NCBI RefSeq assembly: GCF_016612535.1
Contig: NZ_JAENXS010000001.1
Location: forward strand, 930,001-994,000
DNA: 64,000 bases
Source: Bradyrhizobium diazoefficiens
Lineage (GTDB): Bacteria > Pseudomonadota > Alphaproteobacteria > Rhizobiales > Xanthobacteraceae
Direction of reading: 5' to 3'
The position numbers and the translations under genes are program-made. Under the pieces are notes generated by a model. The model was not told the DNA's origin and did not search any database. It saw only the letters and a list, made by a program, of their open reading frames with translations. Every line of letters starts with the position of its first letter. Position 1 is the stretch's first letter. Positions 1-64,000 of the stretch are shown piece after piece.

Positions 1-918
1 GCTTTTGCGCCACTTTGCCGGGCTGACGCCCATGTGGCTTTTGAAGGCACGCTGGAACGCGGCTTCGGATTGATACCCGACAGTTTCCGCCACGGCGCCG
101 GTCGACAACGACGATTTTCTCAGCTCGTTCGCTGCGAGCGCCATCCGGATGTCGGTCAGGAGATCGGCGGCTGAGTGCCCGAGCTTCTCCTGGAACTGCC
201 GCACGAGCGTCGCCCGCGACATGCCGCACAGACGCGCCAGGTCGGGCAGCGACCATGCGCGCGCGGGCTCATTGAACAGGGCGGCCACGGCCGGCGCGAG
301 GCGCGGATGACCGGCGAGGGCGAGCAGACCGCGCGGCGCGGCGTCCGTAAGGCTGGCGAGCCGCAGCACCAGCGCGAACATCGCGCTCGACAATGCGTTC
401 AGCATGGCGCGGCCGCCGAGACGGTCGTCCGCGGACTCGCTGCGCATCAGCGTCACGAGGCCTGTGAGTTGCCCCGCCGTGTCCGTTTCGCCGGCATCGG
501 TGCCGGCATGCACGACGAGGCGCGACGGCAAATAGCTGCGCAGCAAGCGGTCATGCGGGGGCGCGATGGCGAAGTGTCCGCATAACAGATCGAGCCGTTG
601 CCCGGCGCCGGGATTTTCGCTGATCGTGAAATTAAGCGAGGCGCGGTTGCGCGCCGGCAGCGGCGCGGCTCCGCTGCCGTCGTGCATGACGTGTCGGGGA
701 TTGCCGGGGAGCAGCAGGATGTCGCCGGATTTCAGCTGCAGCGGCCGGCCGCCTGCCGGATCGTCCAGCGTCGCCGAGCCGGCCAGCACGGCGTGATACG
801 GGATTTCGTTCGGCTCGCCCGGTCCCTGGTCGATGCGCCATGGCGCGCCGTAGGCGCAGCGCAGGTCGAGCCGCCCGCGCACGGGCATCATCTCGAGCAG
901 CCGGCTCAGCCAATCCAT
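1..918 (-). CDS. AraC family regulator, RclR-like, cut by window edge
   Basis: The reading frame is open from the ATG at 916-918 to the window edge (306 codons, no stop), so the C-terminus is missing. The N-terminus (MDWLSRLLEM) and a cupin-type sensor region are followed by an AraC double helix-turn-helix (LPDLARLCGMSRATLVRQF and VAETVGYQSEAAFQRAF, ending near GVSPAKW). From memory, E. coli RclR, the HOCl sensor, starts very similarly and uses Cys21 and Cys89; here Cys falls at residue 21 and again at 113 in a comparable Cys-Gly context. It is divergent from an AhpD-like gene and a DUF417 gene, which it probably regulates from the shared 919-1049 spacer. Family call is firm; oxidant sensing is inferred. 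Confidence 0.88.
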   Translation of the reverse strand, partial: MDWLSRLLEMMPVRGRLDLRCAYGAPWRIDQGPGEPNEIPYHAVLAGSATLDDPAGGRPLQLKSGDILLLPGNPRHVMHDGSGAAPLPARNRASLNFTISENPGAGQRLDLLCGHFAIAPPHDRLLRSYLPSRLVVHAGTDAGETDTAGQLTGLVTLMRSESADDRLGGRAMLNALSSAMFALVLRLASLTDAAPRGLLALAGHPRLAPAVAALFNEPARAWSLPDLARLCGMSRATLVRQFQEKLGHSAADLLTDIRMALAANELRKSSLSTGAVAETVGYQSEAAFQRAFKSHMGVSPAKWRKS

Positions 919-1049
919 CGCGATCTCCTGAACGATCCAATTTGAGACCATTGAGCATCTATTCGAGATTTATGGACATTCAAAGTATCAAACGAGACCC
1001 TATTGTCACCCCTGCAAACGTTCACCGACGCCAACAAGGAGTGCCAACA

Positions 1050-1586
1050 ATGTCCCGTCTTTCCGTTCCCAGTCTCGACACCGCAACCGGCGCAACCGCT
1101 GAAGTCTATGGCCAGATCAACAAGGCGATCGGCAGCGTGCCGAACACCTTTGCCGCGATCGGCGCCCATGGGCCGGATGCGCTCAAGTCCATCCTGCTCG
1201 CCGACAGCGTGCTCGCTTCGGGTTCGCTTTCGAAGCGCGACCAGGAGACCATCAAGCTCGTCATCTCCGGCGTCGCCGGTTGCGACTACTGCGTCGCCGC
1301 ACACAGCCTGCTCGGCAAGCTCGCGGGCCTGAAGCCCGAAGAGTTGAAGAATATCCGCGAGCGCCGGGCGACCGGCGATGACAAGCGCGATGCGCTGATC
1401 CGCTTCGTCCGCAAGCTCGCGCAATCCAGTGGCACGGTCAGCGACGAGGATTTCGCCGCCATCAAGGCTGCCGGCTACACCGACAAGCAGCTGGTCGAGA
1501 TCAGCCTGGCATTTGCGACCACCGTCTTCACCAACGTGTTCAACCGCATCAACGACACCGAGATCGACTTCCCCGCGGTCGCATGA
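1050..1586 (+). CDS. Carboxymuconolactone decarboxylase family (AhpD-like) protein
   Basis: Encodes 178 residues of an all-helical CMD/AhpD-type protein. The family signature is a CxxC-x-x-H peroxidatic site, visible here as CDYCVAAH near residue 74, preceded by KLVISGVAG. Such proteins reduce peroxides or act as thiol-disulfide relays in the cytoplasm. The ATG at 1050 has a good AAGGAG site 10 bases upstream; the longer upstream frame lacks one. The stop lies about 45 bases before the start chosen for the DUF417 gene, so the two are probably co-transcribed, divergent from the AraC regulator. The substrate cannot be told from sequence. Confidence 0.9.
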   Translation: MSRLSVPSLDTATGATAEVYGQINKAIGSVPNTFAAIGAHGPDALKSILLADSVLASGSLSKRDQETIKLVISGVAGCDYCVAAHSLLGKLAGLKPEELKNIRERRATGDDKRDALIRFVRKLAQSSGTVSDEDFAAIKAAGYTDKQLVEISLAFATTVFTNVFNRINDTEIDFPAVA

Positions 1587-1630
1587 AGCGACCGCGCCAA
1601 GTCCGATCATCAATGAAAGGGATCACGACC

Positions 1631-2137
1631 ATGACCACGATGACCACCGCCGCGCAAAGTCCGCTCGTCCGCGCGCTGCAAAACTCCGGCCTGCTTACGG
1701 AAGATCTCGACTACCACCTTGTCCGAGCCTCGATGGTGATCATGTTTCTCTTCTTCGGCTACCAGAAGTGGTTTCCGTATGAGTTCGAAAGACTGGTCCC
1801 GTTCATCAGCAACGGCCCGCTGATCTGGTGGCTCTATCCCGTCTTCGGCCACGCCGGCGCCAGCTATTTCCTCGGCACCTCGGAGTGGACGTTCGGGATC
1901 CTGCTGCTCACCGGCTTCTGGGACAAGCGGCTCGGCATCCTCGGCGCCCTCGGCTCGACCGGCACCTTCATCGCGACGGTCACGATCATTCCGTTCATGC
2001 CCGACGGCTGGGACGTCGCTGCGGGAGGATTCCCCGCGATGACAGGCAACGTCCCCTTTCTGATGAAGGACGTCGTTCTACTGGCGGTGTCGTTCTATCT
2101 GCTGAGGCAGGATGTGGTGCGGCTGATCCGGCGATAG
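1631..2137 (+). CDS. DUF417 (YkgB/RclC-like) inner-membrane protein
   Basis: 168 residues with about four membrane segments (around FFGYQKWFPYEF, GHAGASYFLGTSEWTFGILLL, LGALGSTGTFIATVTI, MKDVVLLAVSFYLL), the pattern of the DUF417/DoxX-like family that includes E. coli RclC (YkgB). The ATG at 1631 follows an AAAGGGA site; earlier ATGs at 1583 and 1613 in the same frame have weaker context. RclC belongs to a reactive-chlorine resistance operon in E. coli, and the AraC regulator next door has RclR features, so a role at the membrane during oxidative attack is a fair inference. rclA and rclB homologues are not in the window. Confidence 0.82.
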   Translation: MTTMTTAAQSPLVRALQNSGLLTEDLDYHLVRASMVIMFLFFGYQKWFPYEFERLVPFISNGPLIWWLYPVFGHAGASYFLGTSEWTFGILLLTGFWDKRLGILGALGSTGTFIATVTIIPFMPDGWDVAAGGFPAMTGNVPFLMKDVVLLAVSFYLLRQDVVRLIRR

Positions 2138-2209
2138 GGTTTGGGAACAACATATCATTGTGGGTCCGTACGCTTGGCGGACCTGCGCCAAGCGCTCCGC
2201 TCGCAATTA

Positions 2210-2261
2210 GTATCTCATGGAGATACGATAGCCTTGACACACGTATCCCGACAGGATACGT
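2210..2261 (+). promoter_or_regulatory. Twin operators at the higBA promoter
   Basis: Two copies of GTATC-N7-GATAC occur at 2210-2226 and 2243-2259, 33 bases apart (about three helical turns). The first extends to a perfect 7-base palindrome (GTATCTC/GAGATAC), the second to 8 bases (ACGTATCC/GGATACGT). A TTGACA at 2234-2239 lies between them, so the second copy covers the likely -10 region. HigA-type antitoxins normally repress their own promoter through such sites. The higB start is at 2268. Seen directly; the binding protein is inferred. Confidence 0.75.
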
Positions 2262-2267
2262 ATAGCG

Positions 2268-2552
2268 ATGATCAGGAGCTTCAAGGGGAAGTTCGCCGGG
2301 CCGATCCTTCAGGATCGCAAGATCCCGAAGGGTTTTCCGGCGGACCTCGCAAAGGTCGCACGCCGGAAGCTCATCATGCTGGACGCCGCCAGCTTTCTCA
2401 ATGCCCTGAGATCGCCTCCCGGCAACCACTTCGAAGCTCTCAAGGGCGACTTGGCGGGCAAGCACTCGATCCGAATCAACGATCAATCGCGGATCGTGTT
2501 CAGATGGACCGACCGAGGCCCCAAAGACGTCGAGATCGTGGACTATCACTAG
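2268..2552 (+). CDS. higB: HigB-type toxin, RelE/ParE superfamily
   Basis: 94 residues with the HigB/RelE fold signature: ALRSPPGNHFEALKGDLAGK followed by SIRINDQSRIVFRW and a C-terminal DVEIVDYH, as in the host-inhibition toxins that cleave mRNA on the ribosome. The toxin comes first and the antitoxin second, the usual higBA order. The twin palindromes just upstream fit autoregulation. The antitoxin start is 40 bases downstream of this stop. Length is normal for the family and the catalytic-surface residues appear intact, so the toxin is probably active. Confidence 0.9.
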   Translation: MIRSFKGKFAGPILQDRKIPKGFPADLAKVARRKLIMLDAASFLNALRSPPGNHFEALKGDLAGKHSIRINDQSRIVFRWTDRGPKDVEIVDYH

Positions 2553-2592
2553 TCGGGCCGGTTGGCTGCGGCCAGTCAAAAGGAGTTCGCAG

Positions 2593-2889
2593 ATGGCAAG
2601 AAAACTTCCGCCGATTCATCCCGGCGAAATCCTGCGTGAAGAATTTCTCGTACCGCTCAAGCTGACGCCCTACGCGGTCGCAGCCGCTCTAAACGTGCCG
2701 CGCACCCGGATCGAGCGCATTGCGCGCGAAGAAAAGCCCGTCACGGCCGACACCGCACTGCGGCTCGGCAAGTTCTTCAAGACGGGAGCGGCGTTCTGGA
2801 TGAACATTCAGACGCGTTTCGACCTCGAAACGGCGGAAGACGTGCTCGCACCGCAGATCAAGAAGATCGTGGCTTTTGCGGCGGTTTGA
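2593..2889 (+). CDS. higA: HigA-type antitoxin, XRE-family DNA binding
   Basis: 98 residues opening with PPIHPGEILREEFLVPLKLT, the HigA signature, then an XRE helix-turn-helix (AVAAALNVPRTRIERIAREE) and a dimerising C-terminus (GAAFWMNIQTRFDLETAED). It neutralises HigB and should bind the GTATC-N7-GATAC sites upstream of higB. Start ATG 2593 has AAAAGGAG upstream. Together with higB it forms a complete type II toxin-antitoxin module at the left end of an accessory block. Confidence 0.92.
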   Translation: MARKLPPIHPGEILREEFLVPLKLTPYAVAAALNVPRTRIERIAREEKPVTADTALRLGKFFKTGAAFWMNIQTRFDLETAEDVLAPQIKKIVAFAAV

Positions 2890-2970
2890 AAACGACGTGT
2901 GAAATCCGTTGGCGCTCTCGGGGCGAATTCGGAGATTCACCGCTGCACGAATCGGTGGAGAGCGCCTACC

Positions 2971-3714
2971 ATGTCGAGCAACAGTCCTACTCGGGAGAAC
3001 CGCAGGGCCCCGCTCCGCACCGAACGGCAACTGACCTTGCCCTGGGATGGTGAGAATCGCCCGACACGCGACGATCTTCTCGCCCGGTATCTCCAGCTGC
3101 GGGAACTCTCAAAATACCTTAATGACAAGGTGCTCAAGTCCATATCTCCTGACACACTGCTCGATCGCGCACGTCGCCTCGGATTGGTGCAAGGAAAGAC
3201 GTTGATTCTCGACGACCCGGACGAGGCCTATTACATCTACGACTTGGCCATCTACACCGCCCCGGCCGATCGTTCCCGCGCGATCGACCGTTATGCGAAA
3301 TCGGCCAGGTTCGAAGCGCAGTCCGACGAGCGGCGAATGCTGGAAGCGATGCGCTCGTCGCAATTTGCGATACTCATGGTCGAGCGCCGTCACGACATTA
3401 TAGGCCTGATCGCCACCGATATCCTTCGGAACTCCAAGGTGTGGTTGATCGACGTCGGGCTCGAGCATTCGATGGAAGAGGGAGAATTATTCGCGACCCG
3501 GCTGCTCACTCCGGAGACGTTCTCGATGACCGCCGGCGTCAACGTTCCTTTCGAGATCGAAATGCTCAAGCCCATCTGCATGATGCTGCCGCGGCGCGTG
3601 GCCGACAGCAAGCTCAGCCAGGTCGCCGAGGACAGGCGTTTCGCGGAAGCCGTTTACAAGGTCGGACTGGCCGACGGCGTCATGGATCGTCTCGCCTATA
3701 TCGAGCCCGGCTAG
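2971..3714 (+). CDS. Hypothetical protein, 247 residues
   Basis: I do not recognise a named domain. The protein is soluble, with a basic, disordered first 30 residues (SSNSPTRENRRAPLRTERQ), then a mixed alpha/beta body with a long helical stretch around KSARFEAQSDERRMLEAM and hydrophobic strands such as FAILMVERRHDIIGLIATDI and VWLIDVGLEHSM. There is no signal peptide or membrane segment. The ATG at 2971 (MSSNSPTR) is preferred over an in-frame start at 2899, because the upstream portion is compositionally different. It lies between higBA and the SEC-C/DUF1841 gene, both accessory in character. Confidence 0.65.
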   Translation: MSSNSPTRENRRAPLRTERQLTLPWDGENRPTRDDLLARYLQLRELSKYLNDKVLKSISPDTLLDRARRLGLVQGKTLILDDPDEAYYIYDLAIYTAPADRSRAIDRYAKSARFEAQSDERRMLEAMRSSQFAILMVERRHDIIGLIATDILRNSKVWLIDVGLEHSMEEGELFATRLLTPETFSMTAGVNVPFEIEMLKPICMMLPRRVADSKLSQVAEDRRFAEAVYKVGLADGVMDRLAYIEPG

Positions 3715-3847
3715 GCTCGCTCATCGGGTCCGGATGAGCGGTGGCGGAACTGAAATCGCTCAATGGTCCTCAGCCGAGGAATTCGCTAGATTGAGGCCTT
3801 CCGCAGTACGCGGTTGGCTGGGGCGAGGATGAGTGAAGGCATGCTCC

Positions 3848-4420
3848 ATGGTCGATCCTTATAAAGGCGTCGGACGAAACGACCCTTGCCCCTGCGGCAG
3901 CGGCAAGAAGTTCAAGAAGTGCTGCCTCAACTCACAAAGTGCGAGCGAGCCATCATCCGGACTGCGTCAAGTTGATCCGCAGGCGCGTGAGGTCGCCCGA
4001 TCAGAGCTTTGGTAGGAAGCAGCGATCGGAGGATACGATCCGTTCGCGGAGCCAATCCCCGATCAATGGCTTGCACTGAACGAACAAGAACGGATCGACG
4101 CTGTGCTGGGCTATCATCGACGTGCCGGGATCCGCCATCCGCGGGAGAAATTGCACGCGGTCATTCACGCCATCGTAGAGAACCAGATTGCAGATGCCGA
4201 GCTGCCGGTGCAACGCGCGGCGCAGCGACTGATGTCCGAAGGGCTCGATCGCCACGAAGCCGTGCATGCGATCGGCTCGGTGCTTATTGGATATCTCAAC
4301 GATCTGATGCGCGAAATCAATTTGGACGGCGACGATGCCAAGCCCGACCACGATCCGAATGATGAGTATTTCGCTGAGCTGGAAGCTTTGACTGCGGAAG
4401 GATGGCGTCGGTCGGCCTGA
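3848..4420 (+). pseudogene. SEC-C / DUF1841-like gene split by an in-frame TAG
   Basis: One frame (codons in phase from 3848 to 4420) encodes a SEC-C zinc motif ([18 protein letters not shown]) near the N-terminus and, after a TAG at 4013-4015, a helical domain (PREKLHAVIHAIVENQ ... RHEAVHAIGSVLIGYLND) like the DUF1841-type proteins that often carry SEC-C. Between the stop and the GTG at 4103 the frame still reads sensibly (GGYDPFAEPIPDQWLALNEQ), so this looks like a single 190-codon gene with one nonsense codon rather than two genes. Alternatives are readthrough or re-initiation at 4103. ATG 3848 has GAAGG 8 bases upstream. Confidence 0.7.
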
Positions 4421-4424
4421 TCGG

Positions 4425-6242
4425 CTACGCGATCAACCGCTGCACCAGCGCCGACTCACTCGAGTACGTCAACAGCGCCTCGTGAGTCGCCCGGGTAACC
4501 CCAACGTAGGTCAGGCGAACACATTCCTCGACCGTCTCGCCGTGGCGGCCGAGAAAGCCCAAGCCTGCAATTGCGACGCACGGAAACTCGAGCCCTTTGG
4601 CACTGTGCATGCTCAAAAACCGTACGGCCACTTGCTTGGTCGAAACCCTGTTCCGATTGTCTTTGGCCACATCGATCGGCGCATCATGCCTGGCGAGTAT
4701 CTGTGCGACTCGCCCCCCGATCCAATGCTCCGGGTAAAGGCACGCCATTTGCGACCACTCGTATCCAGCCTTTTTCCGGTCGAGAAACCACTCGGCGACA
4801 CAGTGAGCTTCTGCATCGATGCTCACGCACCGCCGCACGTCTGGCTCCAGCCCCTGTCGACCGGCATCTTCGGGCAACAGGATAGCGTGTTCGTCGCCGG
4901 CCGTCGTGCCCGGAGCGCCAATAACGTCCGAAGCGAAGCGTCTTGCGAAGGCAACGATTTGGGCCGTGTTGCGGTAATTGACTTTCAGTACGGTCGTTCT
5001 GCCCGTCGCTTCAATTCCGAGTTGCTTCCACACCGGGCGCTCTCGTCCCTTGTAGATGGCCTGGATATCGTCATAGACGACCATCAACGCCTTCGTGCGC
5101 GGGTTCACCATCCTGGCCGCGAGCGCGAGCCATTGCGGCTCGAAATCGTGTGCCTCGTCGATCAGAACGGCGTCATACTGTTCCGCTGGGATATGCCCCT
5201 GATCTACAGCCTTCATGACCTCCGAAACGCTCGCAGCCAGTCGTATGGCATAGTCCGGATATTCCCGCTCGGATGGCACGGCAATCCCGTAAGTCCGCAG
5301 CATCCGGTAACACCAAGCATGAAAGGTAAGGACCTGAACACGATCCTCCACGCCGCGATTCTGCATGGCATCCTCGAGTCGCCCGGCGATGCCGTTGGCG
5401 TAGCACAGGATCAGCACCGGCTTTGTCGCCGCACGCGCCAGATATTCGGCGCGAAAGGCAAGGATCAGCGTCTTGCCCGATCCGGCGACGCCGCGAATGA
5501 TTCGGTGCCCCTCTCCCAAGCTGCGCGCGATCTGCTCCTGATGCATGTCCATGACCGCAAGCGTCCGGTCGGATGGATCGGGCGCCACCGGTTCGTCCAG
5601 AGGCAGGGCAATCTGGCGTATGCGGATTTCAGGAAAGAGCAGCGCACGCAACCGGTCGAACTGCGGCATGGACAGCGGCTCTCCGAGACGCGGATGAACC
5701 ATGCGCCACAATCTGGACCGGAATTCTTCGGGGTCGGCCCCTTCCGTCATTTCGTCCTTGAACATGCATAGATGCTCGGCGAACACCTCCTTGAGATGGG
5801 TCTGATCGAACTGCTTGCGCGTGATGTTCGTGAATACGGCCCCGAAGCCGAACGGAAGAATCGGTCGGCCCATCAAGCGGTGGCCGGCCGGAAACAGCAA
5901 TTGCCCATCCCGCTCCAGCGTGCGCACGACGTCGAACGTATACTTGCGAGCCTGCTCCAGGGGACTGATCTCGCGCACGATGCCACGGCTCGTCAACAAC
6001 TCGACCTTTGCTTTGTCGGCCGACACGATCGACTCCAGGCGCCAGTCCTTCACCTCAAGCACGAGCAGGCCGTTCGCTGGATGAACGATGATGAAGTCCG
6101 GATGCCGGCTTTGAGGGCCTACCGGGAGGTTGTGCCAGACGACAGCGTTCTCTTCGAGGAAGTCCTTGAGGCGCTCCGCGAGTCGCAGCTCGCCGCGGGT
6201 GTCGAAGCGAGCAAAACCCAGGCTTGGGATCAGGATTGCCAT
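4425..6242 (-). CDS. NERD-domain nuclease fused to a UvrD-like helicase
   Basis: 605 residues. Residues about 15-130 form a NERD domain, a PD-(D/E)XK-like nuclease: GELRLAERL, then HPDFIIVHPANGLLVLEVKDW carrying the acidic residues and the E-x-K. A superfamily-1 helicase follows: Walker A GVAGSGKT near residue 256, Walker B VLIDEAHDF near 355, and UvrD C-terminal motifs LSMHSAKGLEF and YVGVTRA. Such fusions probably process DNA ends and recur in mobile or defence regions. The gene is convergent with the SEC-C/DUF1841 gene (4-base gap) and its start overlaps a small upstream ORF. It lies beside the 3' end of tRNA-Glu. Enzyme class is firm; biological role is inferred. Confidence 0.88.
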   Translation of the reverse strand: MAILIPSLGFARFDTRGELRLAERLKDFLEENAVVWHNLPVGPQSRHPDFIIVHPANGLLVLEVKDWRLESIVSADKAKVELLTSRGIVREISPLEQARKYTFDVVRTLERDGQLLFPAGHRLMGRPILPFGFGAVFTNITRKQFDQTHLKEVFAEHLCMFKDEMTEGADPEEFRSRLWRMVHPRLGEPLSMPQFDRLRALLFPEIRIRQIALPLDEPVAPDPSDRTLAVMDMHQEQIARSLGEGHRIIRGVAGSGKTLILAFRAEYLARAATKPVLILCYANGIAGRLEDAMQNRGVEDRVQVLTFHAWCYRMLRTYGIAVPSEREYPDYAIRLAASVSEVMKAVDQGHIPAEQYDAVLIDEAHDFEPQWLALAARMVNPRTKALMVVYDDIQAIYKGRERPVWKQLGIEATGRTTVLKVNYRNTAQIVAFARRFASDVIGAPGTTAGDEHAILLPEDAGRQGLEPDVRRCVSIDAEAHCVAEWFLDRKKAGYEWSQMACLYPEHWIGGRVAQILARHDAPIDVAKDNRNRVSTKQVAVRFLSMHSAKGLEFPCVAIAGLGFLGRHGETVEECVRLTYVGVTRATHEALLTYSSESALVQRLIA

Positions 6243-6397
6243 GTCACGGCCGCGAGGTTGAACTCTGCCAAGACATCAGCTGCTGCGGCGCTCGGTTCAT
6301 CGCGAGCGGGCGCGGACTTTCCGACCGGCGCTTCAGGCGGCCTGTTGCGAAACGCGTTGCCGGACGAACGCCGATGCATGTCGTTCGAAGTCGCCAT
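6230..6397 (-). CDS. Small ORF overlapping the NERD-helicase start
   Basis: A 55-codon frame starts at ATG 6395-6397 and ends at TGA 6230-6232, overlapping the helicase start by 13 bases, an arrangement that suggests translational coupling. An AAGGTGG stretch lies upstream. The product is polar and alanine/proline-rich (NRPPEAPVGKSAPARDEPSA) with no domain I recognise. It may be a short partner or simply a leader ORF for the helicase. Support is the overlap and the ribosome-binding-like site only. Confidence 0.4.
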   Translation of the reverse strand: MATSNDMHRRSSGNAFRNRPPEAPVGKSAPARDEPSAAAADVLAEFNLAAVTWQS

Positions 6398-6512
6398 TGC
6401 TGACCACCTTGCGGGCTACGAGTGTGTAGCAGGGCGGCCTCTCCAAGCTCACATGGTTGCTTAGAGTGTCCAACTTTTCAATGGCTTAAGATTTTCGGGC
6501 TTAAGATTTGCG

Positions 6513-6587
6513 TGGCGCTCCCTAGGGGAATCGAACCCCTGTTTCAGCCTTGAGAGGGCCGCGTCCTAACCGCTAGACGAAGGGAGC
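6513..6587 (-). tRNA. tRNA-Glu (CTC)
   Basis: Reading the minus strand from 6587, a 7-base acceptor stem (GCTCCCT/AGGGAGC), D-arm, anticodon stem CGGCC/GGCTG around loop CTCTCAA (anticodon CTC), a T-arm with TTCGATT, discriminator G and an encoded CCA at 6513-6515 give a standard 75-base tRNA-Glu for GAG codons. The accessory genes at 2.2-6.4 kb lie on the 3' side of this gene, where integrases usually insert; I found no clear repeat of the tRNA 3' end at the far side. Confidence 0.97.
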
Positions 6588-6643
6588 GTGAGGGCTAGCC
6601 AATAACCTCGAAATTTGTCCGCCGCAAGGACTGAACCTGCCTT

Positions 6644-6988
6644 TTACGGCTCATTGCCAAATTTCAGCTTTCCGGCCGGTTTCAGCGTATGGGCGTCGAA
6701 GGTGCGGATCTCGGTGACCCCGCCGATATCCAGCGTCACCACGAGGCGGTCGCCGGCCACGCCGGTGGAGACGATTTTGGCGCCCTTCGGCAGGGTGGCG
6801 GTGACGTCGCCCACGGGTTCGGCCGCCCTTCCCTCCGACTTGAAAAGGCGGTAGCCCACCGCGATCAGCATGGCGCAGATGGCCAGCGCCGTGGTCAACC
6901 CCGCGATCAGCATCATCCGCCGCACCCGCGCAAACAGCGCGGCCTGCTCGGGGCTCGGATCGGGAACAGCGGTATCAGAAATCGTCAT
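6644..6988 (-). CDS. Small single-pass membrane protein (DUF6476-like)
   Basis: 114 residues: a short cytoplasmic start, one membrane helix at about residues 26-47 (MMLIAGLTTALAICAMLIAVGY), then a beta-rich domain (GDVTATLPKGAKIVSTGVAGDRLVVTLDIGG). It matches, from memory, a small alphaproteobacterial family of unknown function often found beside rluD and rpoH; the DUF number is not certain. Its start codon overlaps the divergent rluD start by two bases, so the two genes share essentially all upstream DNA or one start is misassigned. Confidence 0.75.
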   Translation of the reverse strand: MTISDTAVPDPSPEQAALFARVRRMMLIAGLTTALAICAMLIAVGYRLFKSEGRAAEPVGDVTATLPKGAKIVSTGVAGDRLVVTLDIGGVTEIRTFDAHTLKPAGKLKFGNEP

Positions 6989-7994
6989 GGAAAGCTCAGG
7001 TTCAGCGCAAAGGTTGGAGGTCGTGGTCGAAGGCGACGAGGGCTCGACCCGGCTCGACCGCGTGCTGGCGGCGCGCCTTCCCGAGCTGTCGCGATCAAGG
7101 CTGAAAGCCCTGATTCTGGCGGGCGCGGTGAGCCACAGGGGCGCCCCGGTCCGCGACCCCGCTTATCACGTCGCCTCCGGCGATACGATCATAATCGACG
7201 TGCCGGAGGCGGCCCCGCCGGAGCCGAAAGGCGAGGATATCGCCCTCGATATCGTGTTCGAGGACGACGACATCATCGTCATCAACAAACCGAAGGGGCT
7301 GGTGGTGCACCCCGCGGCCGGCCACGAGACCGGCACGCTGGTGAACGCGCTGATCGCCCATTGCGGCACCTCGCTGTCGGGGATCGGCGGGGTGCGCCGG
7401 CCCGGCATCGTGCACCGGCTGGACAAGGACACCACCGGGCTGATGGTGGTCGCCAAGAACGACCTCGCGCACGCCTCGCTGACCGCGCAATTCGCCGACC
7501 ACGGCCGCACTGGATCAATGCGGCGCGGCTATATGGCCTTTGCCTGGGGGCTGCCGGGCCGCCATCGCGGCACGGTGGATGCGCCGATCGATCGCCACCC
7601 GCATGCGCGGGAGAAGATGGCGGTGCGCCAGGGCGGCCGCGAAGCGGTGACGCATTGGGAGCTTTTGGAGAGTTTTGCCGGGCGCGACGGCAAACCGATC
7701 GCGGGGCTGCTGGCCTGCGAGCTCGAGACCGGCCGCACCCACCAGATCCGCGTCCACCTCGCCCATATCGGCCACCCGCTGATGGGCGACGCGGTCTATG
7801 GCCCGCATTTCAAGACCAAGGCGAACCAGCTGGGCCCGGAATCGCAGGCCGCCCTGACCGTCCTCGGCCGGCAGGCTTTGCATGCCTACCTTCTGGTATT
7901 GGAGCACCCGAGGACTGGAGAATTACTCCACTGGGAGGCGAGCCTGCCGGAGGATTTGCTTCTCCTTGAAGGCGCTCTGAAAGCGGCGCTATGA
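6987..7994 (+). CDS. rluD: RluA-family 23S rRNA pseudouridine synthase
   Basis: 335 residues. An S4 RNA-binding domain (STRLDRVLAARLPELSRSRLKALI, residues about 19-45) is followed by the catalytic domain with the RluA/RluD active site GIVHRLDKDTTGLM, whose Asp is the nucleophile, and the RTHQIRVHLAHIGHP motif. The likely substrate is helix 69 of 23S rRNA, by similarity to RluD. The ATG at 6987 overlaps the divergent gene's start and has no clear Shine-Dalgarno, so the start is slightly uncertain. It precedes rpoH by 219 bases. Confidence 0.9.
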   Translation: MESSGSAQRLEVVVEGDEGSTRLDRVLAARLPELSRSRLKALILAGAVSHRGAPVRDPAYHVASGDTIIIDVPEAAPPEPKGEDIALDIVFEDDDIIVINKPKGLVVHPAAGHETGTLVNALIAHCGTSLSGIGGVRRPGIVHRLDKDTTGLMVVAKNDLAHASLTAQFADHGRTGSMRRGYMAFAWGLPGRHRGTVDAPIDRHPHAREKMAVRQGGREAVTHWELLESFAGRDGKPIAGLLACELETGRTHQIRVHLAHIGHPLMGDAVYGPHFKTKANQLGPESQAALTVLGRQALHAYLLVLEHPRTGELLHWEASLPEDLLLLEGALKAAL

Positions 7995-8104
7995 CGCAGG
8001 GGCTTTGAGAAAACCCTTACCTTACAAAAAGTTATAGCTGCCACACGGGGACGTGACGTCAGCAATCCTTCCCTTTTTGCCCCTCCATGGCGTATATTGC
8101 GCCT

Positions 8105-8124
8105 GCGTTGGAAATGACCAACGC
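8105..8124 (+). promoter_or_regulatory. Inverted repeat in the rpoH leader
   Basis: GCGTTGG (8105-8111) and CCAACGC (8118-8124) form a perfect 7-base inverted repeat around AAATGA, about 90 bases before the rpoH ATG. A TATATT at 8093-8098 just upstream could be a -10 element, placing this hairpin near the 5' end of the message or making it an operator. No ROSE-type thermometer is evident. Seen directly; role open. Confidence 0.35.
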
Positions 8125-8213
8125 GGAACATCGCAGCTACGATCGGCTTTAACCAAGCGGTCGTCTGCCTGGCCCGCCGCTATCGGGGGCCTGAACCTTT
8201 GGAGGGGCTAACA

Positions 8214-9113
8214 ATGGCCCGTACCGCTGCACTGCCGGTCCTTAATGGAGAATCCGGCCTTTCCCGCTACCTCGGCGAAATCCGCAAGTTCCCGATGCTG
8301 GAACCCCAGCAGGAATACATGCTCGCCAAGCGTTGGCGCGAACACGATGATCGCGACGCTGCACACCAACTCGTCACCAGCCATCTCCGGCTCGTGGCCA
8401 AGATCGCCATGGGCTATCGCGGCTACGGCTTGCCGATCTCCGAGGTCGTCTCGGAAGGCAATGTCGGCCTGATGCAGGCGGTGAAGCGTTTCGAGCCCGA
8501 GAAGGGCTTCCGTCTCGCCACCTACGCGATGTGGTGGATCAAGGCGTCGATTCAAGAGTACATCCTGCGTTCCTGGTCGCTCGTGAAGATGGGCACCACT
8601 GCGAATCAGAAGAAGCTGTTCTTCAACCTGCGCAAGGCGAAGAGCAAGATCAACGCGCTGGACGAAGGCGATCTCCGCCCCGACCAGGTGAAGATCATTG
8701 CCAAGCGCCTCGGCGTCACCGATCAGGACGTGATCGACATGAACCGCCGCCTCGGTGGCGACGCGTCGCTCAACGCACCGATCCGCGACGACGGCGAAGC
8801 CGGCGAATGGCAGGACTGGCTGGTCGACAATACGCCCAACCAGGAAGCCTTGATGGCGGAGCACGAGGAGTATGATCACCGCCGTGACGCGCTGAACGGC
8901 GCCATGGGCGTGCTCAATGCTCGCGAACGCCGCATCTTCGAGGCCCGCCGCCTTGCGGACGACCCGATGACGCTGGAAGACCTTGCCGCCGAGTTCGGCG
9001 TGTCGCGCGAGCGCGTCCGCCAGATCGAGGTCCGCGCCTTCGAGAAGGTGCAGTCCGCGGTCAAGGGCACGATTGCAAAGGCCGAACAGGCCGCGCTGGA
9101 AGCCGCGCTCTGA
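8214..9113 (+). CDS. rpoH: RNA polymerase heat-shock sigma factor RpoH
   Basis: 299 residues with sigma region 2 (SHLRLVAKIAMGYRGYGLP, then GFRLATYAMWWIKASIQEYI), the RpoH box (QKKLFFNLRK at about residue 134) and region 4 (TLEDLAAEFGVSRERVRQIE). It directs RNA polymerase to heat-shock promoters. ATG 8214 has GGAGGGG upstream, which decides against an in-frame start 15 bases earlier. Rhizobia carry several rpoH paralogues; which one this is cannot be settled here. A strong terminator follows at 9155. Confidence 0.96.
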   Translation: MARTAALPVLNGESGLSRYLGEIRKFPMLEPQQEYMLAKRWREHDDRDAAHQLVTSHLRLVAKIAMGYRGYGLPISEVVSEGNVGLMQAVKRFEPEKGFRLATYAMWWIKASIQEYILRSWSLVKMGTTANQKKLFFNLRKAKSKINALDEGDLRPDQVKIIAKRLGVTDQDVIDMNRRLGGDASLNAPIRDDGEAGEWQDWLVDNTPNQEALMAEHEEYDHRRDALNGAMGVLNARERRIFEARRLADDPMTLEDLAAEFGVSRERVRQIEVRAFEKVQSAVKGTIAKAEQAALEAAL

Positions 9114-9154
9114 GCGCAAGCTTTTCCGCGCCAGGAATTGGCGGATCGACAAGG

Positions 9155-9181
9155 AAGCCGGCGGCAACGCCGGCTTTTTTG
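9155..9181 (+). terminator. Rho-independent terminator of rpoH
   Basis: AAGCCGGCG (9155-9163), loop GCAA, CGCCGGCTT (9168-9176), then a T-run. A perfect 9-base stem capped by a stable GNRA tetraloop, about 40 bases after the rpoH stop. Confidence 0.93.
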
Positions 9182-9296
9182 TTTGTGTGTGAGCTGCAGC
9201 ATTTTGGCGGAAACACCGGCGGGGCACATTGAACGCACCTGACGGGTCGACCGACCCAAGACTATCGGGCCACATCCAGAGAACGGACACGCACCC

Positions 9297-9638
9297 GTGT
9301 CGATCATCCTGCAATCCACCGTCGGCGGCTTTTCCGCCCAGTTCATGCGCAAGCTGCCGCTGGTCGAGCAGACCATGCGCGACCACGGCCTCGACCCATC
9401 GGAGTTCGTGATCTCCAAGGACTATGCCTCGACTGCCACGATCCCGATCATGGGGCCGTTCTTCTTTAATTACAGCGTGTATTTCGGCGAGGAAAAATTC
9501 ACCGTCACCGAGCCGAACGACATGGTCTTTCTGGATTACTTCTTCAAACGCGTGCTGGCCGCGGACGGGCCGCCGGAATTGCCGGAGCAGCCGGGATTGA
9601 TCCGGCGCTTGTTCGGCTGGATGGCGCAGCCGGTGTAG
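9297..9638 (+). CDS. Conserved hypothetical protein, 113 residues
   Basis: Starts at GTG 9297 and encodes a soluble protein with no known domain. The middle part is strand-rich (TIPIMGPFFFNYSVYFGEEKFTV) and the C-terminus amphipathic (LPEQPGLIRRLFGWMAQPV). No signal peptide. It has its own upstream region after the rpoH terminator, so it is probably transcribed independently. Codon pattern is like the neighbouring core genes, which supports a real gene; I cannot assign a function. Confidence 0.65.
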   Translation: MSIILQSTVGGFSAQFMRKLPLVEQTMRDHGLDPSEFVISKDYASTATIPIMGPFFFNYSVYFGEEKFTVTEPNDMVFLDYFFKRVLAADGPPELPEQPGLIRRLFGWMAQPV

Positions 9639-9656
9639 GGTCACGGCGCCTCTTCT

Positions 9657-9803
9657 TCACCTCGCCGCGCTTGCGGGGAGAGGTCGAATCTGCGCAAAGC
9701 GCAAATTCGGGTGAGGGGGACTCTCCGCGAGTCCAACTCCCACCATCCCTGCGGAGACTCCCCCTCACCCCAATCCTCTCCCCGCAAGCGGGGCGAGGGA
9801 GTG
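9657..9803. repeat. Long palindromic intergenic repeat
   Basis: The left half (CCTCGCCGCGCTTGCGGGGAGAGG... then GGGTGAGGGGGACTCTCCGC) is mirrored by the right half (GCGGAGACTCCCCCTCACCCC ... CCTCTCCCCGCAAGCGGGGC) with small mismatches. Related units occur near 51.3, 61.4 and 62.2-62.4 kb. This is a REP/BIME-like family, not a gene; it sits between two converging genes. Confidence 0.85.
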
Positions 9804-9809
9804 CACCTC

Positions 9810-10436
9810 CTACTCCCCCCAAATCCTTGCCAGCGTTGCGAGCCAGCAGCCTTCGCAATAGCGGGCATCCTTGTAGTCGATCCAGTTGTGGGCATAGACG
9901 TGATCGAGCGGAATGCCGTAACGCGCGCGCAGGACCTGGACCAGGACCTTCCAGGCCGCGACCTGCGCTGTGGTCGGGCCGATCGTGACGTCGGGATAAT
10001 TGCCGGCGAACTCGACGCCGATCGAATTGTCGCGCACCACCTGATGAAAGGTGGCCGTGTTGTCGATGTACTTGTTGTCGTTGCGGTTGGCGCCGTCGGT
10101 ATGGGTCGGCACCAGATTGTCCGCGACCGACCAGTAAACGGTGCCGTCAGTCTCGACCCAGACCATCACGCCGCGCCGGGTGGGATTCCTGGACTGCTCT
10201 TGCGCGCCGCCACGCGCCGAGCCCGCCGGCCCTTCGGTCTGGTGCACGATGATGTTGCGCCAGGGATGGGCGTCACGGACATCGCCCCATGGCGCGAGCC
10301 AGACGATTTTCAGGCCGGGAATGTCGGGCGTGCCGGTGCTGCGCGCGAGCTTTGCAAGCTCGGCATCCATTGCGGCGGCGGGCGCGATCAGGGCGAATGC
10401 GGCGAAAACGGCCGCGAACAGGCGAGACATCATCAC
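9810..10436 (-). CDS. Exported N-acetylmuramoyl-L-alanine amidase
   Basis: 208 residues with an N-terminal signal peptide (SRLFAAVFAAFALIAPAAA). The mature part is an Amidase_2 fold: the first zinc-ligand strand IIVHQTEG near residue 64, a central NSIGVEFAGNY (about residue 140), and the late ligand region VYAHNWIDYKDARYCEGC. It would cleave the amide between muramic acid and the stem peptide in the periplasm. Start could be any of three ATGs at 10430-10436. It is convergent with the repeat-rich spacer and follows the diguanylate cyclase gene by 33 bases on the same strand. Confidence 0.85.
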   Translation of the reverse strand: MMMSRLFAAVFAAFALIAPAAAMDAELAKLARSTGTPDIPGLKIVWLAPWGDVRDAHPWRNIIVHQTEGPAGSARGGAQEQSRNPTRRGVMVWVETDGTVYWSVADNLVPTHTDGANRNDNKYIDNTATFHQVVRDNSIGVEFAGNYPDVTIGPTTAQVAAWKVLVQVLRARYGIPLDHVYAHNWIDYKDARYCEGCWLATLARIWGE

Positions 10437-10469
10437 AGGGGTCCAACAACGGACCCAACTTAGCAGGAC

Positions 10470-11681
10470 CTACGCGAATTTGCGCGCGGCCTCGTTCGAA
10501 CCGAGCGCCCCGGGCGACAGCGATGGGGCCGGATCATAGATCGCAAAATCATTCTTGCCGTTCTTCTTGGCGGCGTAGAGGGCATGGTCGGCGTGGGCGA
10601 TCAACCGGTCCGGGAATTGGCCGATGCCGTGGTCCCATTCCGCAACCCCGATCGAGATCGAGATCGGGATGTCGTTACCAGAGCAGCCGGCGGCATCTTG
10701 ACGACAGACCTCGAGCACGCGACGGGCGATCAGCGCTCCTTCGCGCATGGAGGAGGACGGCAGCACCACGCAGAACTCGTCGCCGCCGGTGCGGGCGAGC
10801 ATGTCGCCCGGCCTGAGCCGCGTCTGCGCCATTAGGGTGAAGTGCTTGAGGCAGGCATCGCCCGCGGCATGGCCATGAGTATCATTGATGGCCTTGAAGC
10901 CGTCGAGATCGATCACCAGCAGCGAGAATGGCTCGCCGCTGCGCTCCGAACGGGCGCATTCCTCGGACAGCCGCTGCAGCAGATGGCGGCGGTTGGCGAC
11001 ACCCGTGAGATCGTCGAGCAGCGCGAGATCGGCGACCTCGTTGCGCAGCCGATCCATCGCCATCAGCAGGAAGCCGAAATTGAGAGTCATCGACAGGAAC
11101 AGCAGCCCGAGCACCATGACGGCATGGCTCTGGCTGCCGGCCACCGCCGAGAAATCGCCGCCGAGCAGATTGCCGATCGCGCGGGCCACGAAGATCGCGA
11201 TGATGGTGATGATGACGATGCTGGCGAGCCAGGCGCCGGGACTGACGCGCCCTCCCTGCGGCGACATCAGAAGGCGCAACGCCAGCAGCAGCGGAACGGA
11301 CTGACCAAGCGTATAGCTGAGCATGCGGAGCTGCATGTGGTCGAAGACGACCAGGAAGAACAGCGTGCCGCCGAGGCTGAAGACGCTCGTCGTAATCATG
11401 GCGCGCCAGGACACCGGCCGACCATAGAAGCGCTGGATGCCCATGGCGGCGAGGCAGCTCGCCGCGATGATGCCGGCGGCCCCGAACAGAAGCGGCGCAG
11501 GAGACGTGACGAACATGCGGACCAGAGCGGTCATCGCGCCGGCCGCGCCGACGAACGCCGATGCCATCCAGTATCGCGCTGCCTCGAATTTCGGATAGGA
11601 GCGCGTCACATAGGCCCAAATCAGGCCGAGCGCCGAGAAGTTGACGACGAAGACTATCCAAAGCGTCGGCACGTTCAGCAT
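10470..11681 (-). CDS. Membrane-anchored diguanylate cyclase (GGDEF)
   Basis: From the ATG at 11679-11681 (MLNVPTLWIVF) the protein has about 403 residues: six or seven membrane helices over the first 220, then a GGDEF domain (LLDDLTGVANRRHLLQRL ... RTGGDEFCVVL ... HADHALYAAKKNGKN). The intact GGDEF active site predicts synthesis of cyclic di-GMP at the inner membrane. No EAL domain and no RxxD inhibitory site was noted just before GGDEF. An upstream in-frame ATG at 11768 adds 29 polar residues and is less likely. The sensory input of the membrane part is unknown. Confidence 0.9.
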   Translation of the reverse strand: MLNVPTLWIVFVVNFSALGLIWAYVTRSYPKFEAARYWMASAFVGAAGAMTALVRMFVTSPAPLLFGAAGIIAASCLAAMGIQRFYGRPVSWRAMITTSVFSLGGTLFFLVVFDHMQLRMLSYTLGQSVPLLLALRLLMSPQGGRVSPGAWLASIVIITIIAIFVARAIGNLLGGDFSAVAGSQSHAVMVLGLLFLSMTLNFGFLLMAMDRLRNEVADLALLDDLTGVANRRHLLQRLSEECARSERSGEPFSLLVIDLDGFKAINDTHGHAAGDACLKHFTLMAQTRLRPGDMLARTGGDEFCVVLPSSSMREGALIARRVLEVCRQDAAGCSGNDIPISISIGVAEWDHGIGQFPDRLIAHADHALYAAKKNGKNDFAIYDPAPSLSPGALGSNEAARKFA

Positions 11682-11768
11682 GACGCCTGCACCACGCGCA
11701 GCGTCCCGCCCCCATTTGCTGGCAGAAGTTTGTCCATGACCCGTCCCCGTGTTCTTGCGGAGGATCAT

Positions 11769-12093
11769 GCGCGGGTTGCGCTTAACGGAACCTCACTGAG
11801 ATCGTCGAAAGCACGCCTTTGGTTTTGGATTCATGAACGGCGCGTCTCGGTTATCAGATCGTTAGGCACGCCGCGTCCATGCACTGTCGCAGTGCATGCA
11901 TCGCGATGCGGATTCGCGTCCAAAAATCACCCGAAAATGCATCTGAGCTGTGGATAACGTAATGACACAGATGTGACAGCGCGGGGCATAGACCTGCGAA
12001 TCTGCTGAGTTCGTCACCGAGGATGTTGCGAGGCTGGCCCTCCGCCGAGCATCCCTCGTGTCGCGTTTAACCATGAACCCTTGAGAGGATACT
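11769..12093. other. Intergenic region with a perfect ATGCACTG palindrome
   Basis: No gene over this stretch. ATGCACTG (11879-11886), TCG, CAGTGCAT (11890-11897) form a perfect 8-base inverted repeat. The core TGCACTGTC recurs near 58.9-59.06 kb. Nothing else is recognisable. Confidence 0.5.
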
Positions 12094-12165
12094 ATGGCTA
12101 AGAAAGCGAAGAAGGCGAAGAAGGCGACGAAGAAGAAGGCCAAGAAGGCTGCGAAGAAGAAGTAA
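12094..12165 (+). CDS. Lys/Ala-rich microprotein, 23 residues
   Basis: ATG 12094 to TAA 12163-12165 encodes a peptide made almost wholly of Lys and Ala with one Thr (MAKKAKKAKKATKKK then AKKAAKKK). AGAGG lies 5 bases upstream, and a terminator follows, so it looks like a free-standing gene and not the tail of something larger. The composition resembles the C-terminal tails of histone H1-like nucleoid proteins; binding to DNA or RNA is a reasonable guess. Similar short Lys/Ala ORFs occur, as I recall, in Bradyrhizobium genomes. Confidence 0.7.
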   Translation: MAKKAKKAKKATKKKAKKAAKKK

Positions 12166-12240
12166 CGCTGCTTCTTTTTGTTCGTCCGGGTGGAGCCTGG
12201 CTCCGCCCGGGCGTTGGGTCAGCTTGAGAGATTGAAAACG

Positions 12241-12265
12241 GCGGGCGCGAGGCCCGCTTTTTTTT
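12241..12265 (+). terminator. Terminator after the Lys/Ala microprotein
   Basis: GCGGGC (12241-12246), loop GCGAG, GCCCGC (12252-12257), then eight T. A second GC hairpin (CCGGGTGGAGC/GCTCCGCCCGG, about 12185-12210) precedes it. The T-run ends just before the stop of the convergent LysE gene. Confidence 0.88.
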
Positions 12266-12267
12266 GG

Positions 12268-12879
12268 CTAACGTTCGGCAAACGCCAACTTGGCACCTAA
12301 CAGAGCAAAGCCGGCGGCAAAGGAGCGGCGCAGCCAGCCCATCACGGCCGGACGGGAGATGACGCGCTCGCGCACCGAGGCCGCGCAGAGACCATAGACG
12401 ACGAACACGGCAAAGGTCATCGCCATGAAGGCGCCGCTCAATTCCAGCATCCGCGCCAGCGCATGGGCTTCGTCCGCCGCGACGAACTGCGGCAGGAAGG
12501 CGAGGAAGAAGATCGAGAGCTTTGGGTTGAGGATGTTGATCAGGACGCCGGTGACGATGACCCGGCCGCTCGAGCGCTCCTTGATCTCGCCGTCGACGGC
12601 AAGGGTCCCCGTCTCTCGCAGCGCCTGCCAGGACATGTAGAGCAGATAGACGACGCCGCACCATTTCAGCGCCGCAAAGGCCAGCGCGCTGGTGTGGAGC
12701 ACAGCCGCGAGGCCCAGCATCGCCGCAATCATGTGTGGCACGATCCCGAGCGTACAGCCGAAGGCGGCGGCCACACTGGCGCGGGAGCCGCGCGTGAGCG
12801 CCGCAGCCAGCGTGTAAAGCACGCCGGTCCCGGGGGACACGACGACGATCAGCGAGGTGAGCAGGAAAGACCAGGACAT
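12268..12879 (-). CDS. LysE/RhtB-family amino-acid exporter
   Basis: 203 residues with six hydrophobic segments and the family's SPGTGVLYTLAAALTRGSR motif at the start of helix 1-2, plus NPKLSIFFLAFLPQF in the middle. These proteins export amino acids or related small metabolites across the inner membrane. The ATG at 12877-12879 gives a normal family length. Substrate cannot be predicted. A second member lies at 29243-29860. Confidence 0.88.
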   Translation of the reverse strand: MSWSFLLTSLIVVVSPGTGVLYTLAAALTRGSRASVAAAFGCTLGIVPHMIAAMLGLAAVLHTSALAFAALKWCGVVYLLYMSWQALRETGTLAVDGEIKERSSGRVIVTGVLINILNPKLSIFFLAFLPQFVAADEAHALARMLELSGAFMAMTFAVFVVYGLCAASVRERVISRPAVMGWLRRSFAAGFALLGAKLAFAER

Positions 12880-12969
12880 GTCCTGTCCCTAACATCTCTG
12901 CCCGGCCCGGAGAAGTCACGACACGGTCAGCGTCGCCCGGTCGAGCAAGAACCAAGGCGCGAACGCGCT

Positions 12970-13344
12970 TTAGTTCAGCTGCGCGATCTCGGCCTCGCGC
13001 AGGACGTCGAGCGGCGCCCACGGCTTGGCCCAGAATTTCGCGCCATCGGGCAAGGGCTGCATCAGGGGGCGGCCCGAGGTGACGACGACGTCGAGCTTCG
13101 GATTGCGGTCCCTGGCGACGTGCGCGAGCTCGACGCCGTTCATGCGGCCCGCAAGCTGCACATCGGTCAGCATCAGGCAAAGTGCGCCGGCATTCTTCTC
13201 CAGCACAAGCTCGGCGGCTTCCGCGCTTTCGCACTGAATGACCTGATAGCCGCTCTCTTCAAGCAGGAGACAAAGCATCTCCCGCTGCATGGCGTCATCT
13301 TCAACGACGAGTGCTATTGCCGTAAATGGTTCTAATTGTCCCAT
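12970..13344 (-). CDS. Single-domain response regulator (CheY-like)
   Basis: 124 residues, essentially one receiver domain: acidic pocket VVEDD (residues about 13-17), phospho-acceptor region LMLTDVQL, conserved Thr/Ser in VVTSGRP and Lys in FWAKPW. There is no output domain, so it probably acts in a phosphorelay or by protein contact, as in many rhizobial FixJ/CheY-like regulators. ATG at 13342-13344; the longer upstream frame is non-coding. No histidine kinase is adjacent. Confidence 0.87.
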   Translation of the reverse strand: MGQLEPFTAIALVVEDDAMQREMLCLLLEESGYQVIQCESAEAAELVLEKNAGALCLMLTDVQLAGRMNGVELAHVARDRNPKLDVVVTSGRPLMQPLPDGAKFWAKPWAPLDVLREAEIAQLN

Positions 13345-13471
13345 CGGTGGCTCCCAATGCTGCCGCCTCGTCCAGCTAACGTGTGTTAAGGAGCGAGTTC
13401 GCATACGGTTCGGTTCCATCCTGAAAAAATGTAGCTCATAGTTCCTTATCTGAGGCTTGACGGGGGAATCC

Positions 13472-14314
13472 ATGACGGCGATTCGCGGCGCTGCCGCCAT
13501 TACGGGAGCGGCGAGCGGCATTGGCCGCGCGCTCGCCATCGAACTCGCAAGCCGCGGCTGCGACCTCGCGCTGGCCGACCGCGACGAGGCCGGGCTGAAG
13601 AGCCTCGCTGCCGAGATCGGCCAAGGAAGCGACAAAGCGCGCAAGGTCAGCGTGCATCGCGTCGATGTCAGCGAGCCTGCCGAGATCGCGCAATTCGCGC
13701 GCGAAGCGATCGCGGCGCATCCCGCGCTCGGCATCCTCGTCAACAATGCCGGCGTGGCGCTGCTCGGGCAATTCGAGGAGATCGACCAGGCGCAGATGGA
13801 CTGGCTGTTCGACATCAATTTCTGGGGTGTGGTGCACGGCACCCGCGCCTTCCTGCCGCACCTGAAGACAAGGTCTGAGGCGCATATCGTCAACGTCTCG
13901 TCGATCTTCGGCATCATCGCGCCGCCCGGACAGTCGGCCTATGCGGCGGCCAAATTCGCGGTGCGCGGCTTCTCCGAGAGCGTGCGCCATGAGCTCGCGA
14001 TCGCCGGCAGCCCCGTCAGACTGTCGGTGGTGCATCCCGGCGGCGTCGCCACGGCGATCGCGCGCAGCTCCCGCACCGGCACCGGCGTCACCGACAATGC
14101 GCGCCGCGCGCAGATGATCGACCGGTTCGAGACCGCGGCGCGGACCACGCCGAAGGACGCCGCGCTGCGCATCATCAAGGGTATCGAGCGAAACGAGCCG
14201 CGCATCCTGATCGGCAACGACGCCCGCTTCATGGACGTCTTGCAGCGCTTCCGCCCCGGGACGTACTGGGCGCCGTTGCAGCGGAAGCTGGAGAAGATGG
14301 CGAAGGGGAAGTGA
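13472..14314 (+). CDS. Short-chain dehydrogenase/reductase
   Basis: 280 residues of a classical SDR: nucleotide-binding TGAASGIGRAL near residue 10, NNAG near 93, catalytic Ser in VSSIFG and YAAAK about 14 residues later. ALADRD after strand 2 has an Asp where NAD-preferring enzymes carry it. The ATG at 13472 with GGGGGA upstream is preferred over one at 13457. The substrate is unknown. Ends 37 bases before the convergent lytic transglycosylase. Confidence 0.9.
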   Translation: MTAIRGAAAITGAASGIGRALAIELASRGCDLALADRDEAGLKSLAAEIGQGSDKARKVSVHRVDVSEPAEIAQFAREAIAAHPALGILVNNAGVALLGQFEEIDQAQMDWLFDINFWGVVHGTRAFLPHLKTRSEAHIVNVSSIFGIIAPPGQSAYAAAKFAVRGFSESVRHELAIAGSPVRLSVVHPGGVATAIARSSRTGTGVTDNARRAQMIDRFETAARTTPKDAALRIIKGIERNEPRILIGNDARFMDVLQRFRPGTYWAPLQRKLEKMAKGK

Positions 14315-14351
14315 GTGCGCCTACTCTTCCACCCTCCTCTGGAGGGTAAAG

Positions 14352-15176
14352 TCACTGCCTCGCCAGCCGGTCCGCAAAGTACCCGATCGTCTTGCGGTAG
14401 ATTACCGCCCTGTTCCACTCGCGCATCGCATCGAAATTGGGTGTGCCCTCACCGTAGGGCTGGCCCATCTTGAAGCCGTTGGTGTGCAGCAGGTTTGCGG
14501 TCGAGGCGAGCACGTCGGCGGCGCTGTGGCGGAGGTCGACGTGGCCGTCGCCGTCGAAATCGACACCGTATTTGATGTAGGACGACGGCAGGAACTGGGT
14601 CTGGCCGATCTCGCCGGCATAGGCGCCGATGAGGTCGCGCAGCGGCAGGTCGCCGCGCTGCACGATCTTGAGGGCAGCGAGCAGCTCGCCCTGGAACAGC
14701 TCGGTGCGGCGGCAATCATGCGCAAGCGTCGCAAGCGTGCGGATCACCGGCAGCTTGCCCATGTCGCCCTTGCCGAAATCGCTCTCCAGCCCCCAGATCG
14801 CGACCAGGATCTGCCGGGGCACGCCGAACTGCTGTTCGATGCGCGACAGCAGCGCGGCATGACGCTGGAGCAACGCACGCCCGCCATTGATGCGGCCGGG
14901 GCCAACGCGGGTCGAGACATACTGCTCAAAAGTCTTGTTGAAGGTGTAGCGCTGGCGCCGGTCGAAGGCGAGCACGGCGCCGTCCTGGGTGATGCCGCTG
15001 AACGCCGCACTGGTCACGCCCGCCGAGACGCCTGCGGCTTGCGCTTCCGCCGCCATGCCGGCGACGAAGCTGTTGAAGTCGCCGCCGCAACGCGCGGCCT
15101 CAGCCGACCCGCCGGCGAGCGAGAGGATGAAGGCGATGGCGAAGCCTCGTCCGACCATCAAGGCGAATCTCAACAT
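14352..15176 (-). CDS. Exported lytic murein transglycosylase (MltB-type)
   Basis: 274 residues with an N-terminal signal sequence (ALMVGRGFAIAFILSLAGGSAEA) and an SLT_2/MltB domain: LLSRIEQQFGVPRQILVAIWGLESDFGKG carries the catalytic Glu in the ESDFG motif, followed by GEIGQTQFLPSSYIKYGVDFDGDGHVDL. It cleaves the MurNAc-GlcNAc bond with anhydro-MurNAc formation in the periplasm. There is no C-terminal peptidoglycan-binding domain, so this is the short form. Confidence 0.92.
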   Translation of the reverse strand: MLRFALMVGRGFAIAFILSLAGGSAEAARCGGDFNSFVAGMAAEAQAAGVSAGVTSAAFSGITQDGAVLAFDRRQRYTFNKTFEQYVSTRVGPGRINGGRALLQRHAALLSRIEQQFGVPRQILVAIWGLESDFGKGDMGKLPVIRTLATLAHDCRRTELFQGELLAALKIVQRGDLPLRDLIGAYAGEIGQTQFLPSSYIKYGVDFDGDGHVDLRHSAADVLASTANLLHTNGFKMGQPYGEGTPNFDAMREWNRAVIYRKTIGYFADRLARQ

Positions 15177-15967
15177 ACGAAAAAATCCTCATGCAATAGA
15201 CCGCGAAAGCGCGCGCGATCATGCCCGGGAACGGGATTCGGGTCAAAGCGACACAGCACCGATCATATCGGTATCCGCGATTAACTGCGCCAAAACAAAA
15301 ACCGTAAATCAACCCCATGCACAGTAGGAGCGCCGCGACGCTCTCTTACGATTTTTCCGAATCATGGTTGACCCGTCGGGCAAAACAGGGGTATGGTACC
15401 AACATCGCAGACTCCGGGGTCGACGCCTGCCCGCGCCCATCCGGAGAGCGCAGCGCGAACCACCATCATGTCCGACGACACCGACATCCCGCTACGCGTG
15501 CTCGCAGGCCTCCTGCCGCTCAATCCCGGCGACCCGCGCGCGTTCTCGCTGCATTGCGAGAACCGGGCAAGATGAACGAACTGCTTCGATGATCCAAGCA
15601 TTTGCTTTTTCGAAATTGCGGGAACCGCGATGACGTCACCTGCATATCTGATGCGCTTGCTGCGACAACCGGCGACACGACGATTTACCTTGCCATGGCA
15701 AGGCGCCCGCTATAGCCTTCTATTCTAGGTTGTTGCCCTGCCAGCCCCGGGCGACGCTGAAGACCAAAAATAAACGGCGGGCTTTGCGGCCCGCCGTTTA
15801 TTGAGGTGAAGGGCCGCTCGCAGGCTCCAGGCCGCAGCTCTCCCCGGAAAACAAGCCCAATCAGACGGTTGCACGGCCAGCTCCGCCGAAGCTTCGGCCG
15901 CGACGCCAATGTCGACAACCGCGCGAAGTCATTTGACTGCGGCCGTCTTATCGACGACAAGCCCGCC
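15177..15967. other. Long gene-poor spacer
   Basis: About 790 bases without a supported gene. It contains a repeat-like CGTCGGGCAAAACA at about 15373, also present near 53.73 kb, and the strong hairpin at 15769-15802. Short frames such as 15469-15576 lack ribosome-binding sites and have no recognisable product. Confidence 0.5.
15769..15802 (-). terminator. Strong orphan hairpin with T-tract on the minus strand
   Basis: AATAAACGGCGGGC (15769-15782), loop TTTGCG, GCCCGCCGTTTATT (15789-15802) is a perfect 14-base stem. On the minus strand it is followed by TTTTTGG, the better terminator orientation, yet no minus-strand gene lies upstream (15803-15960). It may end an unannotated RNA. Confidence 0.6.
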
Positions 15968-16204
15968 ATGGCCAAAAAACCCGGTACCAATCCCAAGGGC
16001 GAATTCGCCTTTTTCAACGTCTTCTATGAAGACGGCTCCCAGCGCTCCAACCGGCGCGTGCCGGCCGAGCTCCTTGGCGGGCTCGACGGCGACGAGCCGG
16101 CCCGTGGCTTCATCATGGAGCAGGACCGCGAGATCGCCGAAAAGTCCGGCCGCCCGCCGCTGGAGATCAAGAGCCTCGATCGGGTCGCGGCGAAGAAGAA
16201 GTAA
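15968..16204 (+). CDS. Small conserved hypothetical protein, 78 residues
   Basis: ATG 15968 (MAKKPGTNPKGEFAFFNVFY) to TAA 16204. A basic, soluble product with charged ends (…SLDRVAAKKK) and no membrane segment; from memory a small bradyrhizobial family of unknown function. The longer frame from 15806 is not credible as protein. No clear Shine-Dalgarno is seen, so expression is uncertain. Confidence 0.6.
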   Translation: MAKKPGTNPKGEFAFFNVFYEDGSQRSNRRVPAELLGGLDGDEPARGFIMEQDREIAEKSGRPPLEIKSLDRVAAKKK

Positions 16205-16278
16205 CGCCATAAGCATTGCCCCTCGTGCGCCGGCGATGCTCGTGCTTCTGCGTGAGCGAGGCCGCTGGCCCGACCGAA

Positions 16279-17238
16279 CTAGACTGCTTCCAACTCGGGC
16301 ATGACCGGAGTCGTCCTTCGCGATCCGGCCAAAACACGCGGCGTGTTGATCAGGCTCACCAGCGTGTAGCTGATGATGAGCAGCAGGAACCACGAGCCGA
16401 ATTTGGCCGGCGAAACCATCGCCCATCCCTGCTGCTGCGACGGATAGAGCCACGTCTTGGTGAAGGTGCCGATATTCTCGGCGAACCAGATGAACAGCGT
16501 CACCAGCGCGAGACCGAGCAGAAGCGGCATCGAACGGTAATTGTCCCAGACTTTGAAATAGATCGTCGTGCGCGCGAACAGCAGCGCGGCCGCGGCAAAC
16601 AGGACAATCCGCAGGTCCGGCACGTAGTGATGGGTGAAAAAGTTGGCGTAGATCGCGATGCTCAGCGCAACGAGCGCCCAGCGCGGCGGATGCCGATCGA
16701 AGCGGAAATCGAACAACCGCCACACGCGGCAGAGATAGCTGCCGATGCATGAATACATGAACCCGGTGAACAGCGGCACGCCGGCAATCCGGAAGAAGCT
16801 CGGCTCGGGATAAATCCAGGAGCCGACCGACGTCTTGAAGATCTCCATCACCGTGCCGACGACATGGTAGATCAAGATGATTTTCGCCTCATCCAGCGTC
16901 TCCAGGCGCGTCCCGAGCAGGATGACCTGGACGACGATCATGCAGAGAAACAGGAAATCGTAACGCGCCAGCGGCGCGGTTGCGGGATAGTAGCGCCAGG
17001 TCGCAATCATCAGCGCAACCGCAATGCCGCCGAACAGGCAGGCCCAGCCCTGCTTGATGCCGAAGCGAAGGAATTCATAAAGGGCCGCCGTCGATCGGCG
17101 GCGTGCCATGATGCGCCCAAGGCGCCGTTCGCGGACGATGAAACGGCGGAGTGGCGGCCAAGTCGCGGCGGCACTCGCCGGCATGATGCCGATCGCGGTC
17201 TCGTCGGGCGGGGGCGATTGATCGGAAGCGTGATGCAC
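16279..17238 (-). CDS. DUF817 integral membrane protein
   Basis: Up to 319 residues with seven or eight membrane helices and conserved stretches characteristic of DUF817 (YPEPSFFRIAGVPLFTGFMYSCIGSY, FFTHHYVPDLR, WFAENIGTFTKTWLYPSQQQGW). The family has no known function. The GTG at 17238 lacks a good ribosome-binding site; starts at GTG/ATG down to 17109 (MARRRSTAALYEFLRFGIK) would remove a polar 43-residue leader without losing a helix. Confidence 0.82.
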   Translation of the reverse strand: MHHASDQSPPPDETAIGIMPASAAATWPPLRRFIVRERRLGRIMARRRSTAALYEFLRFGIKQGWACLFGGIAVALMIATWRYYPATAPLARYDFLFLCMIVVQVILLGTRLETLDEAKIILIYHVVGTVMEIFKTSVGSWIYPEPSFFRIAGVPLFTGFMYSCIGSYLCRVWRLFDFRFDRHPPRWALVALSIAIYANFFTHHYVPDLRIVLFAAAALLFARTTIYFKVWDNYRSMPLLLGLALVTLFIWFAENIGTFTKTWLYPSQQQGWAMVSPAKFGSWFLLLIISYTLVSLINTPRVLAGSRRTTPVMPELEAV

Positions 17239-17343
17239 GATGGGAACCGTGGTGGGCGATCGCGGTCAAAAAATGACAAATAAAGGGATGGGATGGATCG
17301 AAAGGGGGGAGCGAAGGAGAAGTAGGCCGACACTAGCAGGCGC

Positions 17344-17724
17344 TCACCAGCGCCCGCACCATTTGTTCCAGGCAAACAGCAGATCGGCAAAACGGTCGTA
17401 GACAAACCGCGTGAACGGCAGCGCCACGCGATTGCCGAACAGCGCTGCGAGCCACCCCTCGCCGGGCGTCAGCCGCCACAGCGCAATCGCGACATCCGCA
17501 CCAACGATGAGCCGGCCGGCCTCATCGGTCGCATGCAGGCGGCGCCTGATATCGTCGAGCGAAGCGCCAGACTGCGCCAGCGCATCGGGCTGCTCGTTGA
17601 TGTCCCTGAATTCGACCGTGCCCGCACGCACCAGCGCCAGCAGCTTGTTGCGCTGCCAGTCGATGCCGGCGTCGCAGACGGGGCAGCGGGTGTTGTAGTA
17701 GATGGTGAGGTTAGGCGCGGACAT
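17344..17724 (-). CDS. DCC1-like thiol-disulfide oxidoreductase (DUF393)
   Basis: 126 residues with the family's N-terminal NTRCPVCDAGIDW, a CxxC pair like that of thioredoxin folds, then VEFRDI and a helical C-terminus. DUF393/DCC1 proteins are small cytoplasmic or membrane-associated redox proteins of unclear substrate. The start at 17722-17724 (MSAPNLTIYY) follows AAAGG; the earlier ATG at 17760 is not needed. Confidence 0.87.
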   Translation of the reverse strand: MSAPNLTIYYNTRCPVCDAGIDWQRNKLLALVRAGTVEFRDINEQPDALAQSGASLDDIRRRLHATDEAGRLIVGADVAIALWRLTPGEGWLAALFGNRVALPFTRFVYDRFADLLFAWNKWCGRW

Positions 17725-17916
17725 GGGTGACCTTTCGCTGCTCGGCGGAGCGAAATGCAAGTATTAGGGCATGTACTCTAAATCCGCATGTCGGCTTACC
17801 CGCAAAAAGCAGACATCACCGGGTGACCATGTCCGTTTTGGGCCAACAGGCCACATTGCACGCTTAGGATGATATAAAAGAGGTCGCCAACTGAGGCGGT
17901 CTAACGGGAGAAGCTG

Positions 17917-18069
17917 ATGCCAAATTGGATAGGACCACTCCTCGCCCTCATAGCTCTTGTCGGGTTTATCGGCTTTGCGGTTCGGCAGGGCACGAAGACG
18001 TCACGAGATCGGACAGACAACGGTGGCAGCGATCTGCCGGGGATGGGCGGCGGCGGAGATGGAGCTTAA
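17917..18069 (+). CDS. Small single-pass membrane protein, 50 residues
   Basis: ATG 17917 to TAA 18067-18069. GGGAG lies 6 bases before the ATG. One hydrophobic helix at residues 3-22 (NWIGPLLALIALVGFIGFAV) is followed by a charged linker and a Gly-rich tail (DLPGMGGGGDGA). No family recognised. The clean ribosome-binding site and helix make it a credible gene. Confidence 0.6.
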   Translation: MPNWIGPLLALIALVGFIGFAVRQGTKTSRDRTDNGGSDLPGMGGGGDGA

Positions 18070-18347
18070 GCCGCCGCTAGAATGAAACTAGCCCACCGTT
18101 GGTCGAAACAGGCCGGTACCCCCACGCCGCGAGAGAACGGATTGGCGACCCCAGAAAATGTGCCGACTCTCGACGAGATGCTCATCGATTGTCCGTTATG
18201 GGTCAAAAGCAGCGCTCAGCGCAAGCGCGGTGGGACTTCCGGTCTGCGACCAATAGCCGACGTTTGTAACGGGCTCACCTTGGTCGGCTGAGGGCCACGA
18301 GCGGAAGCCACTCACCCATCAGCATCAGGCATAAGCGTGATCGGCGC

Positions 18348-18821
18348 TCAATAGACACCGCGTTCAACGACGCCGTCGTCGTCCGGCACGACAGCGGAGA
18401 TCACCTCATCGTTGTCAACAAGCCAAGGCGGGTACGGCCCAACGGCGACTGGACGGCCCATCAACTCCTGCAACTCGTCGCGCAATTCGGTGTGGGTTTC
18501 CCCAGCGGCCCAATATCTATCTCTTCCCTGTGTCTCCACCACCAGGAATTCCGAATTATCTGAAAGAGAACTCAAGCAAGTCGCGATGAAATGCGCGTCT
18601 GCAAGTCCTCGCAGTGGAAGCTGTGGCTCGCGAAACGCGATGATCGACGTGATTGGCGGTAGCTGGTTGAGCAGTCTAGCGAGAGATTCATACGAGGAAA
18701 AGAACTCAAACTCTTTCCTTCCGGCTGCCGCTGAATAACGGATCATCACAAGGATTTCCGGACGAGAGCGCAGCCAGTTTTCGAGCGTGCTAAGAAAAGC
18801 CAAATCAGTCGTAGCTAACAT
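18348..18821 (-). CDS. Hypothetical protein, about 157 residues
   Basis: The frame may start at 18819-18821 (MLATTDLAFLSTLENWL) or at 18887. The product is soluble, mixed alpha/beta, with FEFFSSYESLARLLNQLPP and a C-terminal acidic end (VVPDDDGVVERGVY). I recognise no domain. GC is somewhat lower than in neighbouring core genes and there is no partner gene on the same strand, so this may be an accessory or decaying gene. Confidence 0.5.
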   Translation of the reverse strand: MLATTDLAFLSTLENWLRSRPEILVMIRYSAAAGRKEFEFFSSYESLARLLNQLPPITSIIAFREPQLPLRGLADAHFIATCLSSLSDNSEFLVVETQGRDRYWAAGETHTELRDELQELMGRPVAVGPYPPWLVDNDEVISAVVPDDDGVVERGVY

Positions 18822-19039
18822 TCCTGACAACTCGCGCCAAAGAAGGGGCAACCTTCCTGATGTACCTCGAAGGCGTAGATCGCGCAATTTGCTTTAGTCC
18901 GCAATGGGTCCAGAAGCGGCAATACTCGCAATAACCTATCTGGTCCGCTTTGCCTTGTTAGGGGGACTTCTCATTCGACCGTTTATGAGTACACGCCCTC
19001 GTCCGGCGAACAATCTGTTCGTCAGACAGCCAGATGCAA

Positions 19040-19071
19040 AAAAACGGCAGGCCATATAGCCTGCCGTTTTT
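19040..19071 (-). terminator. Terminator of rpoD
   Basis: AAAAACGGCAGGC (19040-19052), loop CATATA, GCCTGCCGTTTTT (19059-19071). On the minus strand the stem is followed by a T-run; it is about 30 bases after the rpoD stop. A-rich and T-rich flanks make it usable in both directions. Confidence 0.93.
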
Positions 19072-19101
19072 GTTTGGATGGATCGACTCGACGATCCGAA
19101 T

Positions 19102-21258
<2,157 letters not shown>

Positions 21259-21631
21259 CCATTGCTCCTAAACGCGTTTCATGCAGACGCGCGCGCGCCC
21301 GCGTGAAATCACTTGAACCTGTTGCTCGACGCTCTCGCTTCGTCAGATCGCGACACGGAAAGGGCGGCGCGCACAGATATCGCCACCCCGACCTTCCTCT
21401 CGCCGGATTTGCCTAACGCTTCGTGAGCCTCTTTGTCGCAGCGGATGCAGGTGAAGTGCCAACAGCTATTGCGCGGATTCATTCCTGACGCGTCTGTTCT
21501 GCCTGCGGCCGCCTGGGGGCCAAAGTGCTACAAGACCGTTAAGCCTCGATTAACCCTGTTTTTGCCGCCAAACCTTGGATTTGGCGAGTCTTTTAGCGGT
21601 TCCAGTCCCGGCCGTCCGCATGATTCTTTCA
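21259..21631. other. dnaG-rpoD intergenic region
   Basis: About 370 bases with no gene; it should contain the rpoD promoter(s) on the minus strand. I cannot single out a convincing -35/-10 pair. The dnaG stop lies at its right edge. Confidence 0.5.
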
Positions 21632-23659
21632 TCACACGCTCTTCTGGAACCGGCCCGACAGCTCGCCAAAACCCTCGATCAGGGCCTCGGTGCCGTCGAC
21701 CTCGGCCAGCCGGGCCTTCACGTCACGCAACCACGCCAAATTGGCCTCGCTGGGGTCCTCCCCCAAGGCCAGCTCGGCGTCCTTCAGCTCTCTAAGTAGT
21801 GAATGGTATTGCCGATGCAAGGCAACGAGCTGATGCCAGGTGGCAAGAACGTCGTCCCGTGCCGCACCCTCCCGGGCCCCCCACACCGCCGCTGTGGTGA
21901 TTCCACCCTCAACTCTTTGAAGAATCTTTGAAAATTCGCTCTTCTCGATGTCGCCGCGCATCTTCTCGGCCTGCGCGCCGGGGTCCGGCGAGTGATGATG
22001 GTCGTTGGCGAAAGCGGCGATGATGCCTGCCCTGAGCTTGTGGGCCTCGGGGTGGGCGAACTCCAGGGCAGCCACCTCCTCGAGGTGATCATGCAGCAGC
22101 CAGGGGTGGTTGATCAGGCTTTGCAGGATCAGGGCCTCCCGGCGGGAGATGGCGCTGCGCTGGCCCCGCATGATCGGGCTCGCCGCCAGCTGCGGGCTCG
22201 CGGCCTGGTAGGGGCCGGAGGGAATCTGGGTCGGCCCCGGCGAGCCGCGGCGGCCTCCCCCAAATCCCCCACCAAATCCCTGGCTGCCGAATCGATTCGC
22301 ACTTCCCCCGCCGCGGGGCTGGAATGGGCGACTGGCGTTGCCGCGGAAATTGCCGCGGCCGGCAAAGCCGCCGCGGTTGCTGTCTGGCGAGAAGGTGCGC
22401 TGAAGCCGCTGCGCGAGATCTTCGCGATAATAGCGGCGCACCACCTCGTCGCGAATGCCGTTGGAGAGCTCCCTGATGCGCGCTTCCAGCGCGGCGCGGC
22501 GTTCAGGCGTGGCAAAATTGCCGCCTTCGAGCTCGCGCGACCAGAGCATGTCGGCGAGCGGACGCGCTGCCGCGATCACCTCCTCGATCGCGCCGCGACC
22601 GCCGGAGCGCGCGAGATCATCGGGGTCCTGCCCTTCCGGCAGCAGCGCAAAGCGCAGGCTCTTGCCCGGCGCGAGGAATGGCAGCGCGAGATCGGCGGCG
22701 CGATAGGCCGCCTTCTGCCCGGCCTTGTCGCCGTCGAAGCAGAGGATCGGCTCGTCCGCCATCTTCCAGAGCAGCGCGAGCTGGTTCTCGGTCAGCGCCG
22801 TGCCGAGCGGCGCCACGCTGCCGGCAAAACCCGCAGTGACCATCGCGATGACGTCGACATAGCCCTCGACCACGATCAGGGCGCTGCCGTCATGGGTGGC
22901 TTTGCGCGCGGTCTGGTGATTGTAGAGATTGTCGCCCTTGTGGAAGAGCGGCGTCTCCGGCGAATTCAAATATTTGGCCGGAACGTCCTTCTCCAGCGCG
23001 CGCCCGCCGAAGGCGATGACGCGGCCACGCAGATCCGTGATCGGAAACATCACGCGATCGCGGAAGCGGTCATAGGGCACGGGGATGTCGTTGCCGGCGA
23101 CAAGGAGCCCGGTTTCGATCATGTCCTCGACGGAAACGCCGAGCTTGCCGAGATACTCCTTCAGCGCGAAGCGCTCGGGCGGTGGCGGCGCATAGCCGAG
23201 CCGGAACTGCAATTGCGTCGACGGAGAGATCGCACGGTCGGCGAGATAGCCGCGCGCCTTGGCGCCGACGCGCGAGGCCAGCGTCTCGGCGAAGAATTTG
23301 GCGGCGAGCTCCATGACGTCATGCAGCGTGCGACGCCGCTGCTCCTGTCGCGCCGCATCCGGCGTCACCGCCGGCAGCGGCAGGCCGGCCATGCTGGCGA
23401 GCCGCTCGACGGCTTCGGCAAACGGCAGGCCATCGGTCTCCATCACGAAGCTGATGATGTCGCCGTGCTTGCCGGAGGAGAAGTCGTGGTAAAACCCCTT
23501 CTGGTCGTTGACGAAAAACGACGGCGACTTCTCCTGCTGGAACGGCGACAGCCCCTTCCACTCCCGCCCGGCCTTCTTCAGCTTGACGCGCTTGCCCACG
23601 ACTTCGGAGACCGAAAGCCGGGCACGCAGCTCGTCGAGGAATTGGGGCGTGAAGCGCAT
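21632..23659 (-). CDS. dnaG: DNA primase DnaG with zinc ligands replaced
   Basis: About 675 residues from ATG 23657-23659 (MRFTPQFLDELRARL); an ATG at 23692 would add 11. The N-terminal domain aligns with the CHC2 zinc ribbon, but the four ligand positions read Ser38, Gln41, Asp59 and Ser62 (GLSPFQQEK, YHDFSSGKHGD). The TOPRIM core is intact (IVVEGYVDVIAM, CFDGDKAGQKAA). A low-complexity Gly/Arg/Asn linker (RGNFRGNASRPFQPRGGGS) precedes the helicase-binding C-terminus. It makes RNA primers for replication. Substituted zinc sites are, as I recall, normal for rhizobial DnaG. Confidence 0.96.
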   Translation of the reverse strand: MRFTPQFLDELRARLSVSEVVGKRVKLKKAGREWKGLSPFQQEKSPSFFVNDQKGFYHDFSSGKHGDIISFVMETDGLPFAEAVERLASMAGLPLPAVTPDAARQEQRRRTLHDVMELAAKFFAETLASRVGAKARGYLADRAISPSTQLQFRLGYAPPPPERFALKEYLGKLGVSVEDMIETGLLVAGNDIPVPYDRFRDRVMFPITDLRGRVIAFGGRALEKDVPAKYLNSPETPLFHKGDNLYNHQTARKATHDGSALIVVEGYVDVIAMVTAGFAGSVAPLGTALTENQLALLWKMADEPILCFDGDKAGQKAAYRAADLALPFLAPGKSLRFALLPEGQDPDDLARSGGRGAIEEVIAAARPLADMLWSRELEGGNFATPERRAALEARIRELSNGIRDEVVRRYYREDLAQRLQRTFSPDSNRGGFAGRGNFRGNASRPFQPRGGGSANRFGSQGFGGGFGGGRRGSPGPTQIPSGPYQAASPQLAASPIMRGQRSAISRREALILQSLINHPWLLHDHLEEVAALEFAHPEAHKLRAGIIAAFANDHHHSPDPGAQAEKMRGDIEKSEFSKILQRVEGGITTAAVWGAREGAARDDVLATWHQLVALHRQYHSLLRELKDAELALGEDPSEANLAWLRDVKARLAEVDGTEALIEGFGELSGRFQKSV

Positions 23660-23747
23660 GGCGGAATGGAACTCTGTCAGGCTCGGCCGCATGAAGCGCC
23701 CACCTCAGAAAGGCGAACGCTTGCCTTGCTTCAATCGCTTATTTAAT

Positions 23748-23762
23748 GTTCCTCATATGTTC
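23748..23762. promoter_or_regulatory. Candidate LexA (SOS) box GTTC-N7-GTTC
   Basis: GTTC at 23748-23751 and 23759-23762 with a 7-base spacer match the alphaproteobacterial SOS-box consensus. It lies in the divergent dnaG/brnT spacer. About two matches are expected by chance in a 64 kb window on both strands, so position is the main support. Confidence 0.4.
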
Positions 23763-23800
23763 CGTCCATATCCACAGGCTTGATATTCCAGAAATACGAT

Positions 23801-23810
23801 TGTATATACA
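23801..23810. promoter_or_regulatory. Palindrome TGTATATACA upstream of brnT
   Basis: A perfect 10-base palindrome 9 bases before the brnT start, followed by GAGATAC. BrnA-type antitoxins repress their own operon, so this is a plausible operator overlapping the promoter or leader. Confidence 0.45.
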
Positions 23811-23819
23811 GAGATACTG

Positions 23820-24137
23820 ATGCCGGATTTGAGCTCTCTCGCGCCTGCCGGGTTTGAATGGGACGAAGAGAAGGGCCGGGCCAATCTGGCCAAACATGGC
23901 GTCAGCTTTGATGACGCTAGTCAGATCTTCTACGGCCCGATTGTGATCAAACCATCAGATTGTGCCGACGAGGAGCGATGGATCGCGATTGGAGAGTTCA
24001 ACGATCAAATTCTGACTGTGATCTTTACGCGACGAAACAAATCGATCCGCATCATTTCAGCGCGACGGCCGAGGCCCGATGAAAAAAGAGCATATCGTGA
24101 AGCGTCGATGGGGCGATCGCCGCAAGGGAAACACTGA
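23820..24137 (+). CDS. brnT: BrnT-family toxin
   Basis: 105 residues with BrnT hallmarks: GFEWDEEKGRANLAKHGVSFDDA near the start, ERWIAIGEF in the middle and the RIISARRPRPDEKRAYR end typical of this RelE-like ribonuclease family. The antitoxin gene overlaps its last 59 bases in another frame. BrnT inhibits translation by cleaving RNA and is held in check by BrnA. All family landmark residues appear present. Confidence 0.92.
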   Translation: MPDLSSLAPAGFEWDEEKGRANLAKHGVSFDDASQIFYGPIVIKPSDCADEERWIAIGEFNDQILTVIFTRRNKSIRIISARRPRPDEKRAYREASMGRSPQGKH

Positions 24138-24396
24138 TTGGGCCCGTGTCGATGCGATGACGGACGAGGAATTGGAAGCCTCGATCGCAAGTGATCCTGA
24201 CTGGGCGGAATTCAAGGACGTCGACTGGTCGGACGCCGTCCTGGTCATGCCGCCGAAGAAAAAAGCCATCTCCATCCGCCTCGACGAAGACGTGCTCGAT
24301 TTCTTCAAGCGCGAGGGTGAGGGCTATCAACGGCGCATGAATGCCGTCCTGCGCTCCTACATGCAGCAGAAGTCCAAGCCGAAGAAGCGCGCCTGA
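24079..24396 (+). CDS. brnA: BrnA-family antitoxin
   Basis: 105 residues. The first half is charged and flexible (binding BrnT); the second half (KKKAISIRLDEDVLDFFKREGEGYQRRMNAVLRSYM) is the ribbon-helix-helix DNA-binding domain of the BrnA family. It overlaps brnT, consistent with translational coupling, and should autoregulate the pair through the palindrome at 23801. Confidence 0.92.
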   Translation: MKKEHIVKRRWGDRRKGNTDWARVDAMTDEELEASIASDPDWAEFKDVDWSDAVLVMPPKKKAISIRLDEDVLDFFKREGEGYQRRMNAVLRSYMQQKSKPKKRA

Positions 24397-24467
24397 TTCA
24401 GGGGCCCCGCCCCGGAATGACAGGAGAGAGGCCTTGAACCCCGCCCGGTTCCACGCTTCCATGGGCC

Positions 24468-25031
24468 ATGTTCAGGACCTTTCGGGGTGGCCAGAGCGGG
24501 GGCTGGCGCGTCACCTCGGTATCGTCAGTGACGGGCGAGCCCCTGCCCTTCATGCCGGCGCTGTCGGTGATCGACGGCGACGCCGTCTCATTGCCGCTGG
24601 TGCCCTCGCGCAATGCGTGGCGGCTGGTCGGCGTGCCGAGCAGCTTGCGCTACACCGAGCGCGCCGAGAAGCAGCAGCTCGTGAGCGTGCAGGCCGGCCT
24701 CGGCAGGCCAGAGGCCACCTGCGCGGCGCTGATCCCGATCCGCAAATCGCAGGCCTGGTGGGAGCTGACGCAGGAAGAGCGGCGCAAGATCTTCGAGGAC
24801 AAGTCGCACCACATCGCGAGCAGTTTTCGTTTTCTGCCTGCGATCGCGCGGCAACTCTATCACTGTCGTGACCTCGGCGAGCCCTTCGATTTCCTGACCT
24901 GGTTTGAATTTGCGCCGGCCCATGCCTCGCTGTTCGAGGAGCTGGTCGGAATGCTCAGGCGGACCGAAGAGTGGACCTATGTCGAGCGCGAGGTCGACGT
25001 TCGCGTCGCGAAGGAAGTGCTGTCGGCTTAG
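24468..25031 (+). CDS. cld: Short-type chlorite dismutase (heme enzyme)
   Basis: 187 residues closely resembling, from memory, the short dimeric Nitrobacter winogradskyi chlorite dismutase: VQAGLGRPEATCAALIPIRKS, then AWWELTQEERRKIFEDKSHHI with the proximal heme-ligand His at about 115, and AIARQLYHCRDLGEPFDFLTWFE with the distal catalytic Arg at 128. The family converts chlorite to chloride and O2. The C-terminal TEEWTYVEREVD motif is complete. Its stop overlaps the convergent gene's stop by four bases. Heme binding looks intact; the physiological substrate in this organism is unproven. Confidence 0.88.
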   Translation: MFRTFRGGQSGGWRVTSVSSVTGEPLPFMPALSVIDGDAVSLPLVPSRNAWRLVGVPSSLRYTERAEKQQLVSVQAGLGRPEATCAALIPIRKSQAWWELTQEERRKIFEDKSHHIASSFRFLPAIARQLYHCRDLGEPFDFLTWFEFAPAHASLFEELVGMLRRTEEWTYVEREVDVRVAKEVLSA

Positions 25032-25426
25032 TGCTCGAGGAATCGGCCGGACTCGATGCGCGGCAGATTCGTCACTGGCCAGTTGTAGATATAGGTCCAG
25101 GCCTTCTCGGCGGTGCCGTCCGGCAACGTCACGTCGACCAGTCCGCGCAGATATTCGGTCGGCTCCGGAAAGCCCTCGCCGCAGGCCTCGTACATGTCGA
25201 GCTCGCGCAGGAGCTCGTCGCCCGCGCGCAAGCTGAAGAGCTCGCCGTGCGCGATGTCGGACGGCGCATCGGAGAGAAGAAGTCCGGGATAGTGCTTCAC
25301 GAGGACGAGCCAGCCACGGCAGCGCGCCTCACCGAGAAAATCCGCATGCTGCGCAAGCAGCCGCGCCATCGGATGGTCGAAGCCGCGCATCAGGGTGCCG
25401 TAGACGAAGAGACGATCGGAGGTCAT
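25028..25426 (-). CDS. Gamma-glutamylcyclotransferase-like (AIG2/GGCT fold)
   Basis: 132 residues from ATG 25424-25426 (MTSDRLFVYGTLMRGF). FVYGTL is the signature loop of the fold, and a conserved acidic residue occurs in LRELDMYEACG. Such enzymes release 5-oxoproline from gamma-glutamyl amines or act on related substrates in the cytoplasm. The upstream frame to 25552 reads through a palindromic repeat and is not coding. Confidence 0.85.
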   Translation of the reverse strand: MTSDRLFVYGTLMRGFDHPMARLLAQHADFLGEARCRGWLVLVKHYPGLLLSDAPSDIAHGELFSLRAGDELLRELDMYEACGEGFPEPTEYLRGLVDVTLPDGTAEKAWTYIYNWPVTNLPRIESGRFLEH

Positions 25427-25450
25427 GGGGGTTCTATAAACTCTCAACGC

Positions 25451-25537
25451 CGTCATTGCGAGGAGCTCTTGCGACGAAGCAATCCAGACTTCCGCCGCGG
25501 AGACAGACTGGATTGCTTCGCTACGCTCGCAATGACG
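25451..25537. repeat. Palindromic CGTCATTGCGAG repeat
   Basis: CGTCATTGCGAG (25451-25462) and CTCGCAATGACG (25526-25537) are reverse complements, with an inner GAAGCAATCCAG/CTGGATTGCTTC pair. This is a well-known kind of rhizobial palindromic intergenic element, between two minus-strand genes. Confidence 0.9.
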
Positions 25538-25553
25538 AGCGCGGAGCAACACT

Positions 25554-26381
25554 TCACCCCACCTTCACATCCGCGCTGGCCACCTCATCACTCACCACCA
25601 CGAACTTCTTTAACTCCATCCTCCCAAAACTCGTGGACAGCGCGACATCAGCGGCATCGCGCCCCGTTCCCATCAGGATGCGGCCCTTGCGGGGGGCGTT
25701 GTGGCGGGCATCGAAGGTGAACCATTGGCCGGAGAGCCAGACCTGAAACCAGCCGGAAAAATCCATCGGGGACGGATCCTTGGGAATGCCGATGTCGCCC
25801 ATGTATCCGGTGCAGTAGCGCGCGGGGACGCCCATGCAGCGGCAGAAGGTGAGAGCGAGATGCGCGAAATCGCGGCAGACACCGGTCTTCTGCTGGTAGA
25901 CGTCGTGTGCGGACTTCATGTGATCGGCGTGCTTGTAGCCGAAGGTGACGTGCTCGTGCACGAACTCGGTGATGGCGGCGACACGCTTCCAGCCGGGCTC
26001 GGTCTTGCCGAATAGCGACCAGGCAACGTCGGTGAGCTTGTCGGTCTCGCAATAACGGCTCGGCATCAGATAGAGCATCAACTCGTTCGGCAGCTGCTCG
26101 ATCGGGAGTTGCTGCGCGCCCGGCATGATGTCGTCGGGCCGGCCGCTGTCGCGCACCAGTGCGTTGCCCTTCAGCGTCACGCCGCCAGTGGGTGCGACGA
26201 GGCGGCCGCACACATTGCCAAAGCCGTCATGATAGAAGCGGATGGGAACGTCGGGCTCCGCGACCACCGTCTCCGTGCCGATGATGTCGGCCTGACGCGA
26301 GGGGTGGATGTTGAGCATGATCACCATCGGTGTCGGCTGCTCTGCCGCGTAGGTGATCTCGAAGCCGACCCTGATGTCCAT
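25554..26381 (-). CDS. Transglutaminase-like cysteine peptidase family protein
   Basis: 275 residues. The transglutaminase core shows the catalytic Cys in QKTGVCRDFAHLAL (about residue 168) and the Asp in WFTFDARHN; the usual His position reads FQVWLSG, where HAW would be expected, so activity is less certain. The first 130 residues are a beta-rich domain. The ATG (26379-26381) directly abuts the stop of the upstream transglutaminase gene, so they form an operon. Confidence 0.85.
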   Translation of the reverse strand: MDIRVGFEITYAAEQPTPMVIMLNIHPSRQADIIGTETVVAEPDVPIRFYHDGFGNVCGRLVAPTGGVTLKGNALVRDSGRPDDIMPGAQQLPIEQLPNELMLYLMPSRYCETDKLTDVAWSLFGKTEPGWKRVAAITEFVHEHVTFGYKHADHMKSAHDVYQQKTGVCRDFAHLALTFCRCMGVPARYCTGYMGDIGIPKDPSPMDFSGWFQVWLSGQWFTFDARHNAPRKGRILMGTGRDAADVALSTSFGRMELKKFVVVSDEVASADVKVG

Positions 26382-27293
26382 CTATGTGACTTCTGCCTCC
26401 ATCACTTCGTCGCTCGCTTGATCGTCAGAGACCACTCTGATGTTGACGTCCATGGCCTCGAAAGCACCCGCGGAGCCGATATAGACGCCATGCAGCGGGA
26501 TCGCCTGACGCGGATCGCGGGCGACCGCGACCCGGATCAGGTCACGGGTGCCGATGATGCCGTTGGTCGGATCGAACTCGATCCAGCCTGCGCTCGGCAG
26601 ATAGACCTGCACCCAGGCGTGCGTCGAACCGCCGCCGACATGATGCTGCTCGATATCCTCCGGCACGAAGATGTAGCCGGACACGAAACGCGCGGCGAAG
26701 CCGAGATGGCGCAGTGCTTCGATCATCAACAGCGCATAGTCCCGGCAAGTTCCCGTGCCCGACTGCAAAGTCTCGAGCGGATGCTGGGTGCCAGGCTCAT
26801 GGCGCTTGCGGTATTTGAACTGCTCACGGATGCCGTGCGTCATGCCGCTCAGGATCTTGAAGGTCGGCGACGGCGCCTCCTCGTCGAGAAAGCCGCGGGC
26901 CCATTCCGCGATCTCATCGTCGGGATCGGCATATTGCGGCGTGATGTACTGGACGAGATCGGGAAACTCCTCGTCGTCATAGACGAAGGGGTAGAAAAAA
27001 GCGGGATCGTCCGGCGTCAGCGCGAATTCCTCGACCGGATTGTGCTCGACGGTGACGTGCCAGTCGAAGGTCAGCGTTTCGGCCCGCTCGTCGAAATTGG
27101 CGATCGCGACCGAGTTGCCGAACACGTCATGAATCCAGTGCAGCGACATCGGCTCGGGCGAGATTTTGAGCCTGGAGGCGAGCACGCGCAGATCGTGCCC
27201 GTCGCGCGGACGCAGCATGATCCTGTGTTCGCCGAACGCCACGGGGCGGTTGTAGCGATATTCGGTCTTGTGATGAATCGTGAGCAGCGGCAT
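26382..27293 (-). CDS. Transglutaminase family protein with N-terminal domain
   Basis: 303 residues: a Bact_transglu_N region (MPLLTIHHKTEYRYNRPVAFGEHRIMLRPRDGHD) and a core with the full triad: Cys in SGTGTCRDYALLM (about residue 185), His in STHAWVQVYLP and Asp in GWIEFDPTN. Family members cleave or crosslink peptides; many rhizobial tandem pairs accompany peptide- or amide-processing genes. Here the next gene across the promoter is an N-formylglutamate amidohydrolase-like gene. Confidence 0.88.
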   Translation of the reverse strand: MPLLTIHHKTEYRYNRPVAFGEHRIMLRPRDGHDLRVLASRLKISPEPMSLHWIHDVFGNSVAIANFDERAETLTFDWHVTVEHNPVEEFALTPDDPAFFYPFVYDDEEFPDLVQYITPQYADPDDEIAEWARGFLDEEAPSPTFKILSGMTHGIREQFKYRKRHEPGTQHPLETLQSGTGTCRDYALLMIEALRHLGFAARFVSGYIFVPEDIEQHHVGGGSTHAWVQVYLPSAGWIEFDPTNGIIGTRDLIRVAVARDPRQAIPLHGVYIGSAGAFEAMDVNIRVVSDDQASDEVMEAEVT

Positions 27294-27383
27294 CGTCAGT
27301 CAATCATGGTGAGTTTGGGCGGATCAATCTATAGCAATTCTGCCCGATTCTTGGGGTGACTGCTTCTTCCATAGGCAATCAGG

Positions 27384-28190
27384 ATGGCTTTAGACACAGC
27401 CGACGCGATGGATCAACTCCTTGGCGAGGGTGACATTCCGCCAGTGCATGAGGTGAATGCGGCAGGCACATCGCCCTTCCTGCTCACCTCGGACCATTAC
27501 GGCCGCATCCTGCCGCGCGCGCTCGGCGATCTCGGCGTCGCCGAGAGCGAATTGACGCGGCACATCGCGTGGGACATCGGCATCGCCGGCGTTGCCGAGC
27601 GGCTGGCTGAGATGCTGGGCGCACATCTCATCGCGCAACGCTATTCGCGGCTCGTAATCGACTGCAACCGCCCGCCGGGCGTGGCGAGCTCGATCCCGGT
27701 GATATCCGAGGCAACCGCGATCCCGCGCAACGAAGGCATTTCGGAAGGCGAGCGCGCGGCAAGGCGGCGCGAGATTTTCGAGCCCTATCATCACCGCATC
27801 GACGCTGTGATCAACCGCCGCTTGCACGACAAGCGGCCGACCGTGCTGGTGTCGCTGCACAGCTTCACGCCGGTTTACGCCGGCGTTGCCCGGCCCTGGC
27901 ACATCGGCGCGCTCTATAATCGCGACAGGGTGTTGTCGCAGTTGCTGCTGAAACATTTGCGTGCCGAGGGCGATCTCGTGGTCGGCGACAACGAGCCCTA
28001 TGCGGTCAGCGATCTCAGCGACTACACCATCCCCGTGCACGGCGAGGCCCGCGGCCTCGTCAACACCGGCATCGAGATCCGCCAGGATCTGATCGCGGAG
28101 CAATCCGGTCAGCAGCAATGGGCGGAGCGGCTGGCGCGGATCTTTGCGGAGATCGAGGTGGAGCTGCGGGCGCAGAGACTGGCCGGCTAA
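27384..28190 (+). CDS. N-formylglutamate amidohydrolase-family protein
   Basis: 268 residues of the FGase fold: SDHYGRILP near residue 36, EPYHHRIDAVINRRL, LVSLHSFTPVY, and the C-terminal HGEARGLVNTGIEIRQDLI. These are zinc-dependent amidohydrolases; in histidine degradation they free glutamate from formylglutamate, but no hut gene is nearby, so the substrate may differ. The stop overlaps the convergent DUF3592 gene by a few bases. Confidence 0.87.
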   Translation: MALDTADAMDQLLGEGDIPPVHEVNAAGTSPFLLTSDHYGRILPRALGDLGVAESELTRHIAWDIGIAGVAERLAEMLGAHLIAQRYSRLVIDCNRPPGVASSIPVISEATAIPRNEGISEGERAARRREIFEPYHHRIDAVINRRLHDKRPTVLVSLHSFTPVYAGVARPWHIGALYNRDRVLSQLLLKHLRAEGDLVVGDNEPYAVSDLSDYTIPVHGEARGLVNTGIEIRQDLIAEQSGQQQWAERLARIFAEIEVELRAQRLAG

Positions 28191-29167
28191 CGGCGCGTCG
28201 CGACGAACAGCGCCAGTGCGGCAAAGATCGCGGCGATGCCCCACAGCACATAGATGATAGCGCCGCCACCGCCCGCATCGATGCTCGCCTCGGCCGGATT
28301 GTCGGGATTGACGTGGACCTCGACGCTGGCGCCGTCCTGGTAGCGCGACAGCAGGCGTTGCAGCATCTTGTCGGAAGCGGACGGCGTTTCGCCGGCGACG
28401 CGCGCGCACTCGTTGGTGTAACTGACGTTCTGGTAGCTATAGGTGTAGAACATGCGCTTGCCGAACATCTCGACACCGCGGCCGCCGCCTGGCCCGGTGG
28501 CCGCGTGATATTGCTCCATCTTCGACAGCTTGATCGTGCCTGATACAACGGGCCACCGCTTCGCCGTCGACGCCTGCCGCTGCACCGCAAGCGCGAACAG
28601 CGCGATGAGGAAGCCGAACCCACCGAAGACGACGACCATGACGGACAGATCTGGCCGCGCGACGTGGCCGGCGACATACTGATAGATCTTGTTGAGGCCG
28701 AAAACCGAGCCGAACACGATCGCAAGCACGATCGCCGTGCCGAGACCGAGACAGCCCCACAGGCCCTTGGGCAAATCGCGCTCCAGCACCGCCTGATCGG
28801 GATGGCGCGGATTGTAATAGACCATGACGATGCTGCCGGCCGGATATTTTGCGAGATTCTCGCCGATCTCGGAATTGCCAAGGTCCTCGCCGATCGAGAT
28901 ACGGTTGCTGCTCAGCTTGCGGCCGTCGACGGTGTATTCGTAGACGACGTTGGCGAAGTTGCGGCTGTCCATGCGATAGCCCTCCTCGCGGTCAGCGTCG
29001 GGGACCCTGACCTCGCGCAGCTCGACGGCGGAGGTGACGACCTTGCCGGCGGTCTGTGGCCAGCTCCGCGCCTCACGCGCCTGCCAGGTCTTCACGGTTG
29101 CCGCAACCAGGATCAGCGCGAGCGGCGCCAGCAGCATCGCGTAAACGAGTGGAGGCAAATTCGGCAC
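28187..29167 (-). CDS. DUF3592-type membrane protein, duplicated domain
   Basis: 326 residues with an N-terminal helix, two central helices (CLGLGTAIVLAIVFGSVFG, VFGGFGFLIALFALAV) and a C-terminal helix. Two copies of a beta-rich DUF3592-like unit occur: WPQTAGKVVTS...NPRHPDQAVLE and WPVVSGTIKLS...NPDNPAEASID, each ending in the NPxxP motif. Function unknown; such proteins are usually envelope-associated. Clear internal duplication is the main feature. Confidence 0.82.
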   Translation of the reverse strand: MPNLPPLVYAMLLAPLALILVAATVKTWQAREARSWPQTAGKVVTSAVELREVRVPDADREEGYRMDSRNFANVVYEYTVDGRKLSSNRISIGEDLGNSEIGENLAKYPAGSIVMVYYNPRHPDQAVLERDLPKGLWGCLGLGTAIVLAIVFGSVFGLNKIYQYVAGHVARPDLSVMVVVFGGFGFLIALFALAVQRQASTAKRWPVVSGTIKLSKMEQYHAATGPGGGRGVEMFGKRMFYTYSYQNVSYTNECARVAGETPSASDKMLQRLLSRYQDGASVEVHVNPDNPAEASIDAGGGGAIIYVLWGIAAIFAALALFVATRR

Positions 29168-29242
29168 GGTAAATCCTTCGGCAGCGGCAATGCTTCCCTT
29201 GGACGCAGCGCCGCGGGCAGAGGTTCAAACCGTGCCGTCAGC

Positions 29243-29860
29243 TCATTTGGCTCGGGTCAGCGCCAGCCAAATGCCGCCGCCGATCATGAAGCCGCCGGAG
29301 ACGCGCGACATCATGCGGGTGCGGCGCGCCGAGAAAAAGCTGCGGGCCCGACCGGCGAGCAGCGCGTAGATCCCGTCGGTCAAGCCGGCGAGCACCATGA
29401 AGGTGACGCCGAGCACCAGGACCTGCGACAAATGATCCCTGCTCATGTCCATGAATTGCGGAATGAACGCGCCGAAGAACACCAGCAGCTTCGGGTTCGA
29501 CAGCGCCACGACAAAGCCCTGCAAAAGGAAGCCACCGCGAGGGGGAGGCGGCGGCGCGTCGGTGTCGACGCCCTCGACTGGAGAGCGGATCAGCTTGATG
29601 CCGAGCCAAACCAGATAGGCCGCGCCCGCAAACCGCACCCAGTTGAACCAATAGCCCATCGTCGCCATCAGCGAGGTGAGGCCCACCGCAAGGATGGCAA
29701 TGACGATCAACAACCCCATCTGCACGCCGAGAATGTTGGTCAGCGCCGCGCGTGTGCCGTGGCGCAGGCCGTTGGCGATCACGAGGGTGACGATCGGCCC
29801 CGGCAGCAGCGCGAGCGCAATGCAGGCGGCGACGAAGGCGAGATAGGCTTGCATGGACAT
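29243..29860 (-). CDS. LysE/RhtB-family exporter, second copy
   Basis: 205 residues, six hydrophobic segments, with LLPGPIVTLVIANGLRHGTR after helix 1 and SNPKLLVFFGAFIPQF in the middle, the conserved marks of the family. A proline-rich cytoplasmic loop (DAPPPPPRGG) is unusual but compatible. The start may be 29860 or 29854. Substrate unknown. It differs clearly from the copy at 12268. Confidence 0.88.
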   Translation of the reverse strand: MSMQAYLAFVAACIALALLPGPIVTLVIANGLRHGTRAALTNILGVQMGLLIVIAILAVGLTSLMATMGYWFNWVRFAGAAYLVWLGIKLIRSPVEGVDTDAPPPPPRGGFLLQGFVVALSNPKLLVFFGAFIPQFMDMSRDHLSQVLVLGVTFMVLAGLTDGIYALLAGRARSFFSARRTRMMSRVSGGFMIGGGIWLALTRAK

Positions 29861-29908
29861 CTGGGAAGGCTCAAGCTGAGGGTGGTTTGGCGCATTAAGG
29901 CATGGCCC

Positions 29909-30454
29909 TCACATTCCGTCCAGCGCCGCCGTGACCCAATTTTTCATCTCCTGCGTCTCCAGAAACGCAAGCGCCGCACGCTGCATCGCGCTGGCTTCGC
30001 CACGTCCTTGCGCCGCCGCGACGAAGAGATCGCAGCGTCGTGAGACGGCGATGCCGATCGCGGCGTGGCGCGCACCGTCATAGATGGCGAGCTCATAGGG
30101 CCGCGCACGACCGTGCATCTCACCAACATGCACCACTTCACCGGGCGCAGTCGCCGTAAAGCGCGGGGCGATCAAATCGAGATCGGCGACACGATCGACT
30201 TCGTCGTCATCGGCGACGCCGCTGTCGCAATTGCAGAAACCGCGCTTGGCGCGGACGTAGAGCTCGGCGCCGTCACAGCCGCCGCCCTCGCAGCGAAACG
30301 CACGGCCCGCGGGCCAGCCGTCGCGCGGGAACGGCCAGGCGCGTTCGCGCCAATGCGCTGATATCGGCGCTGGCTGCGACGCAAGCTGATACGCGCCGAC
30401 GCCGGACGCGCCGAGCGCGATCACCGCAGCCAGGATCGCCGCGACGCACCGCAT
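29909..30454 (-). CDS. Putative exported protein, 181 residues
   Basis: A signal peptide (RCVAAILAAVIALGASGVGAYQLA) is followed by a soluble domain with several Cys (RCEGGGCDG, RGFCNCDSGV, SRRCDLF), likely disulfide-bonded in the periplasm. No family recognised. The start (30452-30454) lies 2 bases after the LVIVD gene's stop, so the two are almost certainly one transcript and may act together outside the membrane. Confidence 0.68.
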   Translation of the reverse strand: MRCVAAILAAVIALGASGVGAYQLASQPAPISAHWRERAWPFPRDGWPAGRAFRCEGGGCDGAELYVRAKRGFCNCDSGVADDDEVDRVADLDLIAPRFTATAPGEVVHVGEMHGRARPYELAIYDGARHAAIGIAVSRRCDLFVAAAQGRGEASAMQRAALAFLETQEMKNWVTAALDGM

Positions 30455-30456
30455 CG

Positions 30457-31902
30457 TCAATTCTTCGGCAGGCCGGCGACGGCGCGGGCCGGCCCGGTCA
30501 GTTCGAGAATGTGCAGGCCGGTGTTGGCGCGATCGACGATGTAGATGTAGCCGCGGTCGTCGGTCTCGACATTGTTGGTCTGGATCGCGACCTTGCAGCG
30601 CTCGCCGCCCTCGACCGGGATGCAGCGCTTGTCGGTCGCTGGCGTGATCGACGGAATGAAGTAGCCGACCTCCTTGGGATGATAGGGATCGCGGATGTCG
30701 AGCGCGCGCACGCCGGCATTGAAGAAGGCGATGAAGGCCATCTTCCTGTAATAGACCGGCGCCATGCTCTCGTTCGAGGAATGCGAGCCGAAGCGGCCGC
30801 CGCGCTGGCAGAACTGCCCGCTTGCCTCCGGCACGGTGTAGCTCGAGATCATCATCGGCCGCGTTTCGGTGGTGACATCGGCGAACCACACCATCTGCCG
30901 CGCCTCACCGCATTCGTTGAGGATCGCCTCGTCGACGATCATGACGATGTCGCGGGTCTTGCCGTCCTTGTCCGCGGCGAATTCCGCCACGGGCATGTCG
31001 AGCATCGGAAACGTGGTGTGGGCGCCATTGAACGCGGACATCGGCAGCCGCGAGATCTCGGGATAGCGCAGATTGTCCGGCGTCGGCTGCTTCGGTCCGT
31101 TCAGGAGCTTGTCGCGATCGACGATCTGCAGAATGCCGCCCTTGTTGGTGCCGTAGCCGAAATAGACGCGGTTGCCATTGGGGCCGGTCGAGATCGGCCC
31201 GTGCAGCTCGGTCGGCACCGCCCCGGTCGATCCTGGCTCCTGGCCGGGCAGACCGAAGTCGCGGATTTTCTGCGGATGCGCGGGATCGCTGAGGTCATAG
31301 ACTTGGGTCATACGCCGCGTACGCCAATCAGGCGCACCGGAGACGAGATAGGCAATTCCGGTATCGCATTCCCACCAGCTCTTGTGCGTATCTTTCAAAC
31401 CGCCGATGCGGGTGATCAGCACGGGACTGGCGGGATCGGCGACGTTCCAGATCTCATGCGCCTCGCTGCCGAAGGTGCGCAGCATGTAAACCGCGTTGGG
31501 ATCGCCTTTTGGCAACGACTTGCCGTCGCAGACCCGCACCATTTGCGCGCCGCCGGATTCATACTTGCCTTCCTGACCCGGCAAATGCCTGAGATATTTG
31601 GGGTGCGCGGGATCGGTGACATCGACGATCGAGGTGCCGTTCGGCTCCGCCTGGCCCGTCATCGGATTGACGGGGGCCGGCACGTCGTCGGTGCCGCCAT
31701 GGTGGCCGATATAGGCGATCCAGCGGTCGCCCTGATGATGGATGGTCGGCTGATAGGCGCTGCGCGCCTGGAGATCGTTGGTGCCGACCAGCTTCATGTT
31801 GGACGCCTCGGGCGGCGCGCCGATGGTCTGCTTCTGGGCCTGGACGAAAGTGCTGCCGGCGAAAAGGACGAGAGCGACAGCAGTCAAGACGCAACGGAAC
31901 AT
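30457..31902 (-). CDS. Exported LVIVD-repeat beta-propeller-like protein
   Basis: 481 residues from ATG 31900-31902, which has GGGAGGA upstream. A signal peptide (FRCVLTAVALVLFAGSTFVQA) precedes repeated LVIVD-type blades (TSIVDVTDPAHPKYL, EIWNVADPASPVLI, QVYDLSDPAHPQKI, RALDIRDPYHPKEVG, ILELTG). Such proteins form surface or periplasmic propellers of unknown ligand. A longer frame to 31992 adds a poor N-terminus. The downstream Cys-rich exported gene is co-transcribed. Confidence 0.88.
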   Translation of the reverse strand: MFRCVLTAVALVLFAGSTFVQAQKQTIGAPPEASNMKLVGTNDLQARSAYQPTIHHQGDRWIAYIGHHGGTDDVPAPVNPMTGQAEPNGTSIVDVTDPAHPKYLRHLPGQEGKYESGGAQMVRVCDGKSLPKGDPNAVYMLRTFGSEAHEIWNVADPASPVLITRIGGLKDTHKSWWECDTGIAYLVSGAPDWRTRRMTQVYDLSDPAHPQKIRDFGLPGQEPGSTGAVPTELHGPISTGPNGNRVYFGYGTNKGGILQIVDRDKLLNGPKQPTPDNLRYPEISRLPMSAFNGAHTTFPMLDMPVAEFAADKDGKTRDIVMIVDEAILNECGEARQMVWFADVTTETRPMMISSYTVPEASGQFCQRGGRFGSHSSNESMAPVYYRKMAFIAFFNAGVRALDIRDPYHPKEVGYFIPSITPATDKRCIPVEGGERCKVAIQTNNVETDDRGYIYIVDRANTGLHILELTGPARAVAGLPKN

Positions 31903-31981
31903 CAAAGTCCTCCCGGAACCAATCTGCGTTGGCTGAGATGCAAGTCTAGCATAGCCATTTGCACGCGCCCAAGACACCATC

Positions 31982-32011
31982 TTGACATGCAACCATTTGG
32001 TTGCCTATTAT
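31982..32011 (+). promoter_or_regulatory. Promoter with ArsR operator in the spacer
   Basis: TTGACA (31982-31987), 18-base spacer, TATTAT (32006-32011). A perfect palindrome GCAACCA-TT-TGGTTGC (31989-32004) fills the spacer. The predicted start site is at or next to the ATG at 32019, implying a leaderless message. The ArsR regulator downstream is the natural repressor. Confidence 0.8.
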
Positions 32012-32018
32012 CGCCGCC

Positions 32019-32333
32019 ATGGATGAGGTCTTCAAAGCGCTCGCCGATGCGTCGCGACGGTCGCTGCTGGACAGGCTTCACGCCAGGAACGGCCAGACGT
32101 TGAACGAGCTCTGCGAAGGCCTGGAGATGACGCGCCAGGCGGTGACGAAACACCTTGTCATCCTGGAAGAGGCCAATCTGGTCACGACCATCAGGCATGG
32201 ACGCGAGAAGCTGCATTATCTCAACCCGGTGCCGATCCACCAGATCGGCGGGCGCTGGATCAGGAAATTCGAGCGCGGCAAGCTCGCCGCGCTCAGCGAG
32301 TTGAAACGCCAGTTGGAGAAGCGCGATGAGTAA
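32019..32333 (+). CDS. ArsR-family repressor of the AHSA1 operon
   Basis: 104 residues with a winged helix-turn-helix (FKALADASRRSLLDRL, LNELCEGLEMTRQAVTKHLVILEEANLV, REKLHYLN). No CxC metal site is visible, fitting the ArsR-SRPBCC regulators that do not sense metals. ATG 32019 is chosen because the promoter lies directly upstream. It overlaps the next gene by 8 bases. Confidence 0.9.
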   Translation: MDEVFKALADASRRSLLDRLHARNGQTLNELCEGLEMTRQAVTKHLVILEEANLVTTIRHGREKLHYLNPVPIHQIGGRWIRKFERGKLAALSELKRQLEKRDE

Positions 32334-32796
32334 GCCGCAATTCGTCTATGTCACCTACATCGAGACCACACCGGAGAAGCTCTGGCAAGCGCTGACATCG
32401 AGCGAGTTCACCAGGCAATACTGGTTCGACACCGAGGTCCGCTCCGACTGGAAGATCGGTTCGCCCTTCGCGCTCACGCTCGACGGCGAGGTAACCGATT
32501 CCGGCGAAATCCTCGAGGCTGATCCGCCGCGTCGCTTGTCCTACAGCTTCAAGCACCAGAAATTCGAAGAGCTGCGCGGCGAGCCGATCTCACGCGTCGT
32601 CTTCACCCTCGAACCGTTCGGCTCGCTGGTGCGTTTGACCGTGCTGCATGACGGCTTCGTCGAGGGTGGCAAATATCTCGGCGCCATCTCCAATGGCTGG
32701 CCGGCGATCCTGTCCCAGCTCAAGAGCCTGTTGGAGACCGGCAAGCTGCTTGGCATTCCGCGCGCCGCGCTCAACAAGGGGTTCGACCCAAAATGA
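32326..32796 (+). CDS. SRPBCC/AHSA1 domain protein, first copy
   Basis: 156 residues opening FVYVTYIETTPEKLWQALTSSEF and ending with a long C-terminal helix (GWPAILSQLKSLLETG), the START-like AHSA1 fold that binds hydrophobic ligands. The start overlaps the ArsR gene's end, and its stop overlaps the next start (ATGA), so three genes are translated as one unit. Ligand unknown. Confidence 0.9.
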   Translation: MSKPQFVYVTYIETTPEKLWQALTSSEFTRQYWFDTEVRSDWKIGSPFALTLDGEVTDSGEILEADPPRRLSYSFKHQKFEELRGEPISRVVFTLEPFGSLVRLTVLHDGFVEGGKYLGAISNGWPAILSQLKSLLETGKLLGIPRAALNKGFDPK

Positions 32797-33305
32797 ATCT
32801 CGATCAATTCAAGCCGCTGACGGTCTACACCATCTACATCGCCTCGACGCCAGAGAGGGTATGGCAGGCCCTGACCTCAGCGGAGTTCAGCCGAAAGTAC
32901 TTCTCTGGCTTTGCGGTGGAGATGGAGCCGAAGCTCGGCGGCACGTTCATCGTGCGCGCGCCTGACGGCTCTGAGCACATCTCCGGCGAAATCCTCGAAT
33001 ACGATCCGCCGAACAAGCTGACGGTGACGTGGAACGTCAATTGGCCCGACCTCGTCGCAAAGCTCGGCACCACGCTCGTCACCTACGAGGTCGAGCCAGC
33101 CGGTGAGGCCGTCCGTCTCACCATGAGCGAACGCCACGACCGCGAGCTCAGCGACGACATCCTGTCGGGCGGTCGCACCGGCTGGCCCGCGATCCTGTCG
33201 GGATTGAAGAGCCTCCTGGAAACCGGCAAGGCGCCACAGATCAAGATGGTGCCGCCGATGAAGATGCTCGAAGCGTTGAAGGCGATGGGGATCAAGACGC
33301 CGTAG
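32793..33305 (+). CDS. SRPBCC/AHSA1 domain protein, second copy
   Basis: 170 residues, clearly paralogous to the previous gene (VYTIYIASTPERVWQALTSAEF; GWPAILSGLKSLLETGK). Tandem AHSA1 proteins behind an ArsR repressor are a frequent alphaproteobacterial arrangement, possibly handling a toxic hydrophobic compound. The duplication is probably ancient, since the middle regions have diverged. Confidence 0.9.
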   Translation: MNLDQFKPLTVYTIYIASTPERVWQALTSAEFSRKYFSGFAVEMEPKLGGTFIVRAPDGSEHISGEILEYDPPNKLTVTWNVNWPDLVAKLGTTLVTYEVEPAGEAVRLTMSERHDRELSDDILSGGRTGWPAILSGLKSLLETGKAPQIKMVPPMKMLEALKAMGIKTP

Positions 33306-33323
33306 CGGCCTGCCCCTGCGCCC

Positions 33324-33503
33324 TCATCGCTTCTTTTTCACTGGCGGCGGATCAATCTCGTCGATCTTGCGACGACAGTCGCCTTCCGAGTCGTGCGGGC
33401 CCGAGACAAAGGTCCCACTGACCTTGATCGCGTACCAGCCCGACGCCACGCCGAGGCGGAGCGCTTCGTTTGTCTTGACATGCCGTGGAGAGAGAGTTTG
33501 CAT
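33324..33503 (-). CDS. Small conserved-looking protein, 59 residues
   Basis: ATG 33501-33503 to TGA 33324-33326. The product (MQTLSPRHVKTNEALRLGVA then SGWYAIKVSGTFVSGPHDSE, ending PPPVKKKR) is soluble, balanced in composition, and ends in a basic tail. Codon use is GC3-rich like real genes here. No domain recognised. It is convergent with the second AHSA1 gene. Too short for common ORF cut-offs. Confidence 0.6.
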   Translation of the reverse strand: MQTLSPRHVKTNEALRLGVASGWYAIKVSGTFVSGPHDSEGDCRRKIDEIDPPPVKKKR

Positions 33504-33949
33504 CGGGTGCTTTCGGTTGGCGTTCGACCCAATGCCGAACGGCGATGGAATCTTTCTGGCATCTGGGGCACGAGCCTGCCGCGTCCGACCGACCCGCGGG
33601 AACGGGCAAGATCCGCAACGATCGCCGTCGCGATGAGTCGGCTGCGCCGATGTGAGGAATGAGTCGCTTCACGTCGCGCGCGCATAATCGTGGCGCCGCG
33701 TGTGCGCAGAGACGACCGATTTTTCCGACATTCGCACACCGTGCGCGCAATCGCTGCAATTAGCTATCGTTTTCTCGCGCGCGCAGCGCTTTTGAGGAAG
33801 GCGCAAGGCGAGACTCCGCAAGTGCGCGGCGAACGTCTGGTCAACCTCGGTATGCGATCAGGCGGCTCGGCGAACTCGAACTGACCTCATCCGGCATTCG
33901 CCGCCTGGCACGGGGGGATAGCTCTGGCTCTCTCCTTCGATGATTGAGC
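33504..33949. other. Gene-free spacer
   Basis: About 445 bases before the acyl-CoA synthetase stop. The frames present are short and arginine-rich in all phases, typical of noncoding high-GC DNA. I see no hairpin terminator or RNA gene. Confidence 0.5.
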
Positions 33950-35560
33950 CTACCCCCTCGCCCTCAGCTCGCGTCGGAGCACCTTGCCTGTCGCCGTCAT
34001 CGGCAAGGTCTCGGCGAACTCCACGAAGCGCGGATATTCGTGGGCTGCGAGTTGCACTTTCACGAACTCCTGGATCTCGCGCGCGAGCGCATCGCCCGCC
34101 GCAAAACCCGGGCGCAGCACGATCCAGGCCTTGATCGATTCCGTGCGGATCGGATCGGGGATGCCGACCACGGCGGCCATCGCCACCGACGGGTGCTTCA
34201 TCAGTGTGTGCTCGATCTCGGACGGGCCGACGCGATAGCCGGCGGTGGTGATGACGTCGTCCTCGCGGCTGACGTACCAGAAATAGCCGTCCTGATCCTG
34301 CACGCCCAGATCGCCGGTCAGCAGGAAGGCGCCGGCATATTTCTTCGCGGTCGCCTCCGGATTGCGCCAGTACTCGATCATGGTGACGGGACATGGCTGG
34401 CGCACGCCGATGATGCCGCGCTGGCCCGTGGGCAGCTCCTCGCCCTTGTCGTCGACGATGCGGACGTCGAAGCCGGGCGTCGCCTTGCCCATCGAACCCG
34501 GGCGGATCGGAAACAGATTTGAGTTACTGCCGATCACGAGATTGCACTCGGTCTGGCCAAACACCTCGTGCGCGTCGATGCCAAAGGTCTCGCGCACCCA
34601 GCCCAGCAGCTCGCCGCCGAGCGATTCGCCGCCGGTAAAGATGCTGCGCAGCTTGACGCCCGGATGCGTCACGCCGGCCTGCCGCATCAGTTTTAGCGCC
34701 GTCGGCGGCAGGAAGACGTTGCGAACGCCGAGATCGGCCATCATCTGCATCGCCGCCTGCGGTTCGAATTTTCGCGCGCGGTGCCCGATCAGCGGAATGC
34801 CGTGATACCAGAACGCGAACAGGCCGTTGACCAGGCCGCCGATCCACGCCCAGTCCGCCGGTGTCCACATGAGATCGCCGGGCCTGGGCAGGAAATTGTG
34901 ACACATCTCGACATTCGGCAAATGACCGAGCACGACGCGGTGCGCATGCAGCGCGCCCTTCGGATTGCCTGTGGTGCCCGAGGTGTAGATGATCAGCGCG
35001 GGGTCGTCGCATGAGGTGTCGACCCGGGCGAAGTCGGGCGAAACGGCCTTCACCGCATCCCAGAACGGTTTCGTGCCTGCGGGCGCGCCTTCGCCGACGA
35101 CATAGACATTCTTCAGGTCCGGCAGGCGATCGCGAATTTTTGCGAGCTTCTCCCAGCCGCCTTCATCGGTGACGATGGCCTTGGCCTGCGAATTCGACAG
35201 GCGGAATTCCAGCGCGTCTTCGCCGAACAGCGCGAACAACGGGATCGAGATCAGGCCTGAGCGGAACGCCGCCATGTGCGCCACCGGCAATTCCAGCGAT
35301 TGCGACAGGAACACCGCGACGCGGTCGCCGCGCGCGAGACCGTCGGCCTTCAGCACATTGGCGAAGCGGCGCGACGCCTCGGCGACCTCATCAAAGGAGG
35401 TACGCGTGGTGGCGCCATTCTCATCGACATAGACCAGTGCAAGGCGCCCGCTGCCGTCGGCGTGGCGATCGCAACACGCCTCCGCCATGTTGAAGCGCGC
35501 CGGAATGTCCCAGCGGAAATTTTGATAGAGCTCGTCGTAGGTCCTGGCTTCGGTGAGCAT
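33950..35560 (-). CDS. AMP-binding acyl-CoA synthetase
   Basis: 536 residues with the adenylate-forming signatures: LIIYTSGTTGNPKGALHAH (about residue 170), the A5 region FGQTECNLVIGS, LTGDLGVQDQDGYFWYVSREDDVI and a C-terminal PMTATGKVLRRELR carrying the catalytic Lys. Overall closest to acetyl/medium-chain acyl-CoA synthetases. It activates a carboxylic acid to its CoA thioester. It follows the epoxide hydrolase gene on the same strand, separated by a palindromic repeat. Confidence 0.9.
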   Translation of the reverse strand: MLTEARTYDELYQNFRWDIPARFNMAEACCDRHADGSGRLALVYVDENGATTRTSFDEVAEASRRFANVLKADGLARGDRVAVFLSQSLELPVAHMAAFRSGLISIPLFALFGEDALEFRLSNSQAKAIVTDEGGWEKLAKIRDRLPDLKNVYVVGEGAPAGTKPFWDAVKAVSPDFARVDTSCDDPALIIYTSGTTGNPKGALHAHRVVLGHLPNVEMCHNFLPRPGDLMWTPADWAWIGGLVNGLFAFWYHGIPLIGHRARKFEPQAAMQMMADLGVRNVFLPPTALKLMRQAGVTHPGVKLRSIFTGGESLGGELLGWVRETFGIDAHEVFGQTECNLVIGSNSNLFPIRPGSMGKATPGFDVRIVDDKGEELPTGQRGIIGVRQPCPVTMIEYWRNPEATAKKYAGAFLLTGDLGVQDQDGYFWYVSREDDVITTAGYRVGPSEIEHTLMKHPSVAMAAVVGIPDPIRTESIKAWIVLRPGFAAGDALAREIQEFVKVQLAAHEYPRFVEFAETLPMTATGKVLRRELRARG

Positions 35561-35579
35561 GGTCGTTTCCCGGCAGCGT

Positions 35580-35667
35580 CGTCATGGCCGGGCTCGTCCC
35601 GGCCATCCACGTCTTCTTGGCGATCAGTTTAAGACCGTGGATGCCCGGGACAAGCCCGGGCATGACG
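35580..35667. repeat. Palindromic CGTCATGGCCGGGC repeat, copy 1
   Basis: CGTCATGGCCGGGCTCGTCC at the left and the inverted CCCGGGCATGACG at the right, with inner CCATCCACG/CGTGGATG arms. A close copy lies at 36840-36926, flanking the epoxide hydrolase gene. Typical Bradyrhizobium intergenic element. Confidence 0.9.
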
Positions 35668-35674
35668 GTGGGAG

Positions 35675-36811
35675 CTACCGCACCGTCGCGAAGAACTTCC
35701 TGACTTCGCCGACATACAACCCCGGCTGCTCGAAGGCTGCGAAATGGCCACCCTTCTCCATTTCGCTCCAGTGCGTGATGTTGCGGAAATTCGGCTCCAT
35801 CCAGCGCCGCACCGGCGTGATGATCTCCTTCGGGAATACGGCGACGCCCGTCGGCACGGTGACCTTGGGGTTGGTGCGGCGCTTGCCAAAGCTCTCCCAA
35901 TAGAGCCGCGCGGAAGACGTCGCCGTCGCTGTCGTCCAATAAAGCATGACGTTGTCGAGCAGTTCGTCCTTGTCAAAGATGTTTTCGGGATGGCCGTTGC
36001 AATCGGTCCAGGCCCAGAATTTTTCCAGTATCCAGGCCGCTTGTCCGCTCGGCGAATCCGTCAGGCCGTAGCCGAGTGTCTGTGGCCGCGTCGATTGCTG
36101 CTTGGAGTAGCCGGAATCGAGATCGACATAGTGCTTGAGGCCGGCGAGCGCGCGCTTCTCCTCTGGCGTCGGCTCGCCCTCGACTTTCGGCGCCGCGTTG
36201 AAGGCAAGCGTGATGTGGATGCCAGCGCAATGCTCCGCATCCTGCGCGCCGAGCGAGGTCGTCACCGCCGAGCCCCAATCGCCACCCTGCGCGCCATAGC
36301 TGATATAGCCGAGCCGGCCCATCAGCTTCGCCCAGGTCGCGGCGATACGATCGACACCCCAGCCGGTGGTCTTTGGCTTGGCCGAGAAGCCGAAGCCCGG
36401 CAGCGACGGGCAGATCACGTGAAATGCGTCGGCGGGATCGCCGCCATGCGCGGCCGGATCGACCAGCGGCGCAATCACCTTCTGGAATTCCACGATCGAG
36501 CCGGGCCAGCCATGGGTGATGATCAGCGGCAGCGCGGACGGCTCTTTCGAGCGGACATGCAGGAAGTGGATGTCGAGCCCGTCGATCTCGGTGGTGAATT
36601 GCGCGAAGCGGTTGAGTTTTGCCTCACGCGCCCGCCAGTCGTAGCCGTTGGCCCAATGGGTGCAGATCTCCTGGATCCATTTCAGCGGCGCGCCCTGGCT
36701 CCAGTCGTCGACCAGCTCCGCCTCCGGCCAGCGCGTGCGGGCGAGACGTGACTTGAGATCGGCGAGGATGTCGTCGCTGATGGCGATCTTGAAGGGTTTG
36801 ATGTTGCTCAT
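35675..36811 (-). CDS. Epoxide hydrolase (EHN-type alpha/beta hydrolase)
   Basis: 378 residues. The N-terminal EHN region (ISDDILADLKSRLARTRWPEAE) leads into an alpha/beta hydrolase core with oxyanion HGWPGSIVEF (about residue 105), the nucleophile elbow GAQGGDWGSAV and a late WSEMEKGGHFAAFEQP holding the catalytic His. It would open epoxides by an ester intermediate. The ATG at 36809-36811 gives the usual family start. Flanked on both sides by near-identical repeats. Confidence 0.9.
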   Translation of the reverse strand: MSNIKPFKIAISDDILADLKSRLARTRWPEAELVDDWSQGAPLKWIQEICTHWANGYDWRAREAKLNRFAQFTTEIDGLDIHFLHVRSKEPSALPLIITHGWPGSIVEFQKVIAPLVDPAAHGGDPADAFHVICPSLPGFGFSAKPKTTGWGVDRIAATWAKLMGRLGYISYGAQGGDWGSAVTTSLGAQDAEHCAGIHITLAFNAAPKVEGEPTPEEKRALAGLKHYVDLDSGYSKQQSTRPQTLGYGLTDSPSGQAAWILEKFWAWTDCNGHPENIFDKDELLDNVMLYWTTATATSSARLYWESFGKRRTNPKVTVPTGVAVFPKEIITPVRRWMEPNFRNITHWSEMEKGGHFAAFEQPGLYVGEVRKFFATVR

Positions 36812-36839
36812 GGGAGAGGCCCTGCTCATCGGAGGTTCT

Positions 36840-36926
36840 CGTCATGGCCGGGCTCGTCCCGGCCATCCACGTTCTTTCTCGCCACTTTGAAGAACGTGGA
36901 TGCCCGCCACAAGGCCGGGCATGACG
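36840..36926. repeat. Palindromic CGTCATGGCCGGGC repeat, copy 2
   Basis: Shares the left 30 bases with the copy at 35580 and ends in GCCGGGCATGACG. The loop between arms differs, as expected for independently evolving palindromic elements. Confidence 0.9.
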
Positions 36927-36973
36927 AGGATGATAGTCTGTCAGCTCCTGGCAGGCCTTTCGGGAGCGGCCGT

Positions 36974-37429
36974 CTAGCCCGTCAGCGCGGCCTTCACCAA
37001 ACCGCTGGCCTTGCCGAAATCCATCTGGCCGGCGTACTTCGCGCGCAACACCGCGATCACCTTGCCCATGTCCTTCATACCGGCGGCGCCGGTCTCCGAG
37101 ATCGCGTCCGCGATTGCCTTCTTCACCTCGTCGTCCGACATCTGCTTCGGCAAATAGGCCGAGATCACCGCGATCTCCTCGCGCTCCTGGGCGGCAAGCT
37201 CGGCGCGGCCGCCCTTGTCGTAGAGCTCGACGGATTCCTGGCGCTGCTTGATCATCTTCTGAAAGACGCCGAGCAGATCGGCATCGCTGAGCGGCGGCTT
37301 GCCGTTGCCGCGCGCTTCGATGTCGGCGTTCTTGATGGTCGAATTGACCATGCGCAGCGTGGAGAGCTTGCGCTCTTCCTTGGCCCTCATGGCCTCCTTG
37401 ACCGCATTGTTGATGTCGTCGCGCAACAT
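36974..37429 (-). CDS. GatB/YqeY domain protein
   Basis: 151 residues of the YqeY family: MLRDDINNAVKEAMRAKEERKLSTLRMV, KMIKQRQESVELYDKGGRAELA, EIAVISAYLPKQMSDDEVKKAI, then a C-terminal domain like the tail of the GatB amidotransferase subunit. It may influence tRNA amidation; the real function is uncertain. Divergent from carA, with a 232-base shared spacer, the usual rhizobial order. Confidence 0.93.
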   Translation of the reverse strand: MLRDDINNAVKEAMRAKEERKLSTLRMVNSTIKNADIEARGNGKPPLSDADLLGVFQKMIKQRQESVELYDKGGRAELAAQEREEIAVISAYLPKQMSDDEVKKAIADAISETGAAGMKDMGKVIAVLRAKYAGQMDFGKASGLVKAALTG

Positions 37430-37661
37430 GATCGTGATCCCTTCGAATATCCGACGCCTGATCTAGGCCGTTCGCGGGAAAGAGGCCATACCGGACCCGT
37501 CACGCATGGTTTATTGTTTCCCCGTCGCCGGGCCAAAATGGCGCAAAATTGCCAAATCGAGCTTAAGTGCCTGAGATCACCTGTCAAATATGCAAAAACG
37601 CATGTGAATCCGTTGTTTCCTGCTTTGACGGGCGCGCGTGGGGGCCTTATGAAGCGGGCTC

Positions 37662-38852
37662 ATGACACAACATGACAACGATACCGCATGGCCGGACCAC
37701 AAACCGACCGCGCTCCTCGTGCTCGCCGATGGCACGGTGCTCGAGGGCTTTGGTCTCGGCGCCGAAGGCCACGCCGTTGGTGAAGTCTGCTTCAACACCG
37801 CGATGACCGGCTATGAAGAGATCCTCACCGATCCCTCCTATGCCGGCCAGCTCATCACCTTCACCTTCCCTCATATCGGCAATGTCGGTACCAATGAGGA
37901 AGACATCGAGACGGTGAACATGGCCGCGACGCCTGGCGCGCGCGGCGTGATCCTGCGCACCGCCATCACCGATCCCTCCAACTACCGCGCCACCAAGCAC
38001 CTCGACCAGTGGCTGAAGGCCCGCGGCATCATCGGCCTCTCCGGCATCGACACCCGCGCACTGACCGCGCTGATCCGCGGCAAGGGCATGCCCAACGCGG
38101 TGATCGCGCACGCCAAGGACGGCGAGTTCGATTTGCATGGCCTGAAGGAAGAAGCGCGCGAATGGCCCGGCCTCGAGGGCATGGACCTCGTGCCGATGGT
38201 CACCTCCGGCCAGCGCTTCACCTGGGACGAGACGCCCTGGCTGTGGGACAAGGGTTTCGGCCGGCAGGAGAATCCGGAATTCAACGTCGTTGCGATCGAC
38301 TACGGCATCAAGCGCAACATTTTGCGCCTGCTCGCCGGCGTCGGCTGCAAGGTGACGGTGGTGCCGGCGACGACGTCATCTGAAGACATTCTGGCGATGA
38401 AGCCGGACGGCGTGTTCCTATCCAACGGTCCGGGCGATCCGGCCGCGACCGGCAAATATGCGGTGCCGGTGATTCAGAAGGTGATCCAGTCGGGCACGCC
38501 GACCTTCGGCATCTGCCTCGGTCACCAGATGCTCGGCCTCGCCGTCGGCGCCAAGACCAGGAAGATGCATCAGGGCCATCACGGCGCCAATCATCCCGTG
38601 AAGGACGAGACCACCGGCAAGGTCGAGATCACCTCGATGAACCACGGTTTTGCCGTGGACGAGACGACGCTGCCGAAGGGCGCGACCCAGACCCACATCT
38701 CGCTGTTCGACGGCTCAAATTGCGGCATCCAGCTCGACGGCAAGCCGGTGTTCTCGGTGCAGTACCATCCCGAGGCCTCACCGGGCCCGCGCGACTCCCA
38801 CTATCTGTTCCAGCGCTTTGCCGATCTGATGCGGCAGAAGAAGAGCGCGTAA
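37662..38852 (+). CDS. carA: Carbamoyl-phosphate synthase small subunit
   Basis: 396 residues. The N-terminal CarA domain (LVLADGTVLEGFGLG, GEVCFNTAMTGYEEILTDPSYAGQ) is followed by a class I glutamine amidotransferase with catalytic Cys in FGICLGHQMLGLA and the His-Glu of SVQYHPEASPGP. It supplies ammonia to CarB for carbamoyl phosphate, used in arginine and pyrimidine synthesis. carB lies 4.2 kb downstream on the same strand, not adjacent. Confidence 0.98.
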   Translation: MTQHDNDTAWPDHKPTALLVLADGTVLEGFGLGAEGHAVGEVCFNTAMTGYEEILTDPSYAGQLITFTFPHIGNVGTNEEDIETVNMAATPGARGVILRTAITDPSNYRATKHLDQWLKARGIIGLSGIDTRALTALIRGKGMPNAVIAHAKDGEFDLHGLKEEAREWPGLEGMDLVPMVTSGQRFTWDETPWLWDKGFGRQENPEFNVVAIDYGIKRNILRLLAGVGCKVTVVPATTSSEDILAMKPDGVFLSNGPGDPAATGKYAVPVIQKVIQSGTPTFGICLGHQMLGLAVGAKTRKMHQGHHGANHPVKDETTGKVEITSMNHGFAVDETTLPKGATQTHISLFDGSNCGIQLDGKPVFSVQYHPEASPGPRDSHYLFQRFADLMRQKKSA

Positions 38853-38885
38853 GCTGCGATGCTTCGCAATCGTTAGGACGACATC

Positions 38886-38912
38886 ATGCCCGGGCCTGGT
38901 CCCGGGCATTTT
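38886..38912 (+). terminator. Terminator-like palindrome after carA
   Basis: ATGCCCGGG (38886-38894), loop CCTGGT, CCCGGGCAT (38901-38909), then TTT. Also related to the CCCGGGCATGACG repeats, so it may be a repeat fragment that serves as terminator. Confidence 0.6.
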
Positions 38913-38977
38913 CGTTGGAAGGAACAGCGTCTCACGCCTTTCGTTAACGATCATCAGGCTTTCGCAGGAGCCCAGCC

Positions 38978-39499
38978 ATGTCCGTCGTCCGCGACTATGC
39001 CGAACCGCTCGCCATCGTCTTTGAGGATGACGGGCTCGTGCCGAACAACATCCTCCCCTTCCTGGTCTACCAGGCCGCAGTGCAGCTCGATCCAAAGCAG
39101 CCGGAGCAGACCATCGAAAACCTGTTCGAAACGAACAATTGGGGCGGCACCTGGCGCAACGGCATCTACGATTACCTGCACTACCACGCCACGGTGCATG
39201 AGGTGCTCGGCGTCGCGCGCGGCCATGCCCGCGTTCGCTTTGGCGGTGATCACGGCCAGGAGCTTGAGATCAAGGCCGGCGACGTCGCGATCCTGCCCGC
39301 CGGCACCGGGCATCAGTGCATCGAAGCAAGCGACGATTTCTGCGTGATCGGCGCCTATCCGCCGGGAAGCAAGATGGAGATCGCGCGGGCGACGCCGGAG
39401 AACCACGCCAAGGCGTTGCAGACGATTCCTAAAGTCGCGCTGCCGCCGGCCGATCCGGTGACGGGCAAACACGGCGCGTTGATGCGGCTGTGGCGGTAG
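38978..39499 (+). CDS. Cupin-fold protein (YjlB-like)
   Basis: 173 residues with a single cupin barrel: HYHATVHEVLGVARGHARVRFGG carries the His-His-Glu metal site, and GDVAILPAGTGHQCIEAS the second cupin motif. From memory this matches small YjlB-type cupins of unknown function. A metal-dependent enzymatic or binding role is likely. No operon partner. Confidence 0.83.
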   Translation: MSVVRDYAEPLAIVFEDDGLVPNNILPFLVYQAAVQLDPKQPEQTIENLFETNNWGGTWRNGIYDYLHYHATVHEVLGVARGHARVRFGGDHGQELEIKAGDVAILPAGTGHQCIEASDDFCVIGAYPPGSKMEIARATPENHAKALQTIPKVALPPADPVTGKHGALMRLWR

Positions 39500-39520
39500 C
39501 GGCACGGCACGGCACGGCAT

Positions 39521-39647
39521 CGTAGGATGGGTTAGCCCAGCAGATGCGCGAAGCGCATCTGCTGGCGTAACCCACCTCTTTAATTCCGCGTCGGCAATTT
39601 CCGCGTCGGCAGGGTTGGTGGGTTACGCTTCGCTAACCCACCCTACG
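39521..39647. repeat. Inverted repeat CGTAGGATGGGTTAGC element
   Basis: CGTAGGATGGGTTAGC at the left and GCTAACCCACCCTACG at the right are near-perfect reverse complements. Inside, CAGCAGATGCGCG/CGCATCTGCTG forms a second hairpin and TTCCGCGTCGGCA occurs twice. GGCAC is repeated just before it (39501-39519). A common rhizobial repeat type. Confidence 0.88.
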
Positions 39648-39664
39648 GCAGCGCGCCTTAAGCC

Positions 39665-40189
39665 CTACGCCTCATTGCCACCTTCCTGCCGCGTCGCTTC
39701 GAATAGGAACCAGGTCCGGCGCTCGGTCTCGTCGATGAAGACCTCGAGGATGCTGGCGCTGGCGACGTCGCCGGCGTCGTCGCAGACCTCGTGCGCTTTG
39801 CGCATCGCAGCCGCCACGTGCTTGTTGTCCTGCATCAGCTCGCGCAGCATCTCGCGCGGCGGGACGTAGTCCTCGTCATTGTCCTTGATGGTCTGAAGCT
39901 TGGCGACCTGGCCGATCGACTTCAGCGTCGTACCGCCGATCTTGCGGACGCGCTCGGCGAGCTGGTCGGTGGTGGCGAAGATCTGGTCCGACTGCTCGTC
40001 GAGCAGCAGATGATAATCGCGGAAATGCCGGCCGCTGATATGCCAGTGGAAATTCTTCGTCTTGAGATAAAGCGCGAAGGCATCGGCCAAAAGCACGTTG
40101 AGCGCCTCCGAGACCTTCTTGGTCGCCTGGGGCGACAGATCGGTGGGGGTGTCGAGATCGGGCGAGACCTTGCTGGGGGCTTTGCTCAC
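39665..40189 (-). CDS. dps: Dps-family ferritin-like protein
   Basis: 174 residues with the Dps four-helix bundle and its intersubunit ferroxidase site: KTKNFHWHISGRHFRDYHLLLDEQSDQIF (His, Asp and Glu ligands) and a late ASASILEVFIDETERRTWFLFE. Dps oxidises and stores iron and protects DNA from peroxide. GTG 40187-40189 has GGAAGG upstream; a longer frame adds an arginine-rich leader with no support. Confidence 0.9.
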   Translation of the reverse strand: MSKAPSKVSPDLDTPTDLSPQATKKVSEALNVLLADAFALYLKTKNFHWHISGRHFRDYHLLLDEQSDQIFATTDQLAERVRKIGGTTLKSIGQVAKLQTIKDNDEDYVPPREMLRELMQDNKHVAAAMRKAHEVCDDAGDVASASILEVFIDETERRTWFLFEATRQEGGNEA

Positions 40190-40293
40190 GGGAAACCTTC
40201 CTGTTAGGACGCGGACATTGACGGCGCGCCGTCGCACCCCTAACGCAAGGCGGGCAGCGCGGTTCCTGGGTAGGAACCGCCGGGCGGGATATC

Positions 40294-40995
40294 ATGGACG
40301 ATTGGATCGACTATTACGACTCGACGCATACGATCTATGTCAGCAAGCTGCATCGCGATTTGCACTTCCAGATCATCGCGCGGGACATCATCGGCTACAT
40401 CACCTCGCCCGAGGCGACCGTGCTGGACTATGCCTGCGGCGAGGCGCTGTCGGCTAGCCAGGTGGCAGATGCCTGCGGCAAGTTGATCCTGGCCGAGCCC
40501 GCGCCCGGTGTGCGCGGTCGGCTCATTGCGCGGTTTGCGCCCAACACCAAGATCCGCGTCCGCTCGCTCGACGACGTCCGCACGATGCAGGACCAGTCGA
40601 TCGACCTCGTCGTGATGAACTCGGTCGCGCAATACATGACGGCGGAGGAACTCGATGCGGCGCTCATCAATGTCAGGCGCATCCTGAAGCCGTCCGGCAA
40701 GCTGGTGCTCGGCGACATCCTCCAACCCCATGTCGGCATGGGCCGGGATGTGACGGCGCTGCTCTCCCTGGGCCTGCGCCACGGCTTCCTGAAGGACGCG
40801 CTGGTCGGACTGATCAGCACCGCGCTGTCAGATTACCGTCAGCTGCGCGCGCGTATCGGGCTCAAGCGCTACAGCGAGGACGAGATCTCGGCCAAGCTAA
40901 AAGCGGCCGGGTTCGCGGCACAGCGCGCCAACACCAATATCGGCCATAACCGATGGCGCATGACCTTCATCGCCCGGCCGCCTCTCGTCCGTTGA
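40294..40995 (+). CDS. Class I SAM-dependent methyltransferase
   Basis: 233 residues. The SAM-binding motif I reads VLDYACGEALSASQVA (an unusual CGEA in place of GxGxG), followed by motif II/III regions SIDLVVMNSVAQYM and ILKPSGKLVLGD. Many small-molecule methyltransferases share this. Substrate unknown; the first 35 residues (DDWIDYYDSTHTIYVSKLHRD) look family-specific. Start follows a GGCGGG-rich stretch. Confidence 0.82.
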   Translation: MDDWIDYYDSTHTIYVSKLHRDLHFQIIARDIIGYITSPEATVLDYACGEALSASQVADACGKLILAEPAPGVRGRLIARFAPNTKIRVRSLDDVRTMQDQSIDLVVMNSVAQYMTAEELDAALINVRRILKPSGKLVLGDILQPHVGMGRDVTALLSLGLRHGFLKDALVGLISTALSDYRQLRARIGLKRYSEDEISAKLKAAGFAAQRANTNIGHNRWRMTFIARPPLVR

Positions 40996-41067
40996 GCTCC
41001 CGGGGTCCGTTAATCTTAACAATTGGCTGAGGTGGCTTGTCGCAGCCCGATCGGCAATGATCGCGGC

Positions 41068-41143
41068 GGCCCGGTGGCGGAAGCGTCTACGCGAGAGCAG
41101 TGCATCGCTCTTCATCCTGGTTCAAATCCAGGCCGGGTCTCCA
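41068..41143 (+). tRNA. tRNA-Cys-like gene with an 8-base anticodon loop
   Basis: A 7-base acceptor stem (GGCCCGG/CCGGGTC, one G-T), D-arm (GCGG/ACGC) with an AAGCG start like Cys tRNAs, a perfect T-arm (CCTGG/CCAGG, loop TTCAAAT) and an encoded CCA at 41141-41143. The anticodon stem AGAGC/GCTCT closes on AGTGCATC, eight bases with GCA after the T. D-loop lacks the usual GG. Either a degenerate tRNA-Cys(GCA) or an unusual functional one. Confidence 0.5.
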
Positions 41144-41222
41144 CGCTTCGCCCTACGGGCTACGCGTGGCGCAGCCACGCAAGACCCGAGAGGGGCGAAG
41201 CGTGTCCGGCGAAGCTGGAGCG
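41141..41222. repeat. CACGCTTCGCC inverted repeat after the tRNA-like gene
   Basis: CACGCTTCGCCC (from 41142) is mirrored by GGGGCGAAGCGTG (41193-41205), with an inner GCGTGGC/GCCACGC pair. This matches repeats often seen next to rhizobial tRNA genes. Confidence 0.6.
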
Positions 41223-41256
41223 AAGCGCAAGCGAAGACGGACTGCCCGCTCAAACC

Positions 41257-41628
41257 TCAATCCGTCTCAACCACATCGCACTCGGCGATAAGCTGAAGCC
41301 TGTCCGCCTCCTTGGCCGCGGAGTTGAGCACGGCATCGAGCAGGCCGGGAAACCGCGCGTCCAGATCCTCGCGGCGCAGCCGCATGAACCGGTTGGTGCC
41401 TGCCACACGCGTCAGCATCAGGCCGCATTCGCGCAGCTTGGCGAAATGATAGGCGAGATTCGACTTGCCGCTGAGCCCATTGAAGTCGCCGCAGCGGAGT
41501 TCGCTGCCGACACGTTCCTGCTGGGCGAGTTGGTACACGATCGCCAATCGGATCGGATCGCTGAGGCAATCCAGAACCATCGGCAGTTCGATCTGCTCGC
41601 GGGCGGGGTGGAGAGGTGTGCGGCTCAT
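41257..41628 (-). CDS. ArsR-family transcriptional regulator
   Basis: 123 residues: VLDCLSDPIRLAIVYQLAQQE, then the winged helix (GLSGKSNLAYHFAKLRECGLMLTRVAGTNRFMRLRREDL). No clear metal-binding Cys cluster. It is divergent from an MFS transporter; twin GTTCAA-N6-TTGAAC sites in the spacer are its likely operators. ATG 41626-41628 is preferred over an upstream GTG-like start at 41658. Confidence 0.88.
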   Translation of the reverse strand: MSRTPLHPAREQIELPMVLDCLSDPIRLAIVYQLAQQERVGSELRCGDFNGLSGKSNLAYHFAKLRECGLMLTRVAGTNRFMRLRREDLDARFPGLLDAVLNSAAKEADRLQLIAECDVVETD

Positions 41629-41659
41629 GGCCCGGGAATCATAGCGATGCAGGCACAAT

Positions 41660-41725
41660 GTTCAATAGTTCTTGAACCAATTGACTCCCAAGTCGCCGCG
41701 TTTAATAGTTCAATAAACATTGAAC
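41660..41725 (+). promoter_or_regulatory. Twin GTTCAA-N6-TTGAAC operators
   Basis: Identical half-sites and spacing at 41660-41677 and 41708-41725, 48 bases apart. The second extends to a perfect GTTCAAT/ATTGAAC. A TTGACT at 41681-41686 and TAATAG at 41703-41708 suggest that the second copy overlaps the MFS -10 region, a good place for repression. Confidence 0.78.
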
Positions 41726-41741
41726 ATAGGAATCGGCTCCA

Positions 41742-42911
41742 ATGAGCGTATTCTGGCTGGCCTTGGCGGCCTTCGCGATCGGCACCGAAGGCTTTGTGAT
41801 CGCAGGGCTTTTACCAGCAATCGCCAACGATCTCTCGATTTCGGTCCCGGCCGCCGGCCAATTGGTCACCGCCTACGCCCTCACCTACGCCGTAGGCTCG
41901 CCGATCCTGGCGGTCGCGCTGAACAACATCGACCGCCGCACGGTGCTGGCACTGGCGCTGTCGACCTTCATCGCCGGAAATCTCGCGGCGGTGGTCGCAT
42001 CCAGCTATGCCCTGCTGCTGGCCTCGCGCATGCTGATGGCCCTCGGCTCTGGGCTTTGCATGCCGACGGCGCTCGCCGTTTCCGTGGCGGTCGCCTCGCC
42101 CGAACGGCGCGGCCGGGTCGTGGCGCTGGTCACCTCGGGCCTCACGGTTGCGACCGTCATTGGCGTTCCCCTCGGCAATCTCGTCGGCAGCCTGTTCGGC
42201 TGGCGCGCGACTTTTGCGATGGTCGCTGTCATCAGCGCGGTGGCGCTCGCCGCCCTGCTGCTCGGCCTGCCCCGCGGCTTGCCGCGCAACACGGCCTCGC
42301 TCGGCGAAAGGCTGGCGGTGGCCCGTCACAGCAATGTCCTGATCGCGCTTGTGATCACGATTTTATGGGCGCTCGGCGGCTTCACCGTGTTCACCTATTT
42401 CGCGGTGCCGTTGCGCGGCCTCGGCTTCGACGCCTCGCAGATCAGCCTGGCGCTGCTGGTGTTCGGCGGCGCAGCCGCGATCGGGAACATGCTCGGCGGC
42501 GTCTTGGCCGACCGGCTGGGCACGACGACCACCGCAGCACTCGGGCTTGCCGGCATGGCGACCGCATTGATTCTGCATTCGCTGGTCCTGAAGCTTTTGC
42601 CGGGGCAGGCGCATTACGCGGTGCTGGGCACGATTTTCCTCTGGGGTATCTCGGGCTGGGCGTTCTATCCGGCCCAGGTCGCCAGCATCATCCGGATCGA
42701 ACCGCAGGCCTCGATGATCGCGCTCTCGCTCAACGCCTCCGCGATGTATCTCGGCTTCGCCATCGGCGGCGCCCTGGGCGGCGCGGTGCTGGCCGCCCTC
42801 TCGCCCAACGACCTCGGCTGGATCGGCGGATCGAGCGTTGCGGCCTCGCTTCTGGTACACCTCGCCCGTGGCTGGCAGGCGCGGCCGAAATCCGTCAAAA
42901 TTGCCGGTTGA
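41742..42911 (+). CDS. MFS drug-resistance-type efflux transporter
   Basis: 389 residues with twelve membrane helices and the MFS loop motif after helix 2 ([11 protein letters not shown]). Overall it resembles the DHA1 drug efflux group ([21 protein letters not shown] at the start, [25 protein letters not shown] in helix 4). Under control of the divergent ArsR regulator. The substrate is unknown. Confidence 0.9.
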
Positions 42912-43054
42912 TGGGGCGTTTTTCGGGGTTTCGCCGCCCCGAAAACTGGTCTAAGACCCACCCGCGCGCGAGGGAGACCAACGCGCTCTCGGCCACAGGG
43001 ACGCGCAGCCGCGCGCCCTTTTTTTGTGCCCAAATTCCACTTCGGCGAGAGTTG

Positions 43055-46519
<3,465 letters not shown>

Positions 46520-46734
46520 TCATTAGCGACGGCCCAGCCTCCGCTAAGTGACTGGCGATGAAGCCACATTGGCCGGAGGAACTGTCCGATCATGTGACAG
46601 TTCTGTTCCGTTGCCAAGCCCATATCTGTCGACGTCCGGCCGCTCAGGCGTCGAGCGTCGGAAAGACCGACGAATCAAGGTTGCGGGCGCCCATCCGCGT
46701 TTTGGGGGCGCACGATCGAAGGACGAGAGAGAAG

Positions 46735-47208
46735 ATGGAAAAGGTTCCGATGACAGCGGGCGGCTTTGCCGCGCTCGGGGAAGAATTGAAGAAGCGCCAG
46801 TCCGAGGACCGTCCGCGCATCATCGAGCATATCGCCGAGGCGCGCTCGCACGGCGACCTGTCGGAGAACGCGGAATATCATGCTGCGAAGGAAGAGCAGT
46901 CCCACAATGAGGGCCGCATCGCCGAGCTCGAGGACAAGCTCGCGCGCGCCGACATTATCGACATCTCCAAACTCTCCGGCGACACCATCAAGTTCGGCGC
47001 CACCGTGACCTTGGTCGATGAGGACACCGAGAAGAAGGCGGTGTGGCAGATCGTCGGCGAGGTCGAGGCCGACGCCAAGAAGGGCCGTATCTCCATCACC
47101 TCGCCGCTGGCGCGCGCACTGATCGGCAAGAAGAAGGGTTCGACCGTCGAGGTCAACGCACCCGGTGGCGCCAAGGCGTATGAAATCACCAAGGTGGAGT
47201 GGCGGTAA
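46735..47208 (+). CDS. greA: Transcription elongation factor GreA
   Basis: 157 residues: the coiled-coil finger [50 protein letters not shown] (with the acidic D-x-x-E tip) and the C-terminal FKBP-like domain ([17 protein letters not shown]). GreA rescues backtracked RNA polymerase. ATG 46735 follows AGAGAGAAG. A terminator lies 25 bases after the stop. Confidence 0.97.
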
Positions 47209-47232
47209 GGATTTGCCGCTGAAGTTAGAAGA

Positions 47233-47258
47233 GGCCGCGCGATTTGCGCGGCCTTTTT
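47233..47258 (+). terminator. Terminator of greA
   Basis: GGCCGCGC (47233-47240), loop GATTT, GCGCGGCC (47246-47253), then TTTTT. An 8-base GC stem directly between greA and the convergent Lrp gene. Confidence 0.93.
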
Positions 47259-47276
47259 GTTTTTGCGTTGCCGTTG

Positions 47277-47756
47277 CTATCTTCTTCCCTTTACATCCAG
47301 CGGCACGGCCGCCTCGTATTTTGAGTTGTGCAGCACCAGCGACGTCCGGACGTTGCGCACGTGGGGCGCGGCGGTCAGATGGGTGACGAAATCCTGGAAG
47401 GTCGCCATGTCCGGCGCCACGCATTTCAGGATGAAATCGACCTCGCCGGACAGCATCCAGCATTCCCGAACCAGCGGCTCGGCGCGGACGAACTCCTCGA
47501 AGGCGCGCAAATCCGCTTCCGCCTGGCTGGAGAGGTGCACGGCAGCGAACACCGTGACGTCGAAGCCGAGCTTTCGTGCATCCAGAAGCCCGCGGTAGCC
47601 GTGGATGTAGCCCTCCTCTTCGAGCGCCCGGACCCGGCGCAGGCACGGCGGGGGCGAAATACCGACCCGTTTGGCAAGCTCGACATTGGTGATTCGACCG
47701 TCGGCCTGGATCTCGGTGAGAATTTTCAGGTCGATCTCGTCAAGGTTCCGCGACAC
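47277..47756 (-). CDS. Lrp/AsnC-family regulator
   Basis: 159 residues. HTH (NLDEIDLKILTEIQADGRITNVELAKRVGISPPPCLRRVRALEEEGYI), then the RAM ligand-binding domain (DVTVFAAVHLSSQAEADLRAFEEFV ... WMLSGEVDFILKCVAPD). It resembles Lrp proper. Start is GTG 47754-47756 with AGGAG 11 bases upstream. Divergent from trxB; may sense an amino acid. Confidence 0.93.
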   Translation of the reverse strand: MSRNLDEIDLKILTEIQADGRITNVELAKRVGISPPPCLRRVRALEEEGYIHGYRGLLDARKLGFDVTVFAAVHLSSQAEADLRAFEEFVRAEPLVRECWMLSGEVDFILKCVAPDMATFQDFVTHLTAAPHVRNVRTSLVLHNSKYEAAVPLDVKGRR

Positions 47757-48022
47757 GTGATTGGAACTCCTGGCCTTTATGGCGGTATCGGGTGGTCTGA
47801 TGCAATCCTCATAGCCCAGTCACGCCCGCTTGCGCAATTTTATTGCGCGTTCACCCCAGCCGACTTTTGTTCCTTGTTGGAAAAATCCGCCGATTGGGAA
47901 TGCAATTCTTGCATAGCTCACCAGAAGGCTTAGATTAGCTCTGATATTTCAGCGCCTCCGTGAGGCCTCCCGGCACGTTCCGCGCCCGCGCTGCAAATCC
48001 CCCGTGAAAGGCGTCCGTCGAA

Positions 48023-48988
<966 letters not shown>

Positions 48989-49023
48989 CGATCATGCCTC
49001 GAACACGCGACGGATTTACGGAC

Positions 49024-49917
49024 ATGGACTGGGACAAGCTGAAGGTGTTTCACGCGGCGGCGGAAGCGGGCAGCTTCACGCATGCGGGCGAGCAGCTCGG
49101 CCTGTCGCAATCGGCGGTCTCTCGCCAGGTCTCGGCGCTGGAGCAGGAGCTCTCGGTCTCGCTGTTCCACCGCCACGCCCGCGGGCTGATTCTCACCGAG
49201 CAAGGCGACCTGCTATTCCGCACCGCGCATGACGTGTTCATGCAGCTCCAGGCAGCGCGCGCGAAACTGACCGACAGCCGCGAGCGGCCGAGCGGCGATC
49301 TCAAGATCACCACCACGCCCGGCGTCGGCATCAACTGGCTGATCCCGCGGCTCGGTGAATTCACCGCGCTCTATCCGGAGATCCGGATCTCGCTGATCGT
49401 TACCGACGAGGAGCTCGACCTGTCGATGCGCGAGGCCGACGTCGCGATCCGCACCCGCAAGCCGACGCAGCCGGATCTGATCCAGCGCAAGCTTTTCGCG
49501 ATGGGCTTCCACGCCTATTGCTCGCCGGACTACATCAAGCGCTTCGGCACGCCGCGGACGCTGGAGGAGCTCGACTCCCACCGCATCATCACGCTCGCCG
49601 ACGGCAACTTCGCGCCGCACCTGCAGAACCGCAACTGGCTGGTCGAAGCCGGCCGCAACGGCTCGGGTCCGCGCGAGGCCTATTTCAGGGTGAACAACAT
49701 CCTCGGCCTCGTCCGCGCCTGCCAGCAGGGCCTCGGCATCGCGGCGCTTCCGGATTATCTGATCGAAGAACAGAGTCGTCTCGTACAACTGTTCGGCGAA
49801 TCGGATTCGATCCAGCTCGATACGTATTTCGTCTATCCGGAAGAGCTGAAGACCGTCGCGCGTGTGCAAGTGTTCCGCGACTTCGTGGTGAGCAAGGCGC
49901 AGCGCTGGCCTTCCTGA
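49024..49917 (+). CDS. LysR-family transcriptional regulator
   Basis: 297 residues from ATG 49024 (MDWDKLKVFHAAAEAGSFTHAGEQLGLSQSAVSRQVSALE), a textbook LysR helix-turn-helix, with a substrate-binding domain after residue 90. An in-frame ATG at 48994 adds ten residues. Located behind trxB; the target genes are unknown. A CCGCATGTC/GACATGCGG hairpin follows the stop. Confidence 0.9.
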   Translation: MDWDKLKVFHAAAEAGSFTHAGEQLGLSQSAVSRQVSALEQELSVSLFHRHARGLILTEQGDLLFRTAHDVFMQLQAARAKLTDSRERPSGDLKITTTPGVGINWLIPRLGEFTALYPEIRISLIVTDEELDLSMREADVAIRTRKPTQPDLIQRKLFAMGFHAYCSPDYIKRFGTPRTLEELDSHRIITLADGNFAPHLQNRNWLVEAGRNGSGPREAYFRVNNILGLVRACQQGLGIAALPDYLIEEQSRLVQLFGESDSIQLDTYFVYPEELKTVARVQVFRDFVVSKAQRWPS

Positions 49918-49920
49918 TTT

Positions 49921-49939
49921 CCGCATGTCTGACATGCGG
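49921..49939. other. CCGCATGTC-T-GACATGCGG palindrome
   Basis: A perfect 9-base inverted repeat with one central base, immediately after the LysR stop. No T-tract follows, so more likely a protein-binding site or a weak terminator than a strong one. Confidence 0.4.
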
Positions 49940-49984
49940 CTTGGACGCTTGCTGCATGGCGCGGGTCAAGCCCATAATGTTTCT

Positions 49985-50121
49985 ACGCTGAGCCTTCGCG
50001 TTGCGCATTTGTCCCCCTCCTCCAGTGGCGCGGGAGTTCAGTAATCCCTCTTGGAAGGTGATTGTGTCGGCCTCACGTGGCCAATACCTTAAGCCGGGCT
50101 CTCTTGAGCCCGGCTTTTTTT
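49985..50121 (+). ncRNA. Candidate small RNA with anti-SD motif
   Basis: A promoter-like pair (TTGCTG 49949-49954, 18 bases, CATAAT 49973-49978) predicts a start near 49985, and a strong terminator ends near 50121, giving about 137 bases with no ORF. The transcript carries TCCCCCTCCTCC near position 30, the CU-rich motif of alphaproteobacterial cuckoo-type RNAs, able to pair with Shine-Dalgarno sequences. Expression and class are predictions. Confidence 0.5.
50091..50121 (+). terminator. Terminator of candidate sRNA 1
   Basis: AAGCCGGGCT (50091-50100), loop CTCTTG, AGCCCGGCTT (50107-50116), with T-run 50115-50121. Perfect 10-base stem, about 170 bases past the LysR stop. Confidence 0.93.
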
Positions 50122-50188
50122 CCGTCCAATTCGGTATTCGCCCTCCGCGTGTATTGACAGTTTTGGGCATACCCAGCATCATTTGCCA

Positions 50189-50320
50189 ATGATCACGAAG
50201 TCGTGCGCCATCGTCTCGAAAAAAGGTCCCCATCCCGGGGCCTCGGATTTTTGCGCGCGCTAGACACGCTTCGTCATCGCAACAAGTCCCGAAAACCCCG
50301 CCGCCTGGACGGGGTTTTTT
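50189..50320 (+). ncRNA. Candidate small RNA or leader upstream of the DapA-like gene
   Basis: TTGACA (50154-50159), 17 bases, CATCAT (50177-50182) predict a start near 50189. The region has an internal hairpin (GGTCCCC/GGGGCC, about 50226-50244) and ends in a terminator at 50292-50320, only 47 bases before the DapA-like ATG. It could be a free small RNA or an attenuated leader for that gene. Confidence 0.45.
50292..50320 (+). terminator. Terminator of candidate sRNA 2
   Basis: AAAACCCCG (50292-50300), loop of nine, CGGGGTTTT (50310-50318), T-run to 50320. Confidence 0.85.
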
Positions 50321-50366
50321 CATGTGCCCTCCGTCTCAGGTTTTTTTTCAGAGAAGGAGAAGAAAC

Positions 50367-51275
50367 ATGACTGATCTGCAAACACACATGCACGGGCTGT
50401 GGCTGCCGCTGGTGACGCCGTTTCGGAACAGTCGTCTCGACGAGACGTCGCTGCGGCGGCTGACGCGGCACTACTGCACACAGGCAGTCGACGGCTTCAT
50501 CCTGGGGGCAACCTCCGGCGAAGGCATGACGCTGCGTGACGCCGAGCTCGAACGCCTCGTCGCCATCGTCCGCGACGAGATGGCGGCCGGCCGCCGCACT
50601 GTGCCGATTTGCCTCGGCCTCTCCGGCGCGGATACGTCGCGGCTGAAGGACCGCCTCGACGAGACCGCGGACTGGCCGATCGACGGTTACCTGATTGCGA
50701 GCCCCTATTACGTGCGGCCGTCGCAGCGCGGAATCCTCGCGCATTTCGAGGCGCTGGCCGATCACGCCGCCTGGCCGCTCGCGCTCTACAACATTCCTTA
50801 TCGCTGCGCCGTCGGCATCACCAACCAGACCCTGCTGCGGCTCGCCGAGCATCCCAACATCGTCGGGCTGAAGGATTGCGGCGCAAGCCGCGAGCAGTCG
50901 ATCGCGCTGCTGCGCGACAGGCCGGCGGGCTTTCGCGTGCTCACCGGCGAGGACGCGAATTATTTCGAGGCGCTCTGTGACGGCGCCGACGGCGGCATTC
51001 TGCTGTCTGCCCATCTCGAGACCGCGACATTCGCGGCCATCCATGCCGAGCTGAAGCACGGCAACCAGGATGCGGCGCTGACGCGCTGGCAGGAGGTCGC
51101 GGAGCTGACGCGCCTGCTGTTCGCCGAGCCGAGCCCGGCGCCGGCGAAGTACTGGCTGTGGCGATGCGGCCTGATCGACAGCCCCGAGGTACGCCTGCCG
51201 ATGGTGGAGGTGAGCAGCGAGCTCGCAGCCCAACTTGATCGCGAGATCGAGCGGCGAATGAAAATCGCGGCGTAG
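50367..51275 (+). CDS. DapA-family aldolase/lyase
   Basis: 302 residues of a TIM-barrel DHDPS-family enzyme: GFILGATSGEGMTL (residues 43-56), SPYYVRPSQRGILAHF, YNIPYR with Tyr141, and the Schiff-base Lys169 in VGLKDCG. The usual Thr-Thr pair reads Thr-Ser, and neighbours are not lysine genes, so it may act on another keto acid. AAGGAGA precedes the ATG. A terminated leader lies just upstream. Confidence 0.88.
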   Translation: MTDLQTHMHGLWLPLVTPFRNSRLDETSLRRLTRHYCTQAVDGFILGATSGEGMTLRDAELERLVAIVRDEMAAGRRTVPICLGLSGADTSRLKDRLDETADWPIDGYLIASPYYVRPSQRGILAHFEALADHAAWPLALYNIPYRCAVGITNQTLLRLAEHPNIVGLKDCGASREQSIALLRDRPAGFRVLTGEDANYFEALCDGADGGILLSAHLETATFAAIHAELKHGNQDAALTRWQEVAELTRLLFAEPSPAPAKYWLWRCGLIDSPEVRLPMVEVSSELAAQLDREIERRMKIAA

Positions 51276-51290
51276 CTCCTCCTGTCGCAT

Positions 51291-51311
51291 CTCCCCGCTG
51301 TTCGCGGGGAG
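51291..51311 (+). terminator. Hairpin after the DapA-like gene (repeat fragment)
   Basis: CTCCCCGC (51291-51298), TGTTC, GCGGGGAG (51304-51311). No T-tract; matches the CTCTCCCGC repeat family seen at 9.7 and 62.2 kb. Confidence 0.45.
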
Positions 51312-51444
51312 AGGGCGTGAAAGAGCGTGCCCGTGGTTAACGCGGCGCGAACGGCCTTCGCATCCGCCGCATGGCGCATCCACGCCTCGTTTACGCAAGG
51401 GCGCCTATCGTTCCGCCGCAAAGTCTTCAAACAGGGGAACGACC

Positions 51445-51591
51445 ATGGGGCAACGTGCTCGCCCGACGGCGGCTGAAATCTTCGCGCCCGCCGATCTCTT
51501 GCAGGGAATTCTGGTGGTGTCGTCGTTCGGCTTCTGGGCCGTGATGCTCGGCCTGATGCCGGTGCTGCTGTTTCGGGTTTGGCTAGCCTGA
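51445..51591 (+). CDS. Small membrane protein, 48 residues (paralogue A)
   Basis: ATG 51445 to TGA 51589-51591, with AGGGGAAC upstream. A polar start (MGQRARPTAAEIFAPADLLQ) leads into one long helix (VSSFGFWAVMLGLMPVLLF). The helix shares the pattern G-x-W-x-V-x-L-x-L-x-P-V with the next small gene, so the two are tandem paralogues. Function unknown. Confidence 0.6.
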   Translation: MGQRARPTAAEIFAPADLLQGILVVSSFGFWAVMLGLMPVLLFRVWLA

Positions 51592-51723
51592 TGACGAGAG
51601 ACCGCTTGCATGGTTAAGCCGAGGTCACAAATGCGCTCAAAATGCGAGCGGAGTTGCGAGCCGGAATCTTAAAACATCCCCCGTATCGTTCACCTCATAA
51701 GCGAAGAAATCGCGGGGGCGAAC

Positions 51724-51894
51724 TTGAACAATCAGAATGATGCGGCGTCGCATTACGGCGCCGGACAGCAGGGCTTTGACGACGCCGGACAGCAGGGTTT
51801 TTCCACCGAGGACATCCTCTGGGCCGTCGGCATCTGGTCGGTGATCCTGACGCTGTCGCCGGTCATCGTGTTCTACATGCTGATGGTGGCGTAA
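51724..51894 (+). CDS. Small membrane protein, 56 residues (paralogue B)
   Basis: Starts at TTG 51724 after a GGGGG stretch; no in-frame ATG exists upstream. The N-terminus carries an internal duplication (GAGQQGFDDAGQQGF), then one helix (VGIWSVILTLSPVIVFYMLM). Ends before a terminator at 51921. The helix resembles that of paralogue A. No known family. Confidence 0.55.
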   Translation: MNNQNDAASHYGAGQQGFDDAGQQGFSTEDILWAVGIWSVILTLSPVIVFYMLMVA

Positions 51895-51920
51895 CTTCAC
51901 CATCAGTCCCTGAAACGCAA

Positions 51921-51946
51921 AACGCGCGGACATCCGCGCGTTTTTT
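51921..51946 (+). terminator. Terminator after the small membrane genes
   Basis: AACGCGCGG (51921-51929), loop ACAT, CCGCGCGTT (51934-51942), T-run to 51946. It also lies just past the ParA stop on the opposite strand. Confidence 0.9.
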
Positions 51947-51969
51947 GTCCGGGGAAATGATTGATGAAA

Positions 51970-52647
51970 TTATGCCGCCTGCTTGTGCATTGCGCCGGAA
52001 GCCGACACCGTGCCGCGAATAGCTTTCACTGAACGCTCGATCGCCGCCCACAGCCTTGCAATTTCCTGAGCAGCACGGCTCTCGGCCTGATACTCACGCG
52101 CGCCTTCACCGTGGCTGAGTGCCATCAACAAATCGGAACGATTGGTGATCTGACCGCCCCACACCGGAGCGCGGAATTTCGCCAGCGCCTCGCGGGCAAT
52201 CGTGACGATCGGGCTTTCGGATTCGTCGCGACGCGCCGGTGCACCGTTGAGCACGACCGCATAGGGCTTGCGCGCCGCGCGGCACATCTGGATGGTTTCC
52301 TGCACCGCGTTGACGTCGAACACGCCAGGCCGCGCCGGAATGACCACCATGGTCGCGTTCTTGATGGCGTCGTCGACCACGGCCGACAGGTTCGGCGGCG
52401 TGTCGATCAACACCCATTCATAGCCGTCGCGCTTGGCAGCCGAGACGATGCCGCTGACGGAGTTCACCGCCGACTTGATCGGCGGTTCGTTGGTGCCACG
52501 CAACTTGTGCCACAGCGTGAGCGAGCCCTGCGGATCCGCATCGACGAGCAGAATAGGCTTCGTCGCCTTGATCTGCGCGGCGAGATGTGCGGCCAGGGTA
52601 CTCTTGCCCGAGCCGCCTTTACGCGATGCAAAAACAATAACGTTCAT
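51970..52647 (-). CDS. ParA-family ATPase (orphan)
   Basis: 225 residues: deviant Walker A FASRKGGSGKSTLAAHLA, then VDADPQGSLTLW and WVLIDTPPNLSAVVDDAI. It is a MinD/ParA-type ATPase, often used to partition DNA or position protein complexes. No ParB or parS-like gene adjoins it; the spacer upstream (52648-53045) holds no gene. ATG 52645-52647 has GGAGG upstream, so the longer frame is rejected. Confidence 0.9.
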   Translation of the reverse strand: MNVIVFASRKGGSGKSTLAAHLAAQIKATKPILLVDADPQGSLTLWHKLRGTNEPPIKSAVNSVSGIVSAAKRDGYEWVLIDTPPNLSAVVDDAIKNATMVVIPARPGVFDVNAVQETIQMCRAARKPYAVVLNGAPARRDESESPIVTIAREALAKFRAPVWGGQITNRSDLLMALSHGEGAREYQAESRAAQEIARLWAAIERSVKAIRGTVSASGAMHKQAA

Positions 52648-53045
52648 ACCTCTGGCCTCCAGATTGACCCCAGATGGCGAAAATGAATCACCGCGCTGAT
52701 TCGTGAAAGAAAAATTTGTCGGCGGTGGCGTTACAGCCACGAAATAACAAGGCGTGTTGGCTTTTGAGTCACACTGCGCCGCGCGACGACGGAAACGAAC
52801 CGTCATGAATCGCCGTTCACGCAGGCAATGTGCGTTTTGAGGCAATCACGCGGGAAAGGCGGGCCTGCAACCTCACCGGGCATACTCTCGCGCTGGTCTT
52901 TGCCATCGAACGCAACGGCAATTGCTGCAGGTTCGCGCGCGAGGGACGCGAACAAAACGAGTCCGGTGGCTGTCGCGTGGCTGGTGCGGCCTCGCGTCAT
53001 TTTGACGCGAGGGGCTCGAGAGTTTCGCGAAGGGAACGCGCCTCG
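52648..53045. other. Gene-free spacer with a CCTCGCGTCA hairpin
   Basis: About 400 bases with no supported gene. CCTCGCGTCA (52990-52999), TTT, TGACGCGAGG (53003-53012) is a perfect 10-base stem without T-tract, 34 bases past the next gene's stop. Confidence 0.5.
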
Positions 53046-53378
53046 CTAGCCGTCGTTGGTCTTTTTCTTCCTGGCCTTCGGCTTGGTCTTCTTGGCGACG
53101 ACGGGCTTGATGTTGGTCGGTGCACCCGCGACCGGCTCCGGCCCCCGCCGGAAGAACATCGCGCATTGCGGCGACAGCTGCGCCTTCTTCCGGATCATGC
53201 AGGCGGTGATGGCATCGACGTTCGGAACGAACTCGCCACACAGGTTCATCGCATCCGGCGTGCAGGCCTGCTGCTGCTCGGGCGTGTAGGCGAAGCCCGT
53301 GCCCGGCTGGACCAGAACGGCCAGGGCAATCCCAAAGGTTGCCGCAGCCAAGGATGTCTTCAAGCGAAACGCCGGCAT
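53046..53378 (-). CDS. Exported Cys-rich protein, 110 residues
   Basis: From ATG 53376-53378 a signal peptide (FRLKTSLAAATFGIALAVLVQPGTGFA) precedes a short domain with Cys in ACTPDAMNLCGEF, ITACMIRKKAQLSPQC, reminiscent of Cys-rich GLG1-like repeats. The tail is very basic (KKTKPKARKKKTNDG). Probably periplasmic, disulfide-bonded. Function unknown. Confidence 0.72.
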   Translation of the reverse strand: MPAFRLKTSLAAATFGIALAVLVQPGTGFAYTPEQQQACTPDAMNLCGEFVPNVDAITACMIRKKAQLSPQCAMFFRRGPEPVAGAPTNIKPVVAKKTKPKARKKKTNDG

Positions 53379-53810
53379 CGATCCTCCCAAAATGCGAGTC
53401 GGGAGAATAGTGGGTGAACGGGCGTTGGTTGGCAACGAGGGCCGGGGCGAATACGGGCAGCTGTGCGCTCCGGGCAACAGGCGGGTGGCCTGCCGTCTTC
53501 TCCGCTGTCGCCACCCCGCCTTGAACGGGTGGCCCAGTATTCCAGAGGCCCCCGTAGTTCCTCGATAAGCCGCGGCGTACTGGATCCCTGCTTTCGCGGG
53601 GGATGATGGCGGTGGGTGGGGCGCCCCCTCCGGTCAAAACGCGAAAACAACCCCATGCACCGTAGCCAGGGCCCTGGCGGCCTTGCGAACCTTCCCGCGC
53701 CTGCGGATTTTACGAATTTCCTTTGACACGTCGGGCAAAACACCGGCATGATGGCATCATCGACAAGCGCGTGGGGTGGTCGGCCTGTCTCCCCGTGAGG
53801 GGAGGACCGC
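53379..53810. other. Repeat-bearing spacer
   Basis: About 430 bases. Contains a GGATCCCTGCTTTCGCGGGGG palindromic repeat near 53580-53600 and CGTCGGGCAAAACA near 53730, also seen near 15373. No gene supported. Confidence 0.5.
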
Positions 53811-54755
53811 ATGGCCACCGTTTTGATCGTCGCGCCGGTGTTCGCCCTGATCGCGGCCGGCTATGCGGCGGTGCTGTTTCGCTTCGTCTCCGAGACCGCG
53901 CACAAGGGCATCTCCGAATTCGCCTTCAGCATCGCGATCCCCGCGCTGCTGTTCCGCACCATCGTCATCTCGGAATTCCCCGATGTCAGCCCCTGGCGGA
54001 TGTGGGGCGCCTATTACGGTGCGCTCGCGCTCATTTGGATTGCGGCGCTGACGATTTCGGCGGTCTTGCGCGAACGGCGCGAGGACCGCGAGGACGGGGT
54101 CGTGTTCGCGATCGGCTCGGTCTACGGCAACATCGTCATGCTCGGCATTCCGCTGACGCTCTCGGCGCTGGGCAACGAGGCCGCCGGCCCGATGGCGCTG
54201 ATCCTGTCGGTGAACACGCCGCTGCTCTGGCTCTGCGGCATTTTGCAGATGGAGCTTGTCAGCCGCAAGCGGACGGGCTCGGCGCTGTCGGTGATCGCCC
54301 CCGTGCTTGCGGATCTCGCGCGCAATCCGCTGATGCTCGCGATCGGCTTCGGTGTCGTCTGGCGTTTCACGGGCCTCGGCCTCAACCCCGTCGTCGACAA
54401 GACGATCGAGCTGCTCGCGCAGGCGGGTTCGCCGGCCGCGCTGATTGCGCTCGGCATCAATCTGTTTCGCTTCGAGGTGAAGGGCGAGATGAGAAGCGTC
54501 GTCGTGATGAGCGCGCTCAAGCTGCTGGCGATGCCGGCGCTGGCGTTCGTGCTGGCAAAGCTGTTGAACCTGCCGCCGATCGTGACAGGCGTCGTCGTGC
54601 TGTTCGCGGCGATGCCGACCGGCGCCAACGCCTACATCTTTGCGGTTCAATATCAGCGCCTGGTGAACCCGGTGTCGGGCGCGGTGGCGCTGGGGACGCT
54701 GCTGGCGGCGGTGACGTTGCCGGTGGTGGTGATGGTGGTAACGGGCGTGAGGTGA
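53811..54755 (+). CDS. AEC-family permease
   Basis: 314 residues with about ten membrane helices in the auxin-efflux-carrier/AEC fold: FALIAAGYAAVLFRFVSE, IGSVYGNIVMLGIPLTLSALG with the central break, and VVLFAAMPTGANAYIFAVQY near the end. Exports or imports small organic acids or similar. ATG 53811 has GGGGAGGA. Its 3' third is duplicated at 55523-55854. Confidence 0.88.
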   Translation: MATVLIVAPVFALIAAGYAAVLFRFVSETAHKGISEFAFSIAIPALLFRTIVISEFPDVSPWRMWGAYYGALALIWIAALTISAVLRERREDREDGVVFAIGSVYGNIVMLGIPLTLSALGNEAAGPMALILSVNTPLLWLCGILQMELVSRKRTGSALSVIAPVLADLARNPLMLAIGFGVVWRFTGLGLNPVVDKTIELLAQAGSPAALIALGINLFRFEVKGEMRSVVVMSALKLLAMPALAFVLAKLLNLPPIVTGVVVLFAAMPTGANAYIFAVQYQRLVNPVSGAVALGTLLAAVTLPVVVMVVTGVR

Positions 54756-54931
54756 CGACGCCGGTCCTTGTCCAAAAACACGTTTGTCATGGGATAAATT
54801 ACGACACGCAGATGCGCGAGAGCGTCCACGTGTCTCGGATTGATCTAGTTGAGACCCATTTCGACGACTCGCCAGCGGAACGCGAGCAGCTCTATAAGGA
54901 CGACCTACGATCCGGAATTGGAGGGCGAAAC

Positions 54932-55156
54932 GTGACGCCGGAAGAGATCCAGAACGAGCGCCTGAAGCTCACGGCCAACTGGTTTAATACCCTCGCCACC
55001 GCCGTTCTGACCGCCGGCCTGTTCGTCCGAGCCGCCCAATTCCTGTTCGGCGTGCTGCCGGCAAACACTGACGTCGGTCTGGTCTATGGCATTGGCGGGA
55101 TTTGCATTCTGGCAGGCGTGGCCTACATTTTGCTGCCCCTCGGAGGCCTGGAATGA
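54932..55156 (+). CDS. Two-helix membrane protein, 74 residues
   Basis: GTG 54932 has GGAGGG 6 bases upstream. The product has a short amphipathic start (TPEEIQNERLKLTANWF) and two helices (NTLATAVLTAGLFVRAAQFL, YGIGGICILAGVAYILLPL). An upstream ATG at 54812 gives a longer, polar version. Overlaps the next start (ATGA). No family recognised; holin-like size. Confidence 0.55.
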   Translation: MTPEEIQNERLKLTANWFNTLATAVLTAGLFVRAAQFLFGVLPANTDVGLVYGIGGICILAGVAYILLPLGGLE

Positions 55157-55587
55157 GCCAGACCAACCCGATCATCGCAATGCTATTTCCGCTGCTTGCG
55201 CTCGTCGTTGCGGGCCTCACGGCGCTCGTGGTCAGGAAGCCCTGGCGCCAGAAAGCAATCCGCGATGTTCGGACCGCAGGTATCACTGCGGCCATCGATG
55301 TCGTCGGAACGGGCGTCCTGGTTGCCGCCAAAGACCTCGAGCGTCGCGCCCACGATCTGGCCAAGACCTGGAACGAACTCTCGTTCGCTGACGACCTACA
55401 GGCGAATATCCCCTCCAGAACGGGTATCTCCAACGGAGTCACTCGCCAGATTCTCTGCCCGATATCTCCAGCGGTAAAACGCAGCTTCCGAAGACCAACA
55501 CAGACCCGCGCCGCTCCAGACTGCGCAGGCGGGCTCGCCGGCCGCGCTGATCGTGCTCGGCATCACGCTGTTTCGGTTCGAGGTTAA
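55153..55587 (+). CDS. Single-helix membrane protein running into a duplicated segment
   Basis: ATG 55153 overlaps the previous stop. Residues 1-90 look natural: one helix (IIAMLFPLLALVVAGLTALVV) and a helical cytoplasmic part (AAIDVVGTGVLVAAKDLERRAHDL). From about residue 123 the frame enters the AEC duplicate in a wrong phase, so the last 22 or so residues are probably replaced sequence. The gene may be truncated or 3'-fused. Confidence 0.5.
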   Translation: MSQTNPIIAMLFPLLALVVAGLTALVVRKPWRQKAIRDVRTAGITAAIDVVGTGVLVAAKDLERRAHDLAKTWNELSFADDLQANIPSRTGISNGVTRQILCPISPAVKRSFRRPTQTRAAPDCAGGLAGRADRARHHAVSVRG

Positions 55588-55854
55588 AGGGCGAGATGAG
55601 AAGCGTCGCCGCGATGAGCGCGCTCAAGCTGCTGGCGATGCCGGCGGTCGCGTTCGTGCTCGCAAAGCTGTTGAACCTGCCGCCGATCGTGACAGGCGTG
55701 GTCGTGCTGTTCGCGGCGATGCCGACCGGCGCCAACGCCTACATCTTTGCGGTGCAGTATCAGCGCCTGGTGAACCCCGGTCTCGGGTCCGGTGGCGCTG
55801 TGCACGCTGCTGGCGGCGGTGACGTTGCTGGTGATGGTGGTGGTGGCCAGGTAA
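55523..55854 (+). pseudogene. Duplicated 3' fragment of the AEC permease gene
   Basis: Closely matches 54417-54755 of the AEC gene (same residues TGVVVLFAAMPTGANAYIFAVQYQ) but starts mid-gene and carries at least two frame-changing indels (near 55586 and 55785). It has no start of its own. Together with the intact copy it brackets the two small membrane genes. Confidence 0.85.
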
Positions 55855-55926
55855 GCCGCGCCAAGATTTTGCTTTTGCACGCAAAGGTAACTATCCTGCG
55901 GTGACATGCACCACTGGGAGGCGGAT

Positions 55927-56331
55927 ATGGGACCTCGCGAGGACATGCTCGACGTCATCAAGCGCGCCTACGCTGCGCGCGGTGATGGCGACGTCAAGGG
56001 CCTGGTGGCAGAGTTTCATCCCGAGGGCCTGTTCAACCTGATCGGCGACAACAGCGCACTGCACCTGACAGGACGTGTGCAAGGCACCCAGCCATTGCTT
56101 GCGGCCTTCGGTCAATTCATCGCGCACTTCGCCTTCGAGAAACGCGAGATCCTGGCCGAACTGGTTGAGGGAAATTCTGCTGCCATACGGTCCCGCCTTG
56201 TCATCCGACACGCTCCAAGCGGGAAGGTTTTCAACACCGAAGTCCTGGATCTTTTCAAGTTCCAGGACGGCAAAATCATCGAGCTGACCGAGTTCGCGGA
56301 CACCGCGCTCATCAAAGCCATCATTGTCTGA
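55927..56331 (+). CDS. NTF2-like (SnoaL-type) protein
   Basis: 134 residues of the cone-shaped NTF2 fold: MLDVIKRAYAARGDGDVKGLVAEFHPEG, LLAAFGQFIAHFAF, and FNTEVLDLFKFQDGKIIELTEFAD, the usual last strand pair. Binds a small hydrophobic molecule or acts as an isomerase. ATG 55927 has GGGAGG. Convergent with a VOC gene. Confidence 0.85.
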   Translation: MGPREDMLDVIKRAYAARGDGDVKGLVAEFHPEGLFNLIGDNSALHLTGRVQGTQPLLAAFGQFIAHFAFEKREILAELVEGNSAAIRSRLVIRHAPSGKVFNTEVLDLFKFQDGKIIELTEFADTALIKAIIV

Positions 56332-56394
56332 CGCGCGATCAGGCAGAAGGCATCGAGCCGGAGCGAAGTAGCGAGAGACAATCGCTGTCTCCCG

Positions 56395-56802
56395 CTACGT
56401 CGTGGAGACGACCGACGTTTCCTGCCGTTCGATCCGCTCGCAGAAGCGGATCATATTCCCGAACGGATCGATAACGCTGGATTCGATCGTGCCCCATTCC
56501 GTCGTCTCCAGGCCCGGGCGCATGTAGCGGTATCCCTTCGCGTTGATCTCGCGATTGAACTCACGAACACCCTGCATCATGACCCGCAGCTGCACGCCCG
56601 GCGAGCCGTCTCCGTGATGTTCACTCAGATGCAGGACAAGCCCGTTTCGAGAAATCTGCCGGTACAGCGGCGCATTCGCGTCGAACCGATGCTCCCAATC
56701 GACGCCAAAGCCCAAGAAGCCGAGGTAGAACTCGTCAGCTTTCGGAACGTCGAAAATACGCAGGATCGGGATGACCTGCTGGAATTGGATCGTACCCGCC
56801 AT
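56395..56802 (-). CDS. VOC-family (glyoxalase/bleomycin-resistance-like) protein
   Basis: 135 residues, two beta-alpha-beta-beta-beta units: QQVIPILRIFDVPKADEFYLGFLGFGVDWEHR and GLVLHLSEHHGDGSPGVQLRVMM, ending in VIDPFGNMIRFCE with the second metal-ligand Glu. Such proteins isomerise methylglyoxal adducts or bind and detoxify compounds. Confidence 0.88.
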   Translation of the reverse strand: MAGTIQFQQVIPILRIFDVPKADEFYLGFLGFGVDWEHRFDANAPLYRQISRNGLVLHLSEHHGDGSPGVQLRVMMQGVREFNREINAKGYRYMRPGLETTEWGTIESSVIDPFGNMIRFCERIERQETSVVSTT

Positions 56803-56957
56803 AGTGCCTCTCCTTGTGTGTCGGACTGACGACGTGGTTTTGCGCGAACGGCGACGTCGGGTTTGACCCGATGTTCCTATCGGAGGTGCCGCTTGTGTGA
56901 TAGGTCCTGCTCGTCTCTCAGTTCGGCGACGAACGCGCGTCCAGGTAAGGCTAGCTC

Positions 56958-57911
56958 ATGCAACAATTGACGGACGAAGGTCGGCGGATCGTCGATGATG
57001 TGGCGCGCCGGCACGGATTTTCGAGTGACGCCGTATTGTGCATGCTGCTCGCGGTGTCGGCCGGTTACGGCAACCAGGCCCAGTTCAATCATCCCGAATT
57101 CGGCGGCATGGGCCAATGGTCGATGGGCGGGATGATCATGATCGGCGACATGTTCAACAACTACCTGAAGGGCCGTGTCGATTCGCTGTGCCAGGAATTG
57201 TCGAGCCTGATCCAGGGCCAACCGCTGTTCCAGATCCCCGCCCAAAGCCAGAGCCAATCCCAAGGCGGCGGTGGTGGCGGCGGCTGGCAGGGCCAGAGCG
57301 GAGGCAGCCACCAGCAGCAAAGCAACGGCTACGGCAACACCGGCGCGAGCCTTTTCGTACCCGCAGCATCGAACAATTGGTGGCCCGCCGATCTCGGCAT
57401 GGCCGGTTCGACCGGCGGCCAGAACAATCTGCGCTATGCCTATTTTCCCGCGGCGCGACGGCTGGCCGTCGACATCAATGGTCAGGTATCGGTCTATGAT
57501 ACCGGCCAGCACCAGATCGGCGGTTTTTCGCAACAGCAAAGCGGCGATCAGTCGATCACCTTCACCAGTCAGTTCGGGCTGGTGCGCCTCGCCGACCTGC
57601 CGCGGGTCAACCCCATGAACAGGAGCATGAATACGGGCGCCGCCCCGCAGCAGAGCTATGCCAGCCAACCCGATCCCTGGGTGCAGCCCGCGCAGAGCGC
57701 GCCGCCGCCGATGCCAGCGCCGCCACCGCCTCCGCCACCGCCCATAGCGAGTTCAATGGCGAGTTCGCCGCCGAACCAGTTCGGCGCACCGCCCGTGCAG
57801 CACGACGAGATCGTCTCGCTGATCGAAAAGCTCGCCGAACTGCACAAGAAGTGCATCCTGACGGATAGCGAGTACGAAGCGAAGAAGGCCGAATTGCTCA
57901 GCCGGCTCTGA
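56958..57911 (+). CDS. SHOCT-domain protein with Q/G/S- and P-rich linkers
   Basis: 317 residues. The first 90 form a helical domain (DDVARRHGFSSDAVLCMLLAVSAG). Two low-complexity linkers follow: a Gln/Gly/Ser run about 95-130 and a poly-Pro stretch about 238-252. The end is a SHOCT domain (DEIVSLIEKLAELHKKCILTDSEYEAKKAELL). Function unknown; SHOCT often helps oligomerise. Cytoplasmic, no signal peptide. Confidence 0.82.
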   Translation: MQQLTDEGRRIVDDVARRHGFSSDAVLCMLLAVSAGYGNQAQFNHPEFGGMGQWSMGGMIMIGDMFNNYLKGRVDSLCQELSSLIQGQPLFQIPAQSQSQSQGGGGGGGWQGQSGGSHQQQSNGYGNTGASLFVPAASNNWWPADLGMAGSTGGQNNLRYAYFPAARRLAVDINGQVSVYDTGQHQIGGFSQQQSGDQSITFTSQFGLVRLADLPRVNPMNRSMNTGAAPQQSYASQPDPWVQPAQSAPPPMPAPPPPPPPPIASSMASSPPNQFGAPPVQHDEIVSLIEKLAELHKKCILTDSEYEAKKAELLSRL

Positions 57912-58077
57912 TCTCGTTTCGATTACGGTGACAGTCCGTGATTGCGGTGACGGCATTGATTAATTGGGTGTCGCAGGTGCCGTTGCGTCATCTGCTCCGC
58001 ATCGGGCACATCCGATCGCGGCAGCGGCGCGGCTGGTGCCAGCCGCGCCGCGCCCTGCGCCATAGCGTCAGATTCGA

Positions 58078-58374
58078 TTACCAGTAATCCGGCTCGTCGA
58101 CCGGTGCTCCCCAGCCGGGCTCGGCGTAGCCATACGCGTAACCGGGACTTCGGTAGCTGTAGGTGTGGTGATAGCTGCCAAGCCTCCGGCATTGACCGAC
58201 GCCGGCTGCCAGTTGGCCGCCGTTCATTGCGGGGCCTGCGGCTCCGACAGCGCTTTCGCTGCTGGGCGTACACCAGCCGGGTCCGCGTCCCGCGGCGAGA
58301 CTCGGGCTTGATGCGGCGAGCGATACAGTCGCGGCCATCACGGCAGCCACGCTCAGTCGTTTCAAGTGCGTCAT
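58078..58374 (-). CDS. Small exported Tyr/Gly-rich protein, 98 residues
   Basis: Signal peptide (LKRLSVAAVMAATVSLAASSPSLA) then a short mature part with few hydrophobics and a Tyr-rich end (SYHHTYSYRSPGYAYGYAEPGWG). Resembles the many small exported bradyrhizobial proteins with aromatic, His-rich tails. ATG 58372-58374; the longer frame to 58482 is not supported. Confidence 0.65.
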   Translation of the reverse strand: MTHLKRLSVAAVMAATVSLAASSPSLAAGRGPGWCTPSSESAVGAAGPAMNGGQLAAGVGQCRRLGSYHHTYSYRSPGYAYGYAEPGWGAPVDEPDYW

Positions 58375-58549
58375 CGTCTTTCTCCATGTCTGCGATTGAC
58401 ACGCGAACCAATCCCTGCCGCCGACGACCGTTCCTCTCGCGCCGCTCGCGATTGCGCGAGCCAACAAAGGTTTCGGGAACACTGCGGATCAATCTCACAT
58501 CGCATTTGCAGGGGAACACGTGGTGCAGTGACAAGTGCTGCACCCACAA

Positions 58550-58577
58550 AAAAGGGCTCCCCTCGGGGAGCCCTTTT
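58550..58577 (-). terminator. Terminator downstream of the exported peptide gene
   Basis: AAAAGGGCTCCCC (58550-58562) and GGGGAGCCCTTTT (58565-58577), with a T-run on the minus strand. Strong, and only 5 bases past the TAA at 58582 that a frame-shifted reading would use. Confidence 0.9.
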
Positions 58578-58581
58578 CCGG

Positions 58582-58691
58582 TTAGTCCCAATCGTAGTGA
58601 TGGTGTCGCCTGATCACGACCGTCCGATCGGCGTCGCGATCATACCAGCCACGATGCCAGCCGCGGCGAGAACGTAAGACAGCTTCTTCAT
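58582..58691 (-). pseudogene. Frameshifted small exported protein
   Basis: ATG 58689-58691 reads MKKLSYVLAAAGIVAGMIAT, a signal-peptide start, then hits a stop at 58614 after PIGRS. In the next phase the DNA reads DADRTVVIRRHHHYDWD followed by TAA at 58582, the typical His-rich end of this small protein family as I recall it. The span (110 bases) is one base short of in-frame, suggesting a single-base deletion. Confidence 0.6.
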
Positions 58692-58874
58692 GTTCCCTTC
58701 TCCAGTGTTAGTTACCCCTCGGCGGGAAAACAAATCGCGCATGGTGACGTTCCGGTTTCCGTCTGGAAACTTTCTTGAACGGATGTTCAGGGAGTTCCGG
58801 AATCGAGCGTGTGGGCGCGTTCTATCTTGATGACGCGACGATGGTGATTGCGTGATTACCCGATAAACGATCAA

Positions 58875-59057
58875 GTGCACTGTCGTGCCGAACGTGGAAG
58901 TTTCATGCACTGTCACCGTAACTCCGGGCCAGTATCCTCGAGCAATGACGACACCGGCGACGCGAACGAGTGAGGGAGAAGGAAAGCGTCGAAAGCCCCG
59001 AATATCTGCAGCTCGGTGACAGTGCATGAAATTGACGTTGAGTTTTGTGCACTGTCA
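58875..59057. repeat. Inverted and repeated TGCACTGTC cluster
   Basis: TTTCATGCACTGTCACCG at 58901-58918 is perfectly inverted at 59014-59031 (95 bases between). TGCACTGTC also occurs at 58876-58884 and 59048-59056. Could be operator sites or ends of a small mobile element at the left side of the accessory block. Confidence 0.7.
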
Positions 59058-59085
59058 ACTAAACAACACTCGCGCAAACGTCGGT

Positions 59086-60303
59086 TTAAATACGAACTCG
59101 AAAGCGGCCATCTTGATCGAAAGATGGCGTTCTAGCCCTTCCAGCCGCATTCGCGATTTGGTCGAGCAATGGCCGAAGACATATCGCGTACTCGTATGGA
59201 TCGAGAGGCACGTCGTCTATGATTTGCTCGGCGAAATGGAACTGGTCCCGATCAAGCACTCCTGCTTGATCTTCGAATAAGGTGCCGGGCTCCATGGCGA
59301 AAGAATAGGGAATGCCCTTCACCCCGATCAAGCTGACGAGCAGAACATAGGGCGGAGCCGCATCGCGCGCAACGAGCGATCGCAGATAGGCATGGGACTC
59401 TCTGACAATGGTGCCTTCGGTGCGGATCGAAGTGAGACGATCGGGATTTTGCCCTATTCCGCCACCCGTCGCGAACACGGAGTCCACAGCCTCAACAATT
59501 CCATTGTGATAGGCCTGCACGTAAGCGCGATGGCTTCGCCCATCTGCTCCACGATTCGAGAGCACCAAACAACCATCGATATTGATACGGAAGTCGCCGG
59601 CTTGGCCGCCTATTGGTGAAAACGCGGTAAAGAGCTGCTGTGGAGCCTGGTTGATATCAAGACGAAATGACTGAGAGCCGTCGAAGGCAGACAGCGGAGC
59701 AACGTGTAATACGAGAGGGCGACTGCCCATGAGCGGAACCGGCGTATCTCCGCCAACAATCTTCGCAATACGATCAAAGCGAAAATTGCGAATGCGATCG
59801 GCTAATTGCGGCGCCCGAGTGAAGAGACCACGGAGTTCGTCAACGTTCGGCTCGTATTTACCAGCTGATGATCGCGCCCAAAATCTGTTGCTTCCTTTAC
59901 GGACGACCCGGTGTGGTTGATTGTAGCTTCGCGGAATGCGGAGCACCAAAACGTGCCCGCCCCCTGTGATTGGCACAGCTTGCACAGCAAAGCCGAAAAT
60001 TTGCGGTTGCAGTCCTGTGCGCGCGCTGGCTTCTAGCCGCAAGACCTCGGCATCAGCATCGATTTGGAGTGCGGAAAGAGCCGTAGGCAGACCAGCCTGC
60101 TCCGTCATTCCAATAATGATGTCGCCACCGGCAGTATTTGCGAACGATGATACGTCAGCGAGAAATTCACTGAGGTCCTTATCTTGCCCACCATAAACAT
60201 TAGCTTTGTATTCGATATCGCGCCTTTCCGGGACCTGTGCTTGGATCAGGCGTTGGAGGTCAAATTCACTGATCGCGCTTAAAGCGACACCTCTTAAACT
60301 CAT
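59086..60303 (-). CDS. AlbA_2 (Schlafen-like) domain protein
   Basis: 405 residues. The first 150 carry the AlbA_2/Schlafen ATP- or nucleic-acid-binding domain: VPERRDIEYKANVYGG with Glu26, Glu31 and Lys33, FLADVSSFANTAGGDIIIGM, and GSNRFWARSSAGKYEPNVDELR. The remaining 250 residues match nothing I recognise and may hold an effector or sensor. AAGGGTAGG precedes the ATG. Eight bases separate it from the GIY-YIG gene upstream, so they form an operon. Domain is firm; a defence role is inferred. Confidence 0.82.
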   Translation of the reverse strand: MSLRGVALSAISEFDLQRLIQAQVPERRDIEYKANVYGGQDKDLSEFLADVSSFANTAGGDIIIGMTEQAGLPTALSALQIDADAEVLRLEASARTGLQPQIFGFAVQAVPITGGGHVLVLRIPRSYNQPHRVVRKGSNRFWARSSAGKYEPNVDELRGLFTRAPQLADRIRNFRFDRIAKIVGGDTPVPLMGSRPLVLHVAPLSAFDGSQSFRLDINQAPQQLFTAFSPIGGQAGDFRINIDGCLVLSNRGADGRSHRAYVQAYHNGIVEAVDSVFATGGGIGQNPDRLTSIRTEGTIVRESHAYLRSLVARDAAPPYVLLVSLIGVKGIPYSFAMEPGTLFEDQAGVLDRDQFHFAEQIIDDVPLDPYEYAICLRPLLDQIANAAGRARTPSFDQDGRFRVRI

Positions 60304-60311
60304 CGCGTAAC

Positions 60312-60902
60312 CTACCCTTCGAAATCATGTTCAACCTGAACATCGGGGAGATATTGCACCGATCTCCACCAGCGCTGCTTATCACGGGCGATCAATGCGG
60401 ATGTGCGATCGGAGAACCAAATGTTGCCGCCTTGCGAGGCGGTAAGGCCGGGCACCTCATCGCCACGCGCCCATTCAACGCTCCCCCAGCGTCCACCGCG
60501 ACCAGTATAGATAAGCACGAAATACCGATCCATCTGCACATCGTAGTGCACGCCACGGAAGCCGGCTACGTTGTATCGGTAGCGACGGCGGTGTTTGACG
60601 ATCGCTGGCACAATCGGAGCGGTGAGACTGCACCAGCGGTAATGCTTGCGTTCGTTTAGCAGAGTGGGAAACCGATTGATCCAGAGGGTCTCTGTGTCGA
60701 ACCGTTCCCCGTAGTTGCAGCGCTGGAGGAGCGCGCATCGAATCGGATAACCCTGTTTCCATTCCTCTAGAAACCATTGGCGTAGCACGCCGCTGGCATA
60801 TTTGAGGTGTTCCCGAAATCGGTCCTCGCGCGTGCCGGCAGTCTCGCCCACGTAGCGGACGATAAAATCACGACCGGAAAAGAGCGCATAGATCTCGGCC
60901 AT
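60312..60902 (-). CDS. GIY-YIG-like nuclease-domain protein
   Basis: 196 residues. The N-terminus fits a GIY-YIG nuclease: IYALFS at 4-9 and YVGET at 17-21 for the two strands, Arg30-x-His32 in the helix, the metal Glu71 in DTETLWINRFP, and Asn83 in LLN. Residues 110-196 form an extra domain with Trp-rich strands (RGGRWGSVEWARGDEV, KQRWWRSV). First gene of an operon with the AlbA_2 protein, next to tRNA-His. A nuclease role is a good prediction; the target is unknown. Confidence 0.75.
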   Translation of the reverse strand: MAEIYALFSGRDFIVRYVGETAGTREDRFREHLKYASGVLRQWFLEEWKQGYPIRCALLQRCNYGERFDTETLWINRFPTLLNERKHYRWCSLTAPIVPAIVKHRRRYRYNVAGFRGVHYDVQMDRYFVLIYTGRGGRWGSVEWARGDEVPGLTASQGGNIWFSDRTSALIARDKQRWWRSVQYLPDVQVEHDFEG

Positions 60903-61119
60903 GGCGAGGTTCCCATGGGTTCCATCCGCGCTCGGATTCAGGCGAAATCGAGACAGGACAATGCGGCGATATTGCTCCAGGAAAAGAGCATTTGCGGGCT
61001 GTGGGGAGGTTCTCGGGAATCGAACCTTGGCCTGACCACAAGAACGACAGAAAGCGAATACCGCTCATCGCTACCCTTGGGCGGCTTAGGGGGAATTTCA
61101 GTCTGCGTATTGATTGCAC

Positions 61120-61196
61120 TGGTACAGTTGGGTGGGCTCGAACCACCGACCTCCTGTTCCACAGACAGGCGCTCTAACCAACTGAGCTACAACTGC
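61120..61196 (-). tRNA. tRNA-His (GTG), no G-1
   Basis: From 61196 on the minus strand: acceptor GCAGTTG/CAACTGT (G1-T72 wobble), D-arm, anticodon stem CCTGT/ACAGG around CTGTGGA (anticodon GTG), T-arm GGTGG/CCACC with TTCGAGC, discriminator A and encoded CCA at 61120-61122. Canonical tRNA-His has G-1 opposite C73; their absence matches the known alphaproteobacterial exception. The AlbA_2/GIY-YIG block lies on its 3' side. Confidence 0.95.
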
Positions 61197-61374
61197 ATCC
61201 TTGCGAGCCGCCCTGGGGCGCCCTGGTGAGGGCCGGCAACCTGGGGGCTGGACGGGGCGGAAACTAGGTGCAACGGCCGTTTTTGGCAAGGCCGCAAAAC
61301 CCGATAATCGCGCCTCTCTAGGACGACAAATCCTTGGATTCGATCGGCTGTCCACGATTTACCCCGTGAGACCT

Positions 61375-61452
61375 GAACCCCTCACCCGGCTCGCGCCGGA
61401 CGATGCTTCGCATCGCCGGGGGGCGATCCGAACTCTCCCTACGGGCGAGGTG
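61375..61452. repeat. CCCTCACCCGGCTCGC-type palindromic repeat
   Basis: Contains CCGGACGATGCTTCGCATCGCCGG, also found at 62.31-62.34 kb, and a mirrored CTCCCTACGGGCGAGG end. Part of the same family as 9.7 and 62.2 kb. Confidence 0.75.
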
Positions 61453-61484
61453 AAAAAACCCGGGCCCTGCGGCCCGGGTTTTTT
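61453..61484 (-). terminator. Terminator of the first phasin gene
   Basis: AAAAAACCCGGGCC (61453-61466), loop CTGC, GGCCCGGGTTTTTT (61471-61484): a perfect 14-base stem with A- and T-runs on both sides, usable on both strands. Confidence 0.95.
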
Positions 61485-61506
61485 AGTCAATTCAACGCCA
61501 ATCCGC

Positions 61507-61944
61507 TCAGGCGGCGGGGGGCGTGTAGAGCTTGGCGGCGCCGGCCTTGATCGGCTCGGCGGTCGCGGCCGCGGCGCGCTGGGCGATCTCGGCGAGCTCC
61601 TTGGCCTGGGCCTGGAAGGTCTCGAGCTGGGTCTTGGCGTGGCCGGTCCACAGCTGGAAGGCATCGGTCGGCGATTTGGTGCCGAACAGCTGCTGGGTGA
61701 AGTCCAGATGGGCCGTCGTGTTGGCCTTCATGAACTCCATCAGCTTGGCGGTGTACTCGTTCGCGCCCTTGGAGACGGAGGCGAACACGGCTTCGACGGT
61801 GCCGTTGTGGCTTTCGGCGGCGTCCTTGAACTTGGCGTAGTTTTCGCGGGCCTGCGAAACGCCCTTTTCGGCGAACGCACGCATCTGCTCCGGAACCTCG
61901 AACGGAATGACGGAGGCAGAGAATGGATCAGTCGCACCTGTCAT
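61507..61944 (-). CDS. Phasin family protein
   Basis: 145 residues, helical: FEVPEQMRAFAEKGVSQARENYAKFKDAAES, then SVSKGANEYTAKLMEFMKANTTAHLDFTQQLFGTKSPTDAFQLWTGHAKTQLETFQ, the phasin core that coats polyhydroxyalkanoate granules. Start 61942-61944 has GAGGA upstream. A second phasin lies 475 bases upstream on the same strand. Regulates granule size and PHB use. Confidence 0.92.
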   Translation of the reverse strand: MTGATDPFSASVIPFEVPEQMRAFAEKGVSQARENYAKFKDAAESHNGTVEAVFASVSKGANEYTAKLMEFMKANTTAHLDFTQQLFGTKSPTDAFQLWTGHAKTQLETFQAQAKELAEIAQRAAAATAEPIKAGAAKLYTPPAA

Positions 61945-62418
61945 GGTTGTCCTCACGATAATGAAAATGGAGTGAGCCTTCTGGCGCGCCCGCCGGGCCC
62001 CGATCTGGGCCTCAATTCAGCGATGCGAAGACCGGATACGCAAAACAACGAGATGGCTCGTCCAGCGCCCAGTAGTATCCCTGCCTAACATGTCAACATT
62101 GTGCGGCGCAACGCGATCCGGGGGTGCGTTGCGAAATTTAATCCCGGTGAAGGTGATGTTCCCGGGTGGGGGAACCGGGGGTTGAGGTATCTCGATGCGA
62201 GCCGCGAGGGGCGGTTCGCCCCCTCTCCCGCTTGCCTTGCGGGAGAGGGTTGGGGAGAGGGTGTTTCCGCAATGGGACAGCCCCGATGAGCAAAGAGCCC
62301 TCACCTGGCGCGCGGGACGATGCTTCGCATCGCCCGGAACGCGCCGACCTCTCCCGCAAGCGGGCGAGGTGACCGAGCCCGCGGCACGGATAGTTCAAGC
62401 CACCAACGGCCGCCCAGC
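61945..62418. other. Spacer between the phasin genes with repeats
   Basis: About 470 bases without a gene, largely repeat DNA: CCTCTCCCGCTTGCCTTGCGGGAGAGG near 62.22-62.25 kb and GACGATGCTTCGCATCGCCC near 62.32 kb. It should also hold the promoter of the 61944 phasin. Confidence 0.6.
62204..62372. repeat. Composite CTCTCCCGC repeat
   Basis: Two palindromic units: one centred near 62235 (CCCTCTCCCGC/GCGGGAGAGGG) and one ending at 62372 (CTCTCCCGCAAGCGGGCGAG). Same family as 9.7 kb. Confidence 0.85.
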
Positions 62419-62796
62419 TCAATGCTTCGGCGTCGTCGCATCCATGGCGGCGCGATGGACGATCTGGCCCATTTCGCCGGCCTGATCGGCCAGCGCCTTC
62501 ATCTGGGCCTGGACGTACTCGCCGTGCAGCCGCATCACCTCGGAGAGGTCCTTGGCGTGAACCAGCGATTGGGCGTAGTTGAGGGCGGCCTGCACATTGG
62601 CCTCGGCAAAGGAGAGCGCCTTTGTGCTGAGATCCTTGGCGCCGGCGCGCATGGTCGCGCCGTGTTCCTCCAGCGAACCGGCGGCGGCCTGGGCGTTGCC
62701 GAGAAGCTTCTCGAATGCGTCGCGGGCCTGTTTGAAGCTCGTTTCCGCCATGGATCGCATCTCCGGCGGAAGCTCGAAATGTGTCTGGTCGGTCAT
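62419..62796 (-). CDS. Phasin family protein, second copy
   Basis: 125 residues: FELPPEMRSMAETSFKQARDAFEKLLGNAQ, LSTKALSFAEANVQAALNYAQSLVHAKDLSEVMRLHGEYVQAQMKALADQ. Same fold as the gene at 61507 with limited identity. ATG 62794-62796 with AGGAG seven bases upstream decides the start over a GTG at 62802. Confidence 0.92.
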   Translation of the reverse strand: MTDQTHFELPPEMRSMAETSFKQARDAFEKLLGNAQAAAGSLEEHGATMRAGAKDLSTKALSFAEANVQAALNYAQSLVHAKDLSEVMRLHGEYVQAQMKALADQAGEMGQIVHRAAMDATTPKH

Positions 62797-63085
62797 TGCC
62801 ACTCCTATGCTGTTGCTTCGGCCTTTCGGCCGTCCCCACGCGCCCGCGGGCAGAGGCTAGCGGCGAACGGTATTGCCGGTATGACGCCCGCGGTCATCGC
62901 GAATCCTGCGGATGCAACTGCGCAGCGGCTTGCGGGTTCAGCCACATTAAGGTTATCGCGGCATTAGGACACCCCTCATAGGCTGGGCCGTGGACCTGCC
63001 CGCGCCTGCGCGCGATACTAACCCTTTCTTAAGGCTGCCATTCCCGGCAGCCTTGCGCGTGATAGCGAGACTTGAAGCCGGTCGG

Positions 63086-64000
63086 ATGACGAATTCGGAT
63101 TTCCAGTTGCGAGGCATCGGCGATCCCAGGCTGGCCGTGCATGCGACCGCGCCGCTGCCGGCGTGGCTCTGGTCGCTCGACGGCACGCGGGTGCTGTGGG
63201 CCAATGCGGTCGGCGCAAAATTCTTCGGCGCCGATAACGCGGCCGCCCTCGCCCAAAAGACCTTCGGCCCCGCCGACAGCCATCGCCGCCAGGTCGCGCA
63301 ACTGGCGCGACGGCTGTCCGCCAGCGGCGCGATCCGGCTGGAGCGGCTGCGCGGCTTCGGCGCGGCGCTCGGCACGCTGATGACCTGCGCCTGTGCGCGG
63401 CTCGATTTTGCCGATGGAAGTTCTGGTGTGCTCGTCACCGCGATGGCGGCGAGCGGCCGCACCATGCCGCTGGTCGAGCGGCTGCATCGCCTCGTCGACG
63501 GCGCGGCCGTGCCGATGGCGGCCTTTGCGCCGGATGGTTTGTTCGTCGGCGCGAGCGAGGCCGCCCGCCCACTGCTCGGCTTCCGCGATCTCGGCGAAGC
63601 CGGCCTCGACCAGGCGCGCAGCGATGCGCTCGCCCACGGCCGCGTCGCGCTGCCGATCGGCATCGGCACCATGGTGCTGCAACGGGTGGGCAGCGGTGCC
63701 GATATCGGGCTCGTCGCGCTGATCGAGCCTGCGGCGGCACAAGCCGCGCCGGCGGCGGAGAGCGTTCCGGACGCGGTGCCGGTAGAGGTCGCGGTTCAGA
63801 GCACGCCGGCCGCCACACCCGAAGCTCCGGTCGAGCCTGCACGGCCGATTGTCGAGACGCCGAGCGCGCCGCCGCCGCCGAGCGAGGCCACGTCCGGAAT
63901 TGCGGTGTTCGACTTCGATCCATTCGCCGAGCCGGTCGAAACGCCGGCCGAATCTCCGGTTGAAAACCTGGCCGAGGCCATGGTGTCGCCGCAGGCCACG
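63086..64000 (+). CDS. N-terminus of a large PAS-type sensor protein (cut by window end)
   Basis: 305 codons open from ATG 63086 to the window edge. Two PAS-like units: LPAWLWSLDGTRVLWANAVGAKFFG (about residues 25-50) and VPMAAFAPDGLFVGASEAARPLLGF (about 155-180), then a Pro/Ala/Glu-rich linker. The pattern fits the start of a large rhizobial PAS histidine kinase, but no kinase motif is inside the window, so that is inferred. Located behind the phasin genes, divergent. Confidence 0.65.
   Translation, partial: MTNSDFQLRGIGDPRLAVHATAPLPAWLWSLDGTRVLWANAVGAKFFGADNAAALAQKTFGPADSHRRQVAQLARRLSASGAIRLERLRGFGAALGTLMTCACARLDFADGSSGVLVTAMAASGRTMPLVERLHRLVDGAAVPMAAFAPDGLFVGASEAARPLLGFRDLGEAGLDQARSDALAHGRVALPIGIGTMVLQRVGSGADIGLVALIEPAAAQAAPAAESVPDAVPVEVAVQSTPAATPEAPVEPARPIVETPSAPPPPSEATSGIAVFDFDPFAEPVETPAESPVENLAEAMVSPQAT

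Follow-up and report, generated by a model that had tools for sequence, protein, structure and literature searches.

A GIY-YIG gene next to a Schlafen-like AlbA_2 gene at tRNA-His in Bradyrhizobium diazoefficiens: a rare, loosely linked pair whose AlbA_2 relatives lie in defence-rich surroundings

The window analysed here, a stretch of 64,000 nucleotides from Bradyrhizobium diazoefficiens, carries two minus-strand genes beside a tRNA-His gene. The upstream gene encodes a 196-residue GIY-YIG protein; 217 nt lie between it and the tRNA 3' end, and 8 nt separate it from the downstream gene, which encodes a 405-residue protein with an AlbA_2 (Schlafen-type) domain. Both open reading frames, the spacing and the position at the tRNA 3' side had been reported in a preliminary description of the sequence and are borne out by the list of open reading frames and the tRNA call. 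The features are as follows, in window coordinates:

60312..60902, minus strand: GIY-YIG protein with a probable AP2-like domain, 196 aa (open reading frame; conserved catalytic residues; model mean pLDDT 90.4)
60642..60902, minus strand: GIY-YIG catalytic domain, residues 1-87
60336..60581, minus strand: probable AP2-like C-terminal domain, residues 108-189
59086..60303, minus strand: AlbA_2 / Schlafen-fold protein, 405 aa (open reading frame; PF04326; model mean pLDDT 84.2, pTM 0.62)
59851..60228, minus strand: AlbA_2 domain, residues 26-151
59146..59793, minus strand: C-terminal part of the AlbA_2 protein, residues 171-386, no fold assigned
60903..60955, minus strand: 5' leader common to the Bradyrhizobium pachyrhizi copy (DNA homology to L002)
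61120..61196, minus strand: tRNA-His (GTG), 3' end facing the pair (ARAGORN; Rfam RF00005)
58835..61119, no strand: strain-specific segment containing the pair (comparison with G009, locus L109)

The layout of the two genes is operon-like and they may be co-transcribed; a scan of the region returned no promoter-like site, and two terminator-like sites against 2.6 expected. Together the genes (59086-60902) have a GC content of 0.551, compared with 0.627 for the window. Immediately past the AlbA_2 stop codon lies a cluster of TGCACTGTC repeats (58870-59060), including an exact 18-nt inverted repeat (58901-58918 and 59014-59031) whose 15-nt core has no further exact copy in the same genome. Elsewhere in the window, at 41068-41143, ARAGORN predicts a tRNA whose anticodon, oddly, has four bases (tgca).

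The GIY-YIG identity of the 196-residue protein, first proposed from its catalytic Tyr/Tyr/Glu/Asn signature, is genuine: the predicted structure fits GIY-YIG structures, the catalytic residues are conserved among homologues, and members of the family match PF01541. A family search gave 71 proteins, the query included, and in an alignment of 57 of them (the 14 left out being mostly short or partial) Y5, Y17, E71 and N83 are invariant in all 57 sequences, that of the window included. The arginine had been placed at Arg30, but the conserved residue is R28 (56 of 57). PF01541 is matched by 26 of the 57 aligned members, at best with 1e-6; the window protein has no Pfam match at E ≤ 1, PF01541 included, and no match among PADLOC models or PHROGs, and NCBIfam holds no model for either protein of the pair. 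Relative to the copy in B. pachyrhizi, the gene shows a dN of 0.178 and a dS of 1.22 over 191 codons, values that indicate purifying selection, and its product would be expected to cut DNA. The strongest named relatives of both proteins in the family searches belong to Bradyrhizobium; GIY-YIG relatives were found on neither plasmids nor phages, and three distant loci lie on viral contigs.

The C-terminal domain of this protein had been left unassigned, which holds for Pfam, whose AP2 model is unmatched in the 57 family members, but probably not for the fold. It is probably an AP2-like DNA-binding domain, and may be homologous to AP2, because of its modelled fold and because of the relatives on viral contigs, two of which (L005, L006) combine GIY-YIG, NUMOD3 and AP2 and the third of which (L007) combines GIY-YIG and NUMOD3, some of these domains falling below the Pfam cut-off. 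Profile-profile support for AP2 is weak, and a search of 60 related genomes gave no AP2 gene at E ≤ 1e-5. The combination of GIY-YIG, NUMOD3 and AP2 is that of a homing endonuclease; HNH nuclease plus AP2 has been described as a homing-endonuclease architecture, and GIY-YIG domains as common in phage homing endonucleases (PMC10448857). The probably AP2-like C-terminus adds a reading absent from the first interpretation: the GIY-YIG gene would be that of a free-standing homing endonuclease, parked ahead of AlbA_2, cutting alleles that lack it and spreading with its flank, AlbA_2 being a separate defence gene and the pair hitch-hiking. We hold this to be a serious, if tentative, alternative. Like AP2 homing endonucleases, the window protein joins a nuclease to what is probably a C-terminal AP2-like domain; unlike them, it is without NUMOD3, which is missing from the Pfam scan of the 57 members at E ≤ 1, and it sits in a bacterial operon-like pair, its shared strand and 8-nt gap fitting an operon. 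The single-gene type IV restriction systems CMoRE and PD-T4-3 differ from it in other ways. CMoRE is single-component and has a GIYxY motif with an extra tyrosine, according to its description (PMC12923530); this tyrosine is absent here (IYALF in the window, IYGLY in the family consensus), and the C-terminus is probably AP2-like. As regards a C-terminal modification-sensing domain, CMoRE structures align to the GIY-YIG model within residues 1-85 only.

For the 405-residue protein, the proposed N-terminal AlbA_2 domain was confirmed both by PF04326, above its curated cut-off (E 3.2e-11, 44.2 bits against 25.3, residues 26-151), and by the AlbA_2, Schlafen-type fold of the predicted structure. 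The family search returned at least 1,304 proteins, the query included, and 34 of the 120 matches listed were aligned. In HMMER alignments to solved Schlafens, the first catalytic acid (E205 of rSLFN13) corresponds to E26 and the second (E210) to E or D at residue 31, each in 34 of 34 sequences, and the third (D248) is not kept, residue 68 being A in 24, E in 8 and T in 2; the window protein itself has E68. By alignment, the family retains two of the three Schlafen catalytic acids, differing in the third from the bacterial and mammalian Schlafen and SAMD9 AlbA_2 proteins, and the protein may be an RNase. Schlafen structures match it over about residues 1-155, the remainder being unmatched among the matches listed. 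Its best sequence match among solved structures is CbCash (PDB 9ylu; E 1.9e-7), the match covering residues 24-163 and with them the PH-R-G motif; this is a protein of 297 residues against 405 here, of whose biology a literature search found no account. The sole PADLOC model near the window protein is GajB (E 0.025), and its AlbA_2 domain has a PHROGs match, at 4.1e-8, to a 'DNA helicase' family. Relatives were found in 23 plasmid records and none in phages, and one distant locus lies on a viral contig.

Across 265 genomes of the genus, the GIY-YIG gene occurs in five, the window genome included (four full copies and one fragment), and the AlbA_2 family in 17, at a threshold of at least 100 bits with split and partial genes counted. 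Two genomes, that of the window and B. pachyrhizi (G159), have both genes, adjacent in each; counting co-occurrence alone, 0.32 would be expected by chance (p 0.035). AlbA_2 is absent beside the GIY-YIG gene in three of the five genomes, G245 and G298 among them, and the GIY-YIG gene is absent from 15 of the 17. In B. pachyrhizi (L002), the DNA is homologous over 59086-60955, reaching from the AlbA_2 stop codon to 53 nt ahead of the GIY-YIG gene and no further at either end; the flanks differ from those of the window, and 19 kb examined there hold no tRNA. Since the pair recurs on these other flanks in the same order and on the same strand, and since the GIY-YIG gene is under purifying selection, the observation amounts to more than chance. 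What stands of the earlier pairing is a recurring adjacency, and a fixed two-gene system is not supported (2/5 and 2/17): the linkage is real but loose, and the pair is rare.

The B. pachyrhizi copy has an intact GIY-YIG gene and a broken AlbA_2 gene, which, together with the sporadic distribution and the GIY-YIG genes without adjacent AlbA_2 in G245 and G298, speaks for the parked homing endonuclease. The B. pachyrhizi copy and the GIY-YIG genes of G245 and G298 also argue against a toxin-antitoxin pair of nuclease toxin and AlbA_2 antidote, a reading suggested by two closely spaced genes, one of them a nuclease, and one that we consider very improbable. Split or partial AlbA_2 genes are seen at L002, L073 (G053) and L147, in G263, G028 and G110, and in R. 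tropici; that of G263 is split over two contigs, perhaps merely by an assembly break. A fusion of the two proteins was sought with a query joining them end to end, and none of the 120 matches listed of 446 covers both parts (best coverage 71%). In metagenomes, a GIY-YIG protein (P0011) and an AlbA_2 protein (P0088) share a longest-contig size of 2,863, the one value common to 67 GIY-YIG and 119 AlbA_2 sizes, the latter taken from 120 of at least 1,304 family members. Other close GIY-YIG relatives on contigs of 3,239, 3,865, 13,103 and 140,699, on which both genes would fit, have no AlbA_2 of equal contig size among the matches listed, and this speaks mildly against a strict linkage.

At the tRNA, the match to the window begins at 61110-61120, about the tRNA-His 3' end, in all 12 relatives compared (L105-L116); on the other side of the site it stops at varying points, or is not reached inside the stretch, and the DNA in between is different. 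Several relatives differ from one another in gene layout at this place, and some have genes in common. The genus is variable at the 3' side of tRNA-His. In one relative (G009, L109) the match to the window breaks off after 58834 and picks up at 61120, some 4.5 kb of different DNA lying in between, so that 58835-61119 is strain-specific. Several relatives carry, in other places, near-exact copies of 45-54 bases from the tRNA 3' end, of the kind left by integrated elements, which suggests an integration site; no att pair was found, because the window's own genome lacks another strong copy of this 3' end, its six other matches being 74-84% identical over some 28-60 bases. No empty allele with matching flanks is present in the 16 loci compared, a point against the parked homing endonuclease. 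The variability of this site, and the fact that either gene is found elsewhere without the other, would also suit unrelated accessory genes joined by serial insertion, neighbours by chance. This explanation is improbable and already weakened, as B. pachyrhizi shows the same gene order, strand and leader without a tRNA in the 19 kb examined, and as the pair is perhaps also on one metagenome contig.

AlbA_2 relatives elsewhere have other direct neighbours. At L068 (G247; 7079-9774), 11 nt separate one of them from a BilD homologue upstream (PADLOC 2e-137), small genes lie ahead, and this relative is possibly an accessory of a Bil system; at L062 (G220; 6276-8337), another overlaps or abuts, and directly precedes, a Hypoth_Ymh / PD-Lambda-3_B gene (3.7e-79), which is thus an alternative AlbA_2 neighbour. 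Neither PD-Lambda-3_B nor BilD is beside the window pair, and for each of these two systems a single component was identified. At L059 (G245; 6894-9547), a gene with a match to a TIR-type effector model (2.1e-8) lies some 1 kb from a GIY-YIG relative without AlbA_2.

At 21 AlbA_2 loci, the 146 proteins encoded up to 4.5 kb away matched 115 PADLOC models at E ≤ 1e-15, a count of models rather than distinct proteins that is inflated, one intron-type reverse transcriptase alone matching 58 models at E ≤ 1e-5. The 142 control proteins, taken from elsewhere in 12 of these genomes and in G000, G159 and G245, matched five models at the same limit (best 2.3e-26). These controls were 142 of 168 called genes in 16 of 20 stretches, each 25 kb or more away from any AlbA_2 gene on a shared contig; three stretches near AlbA_2 genes on short contigs were dropped, and the rest on size. 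Proteins above 1,000 aa were omitted on both sides, including UvrA-like and ribonucleotide reductase genes beside AlbA_2, the UvrA-like gene matching the ABC-type defence model mad3 at 6.3e-100. With the reverse transcriptase set aside, the 25 matches listed include 12 kinds of model at E ≤ 1e-60; Fisher's test gives p 0.0035 on the assumption of nine distinct proteins against 0 of 142, both the nine and the E limit being chosen post hoc. At seven further AlbA_2 loci, a single one of the ten nearest genes checked matches a defence model at E ≤ 1e-5, and it is the reverse transcriptase already mentioned. Eight of the 23 plasmid records were opened; annotated restriction, Abi, toxin-antitoxin or SLATT/nucleotidyltransferase genes lie close by in three of them and in none of the other five. 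A position of AlbA_2 relatives near defence genes, a question raised in the preliminary description, is supported by BilD, PD-Lambda-3_B and the 115 against 5 models, inflated as the former figure is; the AlbA_2 surroundings are accessory and defence-rich, a statement of setting, not function.

The reading we favour, at a probability of roughly 0.45, is a travelling AlbA_2 anti-phage effector with a co-transcribed GIY-YIG-AP2 nuclease as optional partner. The pair would move horizontally as a small cassette; the 405-residue protein would be a bacterial Schlafen-like effector whose N-terminal domain, on infection, cuts tRNA or other RNA and halts translation, its C-terminal part sensing or regulating. 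The 196-residue protein, of homing-endonuclease descent, would bind DNA through its AP2-like domain and nick or cut it through its GIY-YIG domain, as an optional DNA-cutting arm. Counted against this reading are the 15 of 17 AlbA_2 genomes without the GIY-YIG gene and the three of five GIY-YIG genomes without adjacent AlbA_2, the broken AlbA_2 of B. pachyrhizi, the third Schlafen acid, the lack of PADLOC or NCBIfam support, of a fusion among the 120 listed of 446 and of a promoter-like site, the inflated count of 115 and the nine of ten nearest genes without a defence model. The earlier proposal of a nuclease plus sensor/effector defence unit accordingly keeps its two folds and its defence-rich AlbA_2 neighbourhood but loses the fixed two-gene system, and the pair may act against phages. 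The GIY-YIG-AP2 nuclease is either a DNA-cutting partner of AlbA_2 or a parked homing endonuclease. That a Schlafen-type RNase has gained its DNA-cutting arm from a former homing endonuclease in a new defence module, one operon attacking phage DNA and cell RNA alike, seems rather unlikely. No paper containing both 'GIY-YIG' and 'Schlafen', or describing the pair, was found in a search with bioRxiv and most subscription papers outside its reach.

A large and little-characterised Schlafen-like family of about 405 residues, at least 1,304 proteins strong, is now placed near bacterial defence genes. Some of its members are without a GIY-YIG gene and their direct neighbours vary, being a GIY-YIG-AP2 gene here and PD-Lambda-3_B or BilD elsewhere. 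If the GIY-YIG nuclease works with the AlbA_2 protein, the pair would represent a route for a homing endonuclease into an immune locus.
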